Positions 1-64,000 of a DNA stretch of 64,000 nt are shown piece by piece. The stretch comes from Burkholderiales bacterium (GTDB lineage: Bacteria; Pseudomonadota; Gammaproteobacteria; Burkholderiales; Burkholderiaceae_C), in assembly GCA_947474755.1 (NCBI GenBank), contig CANJJE010000001.1:1-64000 (forward strand), given 5' to 3'. Position 1 is the stretch's first letter. Each line of letters begins with the position of its first letter. The position numbers and the translations under genes were made by a program. The notes under the pieces were generated by a model. The model did no database searches. It was not told the origin of the DNA and saw only the letters and a program-made list of their open reading frames with translations.

Positions 1-215
1 ACCGTGTGGCCGTGGGCCATGAACAGTCGCGCCCAGTGGTGCGCGCCGGAGCACGCCTCCATGCCGATCACGCACGGCGGCAGCGCAGCGATCAGCTCGT
101 GCAGCCGAGCGCGAGGCACGCTCGGGCGCACCAGCTCGGGCTTGCCCGCCTCGTTCACCCCGTGCACTGCAAAGACGTTCTTGGCGAGATCGATGCCGAC
201 GTACAAAATGGCCAT
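1..215 (-). mobile_element. IS110-family transposase, N-terminal part (runs off window)
   Basis: The minus-strand frame starts at 215 and is open to the window edge, giving 71 residues. It begins MAILYVGIDLAKNVFAVHG and contains PPCVIGMEACSGAHHWAR. This is the RuvC-like N-terminus of IS110/IS1111 DEDD transposases. Asp9 (GIDLAK) and Glu53 (GMEACSG) are the first two expected catalytic acids; the rest lies outside the window, so intactness cannot be judged. The element's upstream boundary should lie between 216 and the vapC stop at 323. I cannot fix it, because these elements often lack clear terminal repeats. Confidence 0.85.
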
Positions 216-322
216 GGGCTTCCCCTTCCGGATGAGTTGATGAGATTCGCAACCCCATCGTGGCACTCGTTGCCGACCACCGCCACGCGGTCAGTTCGGG
301 ACGGGGAAGTCCCTTCCATTCT

Positions 323-724
323 TTAGGCTCCACAGGGCACACAGCGGAGCCCGAGGTGCTGCTCAAAAGGGTCGAAGTCTCGGTCCGAGTGCAAGAGCTC
401 CAGCTTGTCAACGATGCAGCGCGTTGCGATCACGGTGTCAATGGTCTTGCGCACCGTCAGTCCCAGGGCGCGTAGCCGACGATAGTTGCGTGCAGCCTCA
501 ATGGCCACGTCTTGTCCGCCAAGCGGTACGACGGTCAGGTTCAGCAACATCCGGCGTACTTCGTTGAAGTCCTTGTCCGTTCCGCAGCCTTGCAGCACCT
601 CGGTCAAGATCAAGTCACCTACCGCCAGCGGCACGCTACCCAACAGGGCGTCAAGCTTGTCTGCCTGCGGTGTCGGCGTCCCCCTCAGGTAATCAACCCA
701 GACGCTCGAGTCAACCAGGATCAC
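323..724 (-). CDS. vapC: VapC-type PIN-domain ribonuclease toxin
   Basis: This 133-residue PIN-domain protein is the usual size for VapC. It starts MILVDSSVWVDYLRG; the acidic metal-binding set expected for PIN nucleases is visible as Asp5, Glu42, Asp96 and Asp114/Asp116. Family knowledge says such toxins cleave RNA, often initiator tRNA or rRNA; the target here is unknown. The start codon overlaps the stop of the upstream vapB by 4 nt (721-724), the usual translational coupling of a type II toxin-antitoxin pair. It sits immediately next to an IS110 transposase, which suggests mobility. Confidence 0.88.
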   Translation of the reverse strand: MILVDSSVWVDYLRGTPTPQADKLDALLGSVPLAVGDLILTEVLQGCGTDKDFNEVRRMLLNLTVVPLGGQDVAIEAARNYRRLRALGLTVRKTIDTVIATRCIVDKLELLHSDRDFDPFEQHLGLRCVPCGA

Positions 725-915
725 TTGTCGCGCCTCATGGCGTCCAAGTCACCTTGCCATTGAACCTTGCCGCGAAGCCGGCGCACCTCCGCTTGTCGGC
801 TCATCTGCAAGAGGGTCCGAAGTCCAAGCTCCACAGCCTCCTTCTTGCTCCTGGCTCCTGTGGCCTTCAAGGCGTCTGCCATGAGCTTGTCGTCGATCAC
901 GATATTCGTGCGCAT
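721..915 (-). CDS. vapB: VapB-type antitoxin
   Basis: This 64-residue antitoxin starts MRTNIVIDDKLMADALKATG, a short ribbon-helix-helix-like DNA-binding N-terminus. A charged C-terminal tail, which in this family wraps the toxin, follows. A GGAGA ribosome binding site precedes the ATG by 5 nt. It lies directly upstream of vapC with a 4-nt overlap. The complex probably represses its own promoter through the ATGT/ACAT dyad just upstream. Confidence 0.87.
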   Translation of the reverse strand: MRTNIVIDDKLMADALKATGARSKKEAVELGLRTLLQMSRQAEVRRLRGKVQWQGDLDAMRRDK

Positions 916-933
916 GTGTATCTCCGCTCAGAA

Positions 934-943
934 ATGTACACAT
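934..943 (-). promoter_or_regulatory. Candidate vapBC operator
   Basis: The dyad ATGTACACAT lies 19 nt upstream of the vapB start. A related ATGTGTA half-site recurs across the start codon (about 914-920). A TAGAAT hexamer on the minus strand (rc of 942-947) could be the -10 element, so a bound repressor would cover the promoter. The call rests on pattern and position only. Confidence 0.4.
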
Positions 944-1181
944 TCTATGGTTCAGCGAGTGAAGCCTGACACCTCGCTCAACTGAACCGGACCCGCTACG
1001 GTACTTGCCTCGGCAGCCCGCTGAGCTTCAACGTCAGGCCTCGCAGGGCTTCCACCGCTGCACAGTTCCAGGTAAGCCAAGCGTCGGCGGCTGGACATGG
1101 GCACGTGGAGCAGGCAGATCAGTACTCAACTGATGCACGCGCGCATCGTTTGGCAACTGCACAAGAGAGCGGTGTCCGGCC

Positions 1182-1889
1182 CTAGATCGACATCCTGGAC
1201 CGCACGCCCTCGGCGGCCATGTCCTTGCCGCGTCCGCGCTGGATGATCTCGCCGCGCTCCATCACGATGTACTGATCCGCCAGCTCGGCGGCGAAGTCGT
1301 AGAACTGCTCCACCAGCACGATGGCCATTTGCTGCCCGGGGGTCATGCCGCGATCGGCCAGCATGCGGATCACCCGGCCGATGTCCTTGATGACACTGGG
1401 CTGGATGCCTTCGGTCGGCTCGTCGAGGATCAGCAGCTTCGGCCCCGCGGCCAGCGCCCGCGCGATCGCAAGCTGCTGTTGCTGGCCGCCCGAAAGGTCA
1501 CCGCCGCGGCGGTTGCTCATCTGCCTGAGCACCGGGAACAGCTCGAAGAGCTGCGGCGGAATCGGTGTGCTGCCGCTCTTGTAGGCCAGGCCCATGCGCA
1601 GGTTTTCCTCGACCGTCAGCCGACCGAAGATCTCGCGGCCCTGCGGCACGTAGCCGACGCCCTTGCGCACCCGCTCGTAGGGCGGGTCGCGGGTGATCGC
1701 CGCGCCATCGAGCGTGATGCTGCCGGTCTTCACCGGCACCACACCCATCAGGCTCTTCAGCAGCGTGGTCTTGCCCACGCCATTGCGGCCCAGGATCACC
1801 GTGACTTCACCGAGCTTCGCTTCGAAACCGACGTTGCGCAGGATGTGCGAGCCACCGTAGTACTGGTTGACGCCTTCGACCTTCAGCAT
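1182..1889 (-). CDS. urtE: Urea ABC transporter ATP-binding protein UrtE
   Basis: This cytoplasmic ATPase of a branched-chain-amino-acid-type (HAAT) importer is the last gene of urtABCDE. It has 235 residues with the start placed at MLKVEGVNQYYGGSH, where homologues begin; the open frame extends 9 codons further upstream. It carries a Walker A motif (GRNGVGKTT), signature LSGGQQQQLAIARAL, Walker B LLILDEPTEG and the H-loop region. The combination with urtA-D and the sequence style identify the urea system and not a Liv transporter. A 78-nt gap holding an intergenic repeat separates it from urtD. No urease genes follow; a toxin-antitoxin pair and an IS110 transposase do. Confidence 0.93.
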   Translation of the reverse strand: MLKVEGVNQYYGGSHILRNVGFEAKLGEVTVILGRNGVGKTTLLKSLMGVVPVKTGSITLDGAAITRDPPYERVRKGVGYVPQGREIFGRLTVEENLRMGLAYKSGSTPIPPQLFELFPVLRQMSNRRGGDLSGGQQQQLAIARALAAGPKLLILDEPTEGIQPSVIKDIGRVIRMLADRGMTPGQQMAIVLVEQFYDFAAELADQYIVMERGEIIQRGRGKDMAAEGVRSRMSI

Positions 1890-1896
1890 GTCAAGC

Positions 1897-1966
1897 CTTC
1901 CGCCGGGCCGTCCCAAGGAAGGCGGCAGCCCCCTCGGGGGGTAGCGAACGCAGTGAGCTTGGGGGC
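1897..1966 (-). repeat. GC-rich intergenic repeat with dyad (Burkholderiales type)
   Basis: The urtD-urtE gap contains a GC-rich block with a CCCCCTCGGGGGG core. It is followed on the plus strand by GTAGCGAACGCAGTGAGC and TTGGGGGC, and flanked by GGCGGCAG and CCGCCGGGCCG. I recognise the general pattern, a CCCCGAGGGGG core next to a short GC-rich arm, from intergenic repeats seen across Comamonadaceae and Leptothrix-group genomes. No second copy was noticed in this window. It can fold on the mRNA between two co-transcribed genes. Confidence 0.55.
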
Positions 1967-1967
1967 T

Positions 1968-2858
1968 TCATCTGCCAAGATAGACCTCCACGACCTTCTC
2001 GTTGGCCTGCACCTCGCTCAGCAGTCCCTCGGCCAGCACGCTGCCTTCGTGCAGCACAGTGACTTTCTTGCCGTTTCTGCCGTGTTGCGTCAGCTCGCCG
2101 ATGAACTTCATGTCGTGCTCGACCACGACCAGCGAGTGGTTGCCTTCCAGCGACAGGAACAGCTCGGCGGTGCGCTCGGTCTCCTCGTCGGTCATGCCGG
2201 CGACCGGCTCGTCGAGCAGCAACAGCTTCGGGTCCTGCATCAGCAGCATGCCGATCTCCAGCCACTGCTTCTGGCCGTGGCTCAGCAGGCCGGCCGTGCG
2301 TTGGGCGCTGTCCTGCAGGTGGATCAGCGTCAGCATCTCGGCGATGCGGTCGAGTTGTTCGCCACTGAGCCGGAAGAACATCGACGCGCGCACACCGCGA
2401 TCGGCACGCAGCGCGAGTTCCAGGTTCTCGAAGACGCTCAGCTGTTCGAACACCGTGGGTTTCTGGAACTTGCGACCGATGCCGATCGACGCGATCTCGT
2501 TCTCGCGCAGACGCAACAGGTCGATGGTCGAGCCGAAGAAGGCCTTGCCCAGATCCGGCCGCGTCTTGCCTGTGATCACATCCATCATCGTTGTCTTGCC
2601 GGCACCGTTCGGTCCGATGATGCAGCGCAACTCACCGGCGCTGATGCTCAGCGTCAACGCATTCAGTGCCTTGAAGCCGTCGAAGCTGACGGTGATGTCG
2701 TCGAGGTACAGGATGGCGCCGTGCGTCACATCGAGCGTCCCCGGCGGATGCACACGGCCATAGCTCGACTCGCGTCCACCCGATCCGCTCACTGCAGCCG
2801 GCCGCCCCTGCTTCGCGCGGCGGATGTCGGCGCCGGCCTTCATCAGATCCGGGGTCAT
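1968..2858 (-). CDS. urtD: Urea ABC transporter ATP-binding protein UrtD
   Basis: This is the second ATPase of the urea importer (296 residues). Walker A GPNGAGKTT, signature LSHGQKQWLEIGMLL, Walker B LLLLDEPVAGM and VVVEHDM (H-loop) are present in order, as in LivG-type proteins. The ATG at 2858 overlaps the urtC stop by 4 nt (ATGA). About 50 poorly conserved residues precede the ABC domain (which begins near GAILYLDDITVSFDG). A short insertion, roughly five residues (LTQHGRNGKK), lies just after the H-loop histidine compared with what I recall of the family. Confidence 0.92.
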   Translation of the reverse strand: MTPDLMKAGADIRRAKQGRPAAVSGSGGRESSYGRVHPPGTLDVTHGAILYLDDITVSFDGFKALNALTLSISAGELRCIIGPNGAGKTTMMDVITGKTRPDLGKAFFGSTIDLLRLRENEIASIGIGRKFQKPTVFEQLSVFENLELALRADRGVRASMFFRLSGEQLDRIAEMLTLIHLQDSAQRTAGLLSHGQKQWLEIGMLLMQDPKLLLLDEPVAGMTDEETERTAELFLSLEGNHSLVVVEHDMKFIGELTQHGRNGKKVTVLHEGSVLAEGLLSEVQANEKVVEVYLGR

Positions 2859-3976
2859 GACGGTTCGTTCTTCTTGCGGCGAAGCAGGCCGATGATGCCG
2901 TTCGGCAGGAACAGCGTGACTGCGATGAACAAGGCCCCCAGGAAGTAGAGCCAGAACTCGGGAAAGGCCTGAGTGAACCAGCTCTTGGCGCCGTTGACGA
3001 AGAAGGCGCCGACGATGGGCCCGATCAGCGTGCCGCGGCCACCGACGGCCGTCCAGATGGCGATCTCGATGCTGGCAGCCGGGCTCATTTCGCCGGGATT
3101 GATGATGCCGACCTGCGGCACGTACAGCGCCCCGGCGACGCCGCACATCACCGCCGAGATGACCCAGATCGTCAGCTTGTATTTCAGCGGGTCGTAGCCG
3201 GTGAACATGACCCTCGTCTCGGCATCGCGGATGGCCTGCAGCACCCGACCGAACTTGCTGGTGACCAGCCAGCGGGCGAACAGGAAGAAGCCGATCAGCG
3301 TCAGTCCGGTGAGCACGAACAGCGTCATGCGCATCGACGGCGTGGCGATCGGCATGTCGAGAATGCGCTTGAAATCGGTGAAGCCGTTGTTGCCGCCGAA
3401 GCCCGTCTCGTTGCGGAAGAACAGCAGCATCGTCGCGAAGGTCATGGCCTGCGTGATGATCGAAAAATAAACACCCTTGATGCGCGAGCGGAAAGCGAAG
3501 AAGCCGAAAACGAAAGCCAGCAGGCCGGGCACCAGCACCACGAGCAGCATCTGCGCGATGAACGAATCGCTCACGGCCCATGCCCACGGGAATTCCTTCC
3601 AGTTCAGGAAGACCATGAAGTCAGGCATTGGCATGCGGTACTGCCCATCGCTGCCGATCTGCCGCATCAGGTACATGCCCATCATGTAGCCGCCGAGTGC
3701 GAAGAACACGCCGTGGCCGAGCGACAGGATGCCGGTGTAGCCCCAGATCAGATCCATCGCCAGCGCGCAGATCGCGTAGCACATGATCTTGCCGATCAGT
3801 TGCACCGCGTAGTCGGACAGGTGAAGCGGGTTGCCCGCCGGCACCAGAAGGTTCAGCACTGGCGCCAGCACGGTGACGATGACGATCGCACCGAACACCG
3901 CCGACCAGCTCTTGCCGGTGAGCAAGCTCCTCGATGGCACCGCGACCGGAGCGACGTCTGGCATCACGGCACTCAT
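2855..3976 (-). CDS. urtC: Urea ABC transporter permease UrtC
   Basis: This 373-residue inner-membrane permease of the LivM type has many hydrophobic helices. It contains the family segment DLIWGYTGILSLGHGVFFALGGY and a later GVAGALYVPQVGIINPGEMSP. It forms the translocation path with UrtB. It overlaps urtB by 4 nt upstream and urtD by 4 nt downstream, so the block urtB-urtC-urtD is translationally coupled. Length fits the family. Confidence 0.93.
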   Translation of the reverse strand: MSAVMPDVAPVAVPSRSLLTGKSWSAVFGAIVIVTVLAPVLNLLVPAGNPLHLSDYAVQLIGKIMCYAICALAMDLIWGYTGILSLGHGVFFALGGYMMGMYLMRQIGSDGQYRMPMPDFMVFLNWKEFPWAWAVSDSFIAQMLLVVLVPGLLAFVFGFFAFRSRIKGVYFSIITQAMTFATMLLFFRNETGFGGNNGFTDFKRILDMPIATPSMRMTLFVLTGLTLIGFFLFARWLVTSKFGRVLQAIRDAETRVMFTGYDPLKYKLTIWVISAVMCGVAGALYVPQVGIINPGEMSPAASIEIAIWTAVGGRGTLIGPIVGAFFVNGAKSWFTQAFPEFWLYFLGALFIAVTLFLPNGIIGLLRRKKNEPS

Positions 3977-5562
3977 GTTTCAGCACTCCGGCCCTTCATC
4001 GCGAAGATGCCCTGCGGCCGCTTCTGGATGAAGATCACGATGAAGACGAGCACCATGATCTTGGCGAGGACGGCGCCCTGCCAGCCTTCGAGCAACTTGT
4101 TCAGGATGCCCAGACCGAGCGCGGCATACACCGTGCCGGCGAGCTGCCCGACACCGCCGAGCACGACGACCATGAACGAGTCGACGATGTAGCTCTGGCC
4201 CAGGTCGGGGCCGACGTTGCCGATCTGCGACAGCGCACAGCCGGCGAGGCCGGCGATGCCCGAGCCGAGCGCAAACGCATAGGTGTCGATGCGCGCGGTG
4301 TTGACGCCCATGCAGGCCGCCATCTTGCGGTTCTGCGTCACGCCGCGAACAAACAGGCCCAGGCGCGAGCGTGCGATCAGCAGCGAGACGCCGGCCAGCA
4401 CCAGCAGCGAGAACGCGATGATCGCGATGCGGTTGTACGGCAGGGTCAGGTTGCTCATGGCCTCCACACCGCCCGAGAGCCATGCCGGGTTTTCGACCGG
4501 GACGTTCTGCGCACCGAAGATCGTGCGTGCGCCCTGCTGCAGGATCAGGCTGATGCCCCAGGTCGCGAGCAGCGTTTCGAGCGGTCGGCCATACAGCCAG
4601 CGGATCACGCTGCGCTCGAGCACCGCACCGACCAGCGCCGCGGCCAGGAACGAGGCCGGTATGGCGAGCAGCACGTAATAGTCGAACGCACCCGGCAGAT
4701 AAGCCCTGACCAGGTTCTGGACCACATAGGTCGCGTAAGCGCCGATCATCATCAACTCGCCGTGCGCCATGTTGATCACGCCCATCAGGCCGTAGGTGAT
4801 CGCGAGGCCCAGTGCCACCAGCAGCAGTATCGAGCCAAGGCTCGCGCCGGTGAAGATCACGCCCAGACGCTCGCCCCAGGCGAGCCGCGACTCGATCTTG
4901 CCGAGTGCGATCCCGATCGCAGTGCTCACCTCGGGGTCTGTCTCGACCTTCTGGCGGTCGAGCAGCAGGGTCTTGGTCACGGGTGTTCCGCTGTCGCCGA
5001 GCGATGCGGCTGCTTCCAGCCGCCTGGCCCTGTCGGCGCTGCCCAGCAGCAGCGCGGCGCGCAGTGCCGCGAGCGCCTCCTTGATGGCTGGCACCGTCTC
5101 GGTTGCATACGCTTTTTCGATCAGCGGCAGCTTCGAGCCGTCGGGATCGCCTTGCAGCGTCTTCACTGCTTCGGCGCGTACCTTCGTGTCGGTCGAAAAG
5201 AGCTTGATGGAAGCAAGCGCCGCATCGAGCACGCTGCGCATCTCGTTGTTGTTGATCACGTCCTCGGCTGTCTCGGGCACCGCCATCTCGGCAGCGGTGA
5301 CAGGATCAAAGCCCTGACCGTCCTTCATCACGAAAACAGCGGTGTCGGTGAACTTGACCGCGTCTTCCGACAAGGCCTGGATCAGCGCGACGGTTCTCTC
5401 ATCGGCCCCGTCGAGGACGGTGTTCAGCGCGCTGATGCGCGACTCGTTGTCGCCGACGACGATCGCTCGCGCCTGCGCCGACGTCAATGCCGATGCCGGC
5501 AACGCGCACAGCATCATGGACATCAGCAACAGCAGCGACTTCAGGAGCGATGTGACGGGCAT
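3973..5562 (-). CDS. urtB: Urea ABC transporter permease UrtB
   Basis: This 529-residue LivH-type permease has a signal-like N-terminus (ending near LCALPASALT). A soluble region of about 200 residues, probably periplasmic and typical of UrtB but absent from LivH, follows. The membrane part begins near LGSILLLVALGLAITYGLMG and contains NMAHGELMMIGAYATY. Length matches UrtB (about 520-540). It lies 108 nt from urtA, a gap containing a strong stem-loop, and overlaps urtC by 4 nt. Confidence 0.93.
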   Translation of the reverse strand: MPVTSLLKSLLLLMSMMLCALPASALTSAQARAIVVGDNESRISALNTVLDGADERTVALIQALSEDAVKFTDTAVFVMKDGQGFDPVTAAEMAVPETAEDVINNNEMRSVLDAALASIKLFSTDTKVRAEAVKTLQGDPDGSKLPLIEKAYATETVPAIKEALAALRAALLLGSADRARRLEAAASLGDSGTPVTKTLLLDRQKVETDPEVSTAIGIALGKIESRLAWGERLGVIFTGASLGSILLLVALGLAITYGLMGVINMAHGELMMIGAYATYVVQNLVRAYLPGAFDYYVLLAIPASFLAAALVGAVLERSVIRWLYGRPLETLLATWGISLILQQGARTIFGAQNVPVENPAWLSGGVEAMSNLTLPYNRIAIIAFSLLVLAGVSLLIARSRLGLFVRGVTQNRKMAACMGVNTARIDTYAFALGSGIAGLAGCALSQIGNVGPDLGQSYIVDSFMVVVLGGVGQLAGTVYAALGLGILNKLLEGWQGAVLAKIMVLVFIVIFIQKRPQGIFAMKGRSAET

Positions 5563-5579
5563 GCTTCAAGGGATCCTTG

Positions 5580-5628
5580 CGGGGCACGGACAAAGCGGGG
5601 CGCGCGCCGCCACCCGTCGCGTGCCCCG
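5580..5628 (-). promoter_or_regulatory. Stem-loop between urtA and urtB
   Basis: A 9-bp perfect inverted repeat (CGGGGCACG / CGTGCCCCG) encloses a GC-rich loop that itself contains GGCGCGCGCC. It lies 42 nt past the urtA stop. No T-run follows, so it is not a classical terminator. Such structures after a binding-protein gene usually stabilise that part of the transcript or limit read-through, giving more binding protein than permease. That role is inferred. Confidence 0.5.
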
Positions 5629-5670
5629 ACTGAGCTCTGCACCGCAGGCGCGGCGCAGAGGCTGTGCCGA

Positions 5671-6954
5671 TTACTTCTTCGCCGACAGGTCGGGCTCGTC
5701 CTTCTTGCCCTTGTTCTCCGGGATGAACGGGCTCCACGGCTGGGCCTTGACCGGGCCTGGCGTCTTCCACACGACGTTGAACTGACCATCGGCCTTGATC
5801 TCGCCGATGAACACGCTCTTGTGCAGGTGGTGGTTCTTCTCGTCCATCTTGGAGGTGATGCCGCTGGGCGCCGTGAAGGTCTGGCCGGCCATGGCCGCAA
5901 TGACCTTGTCGGTGTCGGTGCTGCCGGCCTTCTTGACGGCCTGCGCCCACATGTTGAAGCCGATGTAGGTGGCTTCCATCGGGTCGTTGGTCAGCGGTTT
6001 GTCCTTGTGCCCGGCGATGCCCTTGGCCTTGGCGTATTCGCTCCACTTCTTGATGAATTCGGTGTTCGCCGGCGCCTTGATCGACTGGAAGTAGTTCCAG
6101 GCCGCCAGGTGACCCACCAGCGGCTTGGTGTCGACGCCGCGAAGTTCTTCTTCACCCACCGAGAAGGCCACCACCGGCACGTCCTTGGCCTTCAGGCCGG
6201 CGTTGCCGAGTTCCTTGTAGAAAGGCACGTTGGAGTCGCCGTTGATGGTCGAGACCACCGCCGTCTTGCCACCAGCCGCGAACTTCTTGATGTCTGCAAC
6301 GATGGTCTGGTAATCGCTGTGGCCGAACGGGGTGTACTTCTCGTCGATGTCCTCGTCCTTCACGCCCTTGCTCTTCAGGAAGGCACGCAGGATCTTGTTG
6401 GTCGTGCGCGGGTACACGTAGTCGGTGCCCAGCAGCACCCAGCGCTTGGCGCCGCCGCCGGCCTTGCTCATCAGGTACTCGACCGCAGGAATGGCCTGCT
6501 GGTTCGGCGCCGCGCCGGTATAGAAGACGTTCTTCGAGAGTTCCTCACCCTCGTACTGGACCGGGTAGAAAAGCAGGCTGTTGAGTTCCTCGTAGACCGG
6601 CAGCACCGACTTTCGGCTGACGCTGGTCCAGCAGCCGAAGGTGACGACGACCTTGTCCTGGCCGATCAGTTGCTTGGCCTTCTCGGCGAACAGCGGCCAG
6701 TTCGAGGCCGGGTCGACCACCACGGGCTCGAGCTTCTTGCCGAGCAGGCCGCCCTTGGCGTTGATTTCGTCGATCGCCATCAGCACCGTGTCCTTGAGCA
6801 CGGTCTCCGAAATCGCCATCGTGCCTGACAGCGAGTGCAGCACGCCGACCTTGATGGTGTCGGCGGCACTCGCCATGGAGCTGAAGCCGAGGGCAGCCAC
6901 GGCCATCGCAATGGCTGTGAGTGACATGCCGAGCTGGCGGCGGGATGTGTTCAT
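5671..6954 (-). CDS. urtA: Urea ABC transporter substrate-binding protein UrtA
   Basis: This periplasmic urea-binding protein has about 427 residues with the start set at MNTSRRQLGMSLTAIAMAV. That ATG is preceded by AGGAGA at good spacing and begins an N-terminal signal peptide cleaved near ASAAD. The frame opens 13 codons earlier without comparable support. The mature part (DTIKVGVLHSLSGTMAISET) is of the Peripla_BP_5 type and matches UrtA over its length. It heads the operon; expression in other bacteria is nitrogen-controlled (NtrC/sigma-54), but I found no convincing -24/-12 element here. Confidence 0.94.
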   Translation of the reverse strand: MNTSRRQLGMSLTAIAMAVAALGFSSMASAADTIKVGVLHSLSGTMAISETVLKDTVLMAIDEINAKGGLLGKKLEPVVVDPASNWPLFAEKAKQLIGQDKVVVTFGCWTSVSRKSVLPVYEELNSLLFYPVQYEGEELSKNVFYTGAAPNQQAIPAVEYLMSKAGGGAKRWVLLGTDYVYPRTTNKILRAFLKSKGVKDEDIDEKYTPFGHSDYQTIVADIKKFAAGGKTAVVSTINGDSNVPFYKELGNAGLKAKDVPVVAFSVGEEELRGVDTKPLVGHLAAWNYFQSIKAPANTEFIKKWSEYAKAKGIAGHKDKPLTNDPMEATYIGFNMWAQAVKKAGSTDTDKVIAAMAGQTFTAPSGITSKMDEKNHHLHKSVFIGEIKADGQFNVVWKTPGPVKAQPWSPFIPENKGKKDEPDLSAKK

Positions 6955-7141
6955 GGGTGGTCTTCTCCTGTGGGTTGTTCGGTCGTCCGGCAAGTCCGCA
7001 CCGTCTTGCAGACTTGCGTGCGCCGCAGGTTACGCACGCGACCGGGCCAGCGGAATACGCCCGATGGCGTACATGTGACCGGGAACTGTCCCGACTTCGC
7101 TGCGCAATTCGTGGAGTCGACGTGCATCAGCAAAAAGCTGT

Positions 7142-10438
<3,297 letters not shown>

Positions 10439-10650
10439 GTTTTTTCGGTGCCGTGGAGCACCAGGCCGCACAACAGAAGGTCACGGCTTTCGGATGACCG
10501 CACCGGGCAGCCTCCCTGACGTACCCCACAGCAGTGGCAAGGGAAACAGGGCGTTTCATCTCGGCGCGATGAGCCTGTTGCGTGCGCCGCAGCGCGCGTG
10601 CATCTTTCGGTAGAGTGCAGCGTGTCCCCCATCGCCTTCGCGCCAGAGCC

Positions 10651-11433
10651 ATGCTGTTCCTTCTGTCCCCCGCCAAGACGCTCGATTACGACACCCCCGC
10701 GCACGTTTCCGGCGTCACCACGCCGCAGTTCGTCTCCCAATCGGCCGAACTGATCAACCTGCTGAAGTCGAAGAGCGTTGCCGACATCGCGGCGCTGATG
10801 GATCTGTCCGAGCCGCTCGCTGCCTTGAATGTCGGCCGCTATGGCGTGTGGAGCCCGCGCTTCACTGCGAAGAACAGCAAGCCGGCTGTGATGGCCTTCA
10901 ATGGCGACGTCTACGAAGGCCTCGATGCGTCCTCGCTGGGCGAGGCGGACCTCGAATGGGCCCAAGAGCACCTGCTCATCCTGTCGGGGTTGTACGGCGT
11001 GCTGCGTCCGCTCGACAAGATGCAGCCCTACCGGCTCGAAATGGGCACTGCGCTGGCGAACGCACGGGGCAGCAGCCTGTACGCCTACTGGGGCGACACG
11101 CTGGCGCAGCACATCAACCAGCGGATGAAGTCCGATCCGTCGCCGGTGATCGTCAACCTGGCCTCGCAGGAGTATTTCAAGGCAGTCCGGCCTACGCCGA
11201 ACAGCCACTGGCTGAAGCCACGCGTGGTCGAGTGCGTGTTCGAGGACTGGAAAGCCGGGCAGTACAAGGTCATCAGCTTCTTCGCCAAGCGAGCCCGTGG
11301 CCTGATGGCGCGCCATGCGATCACGCAGAGGGTGCAGACGCCGCAGGGACTGCAGAGCTTCGACGCAGAAGGCTATTCGTTCGATGCAGCCGCGTCCGAG
11401 CCGCACCGGCTGGTCTTCCGACGCAAGCTCTGA
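10651..11433 (+). CDS. yaaA: Peroxide stress protein YaaA (UPF0246/DUF328)
   Basis: This 260-residue protein is full length for the YaaA family, starting MLFLLSPAKTLDYDTP and ending with the conserved EPHRLVFRRKL. In E. coli, YaaA limits intracellular iron and protects DNA during H2O2 stress; it binds DNA. The start at 10651 gives the family N-terminus; the frame opens 23 codons earlier without homology. The next gene begins 9 nt downstream, so they probably form an operon. Confidence 0.93.
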   Translation: MLFLLSPAKTLDYDTPAHVSGVTTPQFVSQSAELINLLKSKSVADIAALMDLSEPLAALNVGRYGVWSPRFTAKNSKPAVMAFNGDVYEGLDASSLGEADLEWAQEHLLILSGLYGVLRPLDKMQPYRLEMGTALANARGSSLYAYWGDTLAQHINQRMKSDPSPVIVNLASQEYFKAVRPTPNSHWLKPRVVECVFEDWKAGQYKVISFFAKRARGLMARHAITQRVQTPQGLQSFDAEGYSFDAAASEPHRLVFRRKL

Positions 11434-11442
11434 GCGGCCTTC

Positions 11443-12324
11443 ATGCCAGCAGCCCAGCAGATCACGCCTGAGTTGCAACGCTGGATCGTCGAGCAGTTGA
11501 GTACTGGCCAGGCCGCCGAGGTGGTGCTGCAGGCGATGTGCGGCAGCGGCTGGACACGCGATGTGGCCGGGCAGGCGCTCGAGAGCACACTGCATGGCCA
11601 TCTCGTCGCGCATGCGCAAGCCCGCGGACTGCCACCACCGGCACGGGTGCCCGAGCCGATGGGTGCAGATGGCAGCCTGTTGCACGCCATCGATGCGCGC
11701 ATGGGCTCGCCGAGCGCTTGTGCCGGCGGTCTGCGCGTGCTGGCGAGCTTGTTGAACCAGCGCATCATCGTCTTTGGCGGCTTGCTGTCCGATGCGGAAT
11801 GCGACGACTTGATCGAACTGGCTGCAGCCCGGTTGGCACGTTCCGAAACTGTCGAATCACTTACCGGTGGCAGCCAGATCAATGACTCTCGCACCAGCGA
11901 CGGCATGTTCTTCGAGCGTGAGGAGAACCTGCTGTGCTCGCGCATCGAGCAACGCATCGCGACGCTGTTGGCCTGGCCACTGGAAAACGGCGAAGGCCTG
12001 CAGGTGCTGCGCTACCGAACCAATGCTGAATACAAGCCGCACTACGACTATTTCGATCCGCTGCAGCCCGGCACGCCAGCCGTGCTGGAACGCGGCGGCC
12101 AGCGTGTGGCCAGCCTGGTGATGTACCTCAACACACCGCCGCGCGGCGGTGCCACGGTGTTCCCCGAGGCGCACTTCAGCGTGCTGCCGATCAAGGGCCA
12201 CGCTGTGTTTTTCAGCTACGACCGTCCGCACCCGATGACGCGCACGCTGCATGGCGGTGCGCCGGTGCTGGATGGCGAGAAGTGGGTCGCCACGAAATGG
12301 CTGCGTGAGCGGCGCTTCGATTGA
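11443..12324 (+). CDS. Prolyl 4-hydroxylase-like 2-oxoglutarate/Fe(II) oxygenase
   Basis: This 293-residue protein has a C-terminal double-stranded beta-helix domain of the P4Hc type. Iron ligands are visible as His200-x-Asp202 (KPHYDYF) and His270 (RTLHGG), with Lys280 (GEKWVATKW) in the 2-oxoglutarate-binding position. The first 100 or so residues are less conserved. The family hydroxylates proline in proteins or peptides; the bacterial substrate is unknown. It follows yaaA by 9 nt, which suggests a link to iron or oxidative stress, as inference only. Confidence 0.88.
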   Translation: MPAAQQITPELQRWIVEQLSTGQAAEVVLQAMCGSGWTRDVAGQALESTLHGHLVAHAQARGLPPPARVPEPMGADGSLLHAIDARMGSPSACAGGLRVLASLLNQRIIVFGGLLSDAECDDLIELAAARLARSETVESLTGGSQINDSRTSDGMFFEREENLLCSRIEQRIATLLAWPLENGEGLQVLRYRTNAEYKPHYDYFDPLQPGTPAVLERGGQRVASLVMYLNTPPRGGATVFPEAHFSVLPIKGHAVFFSYDRPHPMTRTLHGGAPVLDGEKWVATKWLRERRFD

Positions 12325-12444
12325 TCGAGGCGCTGGTGGCTGTCGCCAGTCCTCGAGCCTTGAGCGCACTGACCTTCCTGCGAAATCCTGTCGGCCGGAT
12401 TCACCGGCGCCGTTGAATTCCCAGAGTCGAGCCCATCCGTCCGA

Positions 12445-13956
12445 TCAGCGCTTGGGTCCCGTCGAACGCGGGGTGGACGGCGCACCACCTTCGCGCCGCG
12501 GGCCGGCCGGACGCGCGGCGGGTGCGGCCGCGCGAGTGCCTTGCGGTACGTTGCCATCGCGAGTCGGAGCACGTGGGGCCTGGCCGCTGCCGCCTGAACT
12601 TGATCGTGCCGGCGAACCGCCGTAACCACCGCCACCGCCTGAGCGCGACGGTGCCGAGCGGCTGTCGGTGCGACCTCGGCCACCTCCGCCACCTCCGCCA
12701 CCACCGCCACCGCCGCCGCGACCACCGCCGCCACTGGTGCGCAAGCCGCCACGCCCGGCGCCTTCACCGATCACCATTCGACCGAGCACGATCGGCTCGG
12801 CCTTCTCGCCGGGTGGCGGCGCAAAGCCTTCGATGATCTCCTTCGGGATCTCGCGCTTGATCAGCCGTTCGATGTCGCGCAGGAAGCCGTTCTCGTCAGG
12901 GCACACCAGCGAGATCGCCTCGCCCTGCGCACCCGCGCGGCCGGTGCGGCCGATGCGGTGCACATAGTCTTCCGGCACGTTCGGCAACTCGTAGTTGACG
13001 ACGTGCGGCAGCATGTCGATGTCGATGCCGCGCGCTGCGATGTCGGTTGCCACCAGCACCGTCAGGTCGCCGGTCTTGAATTCGGCCAGCGCCTTGGTGC
13101 GTGCGCCCTGGCTCTTGTTGCCGTGGATCGCCATCGCGCTGATGCCCTGCTTCTCCAGGAACTCGACCAGCTTGTTGGCGCCGCTCTTCATCCGTGTGAA
13201 GACCAGCACCTGCTCCCAGTCGTTCGACTTGATCAGGTGCGCCAGCAGATCCTTCTTCATCTCGCGGCCCACCGGGTGGATCTTCTGTGCGATGGTGTCG
13301 GCGGTCTGATTGCGGCGCGCCACTTCGATCAGCGCGGGCTTGTTGAGCAGCTTGTCGGCCAGCGCCTTGATCTCGTCGCTGAAGGTTGCCGAAAACAGCA
13401 GGCTCTGCTTTTGCGCCGGCACGATGGCCAGCACCTTCTTGATGTCATGGATGAAGCCCATGTCCAGCATGCGGTCGGCCTCGTCGAGCACGAAGATCTC
13501 GATGTGGCTCAGATCGAGCGTGCGCTGTTGCGCGTGGTCGAGCAGGCGACCTGGCGTGGCGACCAGGATGTCGACGCCGCGGCGCAGCTTGTCGATCTGC
13601 GGCTGCATGCCGACGCCGCCGAACATCACCATCGAGGTCAGCTTGCTGTACTTGCCGTAGGTGCGCACGCTTTCCTCGACCTGGGCGGCGAGTTCACGGG
13701 TGGGCGTCAGGATCAATGCGCGGATCGGCAGCTTGCCTTTCGCATCGCGCACCGCGGGTCGCGCCATCAGGCGGTGCAGCATCGGCAGCGTGAAGCCTGC
13801 GGTCTTGCCGGTGCCGGTTTGCGCGCCGCCCAGCAGGTCGCCTCCCGCCAGCACGACCGGGATCGCCTGCGCCTGGATGGGCGTGGGGGTGGTGTAACCG
13901 TACTCGGCGATGGCACGCAACAAGGGCTCGGCGAGGCCGAGAGATTCAAAGGACAT
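12445..13956 (-). CDS. rhlE: DEAD-box RNA helicase RhlE
   Basis: This is a 503-residue DEAD-box helicase with the start set at [16 protein letters not shown] (Q-motif region). It has [16 protein letters not shown] (motif I), PTRELAAQV (Ia), [13 protein letters not shown] (II), SATFSDEIK (III), [12 protein letters not shown] (V) and [10 protein letters not shown] (VI). The C-terminal 100 residues are a Gly/Arg-rich RGG-type tail with Gly runs, typical of RhlE in betaproteobacteria. It acts in RNA remodelling, rRNA maturation and cold adaptation. A 17-nt inverted repeat lies about 30 nt upstream in its leader. Confidence 0.95.
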
Positions 13957-14271
13957 GGGGAAATTCCAAACAGCGGATCGGCCTGTCGCTCGCATCGCGA
14001 GCGCCAGTCGCAGGCAGAGGGGTGTGCTGGGCGCCAGAACAACGCGGGCCCGGTCAGGATGACAACAGCGCGGCGACTGGTTACCGCGCTGGTTGCAGGG
14101 AGTCTAACGGGTTTCCCCTGATGTCGACTCCGATCAGGCAGGCAAACCCGGTGCAAACCTCGACCGACGACAATAGAGAGTTCTAGCCGACGGGGCCTTC
14201 GCGGTCAGTCCGTCGCCAGCGGCCTTCTTGAGCCGAACATCGCTCGTCTTTCATTGAATCCAAGGTAATCC
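13957..14271. other. Divergent intergenic region between rhlE and ettA
   Basis: These 315 nt carry no gene I can support. They must hold both divergent promoters. Close to rhlE is a perfect inverted repeat, CGCTCGC-ATC-GCGAGCG at 13987-14003, which could be a leader hairpin. The ettA side has a weak AAGG ribosome binding site before its ATG. I could not assign -35/-10 hexamers with confidence. Confidence 0.5.
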
Positions 14272-15936
<1,665 letters not shown>

Positions 15937-15944
15937 GGGTCGCG

Positions 15945-18737
15945 ATGTCGACGCTCTCTTTGGCGTTGATGCCGAGACTCGCGGCATCGGCGTGTGTCTT
16001 GCTGCTGACGGCATGCGCGACCGTTTCGCCGACGCCGACAGCCACGTCCGCTGCGGTGTCACTGTCCGGCCCGGCGGCGGCTGCCCCGGCAGGTCCAGCC
16101 ACCGCCGGGCCGGCTGGTGTGGCATCCCGTCCTCCTGCAGCGCCCGGTGCTGCGCCACCGGCTGCTGCGAACTCTGGCGCGCCGCGACCTTTCGCTGAAG
16201 TAGTCAAGGACGCCAGGCAGATCAGCGGCCTGTTCACGCTATGGCAGAAGGACGAGAAGGTGTGGCTGGAACTGAAGCCCTCCGACTTCAACCAGCCCCT
16301 GTTCCTGTCGCCCAAGCTGAAGACGGGGATCGGCGAATCGCGTTTCTTCGGCGGCCTGATGGGCGACGATCTGGTGATCGAGTTCCGGCGCGTCTACAAC
16401 GTGGTGCAGCTGATCGCGCGCAATAACGAGTACGTGGCCTCGCCGAGGACCCCGACCGGCCGCGCAGTCGACCTCGCGTTCTCGCCCAGCCTGCTGGCGG
16501 CGACGCCGGTGGCGAGCCTGCCACATCCCGATCGGAAATCGGTGCTGGTCGAAGCCAACACGCTGTTCGTCAACGACATGATGGGCATTGCGCAGGCGCT
16601 GCAGCGCCAGTACCGGCAGGGCTACACGCTGGACGGGCGCAACTCGGTGATCACCGATGTGCGCTCCACCGATGACCTGCTGGTGCTGGAGGTGCTGAGC
16701 CATTACGCCACCGGCACGATCTCGTTGCCGAACCCCGGCGGCTCGCCCCCGGGTGCGCCGCAACCGTCTCAGCCGCAGACCGTGCCCGACCCGCGCAGCC
16801 TCTTCATGACGCTGCACTATTCGCTGGCCAGGCTGCCCGAGCAGGTCATGACGCCGCGCCGGGCCGATGGCCGCATCGGTCACTTCACCAGCAACCGCTC
16901 CGATTTCAGCGACGACCTGTCTCGCTCGCCCCGCCAGCGCTTCGTCAACCGCTGGCGGCTCGAGAAATCCGACCCGACTGCCGAACTCTCGCCGCCGGTC
17001 AAGCCCATCACCTACTGGCTGGACCGCACCATCCCCGAGAAGTACCGCGCCTCGATCACCGCCGGCATCCTCGAATGGAACAAGGCTTTCGAGAAGATCG
17101 GCTTCAAGGACGCGATCCGCGTCGAAGTGCAGCCCGACGACGCGACCTGGGACACCCTGGACTTCGGCCGCGCCTCGGTGCGCTGGATGACCAATTCCAA
17201 CCCGTCGTTCGGCGCCATCGGCCCGAGCCACGTCGACCCGCGATCGGGCGAGATCCTCGATGCCGACATCGGCATCGAAAGCCTGTCCTCGCGCAGCCTG
17301 CGCGCCTTGCGGGCGCAGGTGCTGGCGGCGTCGCCGGCCGTCGATTCGCCGCAGCTGCCGCCTGAGCTGGCCGAGCGTGGCGTGCGAGCGCAATCCTCGT
17401 GCGCCTACGCCGACCAGGCGGCCGAGCAGCTCGGCTATGCGCTCGATGTGCTCGAAGCGCGCGGCGACATCACGCTCGACAGCCCCGAAGCCGAGGCCTT
17501 CGTGCAGGCCTACATGAAGGACGTGACGATGCACGAGGTCGGCCACACGCTGGGCCTGCGGCACAACTTCCGCGCATCGCGTGCCTACACGCAAGCGCAG
17601 CTGGCCGACCCGGCCTTCACTGCCACCCACGGCATCAGCGGCTCGGTGATGGAATACGCCGCGCTGAACCTGGCCGCTCCCGGCGTGCCGCTGCCGAGGC
17701 AGGGCACGGTGTTCAACGCCACCATCGGGCCCTATGACTACTGGGCCATCGAGTACGCCTACCGCCCTTTGCCGCCCGAACAGGAGGCCGGCGCGCTGGC
17801 CAGGATCGCCGCGCGCAGCGCCGAGCCGCTGCTGGCCTTCGGTACCGACGAAGACAACTTCCTCGGCGTCGATCCCGAGACGCTGCATTTCGATCTCGGC
17901 TCCGACGTGATCGCCTTCGCACGCCAGCGCATCGCGATCGCGCGCGACCTGCTGTCGCGCCAGGAAGCGCGCACCTTGCCTGCCGACCAGGACTACGCGG
18001 TGCTGCGCCGCTCGGTCACCTTCGCGCTGCGCGACATGGGCCGCGCGGCCAGTGTGCTGACGCGGCAGATCGGCGGCGTGCGCACGCTGCGCGACTACGC
18101 AGGCAGCGGCCGCGACCCTTTGTCGCCCAAGCCTGCGGCCGACCAGCGCGCCGCACTCGATCTGCTGGCGCGCGGCTTCCTGTCGGCCGACAGCCTGCGC
18201 ATTTCACCCGCGCTGCAACGCAAGCTGGCGGTCGACTTCCTCGAGCGGAGCGATGCGGCGCTGCGCAGCGACGGCACGCCAGCCACTGCGCTGGCCACCG
18301 ATTTCTCGCTGGCCTCGCTGGTGATCGAACTGCAGCGCAATGTGCTTGGCAACCTGCTGAGCGACAGCGTCTCGGTGCGCCTGCTCGACAGCGAAGACAA
18401 GCTGCCGAAAGACGCATTGCGGCTGTCGGAGCTGTACCGCCGACTCAACGATGCGGTGTGGGGCGAACTGGGCCAGTCGGGCGATATCCCGTCGCTGCGC
18501 CGTGAGTTGCAGCGCGAGTACGTGACCCGCATCGCCAACCAGCTGCTGCGCCCCGGTGCGCTGAGCCGCGCCGATGCGCGCAGCCTGGTGCGCGCGCAGG
18601 CGCAGACGCTCTTGACCCGGCTGAACGCCGCCGCCAGGCGTGGCGGCCTCGGCGCCGAAGCACAGGCACATCTGCAAGACAGCGCCGATACGCTGCAGCA
18701 GGCGCTGAGCGCCAGGCTCACGCGCACAGGGGTGTGA
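15945..18737 (+). CDS. Zinc-dependent metalloprotease lipoprotein (DUF5117/DUF4953 type)
   Basis: This protein of about 930 residues has a lipoprotein signal peptide ending LLLTACATV. A low-complexity Ala/Pro-rich linker (about 25-75) and then a large domain follow. The metzincin-like motif HEVGHTLGLRH occupies residues 530-540 (zinc ligands His530, His534, His540; base Glu531). A Met follows at GSVMEYAALN as expected for a Met-turn. The domain matches the bacterial 'zinc-dependent metalloprotease' family with DUF5117 and DUF5118 regions. It is probably anchored to the outer membrane and acting in the periplasm or outside; substrate unknown. The start at 15945 is chosen because it gives the signal peptide. 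Confidence 0.88.
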   Translation: MSTLSLALMPRLAASACVLLLTACATVSPTPTATSAAVSLSGPAAAAPAGPATAGPAGVASRPPAAPGAAPPAAANSGAPRPFAEVVKDARQISGLFTLWQKDEKVWLELKPSDFNQPLFLSPKLKTGIGESRFFGGLMGDDLVIEFRRVYNVVQLIARNNEYVASPRTPTGRAVDLAFSPSLLAATPVASLPHPDRKSVLVEANTLFVNDMMGIAQALQRQYRQGYTLDGRNSVITDVRSTDDLLVLEVLSHYATGTISLPNPGGSPPGAPQPSQPQTVPDPRSLFMTLHYSLARLPEQVMTPRRADGRIGHFTSNRSDFSDDLSRSPRQRFVNRWRLEKSDPTAELSPPVKPITYWLDRTIPEKYRASITAGILEWNKAFEKIGFKDAIRVEVQPDDATWDTLDFGRASVRWMTNSNPSFGAIGPSHVDPRSGEILDADIGIESLSSRSLRALRAQVLAASPAVDSPQLPPELAERGVRAQSSCAYADQAAEQLGYALDVLEARGDITLDSPEAEAFVQAYMKDVTMHEVGHTLGLRHNFRASRAYTQAQLADPAFTATHGISGSVMEYAALNLAAPGVPLPRQGTVFNATIGPYDYWAIEYAYRPLPPEQEAGALARIAARSAEPLLAFGTDEDNFLGVDPETLHFDLGSDVIAFARQRIAIARDLLSRQEARTLPADQDYAVLRRSVTFALRDMGRAASVLTRQIGGVRTLRDYAGSGRDPLSPKPAADQRAALDLLARGFLSADSLRISPALQRKLAVDFLERSDAALRSDGTPATALATDFSLASLVIELQRNVLGNLLSDSVSVRLLDSEDKLPKDALRLSELYRRLNDAVWGELGQSGDIPSLRRELQREYVTRIANQLLRPGALSRADARSLVRAQAQTLLTRLNAAARRGGLGAEAQAHLQDSADTLQQALSARLTRTGV

Positions 18738-18768
18738 GCGAAACGAATCCAACCACGCAGGAGACACG

Positions 18769-19197
18769 ATGAAGCCGAAGACCAACGAGGAATACGTGCA
18801 GATCGATGCGCTGCAATGGCAGCCATTTCCCGAGGTGTTCTCGACCGGCGGCATCCGCTGGAAGCTGCTGCATGTGTCGCCCGAACAGGGCGCCTGGACG
18901 GCGATCTTCGACTGTCCCGCGGGCTCGTCGTTCGCGCCGCACGTCCACGCCGGACCGGGTGAATATCTGCTCACCAAGGGCCGCATGGACGTGCGCGGCG
19001 GCAAGGCCGATGGTGGCGACACCGCCGTGGCACCCGGCTACGGTTTCGAAGCCTCCGGCGCCCGCCACGACAAGACACAGTTCCCGGTCGACAGCGAGTT
19101 CTACATGACCTTCCTGGGTCCGCTGACCTTCATTCGCCCCGACGGCTCACCGATCGCGGTGGTCGGTTGGGCCGAGGCGCAGGCGGCCTGGGGCTGA
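18769..19197 (+). CDS. Cupin-domain protein (acetylacetone-cleaving-enzyme-like)
   Basis: This 142-residue single-domain cupin carries the metal-binding pattern PHVHAGPGEYLLTKGRMDVRGG. A second conserved part lies near GYGFEASGARHDKTQFP. It resembles the family of acetylacetone-cleaving and 2,4'-dihydroxyacetophenone dioxygenases, but substrate cannot be read from sequence. It lies 31 nt after the metalloprotease gene, with an AGGAG ribosome binding site, and may be co-transcribed with it. Confidence 0.75.
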   Translation: MKPKTNEEYVQIDALQWQPFPEVFSTGGIRWKLLHVSPEQGAWTAIFDCPAGSSFAPHVHAGPGEYLLTKGRMDVRGGKADGGDTAVAPGYGFEASGARHDKTQFPVDSEFYMTFLGPLTFIRPDGSPIAVVGWAEAQAAWG

Positions 19198-19221
19198 GCG
19201 GCCACCTATCGCCACGATCCA

Positions 19222-19740
19222 TCAGAACGATGGCGATGGCGTACCGTTGGTGCACACACCCTGGCGGGTGCGCACGTTGGTGATCATCAGCGGCTCGGTG
19301 ACGCCTTCGGGCAGCGGGTCGGTGCTGAAGTACTTGCGCGTCGACATCGAAAAGTACCTGCCGCTGGTGCGATTGATCACGACGGCGGTGGCGCTGGCGC
19401 TGGTGCCGCTGGTCTTCGGGCCCGTCCCATCCTTGCTGTCCGGGTTGAAGTCGGTCGCCGCACCGAAGTTGATTTCCTTTTCGTCGATGCTGATCGGCGT
19501 CAGATTGCCAGTGCGGGCGTTGGCGATGCCCTTCTTCTCCAGATCTATGATGTATTCAACCTGGAAGTCGCCTTTGCGCGGCGGGTCGAGTTCGCTGCCG
19601 TAGATGATGTCAGTCGTCTCGACACCGCTGCACACCAGGTGCAGTATGGGCAAGGGGGCCGCGTGGGCCGATGGGGTCAACGACAGCGTCAGCAGCGCCA
19701 CGCACGTCAGTCGCATCGTCGAAGTCTTGAATGCCTTCAT
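19222..19740 (-). CDS. Hypothetical secreted protein
   Basis: This 172-residue protein is not recognised. It has a clear signal peptide ending near PSAHAAP and a predicted periplasmic remainder rich in polar residues. Two cysteines (in LVCSGVE and GVCTNGT) could form a disulphide. It lies 27 nt downstream of ppnP on the same strand. No metal site or catalytic motif is visible. Confidence 0.65.
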   Translation of the reverse strand: MKAFKTSTMRLTCVALLTLSLTPSAHAAPLPILHLVCSGVETTDIIYGSELDPPRKGDFQVEYIIDLEKKGIANARTGNLTPISIDEKEINFGAATDFNPDSKDGTGPKTSGTSASATAVVINRTSGRYFSMSTRKYFSTDPLPEGVTEPLMITNVRTRQGVCTNGTPSPSF

Positions 19741-19767
19741 GCCCTGTTGTCCTTGGTGAGGGGCGGG

Positions 19768-20079
19768 TCAGCCGAAATGGCAGATGTAGTGCAGTGCGTC
19801 GCTGACTTCGATGTCGAATGACGACTGGCCGGGCGCGCTGAACGATTGGCCACTCGCATAGTCGGCCCAGCTTTCGCTGCCTGACAACTTCACGCGGCAC
19901 GCACCGGCGACCAGCTCCATCACCTCGGGCGCGCCGGTGTTGAAGGTCAGCTTGGAGGGCAGGATCACACCGACGCTTTTCTTCGTGCCGTCGGGCAGCG
20001 TGATGCTGTGCGAGACGCACTTGCCGTCGAAGTACACATTGGCGCGGGTGTGGATGGTGGCGGTGATCTGGTCGGTCAT
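19768..20079 (-). CDS. ppnP: Pyrimidine/purine nucleoside phosphorylase PpnP (DUF1255)
   Basis: This 103-residue single-domain cupin-fold protein has the usual PpnP length. The family signature segments are visible: [43 protein letters not shown] and a C-terminal YICHFG. The family phosphorolyses several nucleosides to the free base and ribose 1-phosphate. It lies between the secreted protein and argG on the minus strand. Confidence 0.92.
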
Positions 20080-20139
20080 GGCGAGGCAGTCGAGATGTGA
20101 TCGATGGATTTGAAGCGGTGGAGGCGGGTCGGGCGCAGC

Positions 20140-22118
<1,979 letters not shown>

Positions 22119-22154
22119 GAACGAAGACCAGGCACGGAACGTGACGAAGGGTCT

Positions 22155-24248
22155 TCAGTCTGCCCTACCCAGCTGCCGCCACAGGTAGGCGAATTCCATG
22201 GCCTGCAGGTGCGCGCGCTGGGCATTGTCTGCTGCGCCCCCGTGGCCACCCTCGATGTTTTCGTAGTAGAGCAGGGCGTGGCCCTGCTCGCGCATGCGCG
22301 CGGCCATCTTGCGCGCGTGTGCCGGGTGCACCCGGTCATCGCGGGTCGAGGTGGTGAACAGCACCTCGGGGTAGATCTTGTTGGCTGCAACGTTCTGGTA
22401 CGGGCTGTAGCGGGCGATGTGCGCCCAGTCTTCCGGCACACCGGGATTGCCGAACTCGGCCATCCACGAGGCCCCGGCCAGCAGCATGTGGTAACGCCGC
22501 ATGTCGAGCAGAGGCACCTGGCAGACCACGGCGTTGAACAGCTCGGGCCGCTGGGTGAACGCCGCGCCCACCAGCAGCCCGCCGTTGCTGCCACCCATGA
22601 TGCCGAGGTGCCGGGGGCTCGTGATGCCGCCGGCGATCAGGTCTTCGGCCACCGCGATGAAGTCGTCATAGCTGCGCTGCTTGTGTTGCTGGATGGCGGC
22701 CTGGTGCCAGGTCGGTCCGAACTCTCCGCCACCGCGGATATTGGCCACTACCAGCACACCCCCGCGCTCGAACCAGGCGCGGCCGTGGCCGCCCGGATAC
22801 CAGGGGTTCAGCGAGATCTCGAAGCCACCGTAGCCGTAGAGCAGCGTCGGGTTCTCTGCGTCGGCCTGAGCACCTCGTGGCCACACGATGAAGTAAGGCA
22901 CACGGGTTCCATCGGCCGAGGTAGCGAAGCGTTGCTCGGCGCGCAGGCCGTTGGCGTCGAACAGGGCAGGGCGCGCTTTCAGCAGTTCGAGCGCTGGCGG
23001 GTCGGCGCCAAGGCCCGGATCGGCTTCGGTCCTGCCGAGGAAGAGCGAATCCGGCGTCAGGAAATCGGTGTAGCCCAGCAGATAACTCTCGGCCAGCGGG
23101 TCGTCATGGCGCATCGGATCGTTCAGGCTGCGTACGCTCAGCGAGCCGGGGAACGGCGCGTCGATCGACCGCGGCGCGAAGCCGTCTGGGGTGCGTCGCC
23201 ACAGTTCCAGCCGGCTCGCCACGTTGTCGAGCAGGTTGACGATCAGGTGCTCACGCGTTGGTGAATATCCCGCCAGTGAACGGGTGTCCGTGGGAGTGAA
23301 CAGCGCGGTGAATTGCCGATCACCGGCCAGGTAGGCGAGCGCATCGGTGGCCAGCAGCGAGCCGCTGACATGTGTTGAACCCGCCACCGCCCAGTCGCTG
23401 CGCAACTCGATCAGCAATGTATCGCTCACACTGTCCGCGTGGTTCCAGAAACTGAACGACGCGTCGCTCGGCAAGTCGAAGGGCATCAGCTTCTCGCCCT
23501 GCAGCAGGAAATGCTGCTGATGGTAGAAATCGAGCGAGCGGCTGAAGATGGTGCGCTCGTGGCCCGGCGTTAGATCGACCGACACGCTGACCGACACATC
23601 GGTGGGGTCACCCTCGAACACGGTGACGGCTGACGCCAGCGGTTTGCCGCGTGCCCAGCGCTGGACGATGCGCGGGTAGCCGGAGTCCGTCAGGCTGCCC
23701 ACGCCAATATCGGTGCCGACGTACAGCGTGTTCTCATCGATCCACGTCACCGAGGACTTGGCCTCGGGCAGCGTGAAGCCGCCCGCGACGAACTGCTTCG
23801 TGGTGGTGTCGAACTCGCGCACCACCGTCGCGTCGGCGCCCCCGCGCGAAAGTGACACCAGGCAGCGGTGCGGCGCGCTGTCGAGTGCATTCGCACCGGC
23901 CCAGACCCAGTTCTCGCTTTCGGTTGCGGCCAGCGCATCGATGTCGAGCACCGTCTCCCATGCCGGGCTCGACTGTCGGTATTCGGCCAGCGTGGTGCGG
24001 CGCCACAGGCCACGCGGGTGGGTGTCGTCGCGCCACAGGTTGTAGAAGTGATCCCCTCGCCGTGATACCTGCGCAATGCGCTCCTTCGAGTTCAGCACGG
24101 CCAGCAACTGCTCGCGGATCGGTGCGTACTCGGGCAGGGCAGTCAGCAGGCCTTGGCTCTCGGCATTGCGTTCGCGCACCCATGCCAGCGCGCGCTCACC
24201 GAGCACGTCCTCCAACCAAAGGTAGGGATCTTCGTCGGCCAGGTTCAT
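22155..24248 (-). CDS. Prolyl oligopeptidase family serine peptidase (S9A)
   Basis: This 697-residue protein matches the usual length of prolyl oligopeptidases. It has an N-terminal start at MNLADEDPYLWLEDVLGERAL, a beta-propeller and a C-terminal alpha/beta-hydrolase. Catalytic residues read as Ser554 (GGSNGGLL), Asp638 (TRDDRVHP) and His669 (EGGHGG). The expected substrates are short proline-containing or related oligopeptides. No signal peptide is visible. The start overlaps the stop of the upstream acetyltransferase gene by 4 nt (24245-24248), which supports the start and coupling. Confidence 0.92.
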   Translation of the reverse strand: MNLADEDPYLWLEDVLGERALAWVRERNAESQGLLTALPEYAPIREQLLAVLNSKERIAQVSRRGDHFYNLWRDDTHPRGLWRRTTLAEYRQSSPAWETVLDIDALAATESENWVWAGANALDSAPHRCLVSLSRGGADATVVREFDTTTKQFVAGGFTLPEAKSSVTWIDENTLYVGTDIGVGSLTDSGYPRIVQRWARGKPLASAVTVFEGDPTDVSVSVSVDLTPGHERTIFSRSLDFYHQQHFLLQGEKLMPFDLPSDASFSFWNHADSVSDTLLIELRSDWAVAGSTHVSGSLLATDALAYLAGDRQFTALFTPTDTRSLAGYSPTREHLIVNLLDNVASRLELWRRTPDGFAPRSIDAPFPGSLSVRSLNDPMRHDDPLAESYLLGYTDFLTPDSLFLGRTEADPGLGADPPALELLKARPALFDANGLRAEQRFATSADGTRVPYFIVWPRGAQADAENPTLLYGYGGFEISLNPWYPGGHGRAWFERGGVLVVANIRGGGEFGPTWHQAAIQQHKQRSYDDFIAVAEDLIAGGITSPRHLGIMGGSNGGLLVGAAFTQRPELFNAVVCQVPLLDMRRYHMLLAGASWMAEFGNPGVPEDWAHIARYSPYQNVAANKIYPEVLFTTSTRDDRVHPAHARKMAARMREQGHALLYYENIEGGHGGAADNAQRAHLQAMEFAYLWRQLGRAD

Positions 24249-24550
24249 GCGCGCAGGTCCTGGGTGTCCGCATGCCGATGCATGTAGACCCGCACATACG
24301 AACACAGGGGATTGATCTTCAGGCCGTGTCCGCGCGCATGGACCAGCGCAAACCGAACCAGTGCTGCAGCGATGCCGCGGCCTTCGAGCGCAGGCGGCAC
24401 CTCGGTGTGGTCGATGTGCATCACGCTGCCGATCAATCGGTAGTCGATGACGCAGCGAAGGCCATCCACGTCGCATTCAAAGCAGGACCTCGCCGGGTCG
24501 TGGTGGATCTTGAGGTCGGTGGCGCGGAGATGAGGGCGGGGTGATGTCAT
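24245..24550 (-). CDS. GNAT-family N-acetyltransferase (YidJ/Acetyltransf_CG type)
   Basis: This protein of about 101 residues is a short single-domain acetyltransferase. It has the family pattern HTEVPPALEGRGIAAALVRFAL (acetyl-CoA loop GRGIAAA) followed by INPLCSYVRVYMHRH. These minimal GNAT proteins have no settled substrate. Two starts are possible, 24559 or 24550; the latter is used. It is coupled to the downstream peptidase gene by a 4-nt overlap. Confidence 0.85.
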   Translation of the reverse strand: MTSPRPHLRATDLKIHHDPARSCFECDVDGLRCVIDYRLIGSVMHIDHTEVPPALEGRGIAAALVRFALVHARGHGLKINPLCSYVRVYMHRHADTQDLRA

Positions 24551-24578
24551 CGGGAACATTCTGGCCCCGATCGGCGGA

Positions 24579-25130
24579 TCAGGAATTCAATCGAATGGGC
24601 CGCACCTCGACCGAGCGCTCGCCTTCACCGATCCAGACCACGCCATCCTGCACCGTCACCTGCAGTTGCATGCTGCGTTGTGCCAGCGCAGCGAGCGCCT
24701 GGCTTTGCTCGGCCTCGACTTGCCACACGGCGACATTGCGCGCGCGGGTGATTCGGGCCTCCAGCCCTTTCCACCACACCGGCGTGCTGTGGCTGAAGCT
24801 GATCACCGTGACCCGCTCGGCGCGTGGAGACGACTTCATGATGCGCCGCTCGTCGGGCTGGCCCACATCGATCCAGTGCACGATCTGGCCGGTGAGGTCC
24901 TTTTGCCACAGGTCAGGCTCGTCGGTGTCCCACAGGCTCTTGGCCAATTCCAGCGTGCCATTGCGCGGATCCGCAGGCACGTGCAGCGCATAGGCCAGCA
25001 CGCGGATCATCATCCGCTCGTCGGTCTCCGACGGATGGCGCGCGATGGTGAGTGCATGCTCGCCGTAGACATTGCGGTCCATGTCGCTCAACTGCAGGCT
25101 GGCTTTGTGGATGGTGGCCTTCAGTGCCAT
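24579..25130 (-). CDS. yaeQ: YaeQ family protein
   Basis: This 183-residue protein is full length for YaeQ, starting MALKATIHKASLQLSDMDRNVY and containing HPSETDERMMIRVLAYALH. The family has a PD-(D/E)XK nuclease-like fold and was reported to rescue an rfaH defect in E. coli; the biochemical role is not settled. The frame opens 49 codons upstream; the chosen start gives the family N-terminus. It is divergent from the small gene at 25237. Confidence 0.92.
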   Translation of the reverse strand: MALKATIHKASLQLSDMDRNVYGEHALTIARHPSETDERMMIRVLAYALHVPADPRNGTLELAKSLWDTDEPDLWQKDLTGQIVHWIDVGQPDERRIMKSSPRAERVTVISFSHSTPVWWKGLEARITRARNVAVWQVEAEQSQALAALAQRSMQLQVTVQDGVVWIGEGERSVEVRPIRLNS

Positions 25131-25236
25131 GGATATGTCCTGTTTGGCGCGAAGGGTTTCGGCGCAGCCTTCGATTGTCGGGCACGCATGACAATCGAAA
25201 CCTGCCAAAACCTTGCAGCGTACGGAGCACGACACC

Positions 25237-25524
25237 ATGAGCATGAAGAAGACCGACCTGGTCAAGAACCTGGCCAAGAAGATCGACGGTCAGATGAAAG
25301 GTGTGGCGGTTCCCGGCCGTTTCGGGCAAGCCGCGGGCGCGGCGCTCGACAAGCGAGAGCAGCGCCGGATCGATGCACAGGCCGGCCTGCTGCCGTTTGC
25401 CTGCAAGCTGCCAGCCGATCTGGTGCGGCAACTGCACGACCGCGCCGTCGGTCACGAAGGCGGGCTCAACGCTCTGGTCGCCCAGCTGCTTGCGCAGTCC
25501 TTGCCGAGTGAAACCAAGAAGTGA
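25237..25524 (+). CDS. Small conserved hypothetical protein
   Basis: This 95-residue protein starts MSMKKTDLVKNLAKKIDGQM after a GGAG ribosome binding site. The N-terminal part is lysine-rich; the C-terminal half (FACKLPADLVRQLHDRAVGHEGGLNALVAQLL) resembles a short helical, ribbon-helix-helix-like module. I do not recognise a family with certainty. It ends just before the terminator of the convergent cold-shock gene. Confidence 0.7.
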   Translation: MSMKKTDLVKNLAKKIDGQMKGVAVPGRFGQAAGAALDKREQRRIDAQAGLLPFACKLPADLVRQLHDRAVGHEGGLNALVAQLLAQSLPSETKK

Positions 25525-25535
25525 TTCGGCTCGCC

Positions 25536-25564
25536 CATAAAAAAACGCGGCCGAAGCCGCGTTT
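25536..25564 (-). terminator. Rho-independent terminator of the cold-shock gene
   Basis: On the minus strand AAACGCGGC-TTCG-GCCGCGTTT forms a perfect 9-bp stem with a UUCG tetraloop. The last Ts of the stem run into further Ts (seven in all). It lies 23 nt past the cspA stop. On the plus strand there is no T-run after the stem, so it serves the minus-strand gene. Confidence 0.9.
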
Positions 25565-25587
25565 CGAAAGCTGATGTCGCAGCGCCG

Positions 25588-25797
25588 TTACAGCACGCGA
25601 ATGTTGGCAGCTTGCAGGCCCTTCTGGCCTTGCTTGACTTCAAACTCGACCTTCTGGTTTTCGACCAGGGTCTTGAAGCCGCTGCCGGTGATGTCACGGA
25701 AGTGGGCGAAGAGGTCAGCGCCACCCGCGTCTTGAGCGATGAAGCCGTAGCCCTTGCTCTCGTTGAACCACTTCACGGTACCTGTTTGCGTCGTCAT
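25588..25797 (-). CDS. cspA: Cold-shock protein (CspA family)
   Basis: This 69-residue single cold-shock domain starts [20 protein letters not shown]. It contains both RNA-binding motifs, KGYGFI (RNP1) and DLFAHF (RNP2). It acts as an RNA chaperone. An AGGAAA ribosome binding site precedes the ATG; the open frame extends 24 codons upstream through the leader but has no homology. A hairpin at 25888-25909 lies in the probable long leader. Whether this copy is cold-inducible is unknown. Confidence 0.95.
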
Positions 25798-25887
25798 GGA
25801 CGGTTTCCTATCAAATAACAAAATGATGCGACTGCACATGCAACCGCATGCAGAGACACTCAAGATCAACTGGGGATTTCTTGCGAT

Positions 25888-25909
25888 CCCGCTTCAGAAC
25901 AGAAGCGGG
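25888..25909 (-). promoter_or_regulatory. Hairpin upstream of the cold-shock gene
   Basis: The perfect 8-bp stem CCCGCTTC/GAAGCGGG with a 6-nt loop lies about 90 nt upstream of the cspA start. No T-run follows on either strand. It may be part of the structured 5' leader common in cold-shock mRNAs, or an end structure of something upstream; the sequence does not decide. Confidence 0.4.
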
Positions 25910-26079
25910 TAGATGATCACTAGCAACCACGGTCTTGCGTATACCTGTCGAACTAATGTACCCGATTGCGGAGCCGATCGCGTGCGAGTTTCTGGCGGGT
26001 GGGTGTCGATGACACAGAATCGCGCTCCCTTGACCCCAATCACTCGCGCCACCCGAGGGTGATGCAAGACTGACACACG

Positions 26080-26331
26080 ATGGACCTGATCGATTTCGAA
26101 TTGCGAGGCGACTACATCACGCTCGATGCCTTGCTGAAGGCCACTGGCGTGTCTTCGAGCGGTGGTGCAGCGAAAGCGCTGGTGGCCGCTGGCGGCGTGC
26201 AGGTGGATGGCCGCGACGAGTTGCGCAAGACCTGCAAGATCAGAGCCGGCCAGGTGGTCGCAGTGGCGGGTTGCCGTATCAAGGTCGTCGCCACACCGAT
26301 CGCTGAAATCGCATCGCAGGCATTGTCGTGA
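26080..26331 (+). CDS. S4-like RNA-binding protein (YbcJ family)
   Basis: This 83-residue protein consists of one S4-like domain: YITLDALLKATGVSSSGGAAKALVAAGGVQVDGRDELRKTCKI. The pattern is that of YbcJ proteins, thought to bind RNA or the ribosome. The stop overlaps the ATG of the next gene (TGATG at 26329-26333), so the two are co-translated. Confidence 0.88.
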   Translation: MDLIDFELRGDYITLDALLKATGVSSSGGAAKALVAAGGVQVDGRDELRKTCKIRAGQVVAVAGCRIKVVATPIAEIASQALS

Positions 26332-27077
26332 TGACGCCGTCGCCACCGTCGATCGCGGCCGATGCATTGCCCCGGGCGCTCAAGGACGCAGGCCACGCGG
26401 TGCTCGCGCCCGAGGCCTTGCGCACGCTGATCGATGTCGATGCGCCGCCGCTGATGGCGCTGGTGCCGGACTGGTCCGACCTGCCGCCTGACGCCTACCT
26501 GCGTGACGGCGGCCGCTACCGGCGGCGCCGACACTCCTGCTTCATCGTCGATGGCGCGCATGTGCAGCAAGTGCCTCATCGACCGCATTGGCAACCGCTC
26601 GAATACAACGCGCTGCACGGCGGGCTCGAACGCATGTTCGAGCCGATGAACCTGGCCATCACCGCGCAGCCTGCGTGGGCGGCGCTGCTGCGCGGGCTGG
26701 CTGCCGTCTGCTCGCAGATCAAGGGCGCGCAGCCCTGGTTCGTCGAGGCGCACCAGTTCCGCATCGACACCACCGATGGCATCGGGCGCCCTACGCCTGA
26801 AGGTGCGCACCGCGACGGCGTCGATTTCGTCGCTGTCGTGCTGGTCGAGCGCAGTGGCGTCAAGGGTGGCGAGACGCGGGTGTTCGATGCCGACGGGCCG
26901 ACCGGGATTCGCTTCACGATGAGCGAGCCATGGACGCTGTTGATGCTCGACGATGCGCGTGTGATCCACGAGACCACGCCGATCCAGCCGCTGCAGCCCG
27001 GACGACTGGACGGCCACCGCGACACGCTGGTCCTGACCTTCCGGCGCTTCGGTTTCCAGGGGCCTGAGAGCGCCTGA
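26331..27077 (+). CDS. 2OG-Fe dioxygenase family protein (PF10014 type)
   Basis: This 248-residue protein has iron ligands His160-x-Asp162 (GAHRDGVDF) and His213 (VIHETTP). A late Arg (DTLVLTFRR) could bind 2-oxoglutarate. The family includes free-amino-acid hydroxylases such as isoleucine dioxygenase; the substrate here is not known. The ATG at 26331 overlaps the previous stop; a GTG at 26328 is possible. It is paired with the S4-like gene. Confidence 0.82.
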   Translation: MTPSPPSIAADALPRALKDAGHAVLAPEALRTLIDVDAPPLMALVPDWSDLPPDAYLRDGGRYRRRRHSCFIVDGAHVQQVPHRPHWQPLEYNALHGGLERMFEPMNLAITAQPAWAALLRGLAAVCSQIKGAQPWFVEAHQFRIDTTDGIGRPTPEGAHRDGVDFVAVVLVERSGVKGGETRVFDADGPTGIRFTMSEPWTLLMLDDARVIHETTPIQPLQPGRLDGHRDTLVLTFRRFGFQGPESA

Positions 27078-27095
27078 GGCGATGAGGCGGCTGGC

Positions 27096-27875
27096 TCAGA
27101 CCAGCCGGATGTCGGCTACCGGGTTGCTGCCGAAATCGTCTCGCGCCAGATAGGCAAGGATGCGGCGGGCCGTCTCCTGGGCACTCACCAGCTGGCCTTG
27201 TGCGTGCAGTTGCTCGAAGTGCGCCTTGCCGGGGAAGCCCGCGCTGGCAACGGCGCGCAACTGCGCCTGCATGTCGGTATCGATGACGCCCGGCGCCAGC
27301 GACACGATGCGCGCTGCGCGGCTTTTGTCGCCCGCGGTCTCGGCGCGGTGCGCTTCGTCGAGCGCCACCACCCGTGAGTAGTGGTCCATGCCAGCCTTCG
27401 CTGCGCCGTAGATCGCGCTGCCCGCCATGGCCCGGCGGCCCAGGCCTGACGAGATGTTCAGCACACGACGATCGGCACGCCAGCCACCGGTTGCGCGAAG
27501 GAACGCGGCCGTCAGCAGGATGGTCGATTCCAAGCCCACGCGCAGCGCACTGGCCAGCTCGACTGAGGTGCTGCCGTCTGACGGGCCGACGGTCGCGATC
27601 ACGCCGGCGTTGTTGATCAGCACCGCCGTGTCGAAGCGCTGCGCATCGAAGGCGTGCAGCCACGCCTCGACCTCGTCGGCCACGGCGATGCTTTCTGTCA
27701 GGTCACGCGGCCATTCCTCGAGCTGGACCTGTGCGGCGGCGGCTCGCGCGGCCAGCGTGGGATGTCGGCCGCGCGACAGGCACAGCATCACCGTCCCCAC
27801 GCTCAGCAGCTGCTCGGCCATTGCTGCGCCCAGGCCGCGCGATGCGCCGGTGAGGATGACGAGGCGTTGGGACAT
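27096..27875 (-). CDS. Short-chain dehydrogenase/reductase (SDR)
   Basis: This 259-residue classical SDR has the cofactor motif TGASRGLG (9-16) and INNAG (87-91). Catalytic residues are Ser142/Ser143, Tyr156 and Lys160 (YGAAK). The basic residue after the glycine motif suggests NADPH. The layout resembles sepiapterin- or benzil-reductase-like SDRs, but the substrate cannot be assigned. It is convergent with the dioxygenase gene, 18 nt apart. Confidence 0.88.
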   Translation of the reverse strand: MSQRLVILTGASRGLGAAMAEQLLSVGTVMLCLSRGRHPTLAARAAAAQVQLEEWPRDLTESIAVADEVEAWLHAFDAQRFDTAVLINNAGVIATVGPSDGSTSVELASALRVGLESTILLTAAFLRATGGWRADRRVLNISSGLGRRAMAGSAIYGAAKAGMDHYSRVVALDEAHRAETAGDKSRAARIVSLAPGVIDTDMQAQLRAVASAGFPGKAHFEQLHAQGQLVSAQETARRILAYLARDDFGSNPVADIRLV

Positions 27876-27925
27876 GGCTGGCTCCAGTGAGGCTGCGGGC
27901 CCGAATTCTGGCGCGTTCCTGAACT

Positions 27926-28597
27926 TCAGAACGCTGCCGGGCTGGACATCGTCAGGGTCTGCGATGTCACCGGATGCCGCAGTTCCAGATGCGTGGCGTG
28001 CAGCATCAGACGTGGGGCGCTTGGCTCGTCGTGCCCCGCGTACAAGGCGTCGCCCACGATCGGATGCCCGATGGCCAGCAGGTGCACCCGCAGCTGGTGC
28101 GTGCGCCCTGTCAGCGGCTGCAGTACGAGCCGTGTGGTTCGCGTCACCTCGTCGCGGTGCAGCACGCGGTAACGCGTCAGCGATGGCTTGCCATGCACGT
28201 GATCGACCTTCTGCCGTGGGCGCTGCGGCCAGTCGGCGATCAGCGGCAGGTCGATTTCGCCATGGTCTTGCGCGACCAGGCCGTCCACCACCGCCTCGTA
28301 GTGCTTGATCACCTCGCGTGATTCGAACATCACGCTCAGCACACGCTGCACCGCGGCGCCGCGGGCGAACAGCAGCAGCCCTGAAGTTGCCATGTCGAGC
28401 CGGTGCACGGTCTTTGCGTCAGGAAACTCTGTCTGTACCCGCGATGCGGCGCAGTCTGCCTTGTCGGCGCTGCGACCCGGCACCGACAGCAAGCCGGCCG
28501 GCTTGTCGATGGCGACCAACGCATCGTCGGCGTGGACGATCATCAGCGGCAACAAGGGAGGGGGGCTCAGACTGGCGGACACCCGGTCATCATGCAT
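27926..28597 (-). CDS. RluA-family pseudouridine synthase
   Basis: This 223-residue synthase has the catalytic motif HRLDMATSG with nucleophile Asp68. Downstream motifs are PLTGRTHQLRVHLLAIGHPIVGDALY. There is no S4 domain, which with the length fits the RluA subgroup (23S U746/tRNA U32). The start is uncertain: another Met lies at residue 19, just before the conserved IVHADDALVAIDKPAG. It is divergent from the exporter gene, with 17 nt between starts. Confidence 0.9.
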   Translation of the reverse strand: MHDDRVSASLSPPPLLPLMIVHADDALVAIDKPAGLLSVPGRSADKADCAASRVQTEFPDAKTVHRLDMATSGLLLFARGAAVQRVLSVMFESREVIKHYEAVVDGLVAQDHGEIDLPLIADWPQRPRQKVDHVHGKPSLTRYRVLHRDEVTRTTRLVLQPLTGRTHQLRVHLLAIGHPIVGDALYAGHDEPSAPRLMLHATHLELRHPVTSQTLTMSSPAAF

Positions 28598-28614
28598 CGG
28601 CTACGCTAGTGCAG

Positions 28615-30480
<1,866 letters not shown>

Positions 30481-30525
30481 CGTGGTTGCAAACGAGAAAC
30501 CAGAATGGTGACTTTTGGAGGCAGC

Positions 30526-30771
30526 ATGGCCACTACCCTGACATTGAAGAGCATCCCCGACGAGCTCTACCAGCGACTGAAGGCGTCTGCCGAAGCCCAT
30601 CGGCGCAGCCTGAACAGCGAAGCGATCGTGTGCCTGGAGTCGGTGCTTCTTCCCGACAAGGTCAGCCCGGCTGAGCGCCTCGCTCGCGCTCAAGCGCTGC
30701 GGGCCCACCTGCCTCAGGCCAAGTTCCACGCGAAAACCATCGATGCGCTGAAGCGCGAGGGCCGCCCGTGA
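30526..30771 (+). CDS. FitA/VapB-like ribbon-helix-helix antitoxin
   Basis: This 81-residue protein starts MATTLTLKSIPDELYQRLKASAE behind a GGAGG ribosome binding site. It is an Arc-type ribbon-helix-helix N-terminus as in FitA antitoxins, with a toxin-binding tail. Its stop overlaps the GTG start of the PIN toxin by 4 nt. The pair probably represses its own transcription. Confidence 0.85.
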   Translation: MATTLTLKSIPDELYQRLKASAEAHRRSLNSEAIVCLESVLLPDKVSPAERLARAQALRAHLPQAKFHAKTIDALKREGRP

Positions 30772-31163
30772 TCGTGGTCGACACGAATATCGTCGCCTAC
30801 CTGCTTCTGCCCTCCGAGTACAGCCCGCAGGCCGATGCGCTGTTCAAGCGCGACCCCGAATGGGCCGCACCCATCCTGTGGCGCAACGAGTTTCGCAACC
30901 TGCTGGCCGGCTACCTTCGTCGCAAGGCGCTGACCTTCGACCAGATGCTTCAGGTGCAAGCCGCGGCCGAGGACTTGCTGGCAGGTAACGAACATGAGGT
31001 CGATTCCCGCCGCGTTTGCGAACTCGTCCGCGACAGCGATTGCTCTGCCTACGACTGCGAGTTCGTGGCACTCGCCGCGCGACTGGGGGTCAAGGTCGTC
31101 ACGATGGACAGGAAGATGCTGAGGGCGTTTCCGAAGCACACCAAGGCGCTTGCTGCGGAGTGA
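30768..31163 (+). CDS. FitB/VapC-like PIN-domain toxin
   Basis: This 131-residue PIN nuclease begins with a GTG codon at 30768 (MIVVDTNIVAYLLLP). Acidic residues Asp5, Glu41, Asp96 and Asp114 form the usual metal site. It is coupled to its antitoxin by 4 nt. It is clearly different in sequence from the VapC at 323-724, so the window holds two unrelated members of the family. Confidence 0.87.
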   Translation: MIVVDTNIVAYLLLPSEYSPQADALFKRDPEWAAPILWRNEFRNLLAGYLRRKALTFDQMLQVQAAAEDLLAGNEHEVDSRRVCELVRDSDCSAYDCEFVALAARLGVKVVTMDRKMLRAFPKHTKALAAE

Positions 31164-31176
31164 CCATTGGTGGTGA

Positions 31177-31566
31177 TCAGTCGTACTGGACGTACCTGTA
31201 CTGCGCGTCAACAGGCGTACCCTCCAGTGCCGAGCCGACCTGCTTCGCCGGCTGCCACATCACCACCTCCTCGATCTTCTGCGCCAGTTCGAAGTCCTTG
31301 TTGGTGATGCCCCTGGCGGCGTGGTTCATCAGCTTGACGATGACCGCGGGGTAAGACACCTCGAGGTCGGGGTGGTGCCAGGCGGCTTCCGCCAGGTGGC
31401 CCACGGCATTGACCACCATCAGCGTGCCTTTCCAGCCGCTGGTCTGGTACTTCCGACGCAAGTGCCCGTCTTCATGAGTCCAGGTCGGCAGGTCCTGCTG
31501 CAGTCGGCTGGCGATCTCGTCGGCGGTGTACACCTCGTCGGGGGTTTTCAGCTGCCATGGGGTCAT
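31177..31566 (-). CDS. 4a-hydroxytetrahydrobiopterin dehydratase-like protein
   Basis: This 129-residue pterin carbinolamine dehydratase (PCD/DCoH) family protein has the active-site segment [19 protein letters not shown] and the following [21 protein letters not shown]. The start at 31566 ([19 protein letters not shown]) gives the family length plus a short C-terminal tail. No phenylalanine hydroxylase gene is nearby, so a role in pterin recycling is only inferred. Confidence 0.85.
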
Positions 31567-31696
31567 CGTGGGCTCCTGTGTGGCTGGACCGCCAAGATAT
31601 TCGCACGACACCGCATGCCCGCGCCTCCAGCAGGTCTACACGGTGGCGCACCCGGCTACGATCGCTCGCATCCCTGCTGCCTCGAAAGCTCTGCTG

Positions 31697-32644
31697 ATGG
31701 CCTCCAGCCTGCTCGCGCTCATTGATGACATCGCCACCGTGCTCGACGACGTCGCCTTGCTGACCAAGGTGGCCGCGAAGAAGACCGCGGGGGTGCTGGG
31801 AGACGATCTGGCGCTGAACGCGCAGCAGGTGTCGGGTGTCAATGCCGAGCGCGAGCTGCCCGTGGTCTGGGCCGTGGCCAAGGGCTCGGCGATGAACAAG
31901 GCGATCCTGGTGCCGGCAGCGCTGGCGATCAGCGCCTTTGCGCCCTGGGCAGTCACGCCGCTGTTGATGCTCGGCGGCCTGTTCCTCTGCTACGAGGGCT
32001 TCGAGAAGCTGGCGCACAAGTTCCTGCACGACGCGTCGCAAGACGCCGCCCACCGCGAGCAGATGCTGCAGGCTCTGTCGGATCCAGCGGTGGACCTGGT
32101 CGCTTTCGAGAAGGACAAGATCAAGGGCGCGGTGCGCACGGATTTCATCCTCTCTGCGGAGATCATCGCGATCACGCTGGGCACCGTGGCCGATGCGCCT
32201 TTCATCACGCAACTGTCAGTGCTCGTCGGCATCGCGGTCGTTATGACGATCGGTGTCTACGGCGCAGTGGCGGGCATCGTGAAGCTCGATGACCTGGGGC
32301 TGTACCTGACGCAGCGCCCGGGCAGTGGCGCCGGGGTGGCGCTGCAACACCGCATCGGCGCGGCAATCCTGAAGGCCGCGCCGTACCTGATGCGCGCGCT
32401 CACCGTGGTCGGCACGGCCGCGATGTTCCTCGTCGGCGGCGGCATCCTCACGCACGGCCTCGGCGCACTGCACCACGCGATCGAGGTGCTGACCGAACGG
32501 GTCACCGACCAACTCGGCGGTCTCGTCGGCGCCGTGCTGCCGACATTGCTCGACGGTATGGTGGGCGTGGTCGCCGGCGCCCTGGTGCTGGTCGGCGTCA
32601 CCGTCGGCAGCAAGCTGCTGACCAAGCCGACGCCGGCCGCATGA
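31697..32644 (+). CDS. DUF808 (YedI) family inner-membrane protein
   Basis: This 315-residue membrane protein starts [22 protein letters not shown] and contains the DUF808 segments [20 protein letters not shown] and [15 protein letters not shown]. Several hydrophobic helices follow. It is of full family length. The function of YedI is unknown. It is divergent from the pterin dehydratase-like gene. Confidence 0.9.
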
Positions 32645-32688
32645 GGCGCCGGTTCAGCGCAGTGCGCCGTCGCCTGACGATTCGCCGC

Positions 32689-33126
32689 TCAGTTCAGCGA
32701 GATCGATATCAGCTCGACCTCGAAGGTCAGCGTCGCGTTGGGCGGAATCACGCTGCCGGCACCGCGCGAACCGTAGGCGATCTGCGGCGGGCAGGTCAGG
32801 CGCGACTTGCCGCCCACCTTCATCCGCTGCACCCCTTCGGTCCAGCAGCGGATCACGCCGTTCAGCGGGAAGGTCGACGGCTGGCCGCGGCTGTACGAGC
32901 TGTCGAACTCCTTGCCGTCGGCCAGCGTGCCGCGGTAATGCACCGTCACGCCGTCGCTCGCACGCGGGCTGGCGCCGGTGCCTTCGACCACCACCCGGTA
33001 GACCAGCCCGCTGGCAGTGGTGATGTCGCCCGATCCCTTGATCGCGGCTGGCGCCACAGCAGATTGCGCCCACGCCGTGCTCAGAGAAGAAAGTGCCAGC
33101 AGGCCGGCGCAAAGTTCGAGTTTCAA
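32689..33126 (-). CDS. FKBP-type peptidyl-prolyl isomerase, exported
   Basis: This 145-residue protein has a signal peptide (KLELCAGLLALSSLSTAWAQS) and one FKBP domain: VTVHYRGTLADGKEFDSSYSRGQPSTFPL, then GSRGAGSVIPPNATLTFEVEL. The start is read as TTG at 33126, because it gives the signal peptide directly and has AGGAG 7 nt upstream. The nearby ATG at 33131 is in another frame and stops after two codons. It folds prolyl bonds in the periplasm. Confidence 0.88.
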   Translation of the reverse strand: MKLELCAGLLALSSLSTAWAQSAVAPAAIKGSGDITTASGLVYRVVVEGTGASPRASDGVTVHYRGTLADGKEFDSSYSRGQPSTFPLNGVIRCWTEGVQRMKVGGKSRLTCPPQIAYGSRGAGSVIPPNATLTFEVELISISLN

Positions 33127-33133
33127 GTCATGT

Positions 33134-33138
33134 CTCCT
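33134..33138 (-). promoter_or_regulatory. Ribosome binding site that supports a TTG start
   Basis: AGGAG on the minus strand lies 7 nt before the TTG at 33126. This selects the start of the exported FKBP gene; no in-frame ATG at a sensible distance exists. Confidence 0.7.
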
Positions 33139-33215
33139 GTTCGACGCAGCGACGTCGATCGCGTCGCGGCCGTCATCATCGCCGCAATCGTGTCGCACCC
33201 GTGCGCGAGGCAGCC

Positions 33216-34199
33216 ATGACGTTGCTGCTCGCACCAATGGAAGGCCTGCTCGACCACACGCTGCGCGACATCCTGACGCGCGTCGGCGGCGTCGACCGCT
33301 GCGTGTCGGAATTCATCCGCGTTTCCGGCACCTTGCTGCCCGAGCGCACCTTTTTGCGCGTCGTGCCCGAACTGCGCCAGGGCGGGCGCACCCGCTCCGG
33401 CGTGCCTGTGCGCGCGCAGCTGCTGGGCTCCGACCCGAACTGCCTGGCCGAGAACGCCGCGCGGCTGGCGTCGCTTGGGCCGCACGGCATCGACCTGAAC
33501 TTCGGCTGCCCGGCAAAAATCGTCAACCGTCACGGCGGTGGCGCAGCGCTGCTCGACGATCCGGAGCTGATTGCTCGCATCGTGGGCGCTGTGCGACGCG
33601 CCGTACCGGCCGCGATGCCGGTGACGGCGAAGATGCGTCTCGGCCACCTCGACGACCGCCGTGCCGTCGAGTGTGCGCAGGCGATTGCAGGTGCCGGAGC
33701 CGACGAGCTGGTCGTGCATGCGCGCACCAAGGCCGATGGCTACCGGCCCCCGGCCTACTGGGAGCGCATCGCCGACATCCGCGCTGCGGTTCGGCTGCCG
33801 ATGGTGGCCAATGGCGAGATCTGGACGGTGGCCGACGCGCTGCGCTGCCGCGAAGTCTCGGGCTGCCACGCGTTGATGCTGGGCCGCGGCATGGTCGCGA
33901 ACCCGGGGCTGGCGCTGGCCATCGTGGCGGCAACCCGCTCGCCCCACGCACTGCCGCGCAGCGAGGAGCCAGCCTTCGCCTGGGCCGACTTGCGCCCACT
34001 CGTCGCCGATTTCTGGACGCTGGTTCTGGCGCGTGCCGACATTGCCGAGCGCCATCGCGCCGGGCGGCTCAAGCAGTGGCTGCATCAGCTGCGCCGACAC
34101 CATCCGCAGGCCGAAGCCGTCTATCAGTCGGTGCGCACCGTCAACGATCCCGCACGGATCACGCCGCACCTCGCGGCCTCGATGCGTCTGGCCACCTGA
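33216..34199 (+). CDS. dusC: tRNA-dihydrouridine(16) synthase DusC
   Basis: This 327-residue flavoprotein starts MTLLLAPMEGLLDHTLRDILTRVG, the DusC-type N-terminus. It carries the catalytic segment LNFGCPAKIVNRHGGGAALL with the conserved Cys, and the tRNA/FMN-binding ELVVHARTKADGYRPPAYW. It reduces uridine 16 in tRNA D-loops using FMN and NADPH. The length and the APMEG start fit DusC over DusA or DusB. Confidence 0.92.
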   Translation: MTLLLAPMEGLLDHTLRDILTRVGGVDRCVSEFIRVSGTLLPERTFLRVVPELRQGGRTRSGVPVRAQLLGSDPNCLAENAARLASLGPHGIDLNFGCPAKIVNRHGGGAALLDDPELIARIVGAVRRAVPAAMPVTAKMRLGHLDDRRAVECAQAIAGAGADELVVHARTKADGYRPPAYWERIADIRAAVRLPMVANGEIWTVADALRCREVSGCHALMLGRGMVANPGLALAIVAATRSPHALPRSEEPAFAWADLRPLVADFWTLVLARADIAERHRAGRLKQWLHQLRRHHPQAEAVYQSVRTVNDPARITPHLAASMRLAT

Positions 34200-34271
34200 C
34201 GGGCCTACCGCGCTGCTGCAGTTGCAGGAACGAGGCCGGAGTGCCCAAAACTGCACACGTCCCCCCGGTGG

Positions 34272-34299
34272 CAGACACACTCTGGCACATGTGTGTCTG
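34272..34299. repeat. 9-bp inverted repeat downstream of dusC
   Basis: CAGACACAC and GTGTGTCTG are perfect reverse complements separated by 10 nt. No T-run follows on either strand, so it is not an ordinary terminator. It may be an operator or leader hairpin for the gene at 34360. The surrounding 160 nt contain nothing else I can name. Confidence 0.4.
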
Positions 34300-34359
34300 G
34301 CGATCGCCGTGGCGCGACGCCAGAATCGCGAGGACGTCCCTATTGATGCCTTCTGCCCG

Positions 34360-35004
34360 ATGCAAATGCCTCGCCCGCCTGTCAAGACGCAGCTCGGAAT
34401 CGACGAGTTGCGCTACCGCGCGCACGGTCTGAACCAACGCCATCGGACTGTGCTTTTCCTGGTCGACGGGCAGCGTCCGCTCAGCGAGGTGCTGGCGCTC
34501 GGTCTGCAGGCTGGCGTGGGCACGACGCACTTTGCTGATCTGGTGCATCTGGGCATGGTCGAGGTGGCGCTCGACCCGCCTTCGCCTGCCGTGGAGCTGC
34601 AGGCCCCCGCACGGGCGCCGAAGTTGAGCGCCGCAGATTCCTCTCTCTTGCCGCTGCAGCCGCTCGAGGGCCGCGGGGCCATGGCCTATGCGCAGCGCCG
34701 CGCACTGGCCAAGGCCGAACTCGACGACCTGCATCAGGACGTGCGCGAGCTCCTGATCGATACCTTGCGCGTTGGCGCGCCGCTGTTCGCCGCGGTCACG
34801 CTGGTGCGGGTGCGCCGCGCGCAGACAGCGCGCGAGCTGATCAACCTGGCGTGGGAAATCGAGCGCCACCTGGTCGCATCGAAGAAAAGCCGGCCCGAGA
34901 TGCAGACCCTGTACCGCGCTCGCGAATTGCTGGGCATGGGCAACACCCAGGTCAGCACCGACGAGCCGACAGGCCTGGCCCCTGAACTGACTCTGCGGCC
35001 CTGA
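34360..35004 (+). CDS. Hypothetical protein
   Basis: This 214-residue soluble protein is not recognised. The N-terminal third (MQMPRPPVKTQLGIDELRYR, then RTVLFLVDGQRPLSEVLALG) looks like a small alpha/beta or winged-helix unit. A proline-rich linker (about 85-100) follows, then a helical C-terminal half (DDLHQDVRELLIDTLRVG). There is no signal peptide or membrane segment. A second Met two codons in is an equally good start. Third-codon G+C is high, as in neighbours. Confidence 0.7.
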   Translation: MQMPRPPVKTQLGIDELRYRAHGLNQRHRTVLFLVDGQRPLSEVLALGLQAGVGTTHFADLVHLGMVEVALDPPSPAVELQAPARAPKLSAADSSLLPLQPLEGRGAMAYAQRRALAKAELDDLHQDVRELLIDTLRVGAPLFAAVTLVRVRRAQTARELINLAWEIERHLVASKKSRPEMQTLYRARELLGMGNTQVSTDEPTGLAPELTLRP

Positions 35005-35329
35005 ATTCGTTGCCCCGAAGTGCAGGGCACGCATCGGCAGGCAGGACTCCGGACGATCGAGGCGGCCTGAGACCGTGCGGGCTCGACACCTCGGGAGCCT
35101 CGCGTGCAAGCCATCGGCCGGCAGCACCAGCGGGCGCTGACGTGCCGTGGTTCATCAAGGCCGAGTTCAGGGTGCCAAGGAGAAGGGAAAACGGCGTTTG
35201 AATGTACGATCCGCCGCCTCACGTCGCGCTTCGCGCGCAGGGAATTGCCCTCATGCTGTACGCCTTCCTGGATGCCCTGCACGAGCGGGCCACCGTCGTG
35301 CGGGTCGGCGGCTGTCGTTGGCCGCATCC
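35005..35329. other. Intergenic stretch with a doubtful 52-codon ORF
   Basis: These 325 nt between the unknown gene and the ybaN-like gene hold one candidate small ORF, 35202-35360. It starts MYDPPPHVALRAQGIALMLY, has high third-position G+C, and overlaps the start of the next gene by 31 nt. The AGGAGAAGG run at 35178-35186 lies about 15 nt before its ATG, rather far for a ribosome binding site. I do not recognise the product and cannot confirm it. The rest shows nothing I can assign. Confidence 0.3.
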
Positions 35330-35713
35330 ATGCCCGCCCCACGCGCTCGGCACCCGATAGCCCGCCTCGCCTGGCGGCTGGTGGCGGGCGCGGCGCTGCT
35401 GCTTGGGGTGGTGGGCGTGGTCGTGCCGGGGCTGCCCACGGTGCCCTTCCTGCTGGTGGCGGCCTGGGCCGGTGGCAAGGGCTGGCCTGCCCTGGAGGCG
35501 TGGCTGCTGGCTCACCCGCGCCACGGGCCCGTCATCCAGCGCTGGCGCGACCACGGCGCCATCCCCCGGCGCGCCAAGTGGCTGGCCAGCGCGACCATGC
35601 TGCTCAGCGGCACGGTGCTGGCCTTCAGCGGCGCGCCGCTGCTCGTGCGCGTGGGCGTGCCGCTGCTCATGCTGGCCGTCGCGACGTGGATCTGGCAGCG
35701 GCCGGAGGTCTAG
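35330..35713 (+). CDS. YbaN family (DUF454) inner-membrane protein
   Basis: This 127-residue protein has a hydrophobic N-terminal pair (WRLVAGAALLLGVVGVVVPGLPTVPFLLVAAWAGGKG) matching the DUF454 signature GxVVPGLPTxPFLL. A central amphipathic part (HPRHGPVIQRWRDHGAIPRRAKW) and two more helices follow. The start at 35330 is chosen because it places the family N-terminus correctly. The function of the family is unknown. Confidence 0.85.
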   Translation: MPAPRARHPIARLAWRLVAGAALLLGVVGVVVPGLPTVPFLLVAAWAGGKGWPALEAWLLAHPRHGPVIQRWRDHGAIPRRAKWLASATMLLSGTVLAFSGAPLLVRVGVPLLMLAVATWIWQRPEV

Positions 35714-35905
35714 CGCCAGCCGGGCTTCGATGCTCTGTCCGGCGTCTTCCGCTTCGCCCGCGTCACCTCGCCTGTAGAGCGGCCCTTCGCATGATGGTCT
35801 TCAACTGGTGGTGCGACCTCGACTCCAGGCTCGGCGTGCTGCGCTGGCTGCACTCGGTCAGCAGCGCGGCGAATGCCCCGAGCCACGGTCCTTCGGCCTG
35901 GAGGC

Positions 35906-36346
35906 CTAGTTTCGTGGTGGCGGGATCAGCAGGCCGTCCAGAGCCTGCTGCAGTTCGTCTGTGTTCTCCGGCACGTGCACCACGCGAACGGCCTGGCCGG
36001 ATCCGGCGAACAGCACGACCATGCCATTGACGGCGCCGTGGCGCTCGCCGAAGTCGCGGCCATTCGGCGCACCCAGGGGTGCCACCAGGAAATCAATCCG
36101 ATCTTCATATTCCGGGCGCAAGGTATCCATCATGGCCATGACGGTCATGCCGCCCATGGACAGGTTGTCATAGGCCAGCACCATGGCTGGACGCCCCTGT
36201 CCGATTCGATCCAGGTCGGTCGAATACGGGCCGCGGGGTAACTGGCTCCAGATCAAGGCAAGCACAAGCCCGGTCATGGCCAGATAAATCAGCCATTTGG
36301 CGAATCGAGGTAATCCTTGGGTTTTCGGGGGCGTCACGAGTATCAC
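35906..36346 (-). CDS. Hypothetical membrane-anchored protein
   Basis: This 146-residue protein has one N-terminal membrane helix (WLIYLAMTGLVLALIW) and a soluble remainder that may be periplasmic. The segment after the helix contains DNLSMGGMTVMAMMDTLRPEYEDRIDFLV and AVRVVHVPENTDELQQALDGLL. This is reminiscent of thioredoxin-fold proteins, but no CxxC is present (no cysteine at all). Function unknown. Confidence 0.65.
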   Translation of the reverse strand: MILVTPPKTQGLPRFAKWLIYLAMTGLVLALIWSQLPRGPYSTDLDRIGQGRPAMVLAYDNLSMGGMTVMAMMDTLRPEYEDRIDFLVAPLGAPNGRDFGERHGAVNGMVVLFAGSGQAVRVVHVPENTDELQQALDGLLIPPPRN

Positions 36347-36409
36347 GATCGGGAAATCGGGAAATCAGGAAAACGGGTCGCCTGAGTATTCATCAACCGA
36401 GCAAAGCCG

Positions 36410-36604
36410 ATGCATCGGGAGGGCATGGCGCACGCGGCGGGAAAAGCGGCCGACGATCAAATCACGCCGAACTACCTGACGCAGGCGCGCCCCGCAACCT
36501 TCTTCGCGCAGGCCGAGGACGCTGCAGGCGCCAACCTGCCGCAGTTCGTCATGGACGAGTTCGGCGTCTCTCTGGAGTGCCTGGCTTACGGCGTCCCGAA
36601 ATGA
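36410..36604 (+). pseudogene. IS91-type transposase N-terminal remnant
   Basis: The frame contains PATFFAQAEDAAGANLPQFV and MDEFGVSLEC. These closely resemble the N-terminus of IS91-family transposases (ATFLAQAED...LPQFVKDEFEAYLEC as I recall it), upstream of the zinc-finger region. The frame stops after about 64 codons, where the intact protein would continue for several hundred. No other part of the element is seen nearby, so this is an insertion relic. Confidence 0.6.
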
Positions 36605-36638
36605 CGCCGGGGGCGCTACCTGGGCGTGATGGTCGGTT

Positions 36639-37340
36639 TCAGCCCCGGGTGGCGGAGTGCCGACGCACGAGCCCTGCGCCGAGCAGCGCAAGGCCCACCA
36701 GCGCCAGCGACGACGGCTCCGGGACCTTGTTCGAGAGCTGTGCGTTCATCAGCATCATGCCGTCGGTGACCCCGTTGCCCTGCACCCAGAAGTACATCGT
36801 GTTCATGCCTGGCTTGAAGCCCGAGACGGTGACGGTGGGGCCAAGGGAATAGGTCGGCCCCGGCCACGAGGTCGGAGGATCCCAGGTGCCCGTCACGAGA
36901 TCCTTCTCCAACAGGCTGTTCAGCGACCACTTCGGGATCCAGCTGCCCTGGGCCCACTTTCCCTGACCGGAGTCGTCCGCCGCCCACTTGAATGTCAGCT
37001 GCAGCGATGCCGCTTCGGGGGCGGTCAAGGTGAAGCTCTGGCGGAAGATGAACTGGGTCCACTGGCTTCCGGCAATACCGCCGTTGGTGGTGTTGCTGCA
37101 GGAGTTGATGTTCGCGATCCAGTTCAGGCGGCCATTGCACGCCGCAGCAGTGGTCCAGGGACCCGAAGTCAGGAAGTCGCTGTAGTTGCCGTCCGTGCCG
37201 GGAGGCGCGTTGGTGGACACCTGCCAGTTCAGGTAGGCGTTGCCCGCGTGCGCGGTGTCGTAGAACACCGGCGCCGCTGACGCCGATGCGGTGGCTAGGG
37301 TGAGGGCGGCGATGCCCAGGGCACGAACGTGGAATGACAT
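36639..37340 (-). CDS. PEP-CTERM sorting domain protein
   Basis: This 233-residue exported protein has a signal peptide (ALGIAALTLATASASAAP). The C-terminal exosortase tripartite signal is PEP at 207-209 (KVPEPSSLALVG), a hydrophobic helix and an Arg-rich end (LVRRHSATRG). Known biology: exosortase (EpsH/XrtA) processes such proteins at the envelope, often in organisms with exopolysaccharide. The middle region has two cysteines (near residues 68 and 81) and no domain I recognise. The start at 37340 is chosen for the signal peptide. Confidence 0.88.
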   Translation of the reverse strand: MSFHVRALGIAALTLATASASAAPVFYDTAHAGNAYLNWQVSTNAPPGTDGNYSDFLTSGPWTTAAACNGRLNWIANINSCSNTTNGGIAGSQWTQFIFRQSFTLTAPEAASLQLTFKWAADDSGQGKWAQGSWIPKWSLNSLLEKDLVTGTWDPPTSWPGPTYSLGPTVTVSGFKPGMNTMYFWVQGNGVTDGMMLMNAQLSNKVPEPSSLALVGLALLGAGLVRRHSATRG

Positions 37341-37474
37341 GGTGATTGCCTCAGCTGGAACACGGTTGCTTTCGCTTACGCAGATCGGGCTTAGCAGAAA
37401 TCGGACCCAAAGCAAAAAAATGAAGTCGGAAAAGCACTTACGCGTGCATCCGCGGTCTGCGGGGCGCAGTGTGT

Positions 37475-37502
37475 AAAAAATCCCGACGCCACGGTCACGG
37501 CG
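37475..37502 (-). terminator. Probable terminator after the second PEP-CTERM gene
   Basis: On the minus strand CGCCGTGACCGTGGCG can pair as a short stem with two G-T pairs. TCGGGA and then TTTTTT follow. It lies about 65 nt past the stop of the gene at 37566-38507. The stem is modest and the T-run is offset, so confidence is moderate. Confidence 0.45.
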
Positions 37503-37565
37503 CCATGCCGGGGCGCTGGCTACGCCGTCAGCCGCCTGCGATATGCCGCAGACGGAGCGCCGAGT

Positions 37566-38507
37566 TCAGTTGGCCGCTGGCGATGAATGGCCGGTCATGC
37601 CGACCGGCCCCGATTGTTCGGACGCGGGAGCAGTAGATGACGGCCAGGCGGCTGGCTGTTTCCGGCGTCGCGCGCCCAGACCCAGCGCGCCCAGACCGGC
37701 CAGCAGCATCGCCCAGGAGGAGGGCTCCGGGACGGGGGGTGTTCCCCCCAGGGTGATGGTGGCTGGATCGAGAGGTCCGCCAGCAATCGATGATGTGGTG
37801 AACGCTGCGGCGTTCAGAGGCACGAAACCGTTCGGGTGGAGGGAGCCGATGTATCCGGTGAATGCGAAGTCCCCCGTGTTGCCGGGGTTGCCGCTGGGCT
37901 GGAGGCTCGGATCGAAGTTGCCTGCTTCGAAAACGCGGCCACTCCCCAGGGCGGGATTGCCGAGCAGATAGAAGAAATCAGCCTCGTCGTACGCATTGAA
38001 CGGGGGATCGTTCCCGACGCTCGTGCTGATCAGTCGTATCGTGCCGGAAAACGTGATGCCGTCGAGGTTGGCTTCGGCGGAATGCGTGGTGAGACTGAAC
38101 GCGATGTCCGCCTGGGGCATCCATTGCCCGTTCGTGTAGCGAAACGTGCCCAAGGTGAAGGTCTGGCCAGGCACCACATCCGAAGGGGCAGCGTTCGGTA
38201 TGAATTCGAAGCCATTCATGGGCCACACCCCGGGGGTGCCCGGTGGGCTGCGGGTGAAGTCCAATCGCGTGGTCGGGTTCGAGAAGATGACCGGATTGCT
38301 CGCGAAGTTGGCGCCGTTGGACCCCGGGCTCCCGCTCGATGTCAGGCCGATGCCATTGATGAAGGCTGCACCGGCATTCATGTCCGAGACGAACGAGGTG
38401 AACGTACCCGTGACGGTGACCGATGCGGCCTGAGCTGCGCTGGTCATGAGGATGCAGGCGCCCAGCGCGTGAGCCGCGATCCTCAGCGAACTTGAAGACT
38501 TGTTCAT
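37566..38507 (-). CDS. PEP-CTERM sorting domain protein with extended C-terminus
   Basis: This 313-residue exported protein has a signal peptide ending near SAAQAAS and a body that resembles choice-of-anchor (type K) proteins. The sorting signal is at 260-283 (VPEPSSWAMLLAGLGALGLGARRRK). Unusually, 30 residues follow the Arg/Lys cluster, where the signal normally ends the protein. A GGAAAGGGAA run precedes the start. It lies 225 nt upstream of the first PEP-CTERM gene on the same strand, but with a possible terminator between them. Confidence 0.87.
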   Translation of the reverse strand: MNKSSSSLRIAAHALGACILMTSAAQAASVTVTGTFTSFVSDMNAGAAFINGIGLTSSGSPGSNGANFASNPVIFSNPTTRLDFTRSPPGTPGVWPMNGFEFIPNAAPSDVVPGQTFTLGTFRYTNGQWMPQADIAFSLTTHSAEANLDGITFSGTIRLISTSVGNDPPFNAYDEADFFYLLGNPALGSGRVFEAGNFDPSLQPSGNPGNTGDFAFTGYIGSLHPNGFVPLNAAAFTTSSIAGGPLDPATITLGGTPPVPEPSSWAMLLAGLGALGLGARRRKQPAAWPSSTAPASEQSGPVGMTGHSSPAAN

Positions 38508-38733
38508 CTTGTTCCCTTTCCTGGCGATCGATCTGCTGCATCTGCGACGAGATGCCCTTGCCGCTCAGGCATGTACTGATTGGGCCCCGGGCGGACAGGC
38601 AAGCAAAGGCCTGAACCTGGAAACGAATGTAATCAGGCGGGCGTCCGCCGGTCTGTGCGGTAACGCGCACAGCGCGCAGAGTTTGGCTCCAAGCTCACCC
38701 GAGTTTGGCCATGCGTATCAGGATCTGTCTTTG

Positions 38734-38776
38734 TTGATATTCATCAACTTGGTTCAGCATGCTCGTGTGCTATAAA
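38734..38776 (+). promoter_or_regulatory. FNR/Anr box and promoter of the cytochrome gene
   Basis: TTGATATTCATCAA (38734-38747) is a perfect match to the FNR consensus TTGAT-N4-ATCAA, and one further base pair extends the arms. A TATAAA -10 hexamer lies at 38771-38776. The box centre (38740.5) is 41.5 nt before 38782, the position expected for a class II FNR-activated promoter. The predicted transcription start falls on, or next to, the ATG. Confidence 0.75.
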
Positions 38777-38781
38777 AAAAC

Positions 38782-39336
38782 ATGAGCACCATGCACCGTA
38801 TTCGCATCTACCACGCTGTTTTGGCAGTCCTTGCCATTCTCGCTTACTTGACGGGTGATGATGAGGGTATCCACGCGTGGCTTGGTTATTCGGTGGCAAT
38901 CGTTGTGGTGTTTCGTCTGCTATGGGTATTGACTGGTAATCCGCATGTGGGTTTGATGCGCTTTTACCCATCGTTTGAAGGTCTTGATTTATCAAATTTA
39001 TTTACTCATCCGGCCATCACCAAAACCTTCATGCTCGGTATCGCGGTCAGTCTTCTTTCCGTTACCGCCACGGGTATTTTGATGGATCAGGGTAAATCCA
39101 TCGGCATGGCCAGCGCTGAACTCATTGCACCGGCGTTTGCTGATGACGACAACGATAGCGATGACCATGACAACAAAAATGAGAGCTTTGCGGATGAGGC
39201 TTTGGAAGAGATTCATGAATTATCTGGGAATCTTCTGCTCACCTTTGTGGGTTTGCACGTCGGTTACTTGTTGATATTCAAGAGATCCCTCGCCAAATTC
39301 ATGTTGTTTATTCCGAAGCCACCCAGGAAAGACTAG
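38782..39336 (+). CDS. Cytochrome b561-like membrane cytochrome, horizontally acquired
   Basis: This 184-residue diheme-type b cytochrome has histidines at His11 (IYHAVLAV), His31 (GIHAWLGY), His145 (EIHELSGN) and His159 (VGLHVGYL) in four hydrophobic helices. An Asp-rich loop (DDDNDSDDHD, 121-130) lies between helices three and four. It should carry electrons in the inner membrane, probably with a c-type cytochrome partner that is not present here. The gene is far richer in A+T than its neighbours, with many third-position A/T bases, suggesting transfer. No ribosome binding site is seen before the ATG; a second Met is at residue 4. Confidence 0.85.
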   Translation: MSTMHRIRIYHAVLAVLAILAYLTGDDEGIHAWLGYSVAIVVVFRLLWVLTGNPHVGLMRFYPSFEGLDLSNLFTHPAITKTFMLGIAVSLLSVTATGILMDQGKSIGMASAELIAPAFADDDNDSDDHDNKNESFADEALEEIHELSGNLLLTFVGLHVGYLLIFKRSLAKFMLFIPKPPRKD

Positions 39337-39534
39337 AACAAAACTCCAGCATTCGACATGCAGTGGGCGAGGCTCTGCATGAAATCTCCGGGCTGAGCCC
39401 TGATTGGTCGGATCAACGCAACCCGTTCCAGCGAAGTCACGCCAAACAGGCGGCATCCGTGGCGCTGGGGCCGGATCGACGCAGCTGTCGAAGGGCAGGC
39501 TGGAGTCAACTGGGCTGAGATGCCGGGTCCGCGC

Positions 39535-41157
39535 TCAGCCCGGCGGCGTCGCCGGCGCGGCATGCCAGCGGGACCGCGGCACCACCACCGGGTCGGCCGG
39601 CTGTCCCAGGAAATGCGGCGACATGATCTGCACGCCGTACTCGTTGAAGACGTCCTGGATATTGGCGTTCAGGCCCGACATGATCTGCAGCCGCTCCAGA
39701 GGGCGGTCGATGTTGACCAGCAGTTCATATTCGACGTAGAAGTCCGACAAGGCCGCCTGCAGCACCCGCGGTGCCGGTCGGGCGCGTACGCCAGGCGTAC
39801 GTCGGGCGGCCTCCTCGAGCATGGCGTGCACCTGCCGCCACGGCGTGTCATAGCCGATGGTGACCTTGGCCGAAACCAGCGTGCCATCCTCGCCGGACTG
39901 GCGCGAGAAGTTGCGTATCGGGTTGCCGACGACCACCGCATTGGGCACCGTGGCCTCCTGGTTGCGCATGGTCACGATGCGCGTGGCGAGCGCGCCGACC
40001 TCCGTGACCACGCCTTCCACCTCGTTACCGGGCGCGCCGATGATCACGTGCTCGCCGCGCTTGAGGGCGCGCGAATACACCAGGGTCAGGCCGCTCATGA
40101 TCTGGTTCGCAATGCCCGAGGAACCGAGAGTGACCATGGCGCCGATGAGGACCGAAATACCCTGGAACACGCCGGAGCCGGAGCCCGGGATATAGGGGTA
40201 GGCGGCGACGATGGCGAGAACCCAGATGCCGAACACCACGATGCGCCGCGTGGCGCCGGCGGTTTCGCGGTGCACGCCGGGAATGGCGAGCCTGCCGCTT
40301 TGCACGGCGCGAAACGCGCTGCGCGCGGCGCGGCTCAGACCTTCGGCAAACAACATGATCAGGGCCACCGTGAGCAGGCCGGGGATCGCCGCCGCGATGC
40401 CGGCGCCCAGATTGGCGAGGGTTTGCCAGACCATTTCGCCCAAGCGCAGCGAGATCGGCATGGTGGCCGGGAACTTGTGCAGCACGTAGGCCAGCCATGC
40501 GTAGACCAGCGCGAATCCGACCGCCGCTCCGGCGATCTGCAGGGCGCGCAGCAACAGCATCCTGCCATGGGCGGCCAGGCTGACCGACGCTTGCGGTGCG
40601 TCCGGCGCGTCCGGTATCTGCAGGCGTTGCCGCATGTAGCCGATGGCGCGCAGCAGCAACCACAGGGCGATTCCGGCGACCACGGTGGCGAGCGCGGCGT
40701 GCAGGATGCCGCGCATGATCACGTCGGGCCTGCGTTGCTCGCGCGAGGCCGAAACCGCACTTTTGAGACGCTCGCGCGCCGCAGCCATGGTTTGCTGCAG
40801 GTTCAGCGTGTGCCCGGGCTCGAGATCCTCGGTCAGAAGGGTGAACAGCACGATGTCGGAGGCACGCAGGGCGATGCCGGGCCGCGGGGCGCCGGACTCG
40901 GTGATGGTGATCGGCACTTCCTCGAACTCGAGCGGCAGGAAGCGCTGCTCGAGTTCGGCGATGCGGGCCCGCGCACGCGCGACGCGACCAGGCGGATCGG
41001 CGCCGTTGTAGGGGACGCGGAAGGTCACGATGGGCCGTTGCGCCCAGACGAGTTCGGCTTCCTGGCGCTGCGCATCGTCAGCTGCCTGTGCGCCGCCCGC
41101 CAGCAGCGCTGCTGCCGTGATCGCGGCGAAAAACCGCAGGAATCTTGTCAAAGACAT
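39535..41157 (-). CDS. MscS-type mechanosensitive channel with N-terminal extension
   Basis: This 540-residue protein starts MSLTRFLRFFAAITAAALLAGGAQA (signal peptide). A periplasmic region of about 120 residues and several helices follow. The MscS core contains the pore-like segment SVLIGAMVTLGSSGIANQIM and the beta domain (LKRGEHVIIGAPGNEVEGVVTEVG). Such channels release solutes on osmotic downshock. It is separated from the upstream amidohydrolase by 14 nt, so they may be one operon, though no functional link is obvious. Confidence 0.9.
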   Translation of the reverse strand: MSLTRFLRFFAAITAAALLAGGAQAADDAQRQEAELVWAQRPIVTFRVPYNGADPPGRVARARARIAELEQRFLPLEFEEVPITITESGAPRPGIALRASDIVLFTLLTEDLEPGHTLNLQQTMAAARERLKSAVSASREQRRPDVIMRGILHAALATVVAGIALWLLLRAIGYMRQRLQIPDAPDAPQASVSLAAHGRMLLLRALQIAGAAVGFALVYAWLAYVLHKFPATMPISLRLGEMVWQTLANLGAGIAAAIPGLLTVALIMLFAEGLSRAARSAFRAVQSGRLAIPGVHRETAGATRRIVVFGIWVLAIVAAYPYIPGSGSGVFQGISVLIGAMVTLGSSGIANQIMSGLTLVYSRALKRGEHVIIGAPGNEVEGVVTEVGALATRIVTMRNQEATVPNAVVVGNPIRNFSRQSGEDGTLVSAKVTIGYDTPWRQVHAMLEEAARRTPGVRARPAPRVLQAALSDFYVEYELLVNIDRPLERLQIMSGLNANIQDVFNEYGVQIMSPHFLGQPADPVVVPRSRWHAAPATPPG

Positions 41158-41171
41158 GCCTTGACCCCCGG

Positions 41172-43082
41172 TCAGGCCTTCCTGGCCGCCTTGAAGATGG
41201 TGCGGCCTTCCTTGATTGTTTCCAGCACCCGGATGTCCCGGATGGACATCGCCGGCACCTTCAACGGGTTCTTCTCCAGGATCACCAGGTCTGCGAGCTT
41301 GCCGACCTCGATCGATCCCTTTCGCTTTTCCTCGAAGTACTGGTAGGCAGCGTCCAGCGTCATCGCCTTCAAGGCCTGCAGCGGCGTCAGGCGCTGATCC
41401 TCGCCGACGACCACCCCGGAGCGGGTCACCCGGTTGACGGCCGTCCACATCAGATCCAGACAGTTCGGCGGCACTACTGGCGCGTCGGTGTGGTTGCCGA
41501 ACCGCATCCCCTTCTTCGCTGCGCTCGCCGCCGGGCTCATGTGCGCAGCGCGTTGCGGGCCCACGGTCTCGTTGATGTGCCAGTCACCCCAGTAGTAGGT
41601 GTGCGAGGTGAAGAAACTGGGGAAGATGCCGGTCTCGGCCATCGCATCGAGCTGGTCGGGGCGGATCATCTGCGCATGGATCATGACCGGGCGAAGGTCC
41701 TTGCGGCCGTGCGCAGCGATGGCCTTGCGGGTCGCGGCGATCATCATGTCTGCGGCGGCGTCGCCGTTGCAATGCACGATGAGCTGCACCTGATGGCGCC
41801 AGGCCACGTCGAACCAGCGGTCGATTTCCTGCTGGGTGACCGAGGCATATCCCCGATAGTCGGCAGGCTGGCCGGCCGGTGGCTTCACATAGGGTTGCGA
41901 GAGGAAGGCGGTCTTGCCCTGGGGTGAACCATCGCTGGTGATCTTGATGCCGCCGACCTTCAGGCGGTTGCGGTACACCCCCACCCGCAGCTTGGCATCG
42001 CGGTCGAGCCTGGCCTGGCTGTCCCTGACGGGCACGCCCAGTGCATCTGCGCCTGCCGTTCCCGGCGCGACGATCTCGACGTCGAGCTTCTTCTTGCCGG
42101 CCAGCACGTCGTTGAACAGGTCCCAGCGCGGGTAGCACACCAGATCGAGCTTGATCTTGCCCAGGCGTGCCGCCTCCTGCATCAGCGCAAAGTCCCCGGG
42201 CATGGTGATGCCATCCTGCGCCGTGGTGTACCCGAAGCTGGTGTAGTAGTCCTGGATCTCCATGAAGTTCTGCAGCCGCCTGGCCATCGGGTTGGGCTTC
42301 AGCAGCGACAGCATCGGCAACGCGGCCAGTTCCTCCAGGACGCCGTTGGGTTCGCCGTCGGCCGTGCGCTGGATGACACCGCCTGCGGGGTCCTGGGTGT
42401 CCCGGGTGATCTTCGCGGCGGCCAGCGCCATGCTGTTCGCCGCCGCCAGATGACCCGATGCGTGCACCACCAGCAGGGGATGCTGCGTGGTCACCTTGTC
42501 CAGGTCTGCCCGTGTGGGGTGGCGCTTGTCCTCGAGCAGCGAGTCGTCATAGCCGAATGCAAAGACCAGCTCGCCGGGCGGAATCTTCTTGTTGGCGATG
42601 TGGGCCTTCATGGCCTCCACGATCTGCGCGATGTTGCGGATGCCACCCACCGGCGGCGGACTGAGGTTGGGCGTGCCCCAGCTCATCTCGTGCTGGGCCA
42701 GGTGGGAGTGGGAGTCGATGAATCCTGGCAACAGGGCGTGGCCGCCCAGATCCACCAGCCGGGTCCTCGGTCCCTTGAAGCGCTTTTCGATGTCGGCGCG
42801 TGTGCCCACCCCGACGATGATGCCGCGGCGCACGGCAACGGCCTGCGCCTCGGGCTGCTGCTCGTCGACGGTGACGATGTCGCCGCCGGCGTAGATGAGA
42901 TCGGCCATGCCACTGGGCAGTTCGGCCGCGGGTGCCTGCACGGCCAGGGTCGGAACCATCGACTGGGCCGCGAGCAGCCCGGTGAACAGCCCGCCTTGCG
43001 ACATGAAACGTCGCCGCTGCGCCGAAGCGTCAGCAGATGCCTTGAAGAAGCGCGAAAAGAGCAGGCTGCAGCACAGGACCAT
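41172..43082 (-). CDS. YtcJ-type amidohydrolase, probably Tat-exported
   Basis: This protein of about 636 residues has a twin-arginine-like N-terminus (SAQRRRFMSQGGLFTGLLAAQ) and an amidohydrolase_3 domain. Metal ligands are seen at GFIDSHSHLAQHE, with further conserved histidines (LIVHCNGDAAAD, MIHAQMIRP). Asp near GNHTDAPVVPP completes the site. The substrate of this family is poorly known. The ATG at 43082 has GAGG just before it and keeps the RRRF motif; a Met 26 codons further in would lose it. Confidence 0.87.
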   Translation of the reverse strand: MVLCCSLLFSRFFKASADASAQRRRFMSQGGLFTGLLAAQSMVPTLAVQAPAAELPSGMADLIYAGGDIVTVDEQQPEAQAVAVRRGIIVGVGTRADIEKRFKGPRTRLVDLGGHALLPGFIDSHSHLAQHEMSWGTPNLSPPPVGGIRNIAQIVEAMKAHIANKKIPPGELVFAFGYDDSLLEDKRHPTRADLDKVTTQHPLLVVHASGHLAAANSMALAAAKITRDTQDPAGGVIQRTADGEPNGVLEELAALPMLSLLKPNPMARRLQNFMEIQDYYTSFGYTTAQDGITMPGDFALMQEAARLGKIKLDLVCYPRWDLFNDVLAGKKKLDVEIVAPGTAGADALGVPVRDSQARLDRDAKLRVGVYRNRLKVGGIKITSDGSPQGKTAFLSQPYVKPPAGQPADYRGYASVTQQEIDRWFDVAWRHQVQLIVHCNGDAAADMMIAATRKAIAAHGRKDLRPVMIHAQMIRPDQLDAMAETGIFPSFFTSHTYYWGDWHINETVGPQRAAHMSPAASAAKKGMRFGNHTDAPVVPPNCLDLMWTAVNRVTRSGVVVGEDQRLTPLQALKAMTLDAAYQYFEEKRKGSIEVGKLADLVILEKNPLKVPAMSIRDIRVLETIKEGRTIFKAARKA

Positions 43083-43551
43083 ATGACCTCGCAGATGTAG
43101 CGAACCTCGAATCAGCCTGGACCCGGCAATTCCAGCCCCGGCGGACTACCGAGCCTTCGAGACGGCGCGAATATACCTTCGCAGGACGGCCATCCGTCAC
43201 GACCAGCGACCGCTCGGCCCGGCGTCAGCATCCGCGCTGGCGAGTTGGGCTGCGCTGATCACCGGCACGAACGCGCTCACGCTCGCCTCACCGGCATTCA
43301 TGCTGCAGGTCTACGACCGCGTGCTGTCGAGCCGCAGCATCCCGACACCCGGCGCGTTTCGTCGTGCCTTGCAGCGACCTGGGACCAGATTGCGAATTCA
43401 TGCCGTTGCGGCTTGACTTCGCTCAACCACGCGTCAGCCCCGGTCAGGCACATTCTCTTTCGGTCAGGCGCAACGGCGCGTTACTGATGCCGCGAAAACA
43501 TGGCCGATTCCCGGGTTGCAGAACCCGTACATCGCATGATGGGAGAGTCTC
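43083..43551. other. Intergenic region between amidohydrolase and cfa genes
   Basis: These 469 nt hold no intact gene. The central part contains a remnant of a type I secretion ABC transporter (separate entry). The remainder, including about 130 nt before the cfa start, shows no feature I can name apart from a GGGAGAG ribosome binding site near 43541-43547. Confidence 0.5.
43180..43416 (+). pseudogene. Remnant of a type I secretion permease/ATPase
   Basis: The plus-strand frame reads ALASWAALITGTNALTLASP followed by AFMLQVYDRVLSSRSIPT. This closely resembles the N-terminal membrane region of PrtD-type ABC transporters (FMLQVYDRVLxSRSxPTL). Similarity ends at about 43347. The frame then runs through unrelated sequence to a stop at 43414-43416. 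There is no ATPase domain and no partner gene, so this is a relic of a lost secretion operon. Confidence 0.65.
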
Positions 43552-44811
43552 ATGTGGCGCGACAAACTCATGGTCCGGCTTGTCGGATCCCTGCGAAACC
43601 ACTCCGACTTGCCTTTGCGTGTGGCCCTGTGGAACGGCGAAACGTTCACCCTGGGCGAATCACCCAAGGTGACGATCCGGCTTCCCGCCAGCAGTGCGGT
43701 GAAGTTCCTCGCCCCTCCCAGCATCGCCAGCCTCGCGCGCGGCTATGTGGGTGGCCATTTCGACGTCGAAGGCCGGCTCGAAGACATCATCGAAGCCGCT
43801 GAGTGCCTGGCCAAGGCCGGCGCGAACTCGGCGGGCAGGATCCGGCGTCGGCTGCGCACGGTGTTTCACAGCCGTCAGCGCGACTCCGACGCCATCGCGC
43901 ACCATTACGACGTATCGAACGATTTCTATCGCCTGTGGCTCGACCCGCAGATGGTCTATTCCTGCGCCTACTTCCGTGAAGACGGCATGGACCTCGAAGC
44001 GGCGCAGAACGCCAAGCTCGACCACATCTTCAACAAGATCATGCTGCAGCCCGACGAGCGGCTGCTCGACATCGGCTGCGGCTGGGGCGCGCTGGCTCTG
44101 CGGGCAGCGCGGGAACGCGGCGCCAGCGTGGTCGGCGTCACGCTGTCGAAAAGCCAGTTCGATCTGGCGCGCGAGCGGGTGAAGGCCGCAGGCCTCGCCG
44201 ACAAGGTCGAGATCCGGCTGCAGGACTATCGCGACGTCGACGGTGTCTTCGACAAGATCACCTCGGTGGGCATGTTCGAGCATGTGGGCCTGGCGAACCT
44301 GCCGGGCTACTTCTCCAGGATCCGCAGCCTGCTGCGCGACGGCGGCCTGGCGCTCAACCACGGCATCACCTCCACCGATCCGGACAGCGCCGAGTCTCCC
44401 TACGGCGCGGGCGAGTTCATCGACGAGTACGTCTTTCCGCACGGCGAGTTGCCTCACATCAGTCTGGTGCTGCGCGAAATGGAAGCCGCCGGCCTCGAGA
44501 CTCTCGACGTGGAGAACCTGCGGCGGCACTATGCCCGCACGCTTTCATGCTGGTCCGCGAACTACGAGGCCAACGCGGCGGCAGTGCGCGCGCTGGTCGA
44601 CGAGACCACCTGGCGGGTGTGGCGCATCTACCTGGCTGGCTGCGCTCATGCGTTCCGCCAGAACTGGGTGGCGATCCACCAGGTGCTGGTCTGCAAGGCG
44701 GGTTCGGAGGGCATGAACCGCACGCCGATGACGCGTGACTACATGAGCACAGGCATTTCAAACGCCCTCGGCAAAGGGCATGTCGGCACGCTGGACGCCC
44801 CTGCGCTATGA
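43552..44811 (+). CDS. cfa: Cyclopropane-fatty-acyl-phospholipid synthase
   Basis: This SAM-dependent enzyme of about 419 residues adds a methylene bridge to unsaturated acyl chains of membrane lipids. It has the family's N-terminal domain, then HHYDVSNDFYRLWLDPQMVYSCAYF and the SAM motif LLDIGCGWGALALRAA. SVGMFEHVGLANLPGYF and the late CWSANYEAN also fit. GGGAGAG precedes the start. Length fits. Its last 6 nt overlap the end of the convergent phosphoesterase gene. Confidence 0.95.
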   Translation: MWRDKLMVRLVGSLRNHSDLPLRVALWNGETFTLGESPKVTIRLPASSAVKFLAPPSIASLARGYVGGHFDVEGRLEDIIEAAECLAKAGANSAGRIRRRLRTVFHSRQRDSDAIAHHYDVSNDFYRLWLDPQMVYSCAYFREDGMDLEAAQNAKLDHIFNKIMLQPDERLLDIGCGWGALALRAARERGASVVGVTLSKSQFDLARERVKAAGLADKVEIRLQDYRDVDGVFDKITSVGMFEHVGLANLPGYFSRIRSLLRDGGLALNHGITSTDPDSAESPYGAGEFIDEYVFPHGELPHISLVLREMEAAGLETLDVENLRRHYARTLSCWSANYEANAAAVRALVDETTWRVWRIYLAGCAHAFRQNWVAIHQVLVCKAGSEGMNRTPMTRDYMSTGISNALGKGHVGTLDAPAL

Positions 44812-45609
44812 CCTTTGCAACTCGAAGGCGCGTGTGTCGATGCGCTGGAACTCACCACACTCGCCGCTGAAATCCCAGCGTTCGATGGTGCAGCGGGCGG
44901 CGTCAGAAGCCTCGTGGCGGATCACGTTCACCGAGTTGGGCGCGTCGTGGCGCAGCCGGTTCGACAAGGCGGTGCCGGCCTGCGCGACGACGATGCGTGC
45001 GCCTCTGGCGCCGGCCGGCGTCAGCTCGGCCACGTAGGGCAGGTGGATGTGCCCGCCCAGCACCACATCGGCACCGGCCTCGGCCCATGCCGACAGCGCC
45101 GCGTTGCGGCCGCGCAGCAGGTGCCTGGCCTCGGCTTCGCCTTTGACATGTGGCGGTTGGTGCACCACCACCACCCGCAGTTGTTCGGCTCGCGCGCTGC
45201 GCAGCCGTGCGGCCACGCGCTGCACCTGCGCGGCGTTGACTTCGCCTTCGATATGGCGCCACCAGCGGGTCGTCTTCACGCACTGCACCAGCAGCCCCGC
45301 ACTCTCGTGCACCGGCTCCAGCGCATCACCGAAGGTGCGCCGGTAGCCCGTGTACGGCGCCAGCAGGCGCGTCAGCGGGTTCAACACCGTGAGGTCGTGG
45401 TTGCCGGGGATGCTGACGAAGGGCAGGGCGAGGCGATCGATGAAACGCCGGGCGGCAGCGAACTGCGCCGACCGCGCCCGCTGCGTGATGTCGCCCGAGA
45501 TCACCAGCAGGTCGGGAGAGAGCCCGGATGCAAGCGCCGCCAGCGCTTCGACGACAGGTGGCTGCTCGGTGCCGAAATGGGTGTCGGAGATGTGCAGCAG
45601 CGTCGTCAC
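44806..45609 (-). CDS. Calcineurin-like metallophosphoesterase (CpdA-like)
   Basis: This 267-residue protein has the two-metal motifs in order: LHISDTHFG (Asp, His), LLVISGDITQRA (GDxxQ), SIPGNHDLTVL (GNHD), VVVVHQPPH and VLGGHIHLPY (GHxH). It resembles CpdA cyclic nucleotide phosphodiesterases; substrate unproven. The start is GTG at 45609, overlapping the stop of the upstream gene by 4 nt (GTGA), which fixes it better than the ATG ten codons earlier. Confidence 0.88.
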   Translation of the reverse strand: MTTLLHISDTHFGTEQPPVVEALAALASGLSPDLLVISGDITQRARSAQFAAARRFIDRLALPFVSIPGNHDLTVLNPLTRLLAPYTGYRRTFGDALEPVHESAGLLVQCVKTTRWWRHIEGEVNAAQVQRVAARLRSARAEQLRVVVVHQPPHVKGEAEARHLLRGRNAALSAWAEAGADVVLGGHIHLPYVAELTPAGARGARIVVAQAGTALSNRLRHDAPNSVNVIRHEASDAARCTIERWDFSGECGEFQRIDTRAFELQRS

Positions 45610-46523
45610 TGGGTCTGCTGGATGCCGGCAATGACCCACTGTCCACCTGCACTGGGCTTGACCAGATGCCAGACCTCGTCGAACGCCGCCACCGGACCGT
45701 CGGCTTCCTCCCGGATCGAGCCGTGGTAGCGCACGCTGACCACCTGACGCTCGGCCTCTTCGACCACGTCGATCACCTCGGCATCGACGTTAACCACGTC
45801 GGTGCGCTGTTCGGAATGCGCTCGCTCCTGCAGGTCGAGCTTGATCGCGGCGTACATCTCGGGCGTGGTGAATTGCCGAAGGTCGACCAGATCGGCGGTG
45901 TCGTTGGCCGCCTGCATGCGGATGAAGGTCAGCTTCGCGATGCGTTCGAACGCCTGCTGATCGAAGCCGGGTGGCAGCATCGTCGGGCGAGCGAGGGGCG
46001 CTGTGTTCGCGGCCACGGGTGGCATCGCAGCGGTGGCGCTCCAGCCTGAACCCGAGCCGGTCCCCGCGGCGGCGTTCTCGCCAGCAAAGCGCAGTCCGTT
46101 GAAGCCAGGGGCAGTCTGCTGCGCCGGCGTGCCACGCATGCGGCTCATCACGAAGCGGATCGCCACGAACGCAACGATGCCCAGCAGCAGCATCATGATC
46201 AGGTTGCCGAACTCGGCACCCATGCCGAGATGGCTCATCAAGGCGGCGATACCCAGACCCGCTGCCAGACCGGCGATCGGTCCCATCCAGGAGCGCCTGG
46301 GCGCCGGGGCCGCTGGCGCAGCGGCGGTGGGCGGTGTGGTGGTGTTGGCCTGCGCAGGTTTGGCGGGGGCCGGCGTGGGGGCCACATTGGGCATGCTGCG
46401 CGGCGGCATCTGCCGCTGCATGCCGGAAGAGCCGCCACTGCCCAGGCGCTTGGCATCCACGCTCACGGGTGAAAAGCCTGCCGCCGACACCGCCACCGAC
46501 AAAGCCATGATCCAGGTTTTCAT
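45606..46523 (-). CDS. Tim44-like domain membrane protein
   Basis: This protein of about 305 residues has a signal-like N-terminus and a proline/alanine-rich linker (about 45-75). Two hydrophobic segments (IAGLAAGLGIAALMSHL; LIMMLLLGIVAFVAIRFVM) are followed by a C-terminal Tim44/Tim44-like domain (FERIAKLTFIRMQAANDTADLVDLRQF ... QWVIAGIQ). Related bacterial proteins are inner-membrane proteins of unknown role. Two ATGs in a row (46526/46523) are possible starts. It is coupled to the phosphoesterase gene by overlap. Confidence 0.87.
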   Translation of the reverse strand: MKTWIMALSVAVSAAGFSPVSVDAKRLGSGGSSGMQRQMPPRSMPNVAPTPAPAKPAQANTTTPPTAAAPAAPAPRRSWMGPIAGLAAGLGIAALMSHLGMGAEFGNLIMMLLLGIVAFVAIRFVMSRMRGTPAQQTAPGFNGLRFAGENAAAGTGSGSGWSATAAMPPVAANTAPLARPTMLPPGFDQQAFERIAKLTFIRMQAANDTADLVDLRQFTTPEMYAAIKLDLQERAHSEQRTDVVNVDAEVIDVVEEAERQVVSVRYHGSIREEADGPVAAFDEVWHLVKPSAGGQWVIAGIQQTQ

Positions 46524-46731
46524 CAAGATTTCCTTGTGCTACGCGCGCCGCGGACACGCGGGCTGATCTCATCTGTGCCAACGGCATTGTGCGCGGCTGC
46601 GGCGCCTCAGCCAGATCGGCAGACGGTTTGACCGAAAAATCGGAAAAAGTGCCCGATTGCTCGCACAATCTTTGGACCGTGCCCCGACTTCGCATCTTGC
46701 GGCCCGGGCCGCGTCGGAGGAGTTGCGCTCG

Positions 46732-48168
46732 ATGACACACGCCCTGATCGTCGATGACGACGTGGATTCGGCGTCCACCCTGAAGGCGCTGATCATGGCC
46801 GAGCAGTGCACCGTCGCGGTGGCGCACAACCTGCGTGATGCGCGCCGCCAGATCGCGTTGCAGCAACCCGATCTCGTGCTGCTGGACCTGCAGTTGCCCG
46901 ACGGCAGCGGCATGGAACTCTTTTCCGTTCCCGAACTGCTCGCGAATTCCGAGGTGGTGCTGATCACCGGGTACGCCTCGCTGGAGACCTCGATCCAGGC
47001 GTTGCGCCTCGGTGCGGCGGACTATCTCGTCAAGCCGATCAACCTGCTGCGGCTGCAAGGCGTACTGTCGCGGCTGACGAAGCCGGCGCTGCTGAAGGCC
47101 GAGGTGGAGACGCTGGCCGCACAGGTCGCGCCCAGCGGCCACTTCGGCGCGCTGTGGGGCCGTGCGCCGGCGATGCTGCAGCTCTACGAGCAGATCGCCC
47201 GCGTCGCGATGACCAGCGTGACGGTGTTCATCACCGGAGAAAGCGGCAGTGGCAAGGAGGTTGTCGCGCAGACGGTGCACGACCTGAGCCGACGTCGCAA
47301 GCAGCCCTTCCTCGCAGTCAACTGTGGCGCCATCTCGCCGAACCTGATCGAGAGCGAGATCTTCGGCCACGAGAAAGGCAGCTTCACTGGCGCCGACCGG
47401 CAGCACCTGGGTTTCTTCGAGCGCGCCAGCGGCGGCACGCTGTTTCTCGACGAGATCACCGAAATGCCGATGGAGCTGCAGGTCAAGCTGCTGCGGGTGC
47501 TGGAGACAGGCAGCTTCATGCGCGTGGGCTCGACGCAGATGCAGGTGGCCGACGTGCGTGTGCTCGCCGCCACCAACCGCCGCCCTGAGCAGGCGGTCGC
47601 TGCGGGCCAGCTGCGCGAAGACCTGCTGTACCGGCTGAACGTGTTCCCGATCGAGCTTCCGCCGCTGCGCGACCGGCTCAGCGACGTCGATCTGCTGGCC
47701 CGGCACTTCCTGACTGCCTTCGGCGCGCAGGAAGGGCAGGCCAAGCACTTCAGCGCGGCTGCGCTGGAGCGTCTGGCGCAGTACCGCTGGCCGGGCAATG
47801 TGCGCGAGCTGCGCAATGCCGTGCAGCGTGCCTACGTGATGGCGGCAGGCGATGTCATCGATGAGCAGTGGTTGCCACAGCCCTCGCTGCTGTCGCACGC
47901 GGCGGCTGGCGGTGTTGTCGCGCCGGCGACGCCACCGGCAGCGAGGCGAACCGCATCGTTGTCCGACGAGGCATTCGAGCAGGAATCGATCACGCTGACC
48001 ATCGGCACGACGCTGGCTTCGGCAGAGCGCACGCTGATCCTCGCCACGCTGCGCCACCACCATCACCAGAAGGAGCGCACCGCTGCAGCGCTCGGGATCA
48101 GCCTGAAGACGCTCTACAACCGTCTGAAGGAATACGCGGCCGACGGCCTGGATCACGCGGCGCACTGA
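46732..48168 (+). CDS. Sigma-54-dependent response regulator
   Basis: This 478-residue NtrC-type activator has a receiver with Asp9/Asp10 and phospho-acceptor Asp52 (LLDLQLPDG). The AAA+ domain has Walker A GESGSGKE (169-176), loop GSFTGA (216-221, Ser for the usual Ala) and Walker B LFLDEI. A Fis-type helix-turn-helix (KERTAAALGISLKTLYNRLKEY) ends the protein. GGAGGA precedes the start. It should activate sigma-54 promoters when phosphorylated. Its likely partners are the convergent hybrid kinase at 48261 and the rpoN copy at 55435, by position. Confidence 0.93.
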   Translation: MTHALIVDDDVDSASTLKALIMAEQCTVAVAHNLRDARRQIALQQPDLVLLDLQLPDGSGMELFSVPELLANSEVVLITGYASLETSIQALRLGAADYLVKPINLLRLQGVLSRLTKPALLKAEVETLAAQVAPSGHFGALWGRAPAMLQLYEQIARVAMTSVTVFITGESGSGKEVVAQTVHDLSRRRKQPFLAVNCGAISPNLIESEIFGHEKGSFTGADRQHLGFFERASGGTLFLDEITEMPMELQVKLLRVLETGSFMRVGSTQMQVADVRVLAATNRRPEQAVAAGQLREDLLYRLNVFPIELPPLRDRLSDVDLLARHFLTAFGAQEGQAKHFSAAALERLAQYRWPGNVRELRNAVQRAYVMAAGDVIDEQWLPQPSLLSHAAAGGVVAPATPPAARRTASLSDEAFEQESITLTIGTTLASAERTLILATLRHHHHQKERTAAALGISLKTLYNRLKEYAADGLDHAAH

Positions 48169-48260
48169 CGGCAGGATGTTCGCGGTGTCGGTTGCACTGC
48201 GTCAAGTCCGCCGTGCTCTCTGGATGACGCCAACCCGCGCACGAAGCCTCTCGACAGGCT

Positions 48261-49796
48261 TCACCGATGCGCAGCGGGACCCTCGATCGCATCATGCAGC
48301 GCGGCGATCAGTTCGGACGGCTCGCATGGCTTGTCCAGCACGATGAAGTCTTCGCCTTCCAGCGTCTTTGCCGCATAGCCGCTGATCAGCACCACCGGCA
48401 GTTCGGGGCGGGTGTCGCGCAACACCCGGGCCAGGGCCAGGCCGTCCATGCCGCCAGGCATCCTGATGTCCGACAGCACCACGTCGAAGGCCGGTTCGTC
48501 GGCGATCAGGCGCAGCGCCCCCTGCGGGTCGGCGACGCGCCGCACTTCGCAGCCCAGGCTGCCGAGCAGCGCCACCGTCACTTCGGCGAGGTCATCGTTG
48601 TCCTCGACCAGCAGAACGCGTGCGCCGTCGATCCAGGGCGTCTGGATGTCCGGCGTCGTTGGCGCAACAACCGAAGGTGCTTCCTCGAAAGCGGGCAGCA
48701 GCAGCGACACCGTGGTGCCCAGTCCCTCGGTGCTGGTCAGCCTTGCCGTGCCGCCCGCCTGCACGCAGAAGCCCATCACCTGGGCCAGGCTGAGCCCGGT
48801 GCCCTGGCCCACTTCCTTGGTGGTGAAGAAGGGCTCGAACACGCGTCCTGCGACGTCGTCGTCGATGCCCAGGCCGTCGTCGCTGACGGTGATCAGCACA
48901 TAGTCGCCGTCCGGCAGGTCGGGCACTTCGTCCTCGTGCGCGCGCCGTGCCTGCACGAGAAGGTTGCCGCCCAAGGGCATCGCGTCGCGCGCGTTCAGCG
49001 TCAGATTGATCAGCGCCAGTTCGAGCTCGCTGGCGTCCACCGTGACGCGCGGTGTGCCCGGTGCCACCGCCACCGCGACCTTGGTGCGTGCGCCCATCAC
49101 CGTCTGCATCAGATCGCGCAAGTCGTGCAGCGCGTCGGCCAGATCGACGGGCTTCGCACAGACCGGCTGCTGGGCGGCGAAGCGCAGCAGCTGCTGCGTC
49201 AGCCGGCTGCCGACAGCCACCGCGCGCAGGGTCGCCGCCAGCGGCGCCTGCAGAGCAGCGTCGGTGGTCTGACGCTGCATCAGATGGGCGCTGTTGCTGA
49301 TCACGCCCAGCAGGTTGTTGAAGTCGTGCGCTACTCCTCCGGTCAGCCGTCCCAACGCCTCGATGTGCTGGCTGCGCGAGATGCGTTGCTCGGCCTCGCG
49401 GGCGCGCGTCACCGCGGCAGCGATCTCGCACTCGAGTTCGTTTCGGGCGTGGTGCAATCCATCGGCGGCCAGGGTCAGTGCCTCGCAGACTTCGTCGCAC
49501 TCCGCGATTCCGGTGATGCTTGTCGTCACCGGCTCGCCGGCCTGCATGCGGTCCGCGGCCTGCTTCAGCGAGTGCAGTGGCACGGTGATACGGCGTGCCA
49601 TCCACAGCGCTCCCGACACCGCCAGGCCCAGCAGCAGCAGCGAGCCGACCACCACCTGCTGCACCGCTTGCCGCTGTGCCGCGTCGTTGTTGATGACAAA
49701 CCAAAGCACCGCCACCACGCACGGCAGCCAGACCGACAGCACGAGCAGCAACAGGCGGGTGCGGATGGAAACGGTCATCGAAGCGGTTCCAGACAT
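48261..49796 (-). CDS. Hybrid histidine kinase (HAMP-HisKA-HATPase-receiver)
   Basis: This 511-residue kinase has two membrane helices near the N-terminus (about 13-35 and 49-66) with a very short loop between them and a HAMP-like region. HisKA carries His157 (GGVAHDFNNLLGVISNSAH). HATPase_c has NARDAM, DDGLGI and GTGLSL. A C-terminal receiver has Asp443 (LSDIRMP) and Lys489. The tiny extracytoplasmic loop suggests sensing within or near the membrane, or via a partner. It is convergent with the sigma-54 regulator. Confidence 0.92.
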   Translation of the reverse strand: MSGTASMTVSIRTRLLLLVLSVWLPCVVAVLWFVINNDAAQRQAVQQVVVGSLLLLGLAVSGALWMARRITVPLHSLKQAADRMQAGEPVTTSITGIAECDEVCEALTLAADGLHHARNELECEIAAAVTRAREAEQRISRSQHIEALGRLTGGVAHDFNNLLGVISNSAHLMQRQTTDAALQAPLAATLRAVAVGSRLTQQLLRFAAQQPVCAKPVDLADALHDLRDLMQTVMGARTKVAVAVAPGTPRVTVDASELELALINLTLNARDAMPLGGNLLVQARRAHEDEVPDLPDGDYVLITVSDDGLGIDDDVAGRVFEPFFTTKEVGQGTGLSLAQVMGFCVQAGGTARLTSTEGLGTTVSLLLPAFEEAPSVVAPTTPDIQTPWIDGARVLLVEDNDDLAEVTVALLGSLGCEVRRVADPQGALRLIADEPAFDVVLSDIRMPGGMDGLALARVLRDTRPELPVVLISGYAAKTLEGEDFIVLDKPCEPSELIAALHDAIEGPAAHR

Positions 49797-49926
49797 GAAT
49801 CAATGCGCTGCGCACAAGCAACGACCCCGGCAGGTCAAGGCCAGGCGCGCATCGCCCTGCCTGTCAGGGCAATTGTCGTTCCCGGCCTGCACGCCGGCGC
49901 ATGGCGTGGCTGTGTTTTTCGCCGGG

Positions 49927-50856
49927 TCAGCGCGCCGCGAGGTGTCCTTCGGCATCAGAGAACAGCACCTCGACCCGGCGATTACGCTGCCGACCCGCGG
50001 CGCTGCCGTTGTCGGCCACCGGATTCGCCTCGCCCCAGGCGCGGACCTCGATCCGGTCAGCCGCGATGCCGCCGTTCATCAGCTCCCGCTGGAAGGTCTC
50101 GGCGCGGCTCTGCGACAGCTTCATGTTCATCTCTTCGCTGCCGACGCTGTCGGTGAAGCCCTCGATCAGCACCCTGCGTTCGGGATGTTGGATCAGCACC
50201 TGCACCAGTTGCGCGACGCTGCGTTGCGCGCCCGGTTGCAGACTGGACTTGCCGGTATCGAACAGCACATCGCCCAGCGTCACCACCATGCCGCGGTCGG
50301 TCTTCCGGGCCTTCATGTCGGCCAGATCGCGCTCCAGCCCTTCAGCACGACTGGCTTGCCTCAGCGCCAGCAGTTGCGCGTCGTCGGCCTGCGTCCTCGA
50401 TATCTGTGCTTCGGTCTGTGCATTGCGCGCATCGGCCTGTGCATTGCGCGCATCCGCTTGCGCCGCGCGGGCGCTGGCGGTTGCGACATCGGCCTCCTGG
50501 GAGCGCGCCTGCAGACGCAGACGTTCCCGTTCAGCGCCGAACTGCTGCACACGCTCATCGGCCTGCGCCTGCATGCCCACTGCCATGGCGATGTCAGCGC
50601 GCTTGCGCGCCAGGTAGGCGAGGTGTCGCGTCTGCTCGACATCGCGATCGGCGGCCCAGGCGGCCTCGGCGTGGGTCATGGCCTGCTGTGCACTCTGCAA
50701 CTCGACGGCGCCGCTGCGGCCGACGTAGGGGTTGCTGCGGGCCTGGTCCAGCGAAGTGCGCGCGGCGGCGAGGTCCGGATTCGGGCTGGGGGTGGTCTGG
50801 CAAGCGGCAAGTGCCAACAGCGTGGCGGTGGCAATCAGGGTGCGGGTGGTGTTCAT
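49927..50856 (-). CDS. OmpA-family lipoprotein with DUF4398 region
   Basis: This 309-residue protein has a lipoprotein signal (LIATATLLALAACQ). An N-terminal DUF4398 region (AARTSLDQARSNPYV...) and a helical stretch with a repeated AQADARN unit, likely coiled coil, follow. The C-terminal OmpA peptidoglycan-binding domain has DVLFDTGKSSLQPGA and RVEVRAWGEANPVADN-type end motifs (NRRVEV). It should link the outer membrane to peptidoglycan. It lies 27 nt downstream of a second DUF4398 lipoprotein gene. Confidence 0.9.
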   Translation of the reverse strand: MNTTRTLIATATLLALAACQTTPSPNPDLAAARTSLDQARSNPYVGRSGAVELQSAQQAMTHAEAAWAADRDVEQTRHLAYLARKRADIAMAVGMQAQADERVQQFGAERERLRLQARSQEADVATASARAAQADARNAQADARNAQTEAQISRTQADDAQLLALRQASRAEGLERDLADMKARKTDRGMVVTLGDVLFDTGKSSLQPGAQRSVAQLVQVLIQHPERRVLIEGFTDSVGSEEMNMKLSQSRAETFQRELMNGGIAADRIEVRAWGEANPVADNGSAAGRQRNRRVEVLFSDAEGHLAAR

Positions 50857-50883
50857 GGTGTGTTCCGGAAGTTCATGCAAGGG

Positions 50884-51273
50884 TCATGGCATCGGGCGGG
50901 GGGCTTGCTTCGCCGCCGCGCGATTGAGTTCGTCGCGCAGCGTCTGCAGACCGGTCTCCAGCTCGGCGACCGCAAGTCGCGAGCGTTCCGAGCCCGCCTT
51001 GGCGCGTGCGAGCTGCGCATCCACGTCCGCTTGTTCGGCCATGCGCGTCGCGGCACGGTCATCACCGGCCGTGGCCAGCGCGCGGGCTTTCTCCAGCTTG
51101 TTGCGCGCTTCGTTCAGAACGATGGCGTCCAGCTCCGGTGCACCGGCCGAGCGAGCGGCTTCCACCGAGGACGCGCCGGCGGCGATCGACGGTGCCGCCG
51201 AAGGCGTGCTGCCGCAGCCCGCCAAGGCCATGGCGCAGCCGACCAGAACGGTGGTGAGGATCAGTGTCTTCAT
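50884..51273 (-). CDS. DUF4398 lipoprotein
   Basis: This 129-residue lipoprotein has a signal MKTLILTTVLVGCAMALAGC and a helical DUF4398 body (ELDAIVLNEARNKLEKARALA ... ADVDAQLARAKAGSERSRLA). The start at 51273 gives the signal peptide; the frame opens 8 codons earlier. It is paired with the following OmpA/DUF4398 gene and probably acts with it at the envelope. Function unknown. Confidence 0.85.
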   Translation of the reverse strand: MKTLILTTVLVGCAMALAGCGSTPSAAPSIAAGASSVEAARSAGAPELDAIVLNEARNKLEKARALATAGDDRAATRMAEQADVDAQLARAKAGSERSRLAVAELETGLQTLRDELNRAAAKQAPRPMP

Positions 51274-51423
51274 GCGATGTCTCCAGGGAGTGTTCAAGGG
51301 TTGGTCCTCTCCTGGGGCAATCGACGCGCCTGCGTTGCTCCTGGCCCAGGGCGCGCTGCAGTTGCTGCGCCGCTGGGAGGGCAGGGCCCGGGCCGGGCAG
51401 CCCCGAGCCTTGTCCGCCTCGAC

Positions 51424-53082
51424 TCAGGCGGGACGGTTCGGACCGGCCTCGACGGGCACGGGTGTCAGTGGCAGCGTGACCGTGAATTCGCTGCCCAGGC
51501 CCGCACCGGCGCTGCTTGCCGTGACGGTGCCGCCGTGCGCAGCGACCAGTTCCTCGACCACCGCCAGCCCCAGACCGAGCCCGTCGTCGTTGAACGCGGT
51601 GGCAACCTCGTCCTGCATGAACGGTTCGAAGATGTGAGGCAGGGCCTGCGCACTGATGCCGATGCCGTTGTCGCGCACCGTCAGCACCACCGCGTCGGCA
51701 CAGCGTCTCATCGACAGCGTGATCTCGCCCGAAGGGGGCGTGAACTTCGAGGCGTTGTCCAGCAGGTTGCGCAGCACCTGGGTCAGGCGCACTGGATCGC
51801 CGTACAACATCGTCTCGATGACCGGCAGCTGAACCTGGAGGCGCTGCAGCCGCGCGTCCAACGAGGGCCGGCTGGCGTCGACCACACCATTGATCAGGGC
51901 GATCAGGTTCACTGCGCTGCACGCCAGCCGAAGCTTGCCGCCTTGCACCCGGGACGCGTCGAGCAGGTCCCCGACCAGCCTCGACATCTGCGCGACCTGC
52001 CGCTCGATCACGGCATTCATCCGCGGCAGCGGCTGGGGAGTGCCCGTGCTCGCCATCGCCGCAGAAGCTGTACGGATCGACATCAAGGGTGATCGCAATT
52101 CGTGCACCGCACGCGCGATCTGCAGGTTGTGCCGTCTCAGGGCCTGTTCGGCCGCATCCTGCAGCCGCCTGGCATCCAGGGCAGTCAGCAGCAACTGTGC
52201 ATTGGCTTCTTGCCGGAGCTGATTCCGGTCTTCCTGTTCACCAATGGTTTGCTGGAAATGCGTGGCGGGGCGCCGCAGCGATTCGGGCAAGGCCGCTTGC
52301 AAGGCATCGCCGGACGGGTGGCCCGACGCGCTGAACATGGCACTTCCCAGGCCGTGACGCTTGGCTTCGTACATCGCGGCATCGGCGCGGTCGATCAAGG
52401 TCTGCGCGTCTTCGCCATCGTCGGGATAGACGCTGATGCCGATGCTGGCGCTCAGGCTCAGCACATGCTCGCCAAGGGGGGTCGGCACCGCCAGCGCGGC
52501 ATTGATCTTGTCGGCAATGGCGCAGGCATCGCTCGCGTGGGCCACATCGTCGAGCAGGATCAGGAATTCATCGCCGCCATAACGGCTGACAGTGTCCGAG
52601 GCGCGCACCGCCGCGACCATGCAGCGTGCGGCCATTTGCAGAACCTCATCGCCGAAGTGGTGTCCCCGTCCGTCGTTGATCTGCTTGAAATTGTTCAGGT
52701 CGACGAACAGCACCGCCATACGGCGATGGCGGCGTCGCCCGCCGGCGATGGCCTGGGTGAAGCGATCGAGGAACAGCATCCGGTTGGGCAGCTTCGTCAG
52801 CGCGTCGAGTGCGGCCACGCGCGACATTTCCAGCAAGGCGCTCATCGCCTCGTCGGCATCGACCTTCGACTGCATCAGCGCCAGCACCAGCAGTTCGTTG
52901 GCTTCCAGCAGATCGGAGGCGTTGCTGGAGCCGGCCACACGGGTTCGTGCCTCGGCCATGTACTCCTGCAGGGACTCCAGTGCCCTGCGTGCCTTGTCGG
53001 TCTCGATGCGCAGTTCGAGCAGTTCGCGCCTGGCCCAGGCCATCTCGACGGCACCGTGTTCGCGCTGAGCTGGGGTGTTCAC
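51424..53082 (-). CDS. Diguanylate cyclase fused to a histidine kinase
   Basis: This 552-residue cytoplasmic protein has an unusual domain order. An N-terminal helical region (1-90) precedes a GGDEF domain with an intact GGDEF active site at 169-173 and an inhibitory I-site RASD (160-163) five residues before it. HisKA with His327 (ARAVHELRSPL) and HATPase_c (NLLDNASKF, DNGIGI, DGLGLGLAVVEEL) follow. It should both make cyclic-di-GMP and phosphorylate a partner. It lies 4 nt after the KaiC-like gene, so the two are co-translated. Confidence 0.9.
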   Translation of the reverse strand: MNTPAQREHGAVEMAWARRELLELRIETDKARRALESLQEYMAEARTRVAGSSNASDLLEANELLVLALMQSKVDADEAMSALLEMSRVAALDALTKLPNRMLFLDRFTQAIAGGRRRHRRMAVLFVDLNNFKQINDGRGHHFGDEVLQMAARCMVAAVRASDTVSRYGGDEFLILLDDVAHASDACAIADKINAALAVPTPLGEHVLSLSASIGISVYPDDGEDAQTLIDRADAAMYEAKRHGLGSAMFSASGHPSGDALQAALPESLRRPATHFQQTIGEQEDRNQLRQEANAQLLLTALDARRLQDAAEQALRRHNLQIARAVHELRSPLMSIRTASAAMASTGTPQPLPRMNAVIERQVAQMSRLVGDLLDASRVQGGKLRLACSAVNLIALINGVVDASRPSLDARLQRLQVQLPVIETMLYGDPVRLTQVLRNLLDNASKFTPPSGEITLSMRRCADAVVLTVRDNGIGISAQALPHIFEPFMQDEVATAFNDDGLGLGLAVVEELVAAHGGTVTASSAGAGLGSEFTVTLPLTPVPVEAGPNRPA

Positions 53083-53086
53083 GGGC

Positions 53087-54619
53087 TCACTCCGGCTGCT
53101 CTGCTTCAGAGAAGCCCGCGCTCGGGTCGGTGCGGGTCAGCCCAGCCAGGGCCTTTCGGGTCGGACGACCACCCAGCAGCCCTTCCTGATCGGCGAGCAT
53201 CTCGCCGATGCGGATGCCGTCGTCTTCGATGTGGAATTCGCGCAGTTCGTCGGAATGTGCGCTGGCGCGCACCTTCACCACCGCGATCACACGGCGCAGG
53301 CAGCTGTCGACCTCGATGTAGCGCTGCACGATGATCGCGTCGGTCATGAAGGCCGTGCCGTAGGGACTGAAGCGAAGGTCGCTGTAGCGGTCCTCGAGTT
53401 CGGAGGTCATCAGCGTCGTCACACCGGCGCCGGCCATCGCCTTCACCAGGCGTGACATCGATTCACGGAAGTCGTCGCGAAAGGTGGGTGCCACTGCCAG
53501 TTCGAAGCTGGAGAGCGAATCGATCACGACGCGCGTGGCCTTGAGCCGACGGATCTCGTCGAGCAGCAGCATCACGATCTCGTCGATCGACAGATCGGAC
53601 GCCTGACTGTCGACCACGCCGACCCGGCCGCTCGAGATCAGGTCGGTGATCACCCGGTTGCGCGAACGGTTCGGGTGCTGCTCGAACACCGCGATCACGC
53701 CGGTTTCTCCCAGTCGGGCGCCTTCGGCCAGGAACGCCGCAGCCAGAATGCTCTTGCCCGACCCCGAAGGCCCTGACACCAGCAGCGAATAACCGCGCGG
53801 CAGACCACCGCCCATCATCTCGTCGAGGTTCGGCACACCCATCCGCGCGCGTGAATTGGCTGCCGATGCGGTCGGCGTGGCGGCCGGCATCGAATGGGCC
53901 TCCAGCTCCCGCGGCGGCAGTGCGAAGACGCGCACGCCGCTGTGGTCGATGCGAAAGGTGTGCAGCCCCGGCAGGGTGGCCTGGCCGCGCATCTTCATGA
54001 CCTCCAGCTTGCGCACCACCGAATTGCGCATCACGCTCTGGCGCATCCAGATCAGGCCGTCGGCCACGGTGAACACCGGGTTCGCATCGGTTTCGACGAA
54101 GTACTCGCCGATCAGGAAGGTGGTCGCCTGCCAGCTCGTCATCAGCATGCCGAGCTGCTGCACGAACGACTGCAGGCTGGTGTGCATATTCGGCGCGTGT
54201 TGCTGGGCGATGCTGGCCAGCACCACCGAGCGGAACGAGTCGACGAAGACCAGCGACGGGCCGCGGGTGGTCACCTCTTCGACGATGCGGCGCAGCACCC
54301 GGTCGAGATCGCCCGCCATCGCCTCTTCGGACAGGTTGATGAAGCGGATCGCGTGCGTCACCGCTTCGGTGTCGAAGAAATCGAACTGCTGCTGGTAGCG
54401 CAGCATCTTCAACGGGGGCTCGCCCAGCACGGTGAAGTAAAGCGCAGGGCGTTCAGGGGTGGCGAGGGCAAACATGATCTGGTGGGCGAGCGTGGTCTTT
54501 CCGCAGCCCGGCTGCCCGGCGATCAGGTTGAACGAGAACTCCGGCAGCCCACCGCCGAGCACTTCGTCCATCCCCGGGACGCCGGTGCGCAGCCGGTTGA
54601 TGGTCACTTTGGTGTTCAT
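53087..54619 (-). CDS. KaiC-like tandem RecA-type ATPase
   Basis: This 510-residue protein has two KaiC/RadA-type domains. The first has LRTGVPGMDEVLGGGLPEFS and Walker A GQPGCGKTT (35-43). The second has MGVPNLDEMMGGGLPRGYS and Walker A GPSGSGKS (283-290). It resembles circadian KaiC in layout, but no kaiA or kaiB is nearby. I also do not see the Ser-Thr phosphorylation pair of clock KaiC in the second domain. Non-clock KaiC relatives act in signal transduction. It overlaps the upstream unknown gene by 4 nt and is followed after 4 nt by the GGDEF-kinase gene. Confidence 0.9.
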   Translation of the reverse strand: MNTKVTINRLRTGVPGMDEVLGGGLPEFSFNLIAGQPGCGKTTLAHQIMFALATPERPALYFTVLGEPPLKMLRYQQQFDFFDTEAVTHAIRFINLSEEAMAGDLDRVLRRIVEEVTTRGPSLVFVDSFRSVVLASIAQQHAPNMHTSLQSFVQQLGMLMTSWQATTFLIGEYFVETDANPVFTVADGLIWMRQSVMRNSVVRKLEVMKMRGQATLPGLHTFRIDHSGVRVFALPPRELEAHSMPAATPTASAANSRARMGVPNLDEMMGGGLPRGYSLLVSGPSGSGKSILAAAFLAEGARLGETGVIAVFEQHPNRSRNRVITDLISSGRVGVVDSQASDLSIDEIVMLLLDEIRRLKATRVVIDSLSSFELAVAPTFRDDFRESMSRLVKAMAGAGVTTLMTSELEDRYSDLRFSPYGTAFMTDAIIVQRYIEVDSCLRRVIAVVKVRASAHSDELREFHIEDDGIRIGEMLADQEGLLGGRPTRKALAGLTRTDPSAGFSEAEQPE

Positions 54620-55050
54620 GTCTTGGAATCCTTTTGAGCGGGGTCGCCCGGAGCATCGATCCACACGGGTCGCATCAAGCGCTCGGTGAGCGCCGATCCG
54701 ACCACGCTAGACAGCAACTGGTGGAAGGTGGAGAACAGCATGGCGGCACCGGCCATGGCGGTGATGCTGTCCTGCTGGCGAAGCAGCGGTATCAACTCGG
54801 TGAAGTCGACGACCGCCAGTGCCGCGTCGTGCTCGATGCGCAGCCAGGGATGAGCCTGCGCGCTGCAATGAATACTGCGCTTGTAAAGCGCTGCCAGCCC
54901 CCGGCTGCCGATGATGGGCACCAACGCCGCATCGATCTCGCGCCAGGTGGCGACCACGGCGTCTGCAATCTGCGAGGTGTCGGCATTCGGCGCGATCCTT
55001 TGCGCCAAAAGGACTGAGACCGGAATACCCGTCGGGCTTTCCGTGGGCAT
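54616..55050 (-). CDS. Unknown protein coupled to the KaiC-like ATPase
   Basis: This 144-residue soluble, mainly helical protein (TSQIADAVVATWREIDAALVP ... LLRQQDSITAMAGAAMLFSTFHQLLSSVVG) is not recognised. It is not KaiB-like in sequence. Its stop overlaps the KaiC-like start by 4 nt (54616-54619), so it is probably a partner or regulator of that ATPase. It is the first gene of the minus-strand operon. Confidence 0.75.
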   Translation of the reverse strand: MPTESPTGIPVSVLLAQRIAPNADTSQIADAVVATWREIDAALVPIIGSRGLAALYKRSIHCSAQAHPWLRIEHDAALAVVDFTELIPLLRQQDSITAMAGAAMLFSTFHQLLSSVVGSALTERLMRPVWIDAPGDPAQKDSKT

Positions 55051-55133
55051 CGTCAGCTTCCCCTGTTCGGTACGGCTTTGATATTAGGGCTTGTTCACAA
55101 CGCCGAGCTTGAGCCCGAAGAACGCTTTTCGAC

Positions 55134-55147
55134 TTGATCTGCGTCAA
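55134..55147. promoter_or_regulatory. FNR/Anr-type box
   Basis: TTGATCTGCGTCAA matches TTGAT-N4-ATCAA at nine of ten fixed positions, the variant (GTCAA) being common in Anr/FNR sites of pseudomonads and betaproteobacteria. It lies 84 nt from the start of the minus-strand operon and about 288 nt from the rpoN start. It suggests oxygen-responsive control of one or both. Confidence 0.6.
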
Positions 55148-55421
55148 TGTCGGTGTCGCGGCGTGAGTGGACAGTTGCCACGTGTTCGAGGGCGCGCGCA
55201 CTGCACGCGCAGATCGGCAAGATTTGCTGCAAGGATCGCCGCATCGGTAGAGGTGGGCGGTACTGTTGGCGCGCCGCGGTCAGTGCACTGCCTTGGCGAT
55301 GCGCGGCTGCGGGGCGCGGACGCTCCTTGTCGCCGAGGCTCGCCAGTTCTGGTGCCCGGCATGGGTGTTGCGATCAGCAGGGGGCAGGTGGGCCGATGTG
55401 TCGGTCCCGAACCGTTTTCTC

Positions 55422-55427
55422 GAGGAG
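55422..55427 (+). promoter_or_regulatory. Ribosome binding site that supports the TTG start of rpoN
   Basis: GAGGAG lies 7 nt before the TTG at 55435. No comparable site precedes the in-frame ATG about 40 nt earlier. The TTG places the sigma-54 N-terminal region right at the start, as in homologues. Confidence 0.65.
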
Positions 55428-55434
55428 TCATACT

Positions 55435-56916
55435 TTGGCATCGCTGGATTTTCGAGCCAACACCCGACAGGCACAGACGCTGTCGCCACGTTTTCAGCAC
55501 GCGGTTCGGCTGCTGCAGCTGTCGTCGATGGATTTCGCTGCGACGGTGCGCGATGTGCTGGGCCAGAACCCGTTTCTCGAGCTGGAAGATGGAGGCGAAG
55601 GTGCTGACGCAGCGGATGCTGATTCCGATGGCGATGGTGTGGACAGCGAAGCCGACCGTGCGGCGGCAGAGGCATCACCCGCAACGATGTTCGACGACCT
55701 CGCGATGTCTGCCGACCCCGACGGGATGCCCGACGATCGGGGCGACGACCGCGATCTGTGGCAGTTCGAGGGTTCCTCGCCGCAGCGGCCGTCAGGCGAA
55801 GGCGAGGTGTCGGCCCTGGACATGATGGCGGTCGAGATGCCCTTGAATGCTCACCTCAGTGCCCAGCTCGATCTGCAGCCGCTGGCCACTCGCGAAAGAT
55901 GGATGGCGCGCGTCATCGTCGAATCGCTCGACGATGACGGCTACCTGCGCATCCCTATGGCCGAGCTGTGTGAACTGTGTGAACTGGCTCCACCCGTGAC
56001 GCTGGCCGAGGTGCAGGCCGCCTTGCAGCGGGTGCAGGCGCTGGACCCGGCCGGTGTGGCGGCATGCAGCGTGGCCGATTGCCTGCGGCTCCAGCTGCCT
56101 GCGATCGAATGCCCCCAGCTGCGCGCGCTCGCCGCGCGCATCGTGGCCGAGCACCTGCCGCTGCTGGCGGCACGCGATGTCCCGGCGCTTTCGCGGGCGC
56201 TGGGTGAACCCGCGATGCGGGTCCAGCAGGTGTGCGATCGCATCCGCCGCTTCGATCCCCGGCCCGGCTGGCGCTTCAGTTCGACGCGCATCGCCTACGT
56301 GGTGCCCGACGTGGTGGTGAAGAAGGTCCGCGGTGAATGGCTGGTGCAGCTGAACCCGGCGGTGATTCCGCGGGTGCGCCTGAACCAGGTGTACGAGCAG
56401 TTGTTCATGCGTCATCGCAGTCCGGCCCACTCCGATATGGCCGGCCAGTTGCAGGAGGCGCGCTGGACGGTGAAGAACGTCGAGCAGCGCTTTTCGACCA
56501 TCCTTGATGTGGCCGAAGCGATCGTCAAGCGGCAGCGCCACTTCCTCGAACTCGGGCCGATGGCGATGAAGCCGCTGGGTCTGAAGGAGATCGCCGACGA
56601 GCTCGGTGTCCATGAATCGACGGTCTCGCGGGTGACCAACAACAAGTTCATCGCCACGCCCAGTGGGGTGTTCGAGCTGAAGCATTTCTTCTCGAGGGTG
56701 ATGCTCACGGCCAACGGCAGCGCCTGCTCTGGCAAGGCGATACGCGGCTTGCTGAAGGACCTGATTGATGCAGAGGCGCCGCAGGCCCCTCTGACCGATG
56801 CCGAGATCACCCGGCAGCTGGCGCAGCAGGGTCTGCTGGTGGCTCGGCGCACCGTCACCAAATACCGGCAGCTGCTGCGTATCGAGCCGGTCGGGCGCCG
56901 TCGTCGCCATGACTGA
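55435..56916 (+). CDS. rpoN: RNA polymerase sigma-54 factor, second copy type
   Basis: This protein of about 493 residues has the Gln/Leu-rich region I (RQAQTLSPRFQHAVRLLQLSSMDF), an acidic region II (EDGGEGADAADADSDGDGVD) and the core-binding domain. The helix-turn-helix (LGVHESTVSRVTNNKFI) and RpoN box (ARRTVTKYR near the C-terminus) follow. It is not flanked by lptB, hpf or ptsN as the housekeeping rpoN usually is, so it is probably a paralogue. Translation likely starts at TTG 55435. It heads a run of overlapping genes and lies about 7 kb from a sigma-54-dependent regulator gene. Confidence 0.9.
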   Translation: MASLDFRANTRQAQTLSPRFQHAVRLLQLSSMDFAATVRDVLGQNPFLELEDGGEGADAADADSDGDGVDSEADRAAAEASPATMFDDLAMSADPDGMPDDRGDDRDLWQFEGSSPQRPSGEGEVSALDMMAVEMPLNAHLSAQLDLQPLATRERWMARVIVESLDDDGYLRIPMAELCELCELAPPVTLAEVQAALQRVQALDPAGVAACSVADCLRLQLPAIECPQLRALAARIVAEHLPLLAARDVPALSRALGEPAMRVQQVCDRIRRFDPRPGWRFSSTRIAYVVPDVVVKKVRGEWLVQLNPAVIPRVRLNQVYEQLFMRHRSPAHSDMAGQLQEARWTVKNVEQRFSTILDVAEAIVKRQRHFLELGPMAMKPLGLKEIADELGVHESTVSRVTNNKFIATPSGVFELKHFFSRVMLTANGSACSGKAIRGLLKDLIDAEAPQAPLTDAEITRQLAQQGLLVARRTVTKYRQLLRIEPVGRRRRHD

Positions 56917-57037
56917 CCGTTCCGCCGAGCCTGCCCGTGGCACATCGCTTGCCACTGATGACGTCATCAGCGGCGCCGAGTCGCGGCGGCAGGGGCGGAT
57001 CACGTTTCGTCCCGCCGATATGGGAGTGCCCCGATGA
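56909..57037 (+). CDS. Small protein coupled to rpoN (42 residues)
   Basis: The ATG overlaps the rpoN stop by 8 nt, and the stop overlaps the ATG of the next gene by 4 nt (ATGA, 57034-57037). This chain argues that the ORF is translated. The product, MTDRSAEPARGTSLATDDVI followed by a basic stretch ending in ADMGVPR, is polar and not recognised. It could be a true small protein or only a coupling leader. Confidence 0.5.
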   Translation: MTDRSAEPARGTSLATDDVISGAESRRQGRITFRPADMGVPR

Positions 57038-57624
57038 ACACCGACAGTGATCTGCTCAAGCGCTGGCCGCAGCCCGTGACGCTGGACATCGGCGTGCATT
57101 ACGAGAGCGGCCCGCCGGATTGCCACAGCTATGGTCTTGCGGGCTGTGATCGCACGCCACAGGTTCGTGTGCTGATGCCGCAGCACAGCGGAGCGCCTCT
57201 CGAACTGCAGCGTCTGGACTGGTCGACATTGCCGGGCCGCACGCTGTATCTGCGCAGCTTGAGTGTGCTCGCCGTCCACCTGTTTGGCGCTGTGCAGATG
57301 CCCCCACGCGTTCGCGGCACGCCACTGTGGCAGCACATCAGCGTCGGGATATCGACCGACCAGAACGGCGCCCATCAGGTCTATTTCGAGCTGGATGCCG
57401 TTGACGACGCGCGTGCGGTCCTTTGCTATCGCTGTCGAGAGATGCAGCCGCTGGTGCGTCGGCTGCTGGCTCTCGATGTGCTTGACGCTGATCCGCTGCG
57501 CGCGCTGTTGCGCATCGGCATGGCGCGCGTGCGCCCGGTCCTGATGCGCAGGCCGCAGCCGGTGCGTTCCTCACCGCATCCACGACACATGCACGCGGCG
57601 CCGGAGCTGGCGCAGCAGGCGTGA
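57034..57624 (+). CDS. Hypothetical protein in the rpoN operon
   Basis: This 196-residue soluble protein is not recognised. The beginning (VTLDIGVHYESGPPDCHSYGL) and middle (RVRGTPLWQHISVGISTDQNGAHQVYFELDAVDDARAVLCYR) look like a beta-rich domain. The C-terminal 35 residues are basic and proline-rich. It has an ATGA overlap with the upstream small ORF and lies 25 nt before the glycosyltransferase gene. Function unknown. Confidence 0.7.
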   Translation: MNTDSDLLKRWPQPVTLDIGVHYESGPPDCHSYGLAGCDRTPQVRVLMPQHSGAPLELQRLDWSTLPGRTLYLRSLSVLAVHLFGAVQMPPRVRGTPLWQHISVGISTDQNGAHQVYFELDAVDDARAVLCYRCREMQPLVRRLLALDVLDADPLRALLRIGMARVRPVLMRRPQPVRSSPHPRHMHAAPELAQQA

Positions 57625-57649
57625 TTCGGTCAGCGCCTCGGGGATTTCC

Positions 57650-58333
57650 GTGATCGCAGTGATCATTTCGGCACACAACGACGAAGCGCGGCTGCCTGCC
57701 TGCCTGCGGGCGGTGCGCGAGGCCTCTCGCCGCCGTCGCCTGGGCGGCGAGGCAGTGCTTCGGCTGGTGGTGCTCGACGCGTGCACGGATGGCAGCGCGG
57801 CCATCGCCCGCGAAGGCGGTGCGCACACGCTGAGCCTGCAGGTCTGCAACATCGGCGCCGCAAGGGCGCAGGGCGCTCAGTGGGCGATCGAGCGCGGTGC
57901 GCGCTGGCTGGCGTTCACCGACGCTGATTCCGTCGTCGCCCCGGACTGGCTGTCGGTGCAATTGGCGCTCGAGGCGGACGTGGTGTGCGGGACGCTCGGT
58001 GTGCGCGACTGGGGCCAGGACGGCGAGCGCATGCGTCGCCACTACGAGGCTCACTACACCGATGCCGATGGACACCGGCACGTTCACGGCGCCAACCTCG
58101 GTGTCAGCGCCGAGGCCTATCGGCTCGCGGGCGGCTGCCATCCCATGGCATGCAGCGATGATGTGGCGCTGGTGTGCGCGCTGCAGGCCTGCGGCGCGAC
58201 CATCGCCTGGTCGGCGGCGCCACGGGTAGCGACAAGCGCGCAGCGTCTGTTCAAGGCCCCGTCGGGCTTCGGTGCAACCGTGCAGCGCATCGACGCCGCA
58301 AGTCGCATTCTTGCGGCACAGGAGAGCGCATGA
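57650..58333 (+). CDS. Family 2 glycosyltransferase
   Basis: This 227-residue GT-A fold enzyme starts at GTG 57650 with MIAVIISAHNDEARLPACLRA. The nucleotide-sugar-binding motif is Asp91-Ala-Asp93 (FTDADSVV); an acceptor-side region HVHGANLGVSAEAYRLAGG follows. There are no membrane helices. It probably adds a sugar to a lipid or small molecule; the acceptor is unknown. Its stop overlaps the next small ORF by 4 nt. Confidence 0.88.
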   Translation: MIAVIISAHNDEARLPACLRAVREASRRRRLGGEAVLRLVVLDACTDGSAAIAREGGAHTLSLQVCNIGAARAQGAQWAIERGARWLAFTDADSVVAPDWLSVQLALEADVVCGTLGVRDWGQDGERMRRHYEAHYTDADGHRHVHGANLGVSAEAYRLAGGCHPMACSDDVALVCALQACGATIAWSAAPRVATSAQRLFKAPSGFGATVQRIDAASRILAAQESA

Positions 58334-58536
58334 GTGCCATGGACGCCATCGCGGATGCTGTGGCCGACACACGCCTGCCCTGGCCGCTTCGCCAGAGTCC
58401 GGCGCTGGTGCGCCTGCGCGCTGCCCTGATGGCGCAGCGACCCGAGCGCGAAGCCATCGAGGAGGTCTGCGACCGACTGCTTGCGCCTTTGTGCACCGGC
58501 ACTGAAGCGGGCGACAAGACGGGTTCGACGGCATGA
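58330..58536 (+). CDS. Small protein coupled to the glycosyltransferase (68 residues)
   Basis: The ATG overlaps the glycosyltransferase stop by 4 nt. The stop in turn overlaps an ATG that opens the frame of the Crp-type regulator (58533). The product (MSAMDAIADAVADTRLPWPL, then helical RALMAQRPEREAIEEVCDRLL-like sequence) is not recognised. The double ATGA overlap supports it as a real gene of the operon. Confidence 0.55.
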   Translation: MSAMDAIADAVADTRLPWPLRQSPALVRLRAALMAQRPEREAIEEVCDRLLAPLCTGTEAGDKTGSTA

Positions 58537-58652
58537 GTGATCGCTCCGGCGGGCTGAGGGTGCCGGTGCCGCCCGTATCGGTTCGGCGTCCTGATCCACG
58601 CGATTCATCCAGCCGGGTTGTCGGGCGGCACGTCGCTTGCCCTTCAGGGCGC

Positions 58653-59438
58653 ATGAAGTGCCTTTGCGAATCCCCCTCCACCCGCTTTGCAGTGCCAAAG
58701 CCCCAGCGCAGTGTGGCGTTGGACATCAGCCAGAGCGCCCACAAGAACTGCTTGCTGGCGCGGTTGCCCGATGCGTCGTGGCAGCGCTGGCTCCCTCAGC
58801 TGGAGTGGGTCGACTTTCACCAGGGCCAGGTACTGCACGAGTCGGGTGTGTCGCCCAGCCATGCCTACTTTCCGACCACCGCCATCCTGTCGCTGCTCAA
58901 CGTGACGCAGGATGGTGCATCGACCGAGATCGCCGCTGTCGGCAATGAAGGATTGGTCGGCGTGTCCCTGTTCATGGGTGGGGTGTCGACCTGCAGTCGC
59001 GCGGTGGTTCAAAGCGCCGGCTTCGGGCTGCGGCTGAAGGCGCAGACGATGCGAGCCGAGTTCGAGCGGTCTTCCGAGGTGATGCAGCTGCTGCTGCGCT
59101 ACACACAGGCGCTGATGACACAGATGGGTCAGACGGCAGTATGCAATCGCCACCATTCGATCGACCAGCAGTTGTGCCGCTGCCTGCTGTTGAACCTGGA
59201 CCGACTCGGTGGCAACGAGATCGTGATGACGCACGAACTCATCGCCGGCACGCTGGGTGTGCGTCGGGAAGGGGTCACCGAGACGGCACTGAAGCTGCAG
59301 GCAGCCGGCCTCATCCGCTATGCGCGCGGGCACATCACCGTGCTCGAGCGCAGCGGGCTGGAGCACCGCGCCTGCGAGTGCTATGAGGTGATGAGGAAGG
59401 AATACGACCGGCTGCTCACGGACAAGCTGGCGGCCTGA
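58653..59438 (+). CDS. Crp/Fnr-family transcriptional regulator
   Basis: This regulator (about 261 residues from 58653) has a cyclic-nucleotide-binding-like sensor domain (GQVLHESGVSPSHAYFPTTAILSLL; GNEGLVGVSLFMGG). The C-terminal winged helix is MTHELIAGTLGVRREGVTETALKLQ. The recognition helix lacks the ExxSR pattern of FNR, and there is no FNR-type cysteine cluster, so it should not bind the FNR boxes seen here. The frame also opens at 58533 with a 4-nt overlap to the previous gene, but those 40 residues look unconserved. The exact start is open. Confidence 0.88.
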   Translation: MKCLCESPSTRFAVPKPQRSVALDISQSAHKNCLLARLPDASWQRWLPQLEWVDFHQGQVLHESGVSPSHAYFPTTAILSLLNVTQDGASTEIAAVGNEGLVGVSLFMGGVSTCSRAVVQSAGFGLRLKAQTMRAEFERSSEVMQLLLRYTQALMTQMGQTAVCNRHHSIDQQLCRCLLLNLDRLGGNEIVMTHELIAGTLGVRREGVTETALKLQAAGLIRYARGHITVLERSGLEHRACECYEVMRKEYDRLLTDKLAA

Positions 59439-59606
59439 GAATCTGCCGAGCGAGCTTCGTGAGCGTCGCGAGGGAACTTCGTTGCGCCACAGCGACTCCT
59501 TGCTCGGAGCTCCCTGTACCCTAACGCCCCTATCATTGTTCATGCCTGATGCCTGCCGATGTCGCCGCGGCAGCCACCGGGCTCTCGAGCCTGTCTTCCT
59601 CCGTCC

Positions 59607-60905
59607 ATGCTGCGTCCGATCACTGCCGTCACTTTCCGCTTTTTCACCGTCGCATGGGCCGTCCTCGCGGTCTCCCTGACGGTCATCCCCGACGCACAGG
59701 CTCAGCTTCGGGTCGAGATGTCGGGGGTCGGCGCCTCCCAGGTGCCCATCGCGGTAGTGGGTTTTCGCCATGAAGGAACCGTGGCTCAGCCGCTGTCGCA
59801 GATCGTGCGGGCCGACCTGGAGCGCAGCGGCTTGTTCCGTGGTGTTGACGCGCCGGGCGTGCTCGACGAAACCGCGCAGCCGGCGATGGCCGAGTGGCGG
59901 CGCCGCGCGGCCGATGCACTGGTCGGCGGCTCGGTGACCCGGCTGGCCGATGGCCGCTACGACGTGCGCTTCAAGCTGTGGGATGTCGTCAAGGGCACCG
60001 AACTGGGCGCGCAGAGCACGGTGGTGGTTGCCGCCGACCTGCGGCTGGCGGCGCACCGCATCGCCGATTTCATCCACGAGAAGCTGACCGGGCAGAAGGG
60101 TGTGTTCTCGACGCGCATCGCCTACGTCACCCGGACGGGCAAGCGCCACACCCTGAACATCGCCGATGCCGACGGGGAAGGCGGACAGATCGCGTTGAAC
60201 AGCGCCGAGCCGATCATCTCGCCGGCCTGGTCGCCCGATGGCCGCGAGCTGGCCTATGTGTCCTTCGAATCCCAGAAAGCCGTCGTCTATGTGCAGGACG
60301 TCGCCAGTGGCAAGCGGCGCCCGGTCGCGAATTTCCGTGGCTCGAACAGTGCGCCGGCATGGTCACCCGACGGCCAGACGCTGGCGGTGACGCTGTCGCG
60401 CGACGGTGGTTCCCAGATCTACCTGATGGGCCGCAACGGCGACAACGTGCGCCGCCTGACGCAGAGCATCGGCATCGACACCGAGCCGGTGTTCTTCCCC
60501 GACGGCCGCAGCATCTACTTCATCAGTGATCGCAGCGGCGGGCCGCAGGTGTACCGCATCCCTGTCAGCGGTGGCACCGCCGAGCGCATCACCTTCGCCG
60601 GCAGCTACAACATCAGTCCGGCGATCAGCCCCGATGGGCGCACGCTCGCCTACGTCTCGCGTGAGGGCAATGCGTTTCGTCTCTATGTCCAGGACCTGGC
60701 CGGCGGCCCACCCCTGTCGGTCAGCGACACCACCGACGACGAGAGCCCCAGCTTCGCGCCGAACAGCCGCTCGATCATCTATGCCTCGCGCTCACAGGGC
60801 CGCGACGTGTTGCTGACCACGTCGCTGGACGGCAAGATCAGGTCGCGTCTGGTGTCGTCATCGGCCGATGTGCGAGAGCCGGTCTGGGGACCTTACGGCC
60901 GTTGA
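59607..60905 (+). CDS. tolB: Tol-Pal system protein TolB
   Basis: This 432-residue periplasmic protein starts MLRPITAVTFRFFTVAWAVLA with a signal peptide cleaved near DAQAQ. The N-terminal domain (PIAVVGFRHEGTVAQPLSQIVRADLERSGLF) and a six-bladed propeller with repeated SPAWSPDG, SAPAWSPDG and SPAISPDG units follow. It works with Pal and the TolQRA motor in outer-membrane invagination. pal and cpoB follow in the usual order. Confidence 0.96.
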   Translation: MLRPITAVTFRFFTVAWAVLAVSLTVIPDAQAQLRVEMSGVGASQVPIAVVGFRHEGTVAQPLSQIVRADLERSGLFRGVDAPGVLDETAQPAMAEWRRRAADALVGGSVTRLADGRYDVRFKLWDVVKGTELGAQSTVVVAADLRLAAHRIADFIHEKLTGQKGVFSTRIAYVTRTGKRHTLNIADADGEGGQIALNSAEPIISPAWSPDGRELAYVSFESQKAVVYVQDVASGKRRPVANFRGSNSAPAWSPDGQTLAVTLSRDGGSQIYLMGRNGDNVRRLTQSIGIDTEPVFFPDGRSIYFISDRSGGPQVYRIPVSGGTAERITFAGSYNISPAISPDGRTLAYVSREGNAFRLYVQDLAGGPPLSVSDTTDDESPSFAPNSRSIIYASRSQGRDVLLTTSLDGKIRSRLVSSSADVREPVWGPYGR

Positions 60906-60946
60906 TCGACGCCGCCGGTTGACCATGTGTTCCAGGTTTTTTCTTG

Positions 60947-60976
60947 TTGTTACGCCACCAACCCTCCATCGATAAT
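60947..60976 (+). promoter_or_regulatory. Candidate pal promoter
   Basis: TTGTTA (60947-60952) and GATAAT (60971-60976) are spaced by 18 nt and would start transcription about 18 nt before the pal ATG. An AAGGAG ribosome binding site follows. This would allow pal to be transcribed separately from tolB. Confidence 0.5.
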
Positions 60977-61000
60977 TTTCAACCACCTCAAGGAGTTTTC

Positions 61001-61552
61001 ATGACATCAAACCTTATTCACTTCCGCCCGACTCAACGATTTCTGTGGGCCGCGCTGTGCGCGTCGGCGCTGGCGGGCTGCAGCTCCAACGTGAAGCTCG
61101 ACGACAAGAACGTGCCGGTGGAAACGCGCACTGGCACCGGCAGCGACACCAATTCGGCCGGCACGGCGCAATCGCAGGTCACTGCGGTCGACCTGACCAA
61201 AGGCGGTGCCGATGTGTTCGGCGGCACCGGCAAGGTCGTGTATTTCGACTTCGACAGCTACGTCGTGCGTGACGACGCCCGCCCAGTGATCGACGCGAAT
61301 GCCAAGGTGCTGGCCGCCAACAAGACCCAGAAGATGGCCGTCGAAGGTCACACCGACGAACGTGGCGGTCGCGAGTACAACCTGTCGCTGGGTCAGAAGC
61401 GCGCCGAAGCCGTCGTGCGGGCGCTGACCCTGGCCGGGGCCACCGATGGCCAGCTGGAACCCACCAGCTTTGGCAAGGAGCGCCCGGCCGTGGCCGGCAA
61501 CGACGAAGCGGCTTATGCGAAGAACCGCCGCGTCGAGCTGGTCGCCCGCTGA
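61001..61552 (+). CDS. pal: Peptidoglycan-associated lipoprotein Pal
   Basis: This 183-residue lipoprotein has a signal WAALCASALAGCSSN and an OmpA-like peptidoglycan-binding domain: VYFDFDSYVVRDDARPVID, EGHTDERGGREYNLSLGQKRAEAV and YAKNRRVELV. It is anchored to the outer membrane and binds TolB and peptidoglycan. AAGGAG lies 7 nt before the start. It sits between tolB and cpoB. Confidence 0.96.
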   Translation: MTSNLIHFRPTQRFLWAALCASALAGCSSNVKLDDKNVPVETRTGTGSDTNSAGTAQSQVTAVDLTKGGADVFGGTGKVVYFDFDSYVVRDDARPVIDANAKVLAANKTQKMAVEGHTDERGGREYNLSLGQKRAEAVVRALTLAGATDGQLEPTSFGKERPAVAGNDEAAYAKNRRVELVAR

Positions 61553-61562
61553 GGCCTTGCCG

Positions 61563-62348
61563 ATGAGCGCCGCGCCCGTCGGGCATCGTACGAGTTGGTC
61601 AACCCGGGCGACCGCATGCTGTCTGATGCTGGCGCTGTGGGCGCCGGCTGCGCGAGCCGGCTTGTTCGACGATGACGAGGCGCGCCGCGCCATCCTCGAT
61701 CTTCGCCAGAAGCTCGAGCAAAGCAACGAGCAGGCCCGTGCGGCCCAGGCCGAGCAGATCGGGCAGTTGCGCGCCGCCCTCGCTGACTTGAGCCAGCAGA
61801 TCGACCTCATGCGCACCGACAACGCCAGTCTGCGCGGCCAGGTCGAGCAGCTCGCTCGTGATGTCGGCTTGATGCAGGTCCAGGTGAAGGACATGAAGCA
61901 GGGCTACGACGAACGCCTCGCCCGCATCGAGCCGCAGAAGGCCTCGGTTGATGGTCGCGAGTTCATGGCGGATGCCGGAGAAATCCGCCAGTACGAGGCC
62001 GCGATGGCGCAGGTTCGCAGTGGCGATTTCGCGGCGGCTGCCACCTCGCTGGCAGTGTTCCGCAGCCTCTATCCCGCCAGTGGCTATGGCCAGTCGGTGT
62101 TGTTCTGGCTCGGCAATGCCCATTACGGCAATCGCAGCTATGCCGACGCCATTTCCTCGTTCCGCAGTTTCGCCACCAGCTATCCCGGCGACCTGCGCGC
62201 CCCGGAAGCGCTGCTGGCGATTGCGAACTGCCAGTTCGAATTGAAGGACAAGAAGGCGGCCCGCAAGGTGCTCGACGAACTGTTCAAGACCTACCCGGAC
62301 TCCGAGGCAGCGCAAGCGGGCAAGGCACGGCTGGCTGCGCTGAAGTGA
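61563..62348 (+). CDS. cpoB: Cell division coordinator CpoB (YbgF)
   Basis: This 261-residue periplasmic protein has a signal peptide (ACCLMLALWAPAARAG), a coiled-coil N-terminal part (about 35-125; LRQKLEQSNEQARAAQAEQIG) and C-terminal TPR repeats (YEAAMAQVRSGDFAAAATSL; SVLFWLGNAHYGNRSYADAI). It coordinates peptidoglycan synthesis with outer-membrane constriction. It starts 10 nt after pal and overlaps tcdA by 4 nt. Confidence 0.94.
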   Translation: MSAAPVGHRTSWSTRATACCLMLALWAPAARAGLFDDDEARRAILDLRQKLEQSNEQARAAQAEQIGQLRAALADLSQQIDLMRTDNASLRGQVEQLARDVGLMQVQVKDMKQGYDERLARIEPQKASVDGREFMADAGEIRQYEAAMAQVRSGDFAAAATSLAVFRSLYPASGYGQSVLFWLGNAHYGNRSYADAISSFRSFATSYPGDLRAPEALLAIANCQFELKDKKAARKVLDELFKTYPDSEAAQAGKARLAALK

Positions 62349-63118
62349 ATGCGCCGCAGGCCATCGACGACGCGTCGGTGGCCGATCTCGAACGCCGCTT
62401 CGGCGGTTTGCGGCGCTTGCATGGCGACGCCGGCTACGACCGTTTGCGCGCCGCCCGCGTCGCGGTCGTCGGCCTGGGCGGCGTCGGATCCTGGGCCGCC
62501 GAGGCCCTGGCACGCAGCGGCGTCGCCGAGCTGACGCTGATCGACCTGGACCAGGTATCGGAAGGCAATATCAATCGCCAGGTGCAGGCACTCGGTCGTA
62601 CGGTCGGCCAGTCCAAGGCGCAGGCCTTGTGTGAACGACTGGCCGATGTTCATCCGGGTTGCGTGCTGCGTCCGATCGAGGAATTCGTCGATTCCGACAA
62701 CTGGCCGGCGCTGCTGAAGCAACCGGTCGATGCGCTGATCGACGCCTGCGATCAGGTGCGCGCGAAGGCGGTGCTCGCCACCTGGGCGATCGCCACCGGC
62801 ACTGCCTTTGTCAGCGTGGGCGCCGCCGGCGGCAAGCAACGCCCACAGGCTGTCGAGGTCAGCGACCTGGCCGAGGCCACGCACGATCCGCTGCTGGCAT
62901 CGCTGCGTCAGCGTCTGCGTCAGCACCATGGCGCTGTGCGCCGCGGGCCCATGGGTGTCCACTGTGTCTATTCCCGCGAAGCGGTTCGCCAGCCGGAGCA
63001 GGCTTGCGACACCGAGGGCAATCTGAACTGCCACGGCTATGGATCGAGCGTGACCGTCACCGCGACATTCGGCATGGTGGCCGCGAGTGAAGTCGTGCGT
63101 GCCTGGCTGAGCCGCTGA
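62345..63118 (+). CDS. tcdA: tRNA threonylcarbamoyladenosine dehydratase TcdA
   Basis: This 257-residue ThiF/E1-like enzyme cyclises t6A37 in tRNA to ct6A using ATP. It begins with GTG at 62345, overlapping the cpoB stop (GTGA). The nucleotide-binding loop is VGLGGVGSWAAEAL (43-50 core). IDLDQVSEGNINRQVQAL and CDTEGNLNCHGYGSSVTVT are family segments. It is full length. Confidence 0.94.
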   Translation: MNAPQAIDDASVADLERRFGGLRRLHGDAGYDRLRAARVAVVGLGGVGSWAAEALARSGVAELTLIDLDQVSEGNINRQVQALGRTVGQSKAQALCERLADVHPGCVLRPIEEFVDSDNWPALLKQPVDALIDACDQVRAKAVLATWAIATGTAFVSVGAAGGKQRPQAVEVSDLAEATHDPLLASLRQRLRQHHGAVRRGPMGVHCVYSREAVRQPEQACDTEGNLNCHGYGSSVTVTATFGMVAASEVVRAWLSR

Positions 63119-63187
63119 GTACCGCCACGAGCCGCACGTGCCTCGCCAACAGGCCCGGAAGTCGGGCTACAATATTTGGCTGCTCGG

Positions 63188-63263
63188 GGGTTGTTAGCTC
63201 AGTTGGTAGAGCAGCGGACTTTTAATCCGTAGGTCGTGGGTTCGAGTCCCGCACAACCCACCA
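63188..63263 (+). tRNA. tRNA-Lys (anticodon TTT)
   Basis: A complete 76-nt cloverleaf: acceptor GGGTTGT/ACAACCC, D-arm GCTC-AGTTGGTAGA-GAGC type, anticodon stem GCGGA/TCCGT with loop CTTTTAA, T-arm GTGGG-TTCGAGT-CCCGC, discriminator A and encoded CCA. The anticodon TTT reads lysine AAA/AAG. Confidence 0.95.
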
Positions 63264-63301
63264 TCGGCACAAATCGTTTTCTTCCGAAGGCGTCAAGCTT
63301 C

Positions 63302-63377
63302 GGGCTCTTAGCTCAGTTGGTAGAGCAGCGGACTCTTAATCCGTAGGTCGAGTGTTCGAGTCACTCAGGGCCCACCA
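63302..63377 (+). tRNA. tRNA-Lys (anticodon CTT)
   Basis: A complete 76-nt cloverleaf with acceptor GGGCTCT pairing AGGGCCC (one G-U pair) and D-arm identical to the upstream tRNA. The anticodon loop is CTCTTAA with anticodon CTT, and the T-arm is GAGTG-TTCGAGT-CACTC. Discriminator A and encoded CCA end it. It reads lysine AAG. It lies 38 nt after the TTT gene and shares most of its D and anticodon arms. Confidence 0.94.
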
Positions 63378-63395
63378 AAATCAGGTAAAGAAATC

Positions 63396-63432
63396 AAGGA
63401 CTCAGGCGCTCAGGCTCCTGAGTCCTTTTTCT
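63396..63432 (+). terminator. Rho-independent terminator after the tRNA genes
   Basis: AAGGACTCAGG and CCTGAGTCCTT form a perfect 11-bp stem with a 10-nt loop, followed by a T-rich run. It ends the tRNA-Lys pair transcript. The convergent ydcF-like gene stops at 63545. Confidence 0.9.
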
Positions 63433-63544
63433 TTGGTGTCGCTGCCTTGGGTGTCATGCAGCCACCGGGAAGGTGCCTCGCATCTCCAACCCGTACTTCT
63501 ATTCCGACCCCACGCACCTTCTTTGTCCCAGCGCAGTGGATCGA

Positions 63545-64000
63545 TCACGCCCCCAGTTTCCAGCCCAGCCACTCGTGCAGCACCAGCCGTACGCGCTGGA
63601 AGCCGGCCGACGTCGGCAGCCACGAGAGTTGCGGGATGTCGGTCCTGGTAGCCAGCGCCATTGGTGCCGCTTCGATGCGGATGTCACTGTCGGCTGCCGC
63701 CGCTTCGAACAGCGCCTTGGCGCGCTGCATATGCCAGCCCCGTGTCACCAGCAGCACATGGCGCACGCCGGAGGCCTGCAGCAGCGGCAGGCTGCGCGAG
63801 GCATTCTCCCGCGTGTCGCGCGACTCGGCCTCGACCCAGCGCAGTGGGTGGCCGAACTCCTGTGCCGCGATCCGCGCGGCCACCTCCGCCTCGGCCGCGC
63901 CGGCCTGGTTGGCCCAGCCGGTGCCGCCGCTGAAGCCCACCGGCCAGCCGGTTTCGCGGCTGAGCCACAGGCCGTAGCGCAGGCTTTCCAGCGAGTGCGA
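63545..64000 (-). CDS. YdcF-like (DUF218) protein, C-terminal part
   Basis: The frame is open to the window edge, so the N-terminus is missing. The visible 151 residues contain DUF218 features: GLWLSRETGWPVGFSGGTG, a central ESRDTRENASRSLPLL (the conserved SxxTxEN) and VLLVTRGWHMQRAKALFE. They end in LHEWLGWKLGA. Related proteins (SanA, YdcF, ElyC) act in the envelope or bind SAM. It is convergent with the tRNA genes. Confidence 0.88.
   Translation of the reverse strand, partial: SHSLESLRYGLWLSRETGWPVGFSGGTGWANQAGAAEAEVAARIAAQEFGHPLRWVEAESRDTRENASRSLPLLQASGVRHVLLVTRGWHMQRAKALFEAAAADSDIRIEAAPMALATRTDIPQLSWLPTSAGFQRVRLVLHEWLGWKLGA

Follow-up and report, generated by a model that had tools for sequence, protein, structure and literature searches.

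A signalling island of about 13 kb in the window (the whole stretch of 64,000 nucleotides that was analysed) joins two modules that are usually apart. One consists of RpoN2, which is an additional sigma-54 factor, and its activator, the other of a KaiC-like ATPase and a cyclase-kinase fusion. We think it rather probable that this regulatory island is gained or lost in one piece between tim44 and tolB, with a p144-KaiC-GGDEF-HK cassette built into an older module of RpoN2, activator and hybrid kinase, giving a sigma-54 circuit plus a KaiC switch.

Gene content of the island

The genes named in the sequence-only reading are real, its whole list being confirmed by ORF calls and Pfam, and the divergence of the rpoN paralogue (+) from p144-KaiC-GGDEF-HK (-) was borne out by the ORF calls. 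The span of 46732-58536 given there does contain these genes, but its end has to be moved, since the block (46.7-59.4 kb) runs on to the end of a CRP-family gene at 59438. The genes are:

46732..48168 (+): s54RR, NtrC-type response regulator with REC, sigma-54 AAA+ and HTH_8 domains (Pfam; the ORF opens at 46657)
48261..49796 (-): hyHK, membrane-type hybrid histidine kinase, HAMP/HisKA/HATPase/REC (Pfam)
49927..50880 (-): DUF4398-OmpA lipoprotein, lipobox LAAC (Pfam and motif)
50884..51297 (-): DUF4398 lipoprotein, lipobox LAGC, likely ATG 51273 (Pfam and motif)
51424..53082 (-): GGDEF-HisKA-HATPase fusion (Pfam and motifs)
ORF 53087..54664 (-): tandem KaiC-like ATPase, two KaiC domains, likely ATG 54619 (Pfam, motifs)
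54616..55050 (-): p144, 144 aa, first gene of the KaiC cassette (ORF, alignment)
55435..56916 (+): rpoN2, sigma-54 paralogue, likely start TTG 55435 (Pfam, tree)
57034..57624 (+): p196, 196 aa, beta-rich, family not assigned (ORF, AlphaFold2)
57650..58333 (+): GT2 glycosyltransferase (Pfam)
58327..58536 (+): small ORF of about 69 aa, without a family match (ORF)
ORF 58533..59438 (+): CRP/FNR-family regulator, true start 3' of 58641 (Pfam)

Tight coupling, proposed earlier for each operon, holds for p144-KaiC-GGDEF-HK, where the p144 and KaiC genes share an ATGA overlap and the fusion gene follows KaiC after 4 nt, and for the DUF4398 pair and p196-GT2-small ORF. It is confined to these three sets, because upstream gaps of about 100-150 nt or more precede DUF4398, the hybrid kinase, rpoN2 and p196. 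An ORF resembling the small one is also present in L037, L138 and L139 (L037 and L139 are one genome).

RpoN2 contains all three sigma-54 domains (AID, core-binding and DNA-binding) and the RpoN box ARRTVTKYR. The other rpoN of the genome, RpoN1, lies on contig C2 and is about 40% identical. In the tree RpoN2 is separate from RpoN1, of which 10 rows share a single branch (100/100); the long rows L176 and L177 are unsurely placed and are labelled RpoN1 there by the identity cut-off, while the upstream-site and locus tallies below count them with RpoN2. Translation of rpoN2 most likely starts at TTG 55435, as this codon and its GAGGAG Shine-Dalgarno sequence are kept in two relatives; the alternative ATG 55147 is disfavoured on the same grounds.

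The presence of REC, AAA+ and HTH domains, and a GAFTGA loop that reads GSFTGA, make s54RR an NtrC-type activator. It adjoins the hybrid kinase in 5/8 genomes with the island, namely those whose fetched contig spans both. A REC-AAA-HTH regulator with a hybrid kinase resembles NtrC-family two-component systems; the tie to a dedicated sigma-54 paralogue differs.

Distribution of the two modules

RpoN2 was found in 8 of the 15 genomes of the genus and KaiC in the same 8, with neither in the other 7. The KaiC and RpoN2 matches are 721-796 bp apart in the 8 genomes. Thus, as the earlier note had supposed, the two divergent units belong together within the genus: they share genomes, lie less than 1 kb apart and have sigma-54-like elements in common. 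The 8 island genomes are related and the counts are not independent. Island absence is clean in only one of the 7 genomes (completeness 74-96%), G150, in which the flanking genes tim44 and tolB adjoin. A CRP fragment precedes tolB at the contig start in G152, the contig of G154 ends at tolB, and the remaining four have something different upstream of tolB.

Outside the genus the picture changes. The co-occurrence search proposed in the sequence-only reading, with p144, KaiC and the GGDEF-kinase, revealed a widespread cassette: p144-KaiC-(GGDEF-)kinase is spread over Pseudomonas, Burkholderiales and Xanthomonadales, with p144 in 85 of the 88 KaiC loci listed. Rubrivivax gelatinosus (L096) is among the carriers. 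L021 (on the same contig as L102) and L027 (p144 without KaiC) were dropped from these 88 loci, and L019 and L036 are one genome. None of RpoN2, activator and hybrid kinase was found in the 88 KaiC loci listed (about 20 kb each, some shorter), and KaiC was found in none of the 24 RpoN2 loci. The activator occurs in 15/24 RpoN2 loci (within about 10 kb) and the hybrid kinase in 4/24, and a CRP-family gene lies within the locus in 16 of the 88 KaiC loci listed and in 0/24 RpoN2 loci. The rpoN and KaiC units are therefore not a pair beyond the genus, an outcome that the earlier note had itself named as refuting their linkage. Six other genomes of the family have both, 15 kb apart in one, 510 kb apart in another and on different contigs in four.

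This separation speaks for another explanation in which the genes are neighbours only, independent stress genes gathered at one tim44-tolB insertion spot without a common pathway. The variable content of the island fits this as well: GT2 is present in 4/8 island genomes, an extra kinase match in 3/8, and in G153 catalase, hemerythrin and hydrolase genes replace the lipoproteins and kinase seen in others. The perfect co-occurrence within the genus argues against it, as do the common promoter-like elements, which are missing from the cassette elsewhere. In the family as a whole, p144 and RpoN2 also share genomes more often than expected (7/13 vs. 15/136), which genome size may explain. We consider mere neighbourhood improbable and retain the circuit-plus-switch reading.

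Sigma-54-like elements

The intergenic regions contain the following elements, which from their letters and positions may be sigma-54 promoters, and one FNR-type box:

49868..49884 (-): element before hyHK, CGGGAACGACAATTGCC (weak; letters identical in 3 of 5 usable genomes)
51316..51332 (-): element before the DUF4398 pair, CAGGCGCGTCGATTGCC (cross-genome scoring, exact pattern)
55134..55147: FNR-type box TTGAT-N4-GTCAA, one mismatch (poorly conserved)
55143..55159 (-): decayed element before the KaiC operon, GCGACACCGACATTGAC (neither key dinucleotide is kept)
55356..55372 (+): -24/-12 element before rpoN2, CCGGCATGGGTGTTGCG (matrix from other genera)
56937..56953 (+): element before p196, GTGGCACATCGCTTGCC (kept in 8/8 genomes)
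58625..58641 (+): element before the CRP-family gene, GCGGCACGTCGCTTGCC (same-place site in 8/8 genomes)

A plain sigma-54 consensus scan of the window yields 708 weak sites where chance would give about 640. Because such a scan is useless alone, sites were judged by where they lie and by whether other genomes conserve them. Matrix matches of at least 9 bits are not commoner in the window than by chance either (13 vs. 15.5 expected). The element before rpoN2 ranks first in the 64-kb window with a matrix trained outside the genus (20.3 bits, the next 15.3) and is present in 8/8 island genomes. Outside the genus an rpoN2 site was found in 21/24 loci, compared with 6.75% of random 400-nt stretches (binomial 4e-22).

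The DUF4398 element occurs in 7/7 genomes with the gene in the fetched stretch (scores 12.0-12.5, 75-100 nt), and the element of the CRP-family gene scores 9.5-12.5 bits across the 8 island genomes. The KaiC operon has an intact element in 5/8 island genomes. The window is not among them: its own copy is mutated at both key dinucleotides, an observation that counts against the circuit.

When p144 genes outside the genus were searched in this way, 2/85 had an upstream site, against 3.85% of random stretches, and 19 CRP-family genes near KaiC outside the genus had no upstream site of 13 or more. The elements thus go with RpoN2 linkage. Few elements were seen before other RpoN2 neighbours outside the genus. 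None of the 17 activator rows listed has an upstream site of at least 13 (two rows cover less than 100 nt, and parts of genes fall within L188 and L199), and a wider look found an 18.0-bit site about 400 nt upstream of the activator in L195.

A pattern drawn from the island sites, GGCACG-YCG-NTTGCC, matches 54 sites, of which 23 belong to the 8 island genomes (hand tally), an enrichment that is partly circular because the pattern came from those sites. Such elements could bind a dimeric protein, because GGCA...TGCC is quasi-palindromic. They might then be operators of a dimeric regulator, e.g., the CRP-family protein of the island, leaving the rpoN2 element as the only sigma-54 promoter. A site precedes the CRP-family gene itself in 8/8 genomes, and the -12 part ends in TTGCC and not in TTGCA/T, as an operator would allow. 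On the other hand, all gene-preceding matches of the island are oriented alike, with GGCACG upstream and TTGCC toward the gene, and their length is odd (15 bp), in which usual CRP/FNR sites differ. In addition, the 19 CRP-family genes near KaiC elsewhere lack a match with up to 2 mismatches, although these may not be orthologues. We regard operators as an unlikely alternative that deserves consideration, and continue with sigma-54 promoters as the preferred reading.

Beyond the island, the exact pattern GGCACGNNNNTTGC has 12 matches in the own genome and its reversed form 7. Five remote matches of the GGCACG-YCG-NTTGCC type were inspected, and no remote regulon targets are claimed. Those in G103 and G155 sit within one orthologous gene, those in the own genome and G153 lie close to a gene start within called ORFs that may not be real, and the match in G154, a genome without the island, is intergenic.

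The FNR-type box reported between the two units is indeed present with one mismatch to TTGAT-N4-ATCAA, in a weak form: chance gives 0.65 boxes with up to one mismatch in 64 kb. A redox input through FNR, in the sense of the sequence-only reading, would control the KaiC operon and rpoN2. A box with one mismatch does lie at the same intergenic place in 3/8 island genomes, whereas the other 5 have 3-4 mismatches. It overlaps the decayed element before the KaiC operon, and its right half is the -12 part of that element. At 38734 the window also has an FNR box without any mismatch, which indicates what chance or other genes yield. Redox input leans on this poorly conserved box, and we consider FNR control very unlikely.

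KaiC-like ATPase, p144 and the fusion kinase

Two PF06745 matches identify the KaiC-like protein as a two-domain KaiC ATPase, and both Walker A motifs are intact. Aligned to solved KaiC, the clock phosphosite positions T426/S431/T432 read S/A/F in 92/92 KaiC rows (the KaiC scan took the best 80 of 213 relatives, with at least 71% identity), so that both main phosphosites, of the S431/T432 type, are A and F throughout. KaiB was not found in any of the 15 genus genomes searched. The protein shares its two-domain architecture with KaiC of the KaiABC circadian clock; because the phosphosites and KaiB are missing, it is not a clock protein. A Kai-type clock or hourglass timer could still be argued from the two intact ATPase domains and from the proposal that KaiC-kinase pairs are hourglasses (PMC3164672). 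The same paper states, in the part available, that KaiC homologues lacking the two sites are probably unable to sustain cyclic timing. Together with the missing sites and KaiB, this makes a timer hardly credible.

The available part of PMC3164672 describes a proteobacterial non-clock group of KaiC (the 'third/black group') with poor phosphosites, AF being among the listed pairs, that is found close to histidine kinases or GGDEF proteins and frequently lacks kaiB. The protein studied here has poor phosphosites, a kinase/GGDEF neighbour and no kaiB, and was assigned to this group by these described features. That part of the paper does not mention a conserved small gene before kaiC, an exchange of kinase and cyclase, or a sigma-54 link. 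Of the gene set for which the earlier note knew no described system, KaiC beside kinases or GGDEF proteins is in print there. A search of the open-licence literature found nothing on KaiC with GGDEF in Burkholderiales.

The small protein p144 matched no family of Pfam or of NCBIfam at E 0.01. It is conserved (alignment A1: 61 of 86 available rows, window included; L094 was left off the list) and all-helical, and its AlphaFold2 model (mean pLDDT 83.8) has no PDB match at E <= 0.001. A role as cofactor or KaiA-like protein was not adopted, as it rests solely on gene position. Protein p196 is nearly confined to the genus (4/150 family genomes, two of these weak); its beta-rich AlphaFold2 model (pLDDT 74.5) also lacks a PDB match at E <= 0.001.

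All expected motifs are present in the GGDEF-HK fusion: a coiled N-terminus, GGDEF, the I-site RxxD, the HisKA motif HELRSP and HATPase. The GGDEF and RxxD motifs predict a diguanylate cyclase, and the H, N and G boxes of histidine kinases are present. The kinase histidine is lost in 9 of the 27 proteins with GGDEF and HATPase, compared with 1/51 without GGDEF. This natural loss suggests that KaiC can drive either output.

Environmental Pseudomonas offers a comparison. Terrettaz and others reportedly found in 2023 that KaiC-like proteins of these bacteria support stress resistance and biofilm. Pseudomonas loci in our set carry p144-KaiC-kinase, a likeness at the level of the genus. Their kinases lack GGDEF (L044 and L115 are among the exceptions), and RpoN2 is not alongside.

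Proposed mechanism

From gene content, linkage, presence or absence as a block, conserved promoter-like sites and intact or lost motifs, we infer that one pathway may unite the island proteins; the phosphorylation steps, the stress signal and all protein contacts in what follows are proposals. The common promoter-like sites on several island genes make a joint switch plausible, though unproven. A stress signal would reach the hybrid kinase, which would phosphorylate the NtrC-type activator. With sigma-54 (RpoN1 first, then RpoN2) the activator would drive rpoN2 itself and the promoters of p196-GT2, the CRP-family regulator and the DUF4398 envelope lipoproteins; the KaiC operon would be under the same control in five of the eight genomes. 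KaiC would hydrolyse ATP in two rings, a clock phosphorylation cycle presumably being impossible, and may be an ATP-dependent switch that, with p144 as partner, acts on the coiled N-terminal part of the fusion kinase. Output would be c-di-GMP, a phosphorelay, or both.

RpoN2 of R. solanacearum, in the available part of PMC4371752, is about 44% identical to RpoN1 and has its own sigma-54 promoter; its expression requires rpoN1 and its role is called enigmatic. RpoN2 of the island, with its similar distance from RpoN1 and its conserved element, is likened to it by these features. KaiC is not mentioned in that part of the paper.

More tentatively, and with considerable doubt, we suggest that this may be a new bacterial switch. 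A KaiC-type double ATPase without clock phosphosites and an undescribed helical partner, p144, would set a state that depends on energy, and an exchangeable output protein, either a cyclase or a kinase or one that is both, would read this state. Within the genus such a switch would sit in a self-amplifying RpoN2 circuit, so that one stress signal would set sigma-54 transcription and c-di-GMP together. This would give a testable role to two open cases, the widespread non-clock KaiC proteins, which have no known function, and the second sigma-54 factor of Burkholderiales.

Gene content and order

All the genes that the sequence-only reading had listed were recovered by ORF calling and Pfam searches, and they are arranged as follows:

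Minus strand, downward from 55050: p144 (144 aa), KaiC-like protein, GGDEF-histidine kinase, DUF4398 protein, DUF4398-OmpA protein, hybrid kinase
Plus strand, facing the hybrid kinase: NtrC-type regulator (activator)
Plus strand: rpoN2, p196 (196 aa), GT2, small ORF, CRP-family regulator, then tolB-pal-cpoB-like genes

The p144 gene overlaps that of KaiC by ATGA, and another rpoN (RpoN1) is present in the same genome. Neither p144 nor p196 was assigned a family in Pfam and family searches. GT2 occurs in four of the eight island genomes, and in three of the eight the p196-CRP interval holds a kinase match, the one scanned being a PAS-kinase-receiver protein. In genome G153 (locus L136) such a gene (6989-9127) replaces GT2, with matches in loci L140 and L141. 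At 15409-18116 of L136, alpha/beta hydrolase, hemerythrin and catalase genes replace the lipoproteins and hybrid kinase of other islands, a stretch that reaches the contig end. The contigs of G162 and G156 stop short of the hybrid kinase.

The island behaves as a block in the genus

RpoN2 was found in 8 of the 15 genus genomes (66-80% identity to the window protein, itself aside), and KaiC of this type in exactly these eight, 721-796 bp from RpoN2 (Fisher 1.6e-4, 15 genomes). The other seven gave only RpoN1-type sigma-54 matches, with short partial KaiC matches in six and none in G154. In G150, tim44 adjoins tolB with 235 nt between the matches, and this DNA is similar to both outer flanks of the window island. 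The region upstream of tolB differs in four island-less genomes. A CRP-family fragment precedes tolB at a contig start in G152, and the G154 contig stops at tolB; because these contigs start or end beside tolB, the seeming lack of the island may reflect incompleteness.

Two modules that are independent elsewhere

Of the 149 family genomes besides the window's, 22 encode RpoN2-like proteins (51-80% identity over the match; RpoN1 gives about 40%), and G011 adds a partial match. At 24 RpoN2 loci in 21 genomes, all outside the genus, an activator match (at least 290 bits) was present at 15 and a hybrid kinase match (at least 200 bits) at four others; CRP, p144, KaiC, p196 and GT2 were present at none. 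At L199 the activator match beside RpoN2 is in two pieces, perhaps by a frameshift. A DUF2383-type gene recurs near RpoN2 (L186, L190, L191, L196), preceded at L191 (4440-4970) by a 14.9-bit sigma-54-like site.

The other module is the KaiC cassette. p144 is present in 14 of 150 family genomes, the window's included, and KaiC lies beside it in 12 of the other 13. A scan of named genomes, from which the best 80 of 213 KaiC relatives were kept, extended the set to Pseudomonas, Lysobacter-type bacteria, Rubrivivax, Thiomonas and others. With these best 80, duplicates and the genus counted, p144 adjoins KaiC in 89/92 loci and a fusion-kinase-like gene follows KaiC in 87/92; in each of the 92 KaiC rows the three positions of the clock phosphosites read S/A/F and both Walker A lysines are retained. 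No KaiB was found in the 15 genus genomes, and nothing in the data points to a clock. p144 is predicted to be all-helical (pLDDT 83.8, 61-row alignment), with no solved relative by sequence, nor by fold at E 0.001. At L027 (G039), which lacks KaiC, a GGDEF gene comes after p144. Some Pseudomonas loci (L046, L057, L069, L085) have, less than 6 kb from the cassette, another KaiC-like gene that is only distantly related (about 27% identity).

Among 88 KaiC loci outside the genus, drawn in part from the best 80 of 213 scan relatives, 16 have CRP-family genes nearby, and none has the activator, the hybrid kinase or rpoN2. The idea that the rpoN2 and KaiC operons stay together is not supported beyond the genus: since neither module holds the other's genes at these 24 and 88 loci, they are independent elsewhere and interleaved in the window island. 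Six non-genus genomes have both modules, 510 kb apart in G143 and on different contigs, some short, in four. In G062 (contig C4, loci L022 and L202) the activator, RpoN2 and the KaiC cassette share a contig, with RpoN2 and p144 15 kb apart. Co-occurrence of p144 and RpoN2 in the family exceeds expectation (7/13 versus 15/136), which larger genomes may explain. DUF4398-OmpA-like genes recur near both KaiC (L025, L026, L028) and RpoN2 (L186, L192).

Output domains of the third cassette gene

In 86 third genes (L021 dropped), 51 encode a HATPase domain without a GGDEF motif, including L024 with a degenerate GGDEF domain and L029 with a receiver; the phospho-acceptor histidine is present in 50 of the 51. 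GGDEF and HATPase are combined in 27. The histidine is kept in 18 of them, the window type (three rows from the genus, two of those from one genome), and replaced by A, D, N, E or V in nine. GGDEF without HATPase was found in seven, one at a contig end, and neither domain in one. Histidine loss is thus associated with GGDEF (9/27 versus 1/51; Fisher 2e-4, with related rows that are not independent). The histidine-less proteins mostly keep their ATP-binding boxes. The sequences suggest that the cassette can signal through either c-di-GMP or a phosphorelay.

Promoter-like elements

A -24/-12-like element lies upstream of rpoN2 in all eight genus island genomes (score at least 13) and at 21 of 24 loci outside, whereas 400-nt stretches taken at random from those loci contain one in 6.75% of cases (binomial 4e-22). 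With a matrix from the 21 outside sites, the window rpoN2 site ranked top at 20.3 bits; the runner-up (15.3) is intragenic. According to PMC4371752, rpoN2 of R. solanacearum carries a promoter of this kind and needs rpoN1 for its expression.

Another sigma-54-like element type, the second class (consensus about GGCACGYCGNTTGCC), precedes both p196 and CRP in 8/8 island genomes, DUF4398 in 7/7 (weaker, 12.0-12.5) and the KaiC operon in 5/8; a related element precedes the hybrid kinase in 3/5. By hand tally, 23 of 54 matches in the eight island genomes fall inside the island, about 0.4% of the DNA, as do 3 of 9 in the window's own genome; the seven genomes without the island have 20. Since the pattern was drawn from island sites, only its positional conservation counts as independent evidence. 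A second-class element also lies upstream of the L136 alpha/beta hydrolase gene. Outside the genus, KaiC operons showed no enrichment of sigma-54-like sites (2/85 versus 3.85%) or second-class elements (6/85 versus 4.05%), and none of 19 CRP-family genes had the element. The window KaiC-operon element has lost both key dinucleotides, and the FNR-type box proposed between the two divergent units (55134-55147) overlaps it. A perfect FNR-type palindrome, TTGATATTCATCAA, lies at window 38734-38747.

Interpretation

Each part of the island is of a known kind. In the open-licence literature searched, we found no description of the gene combination or of the p144-KaiC-cyclase/kinase cassette as an entity. 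From family knowledge, we infer a signal-to-kinase-to-activator sequence, a switch by the KaiC ATPase and the role of p144. Because of the linkage, the block behaviour and the shared elements, the island is likely to form one transcriptional circuit in the genomes of the genus that carry it.
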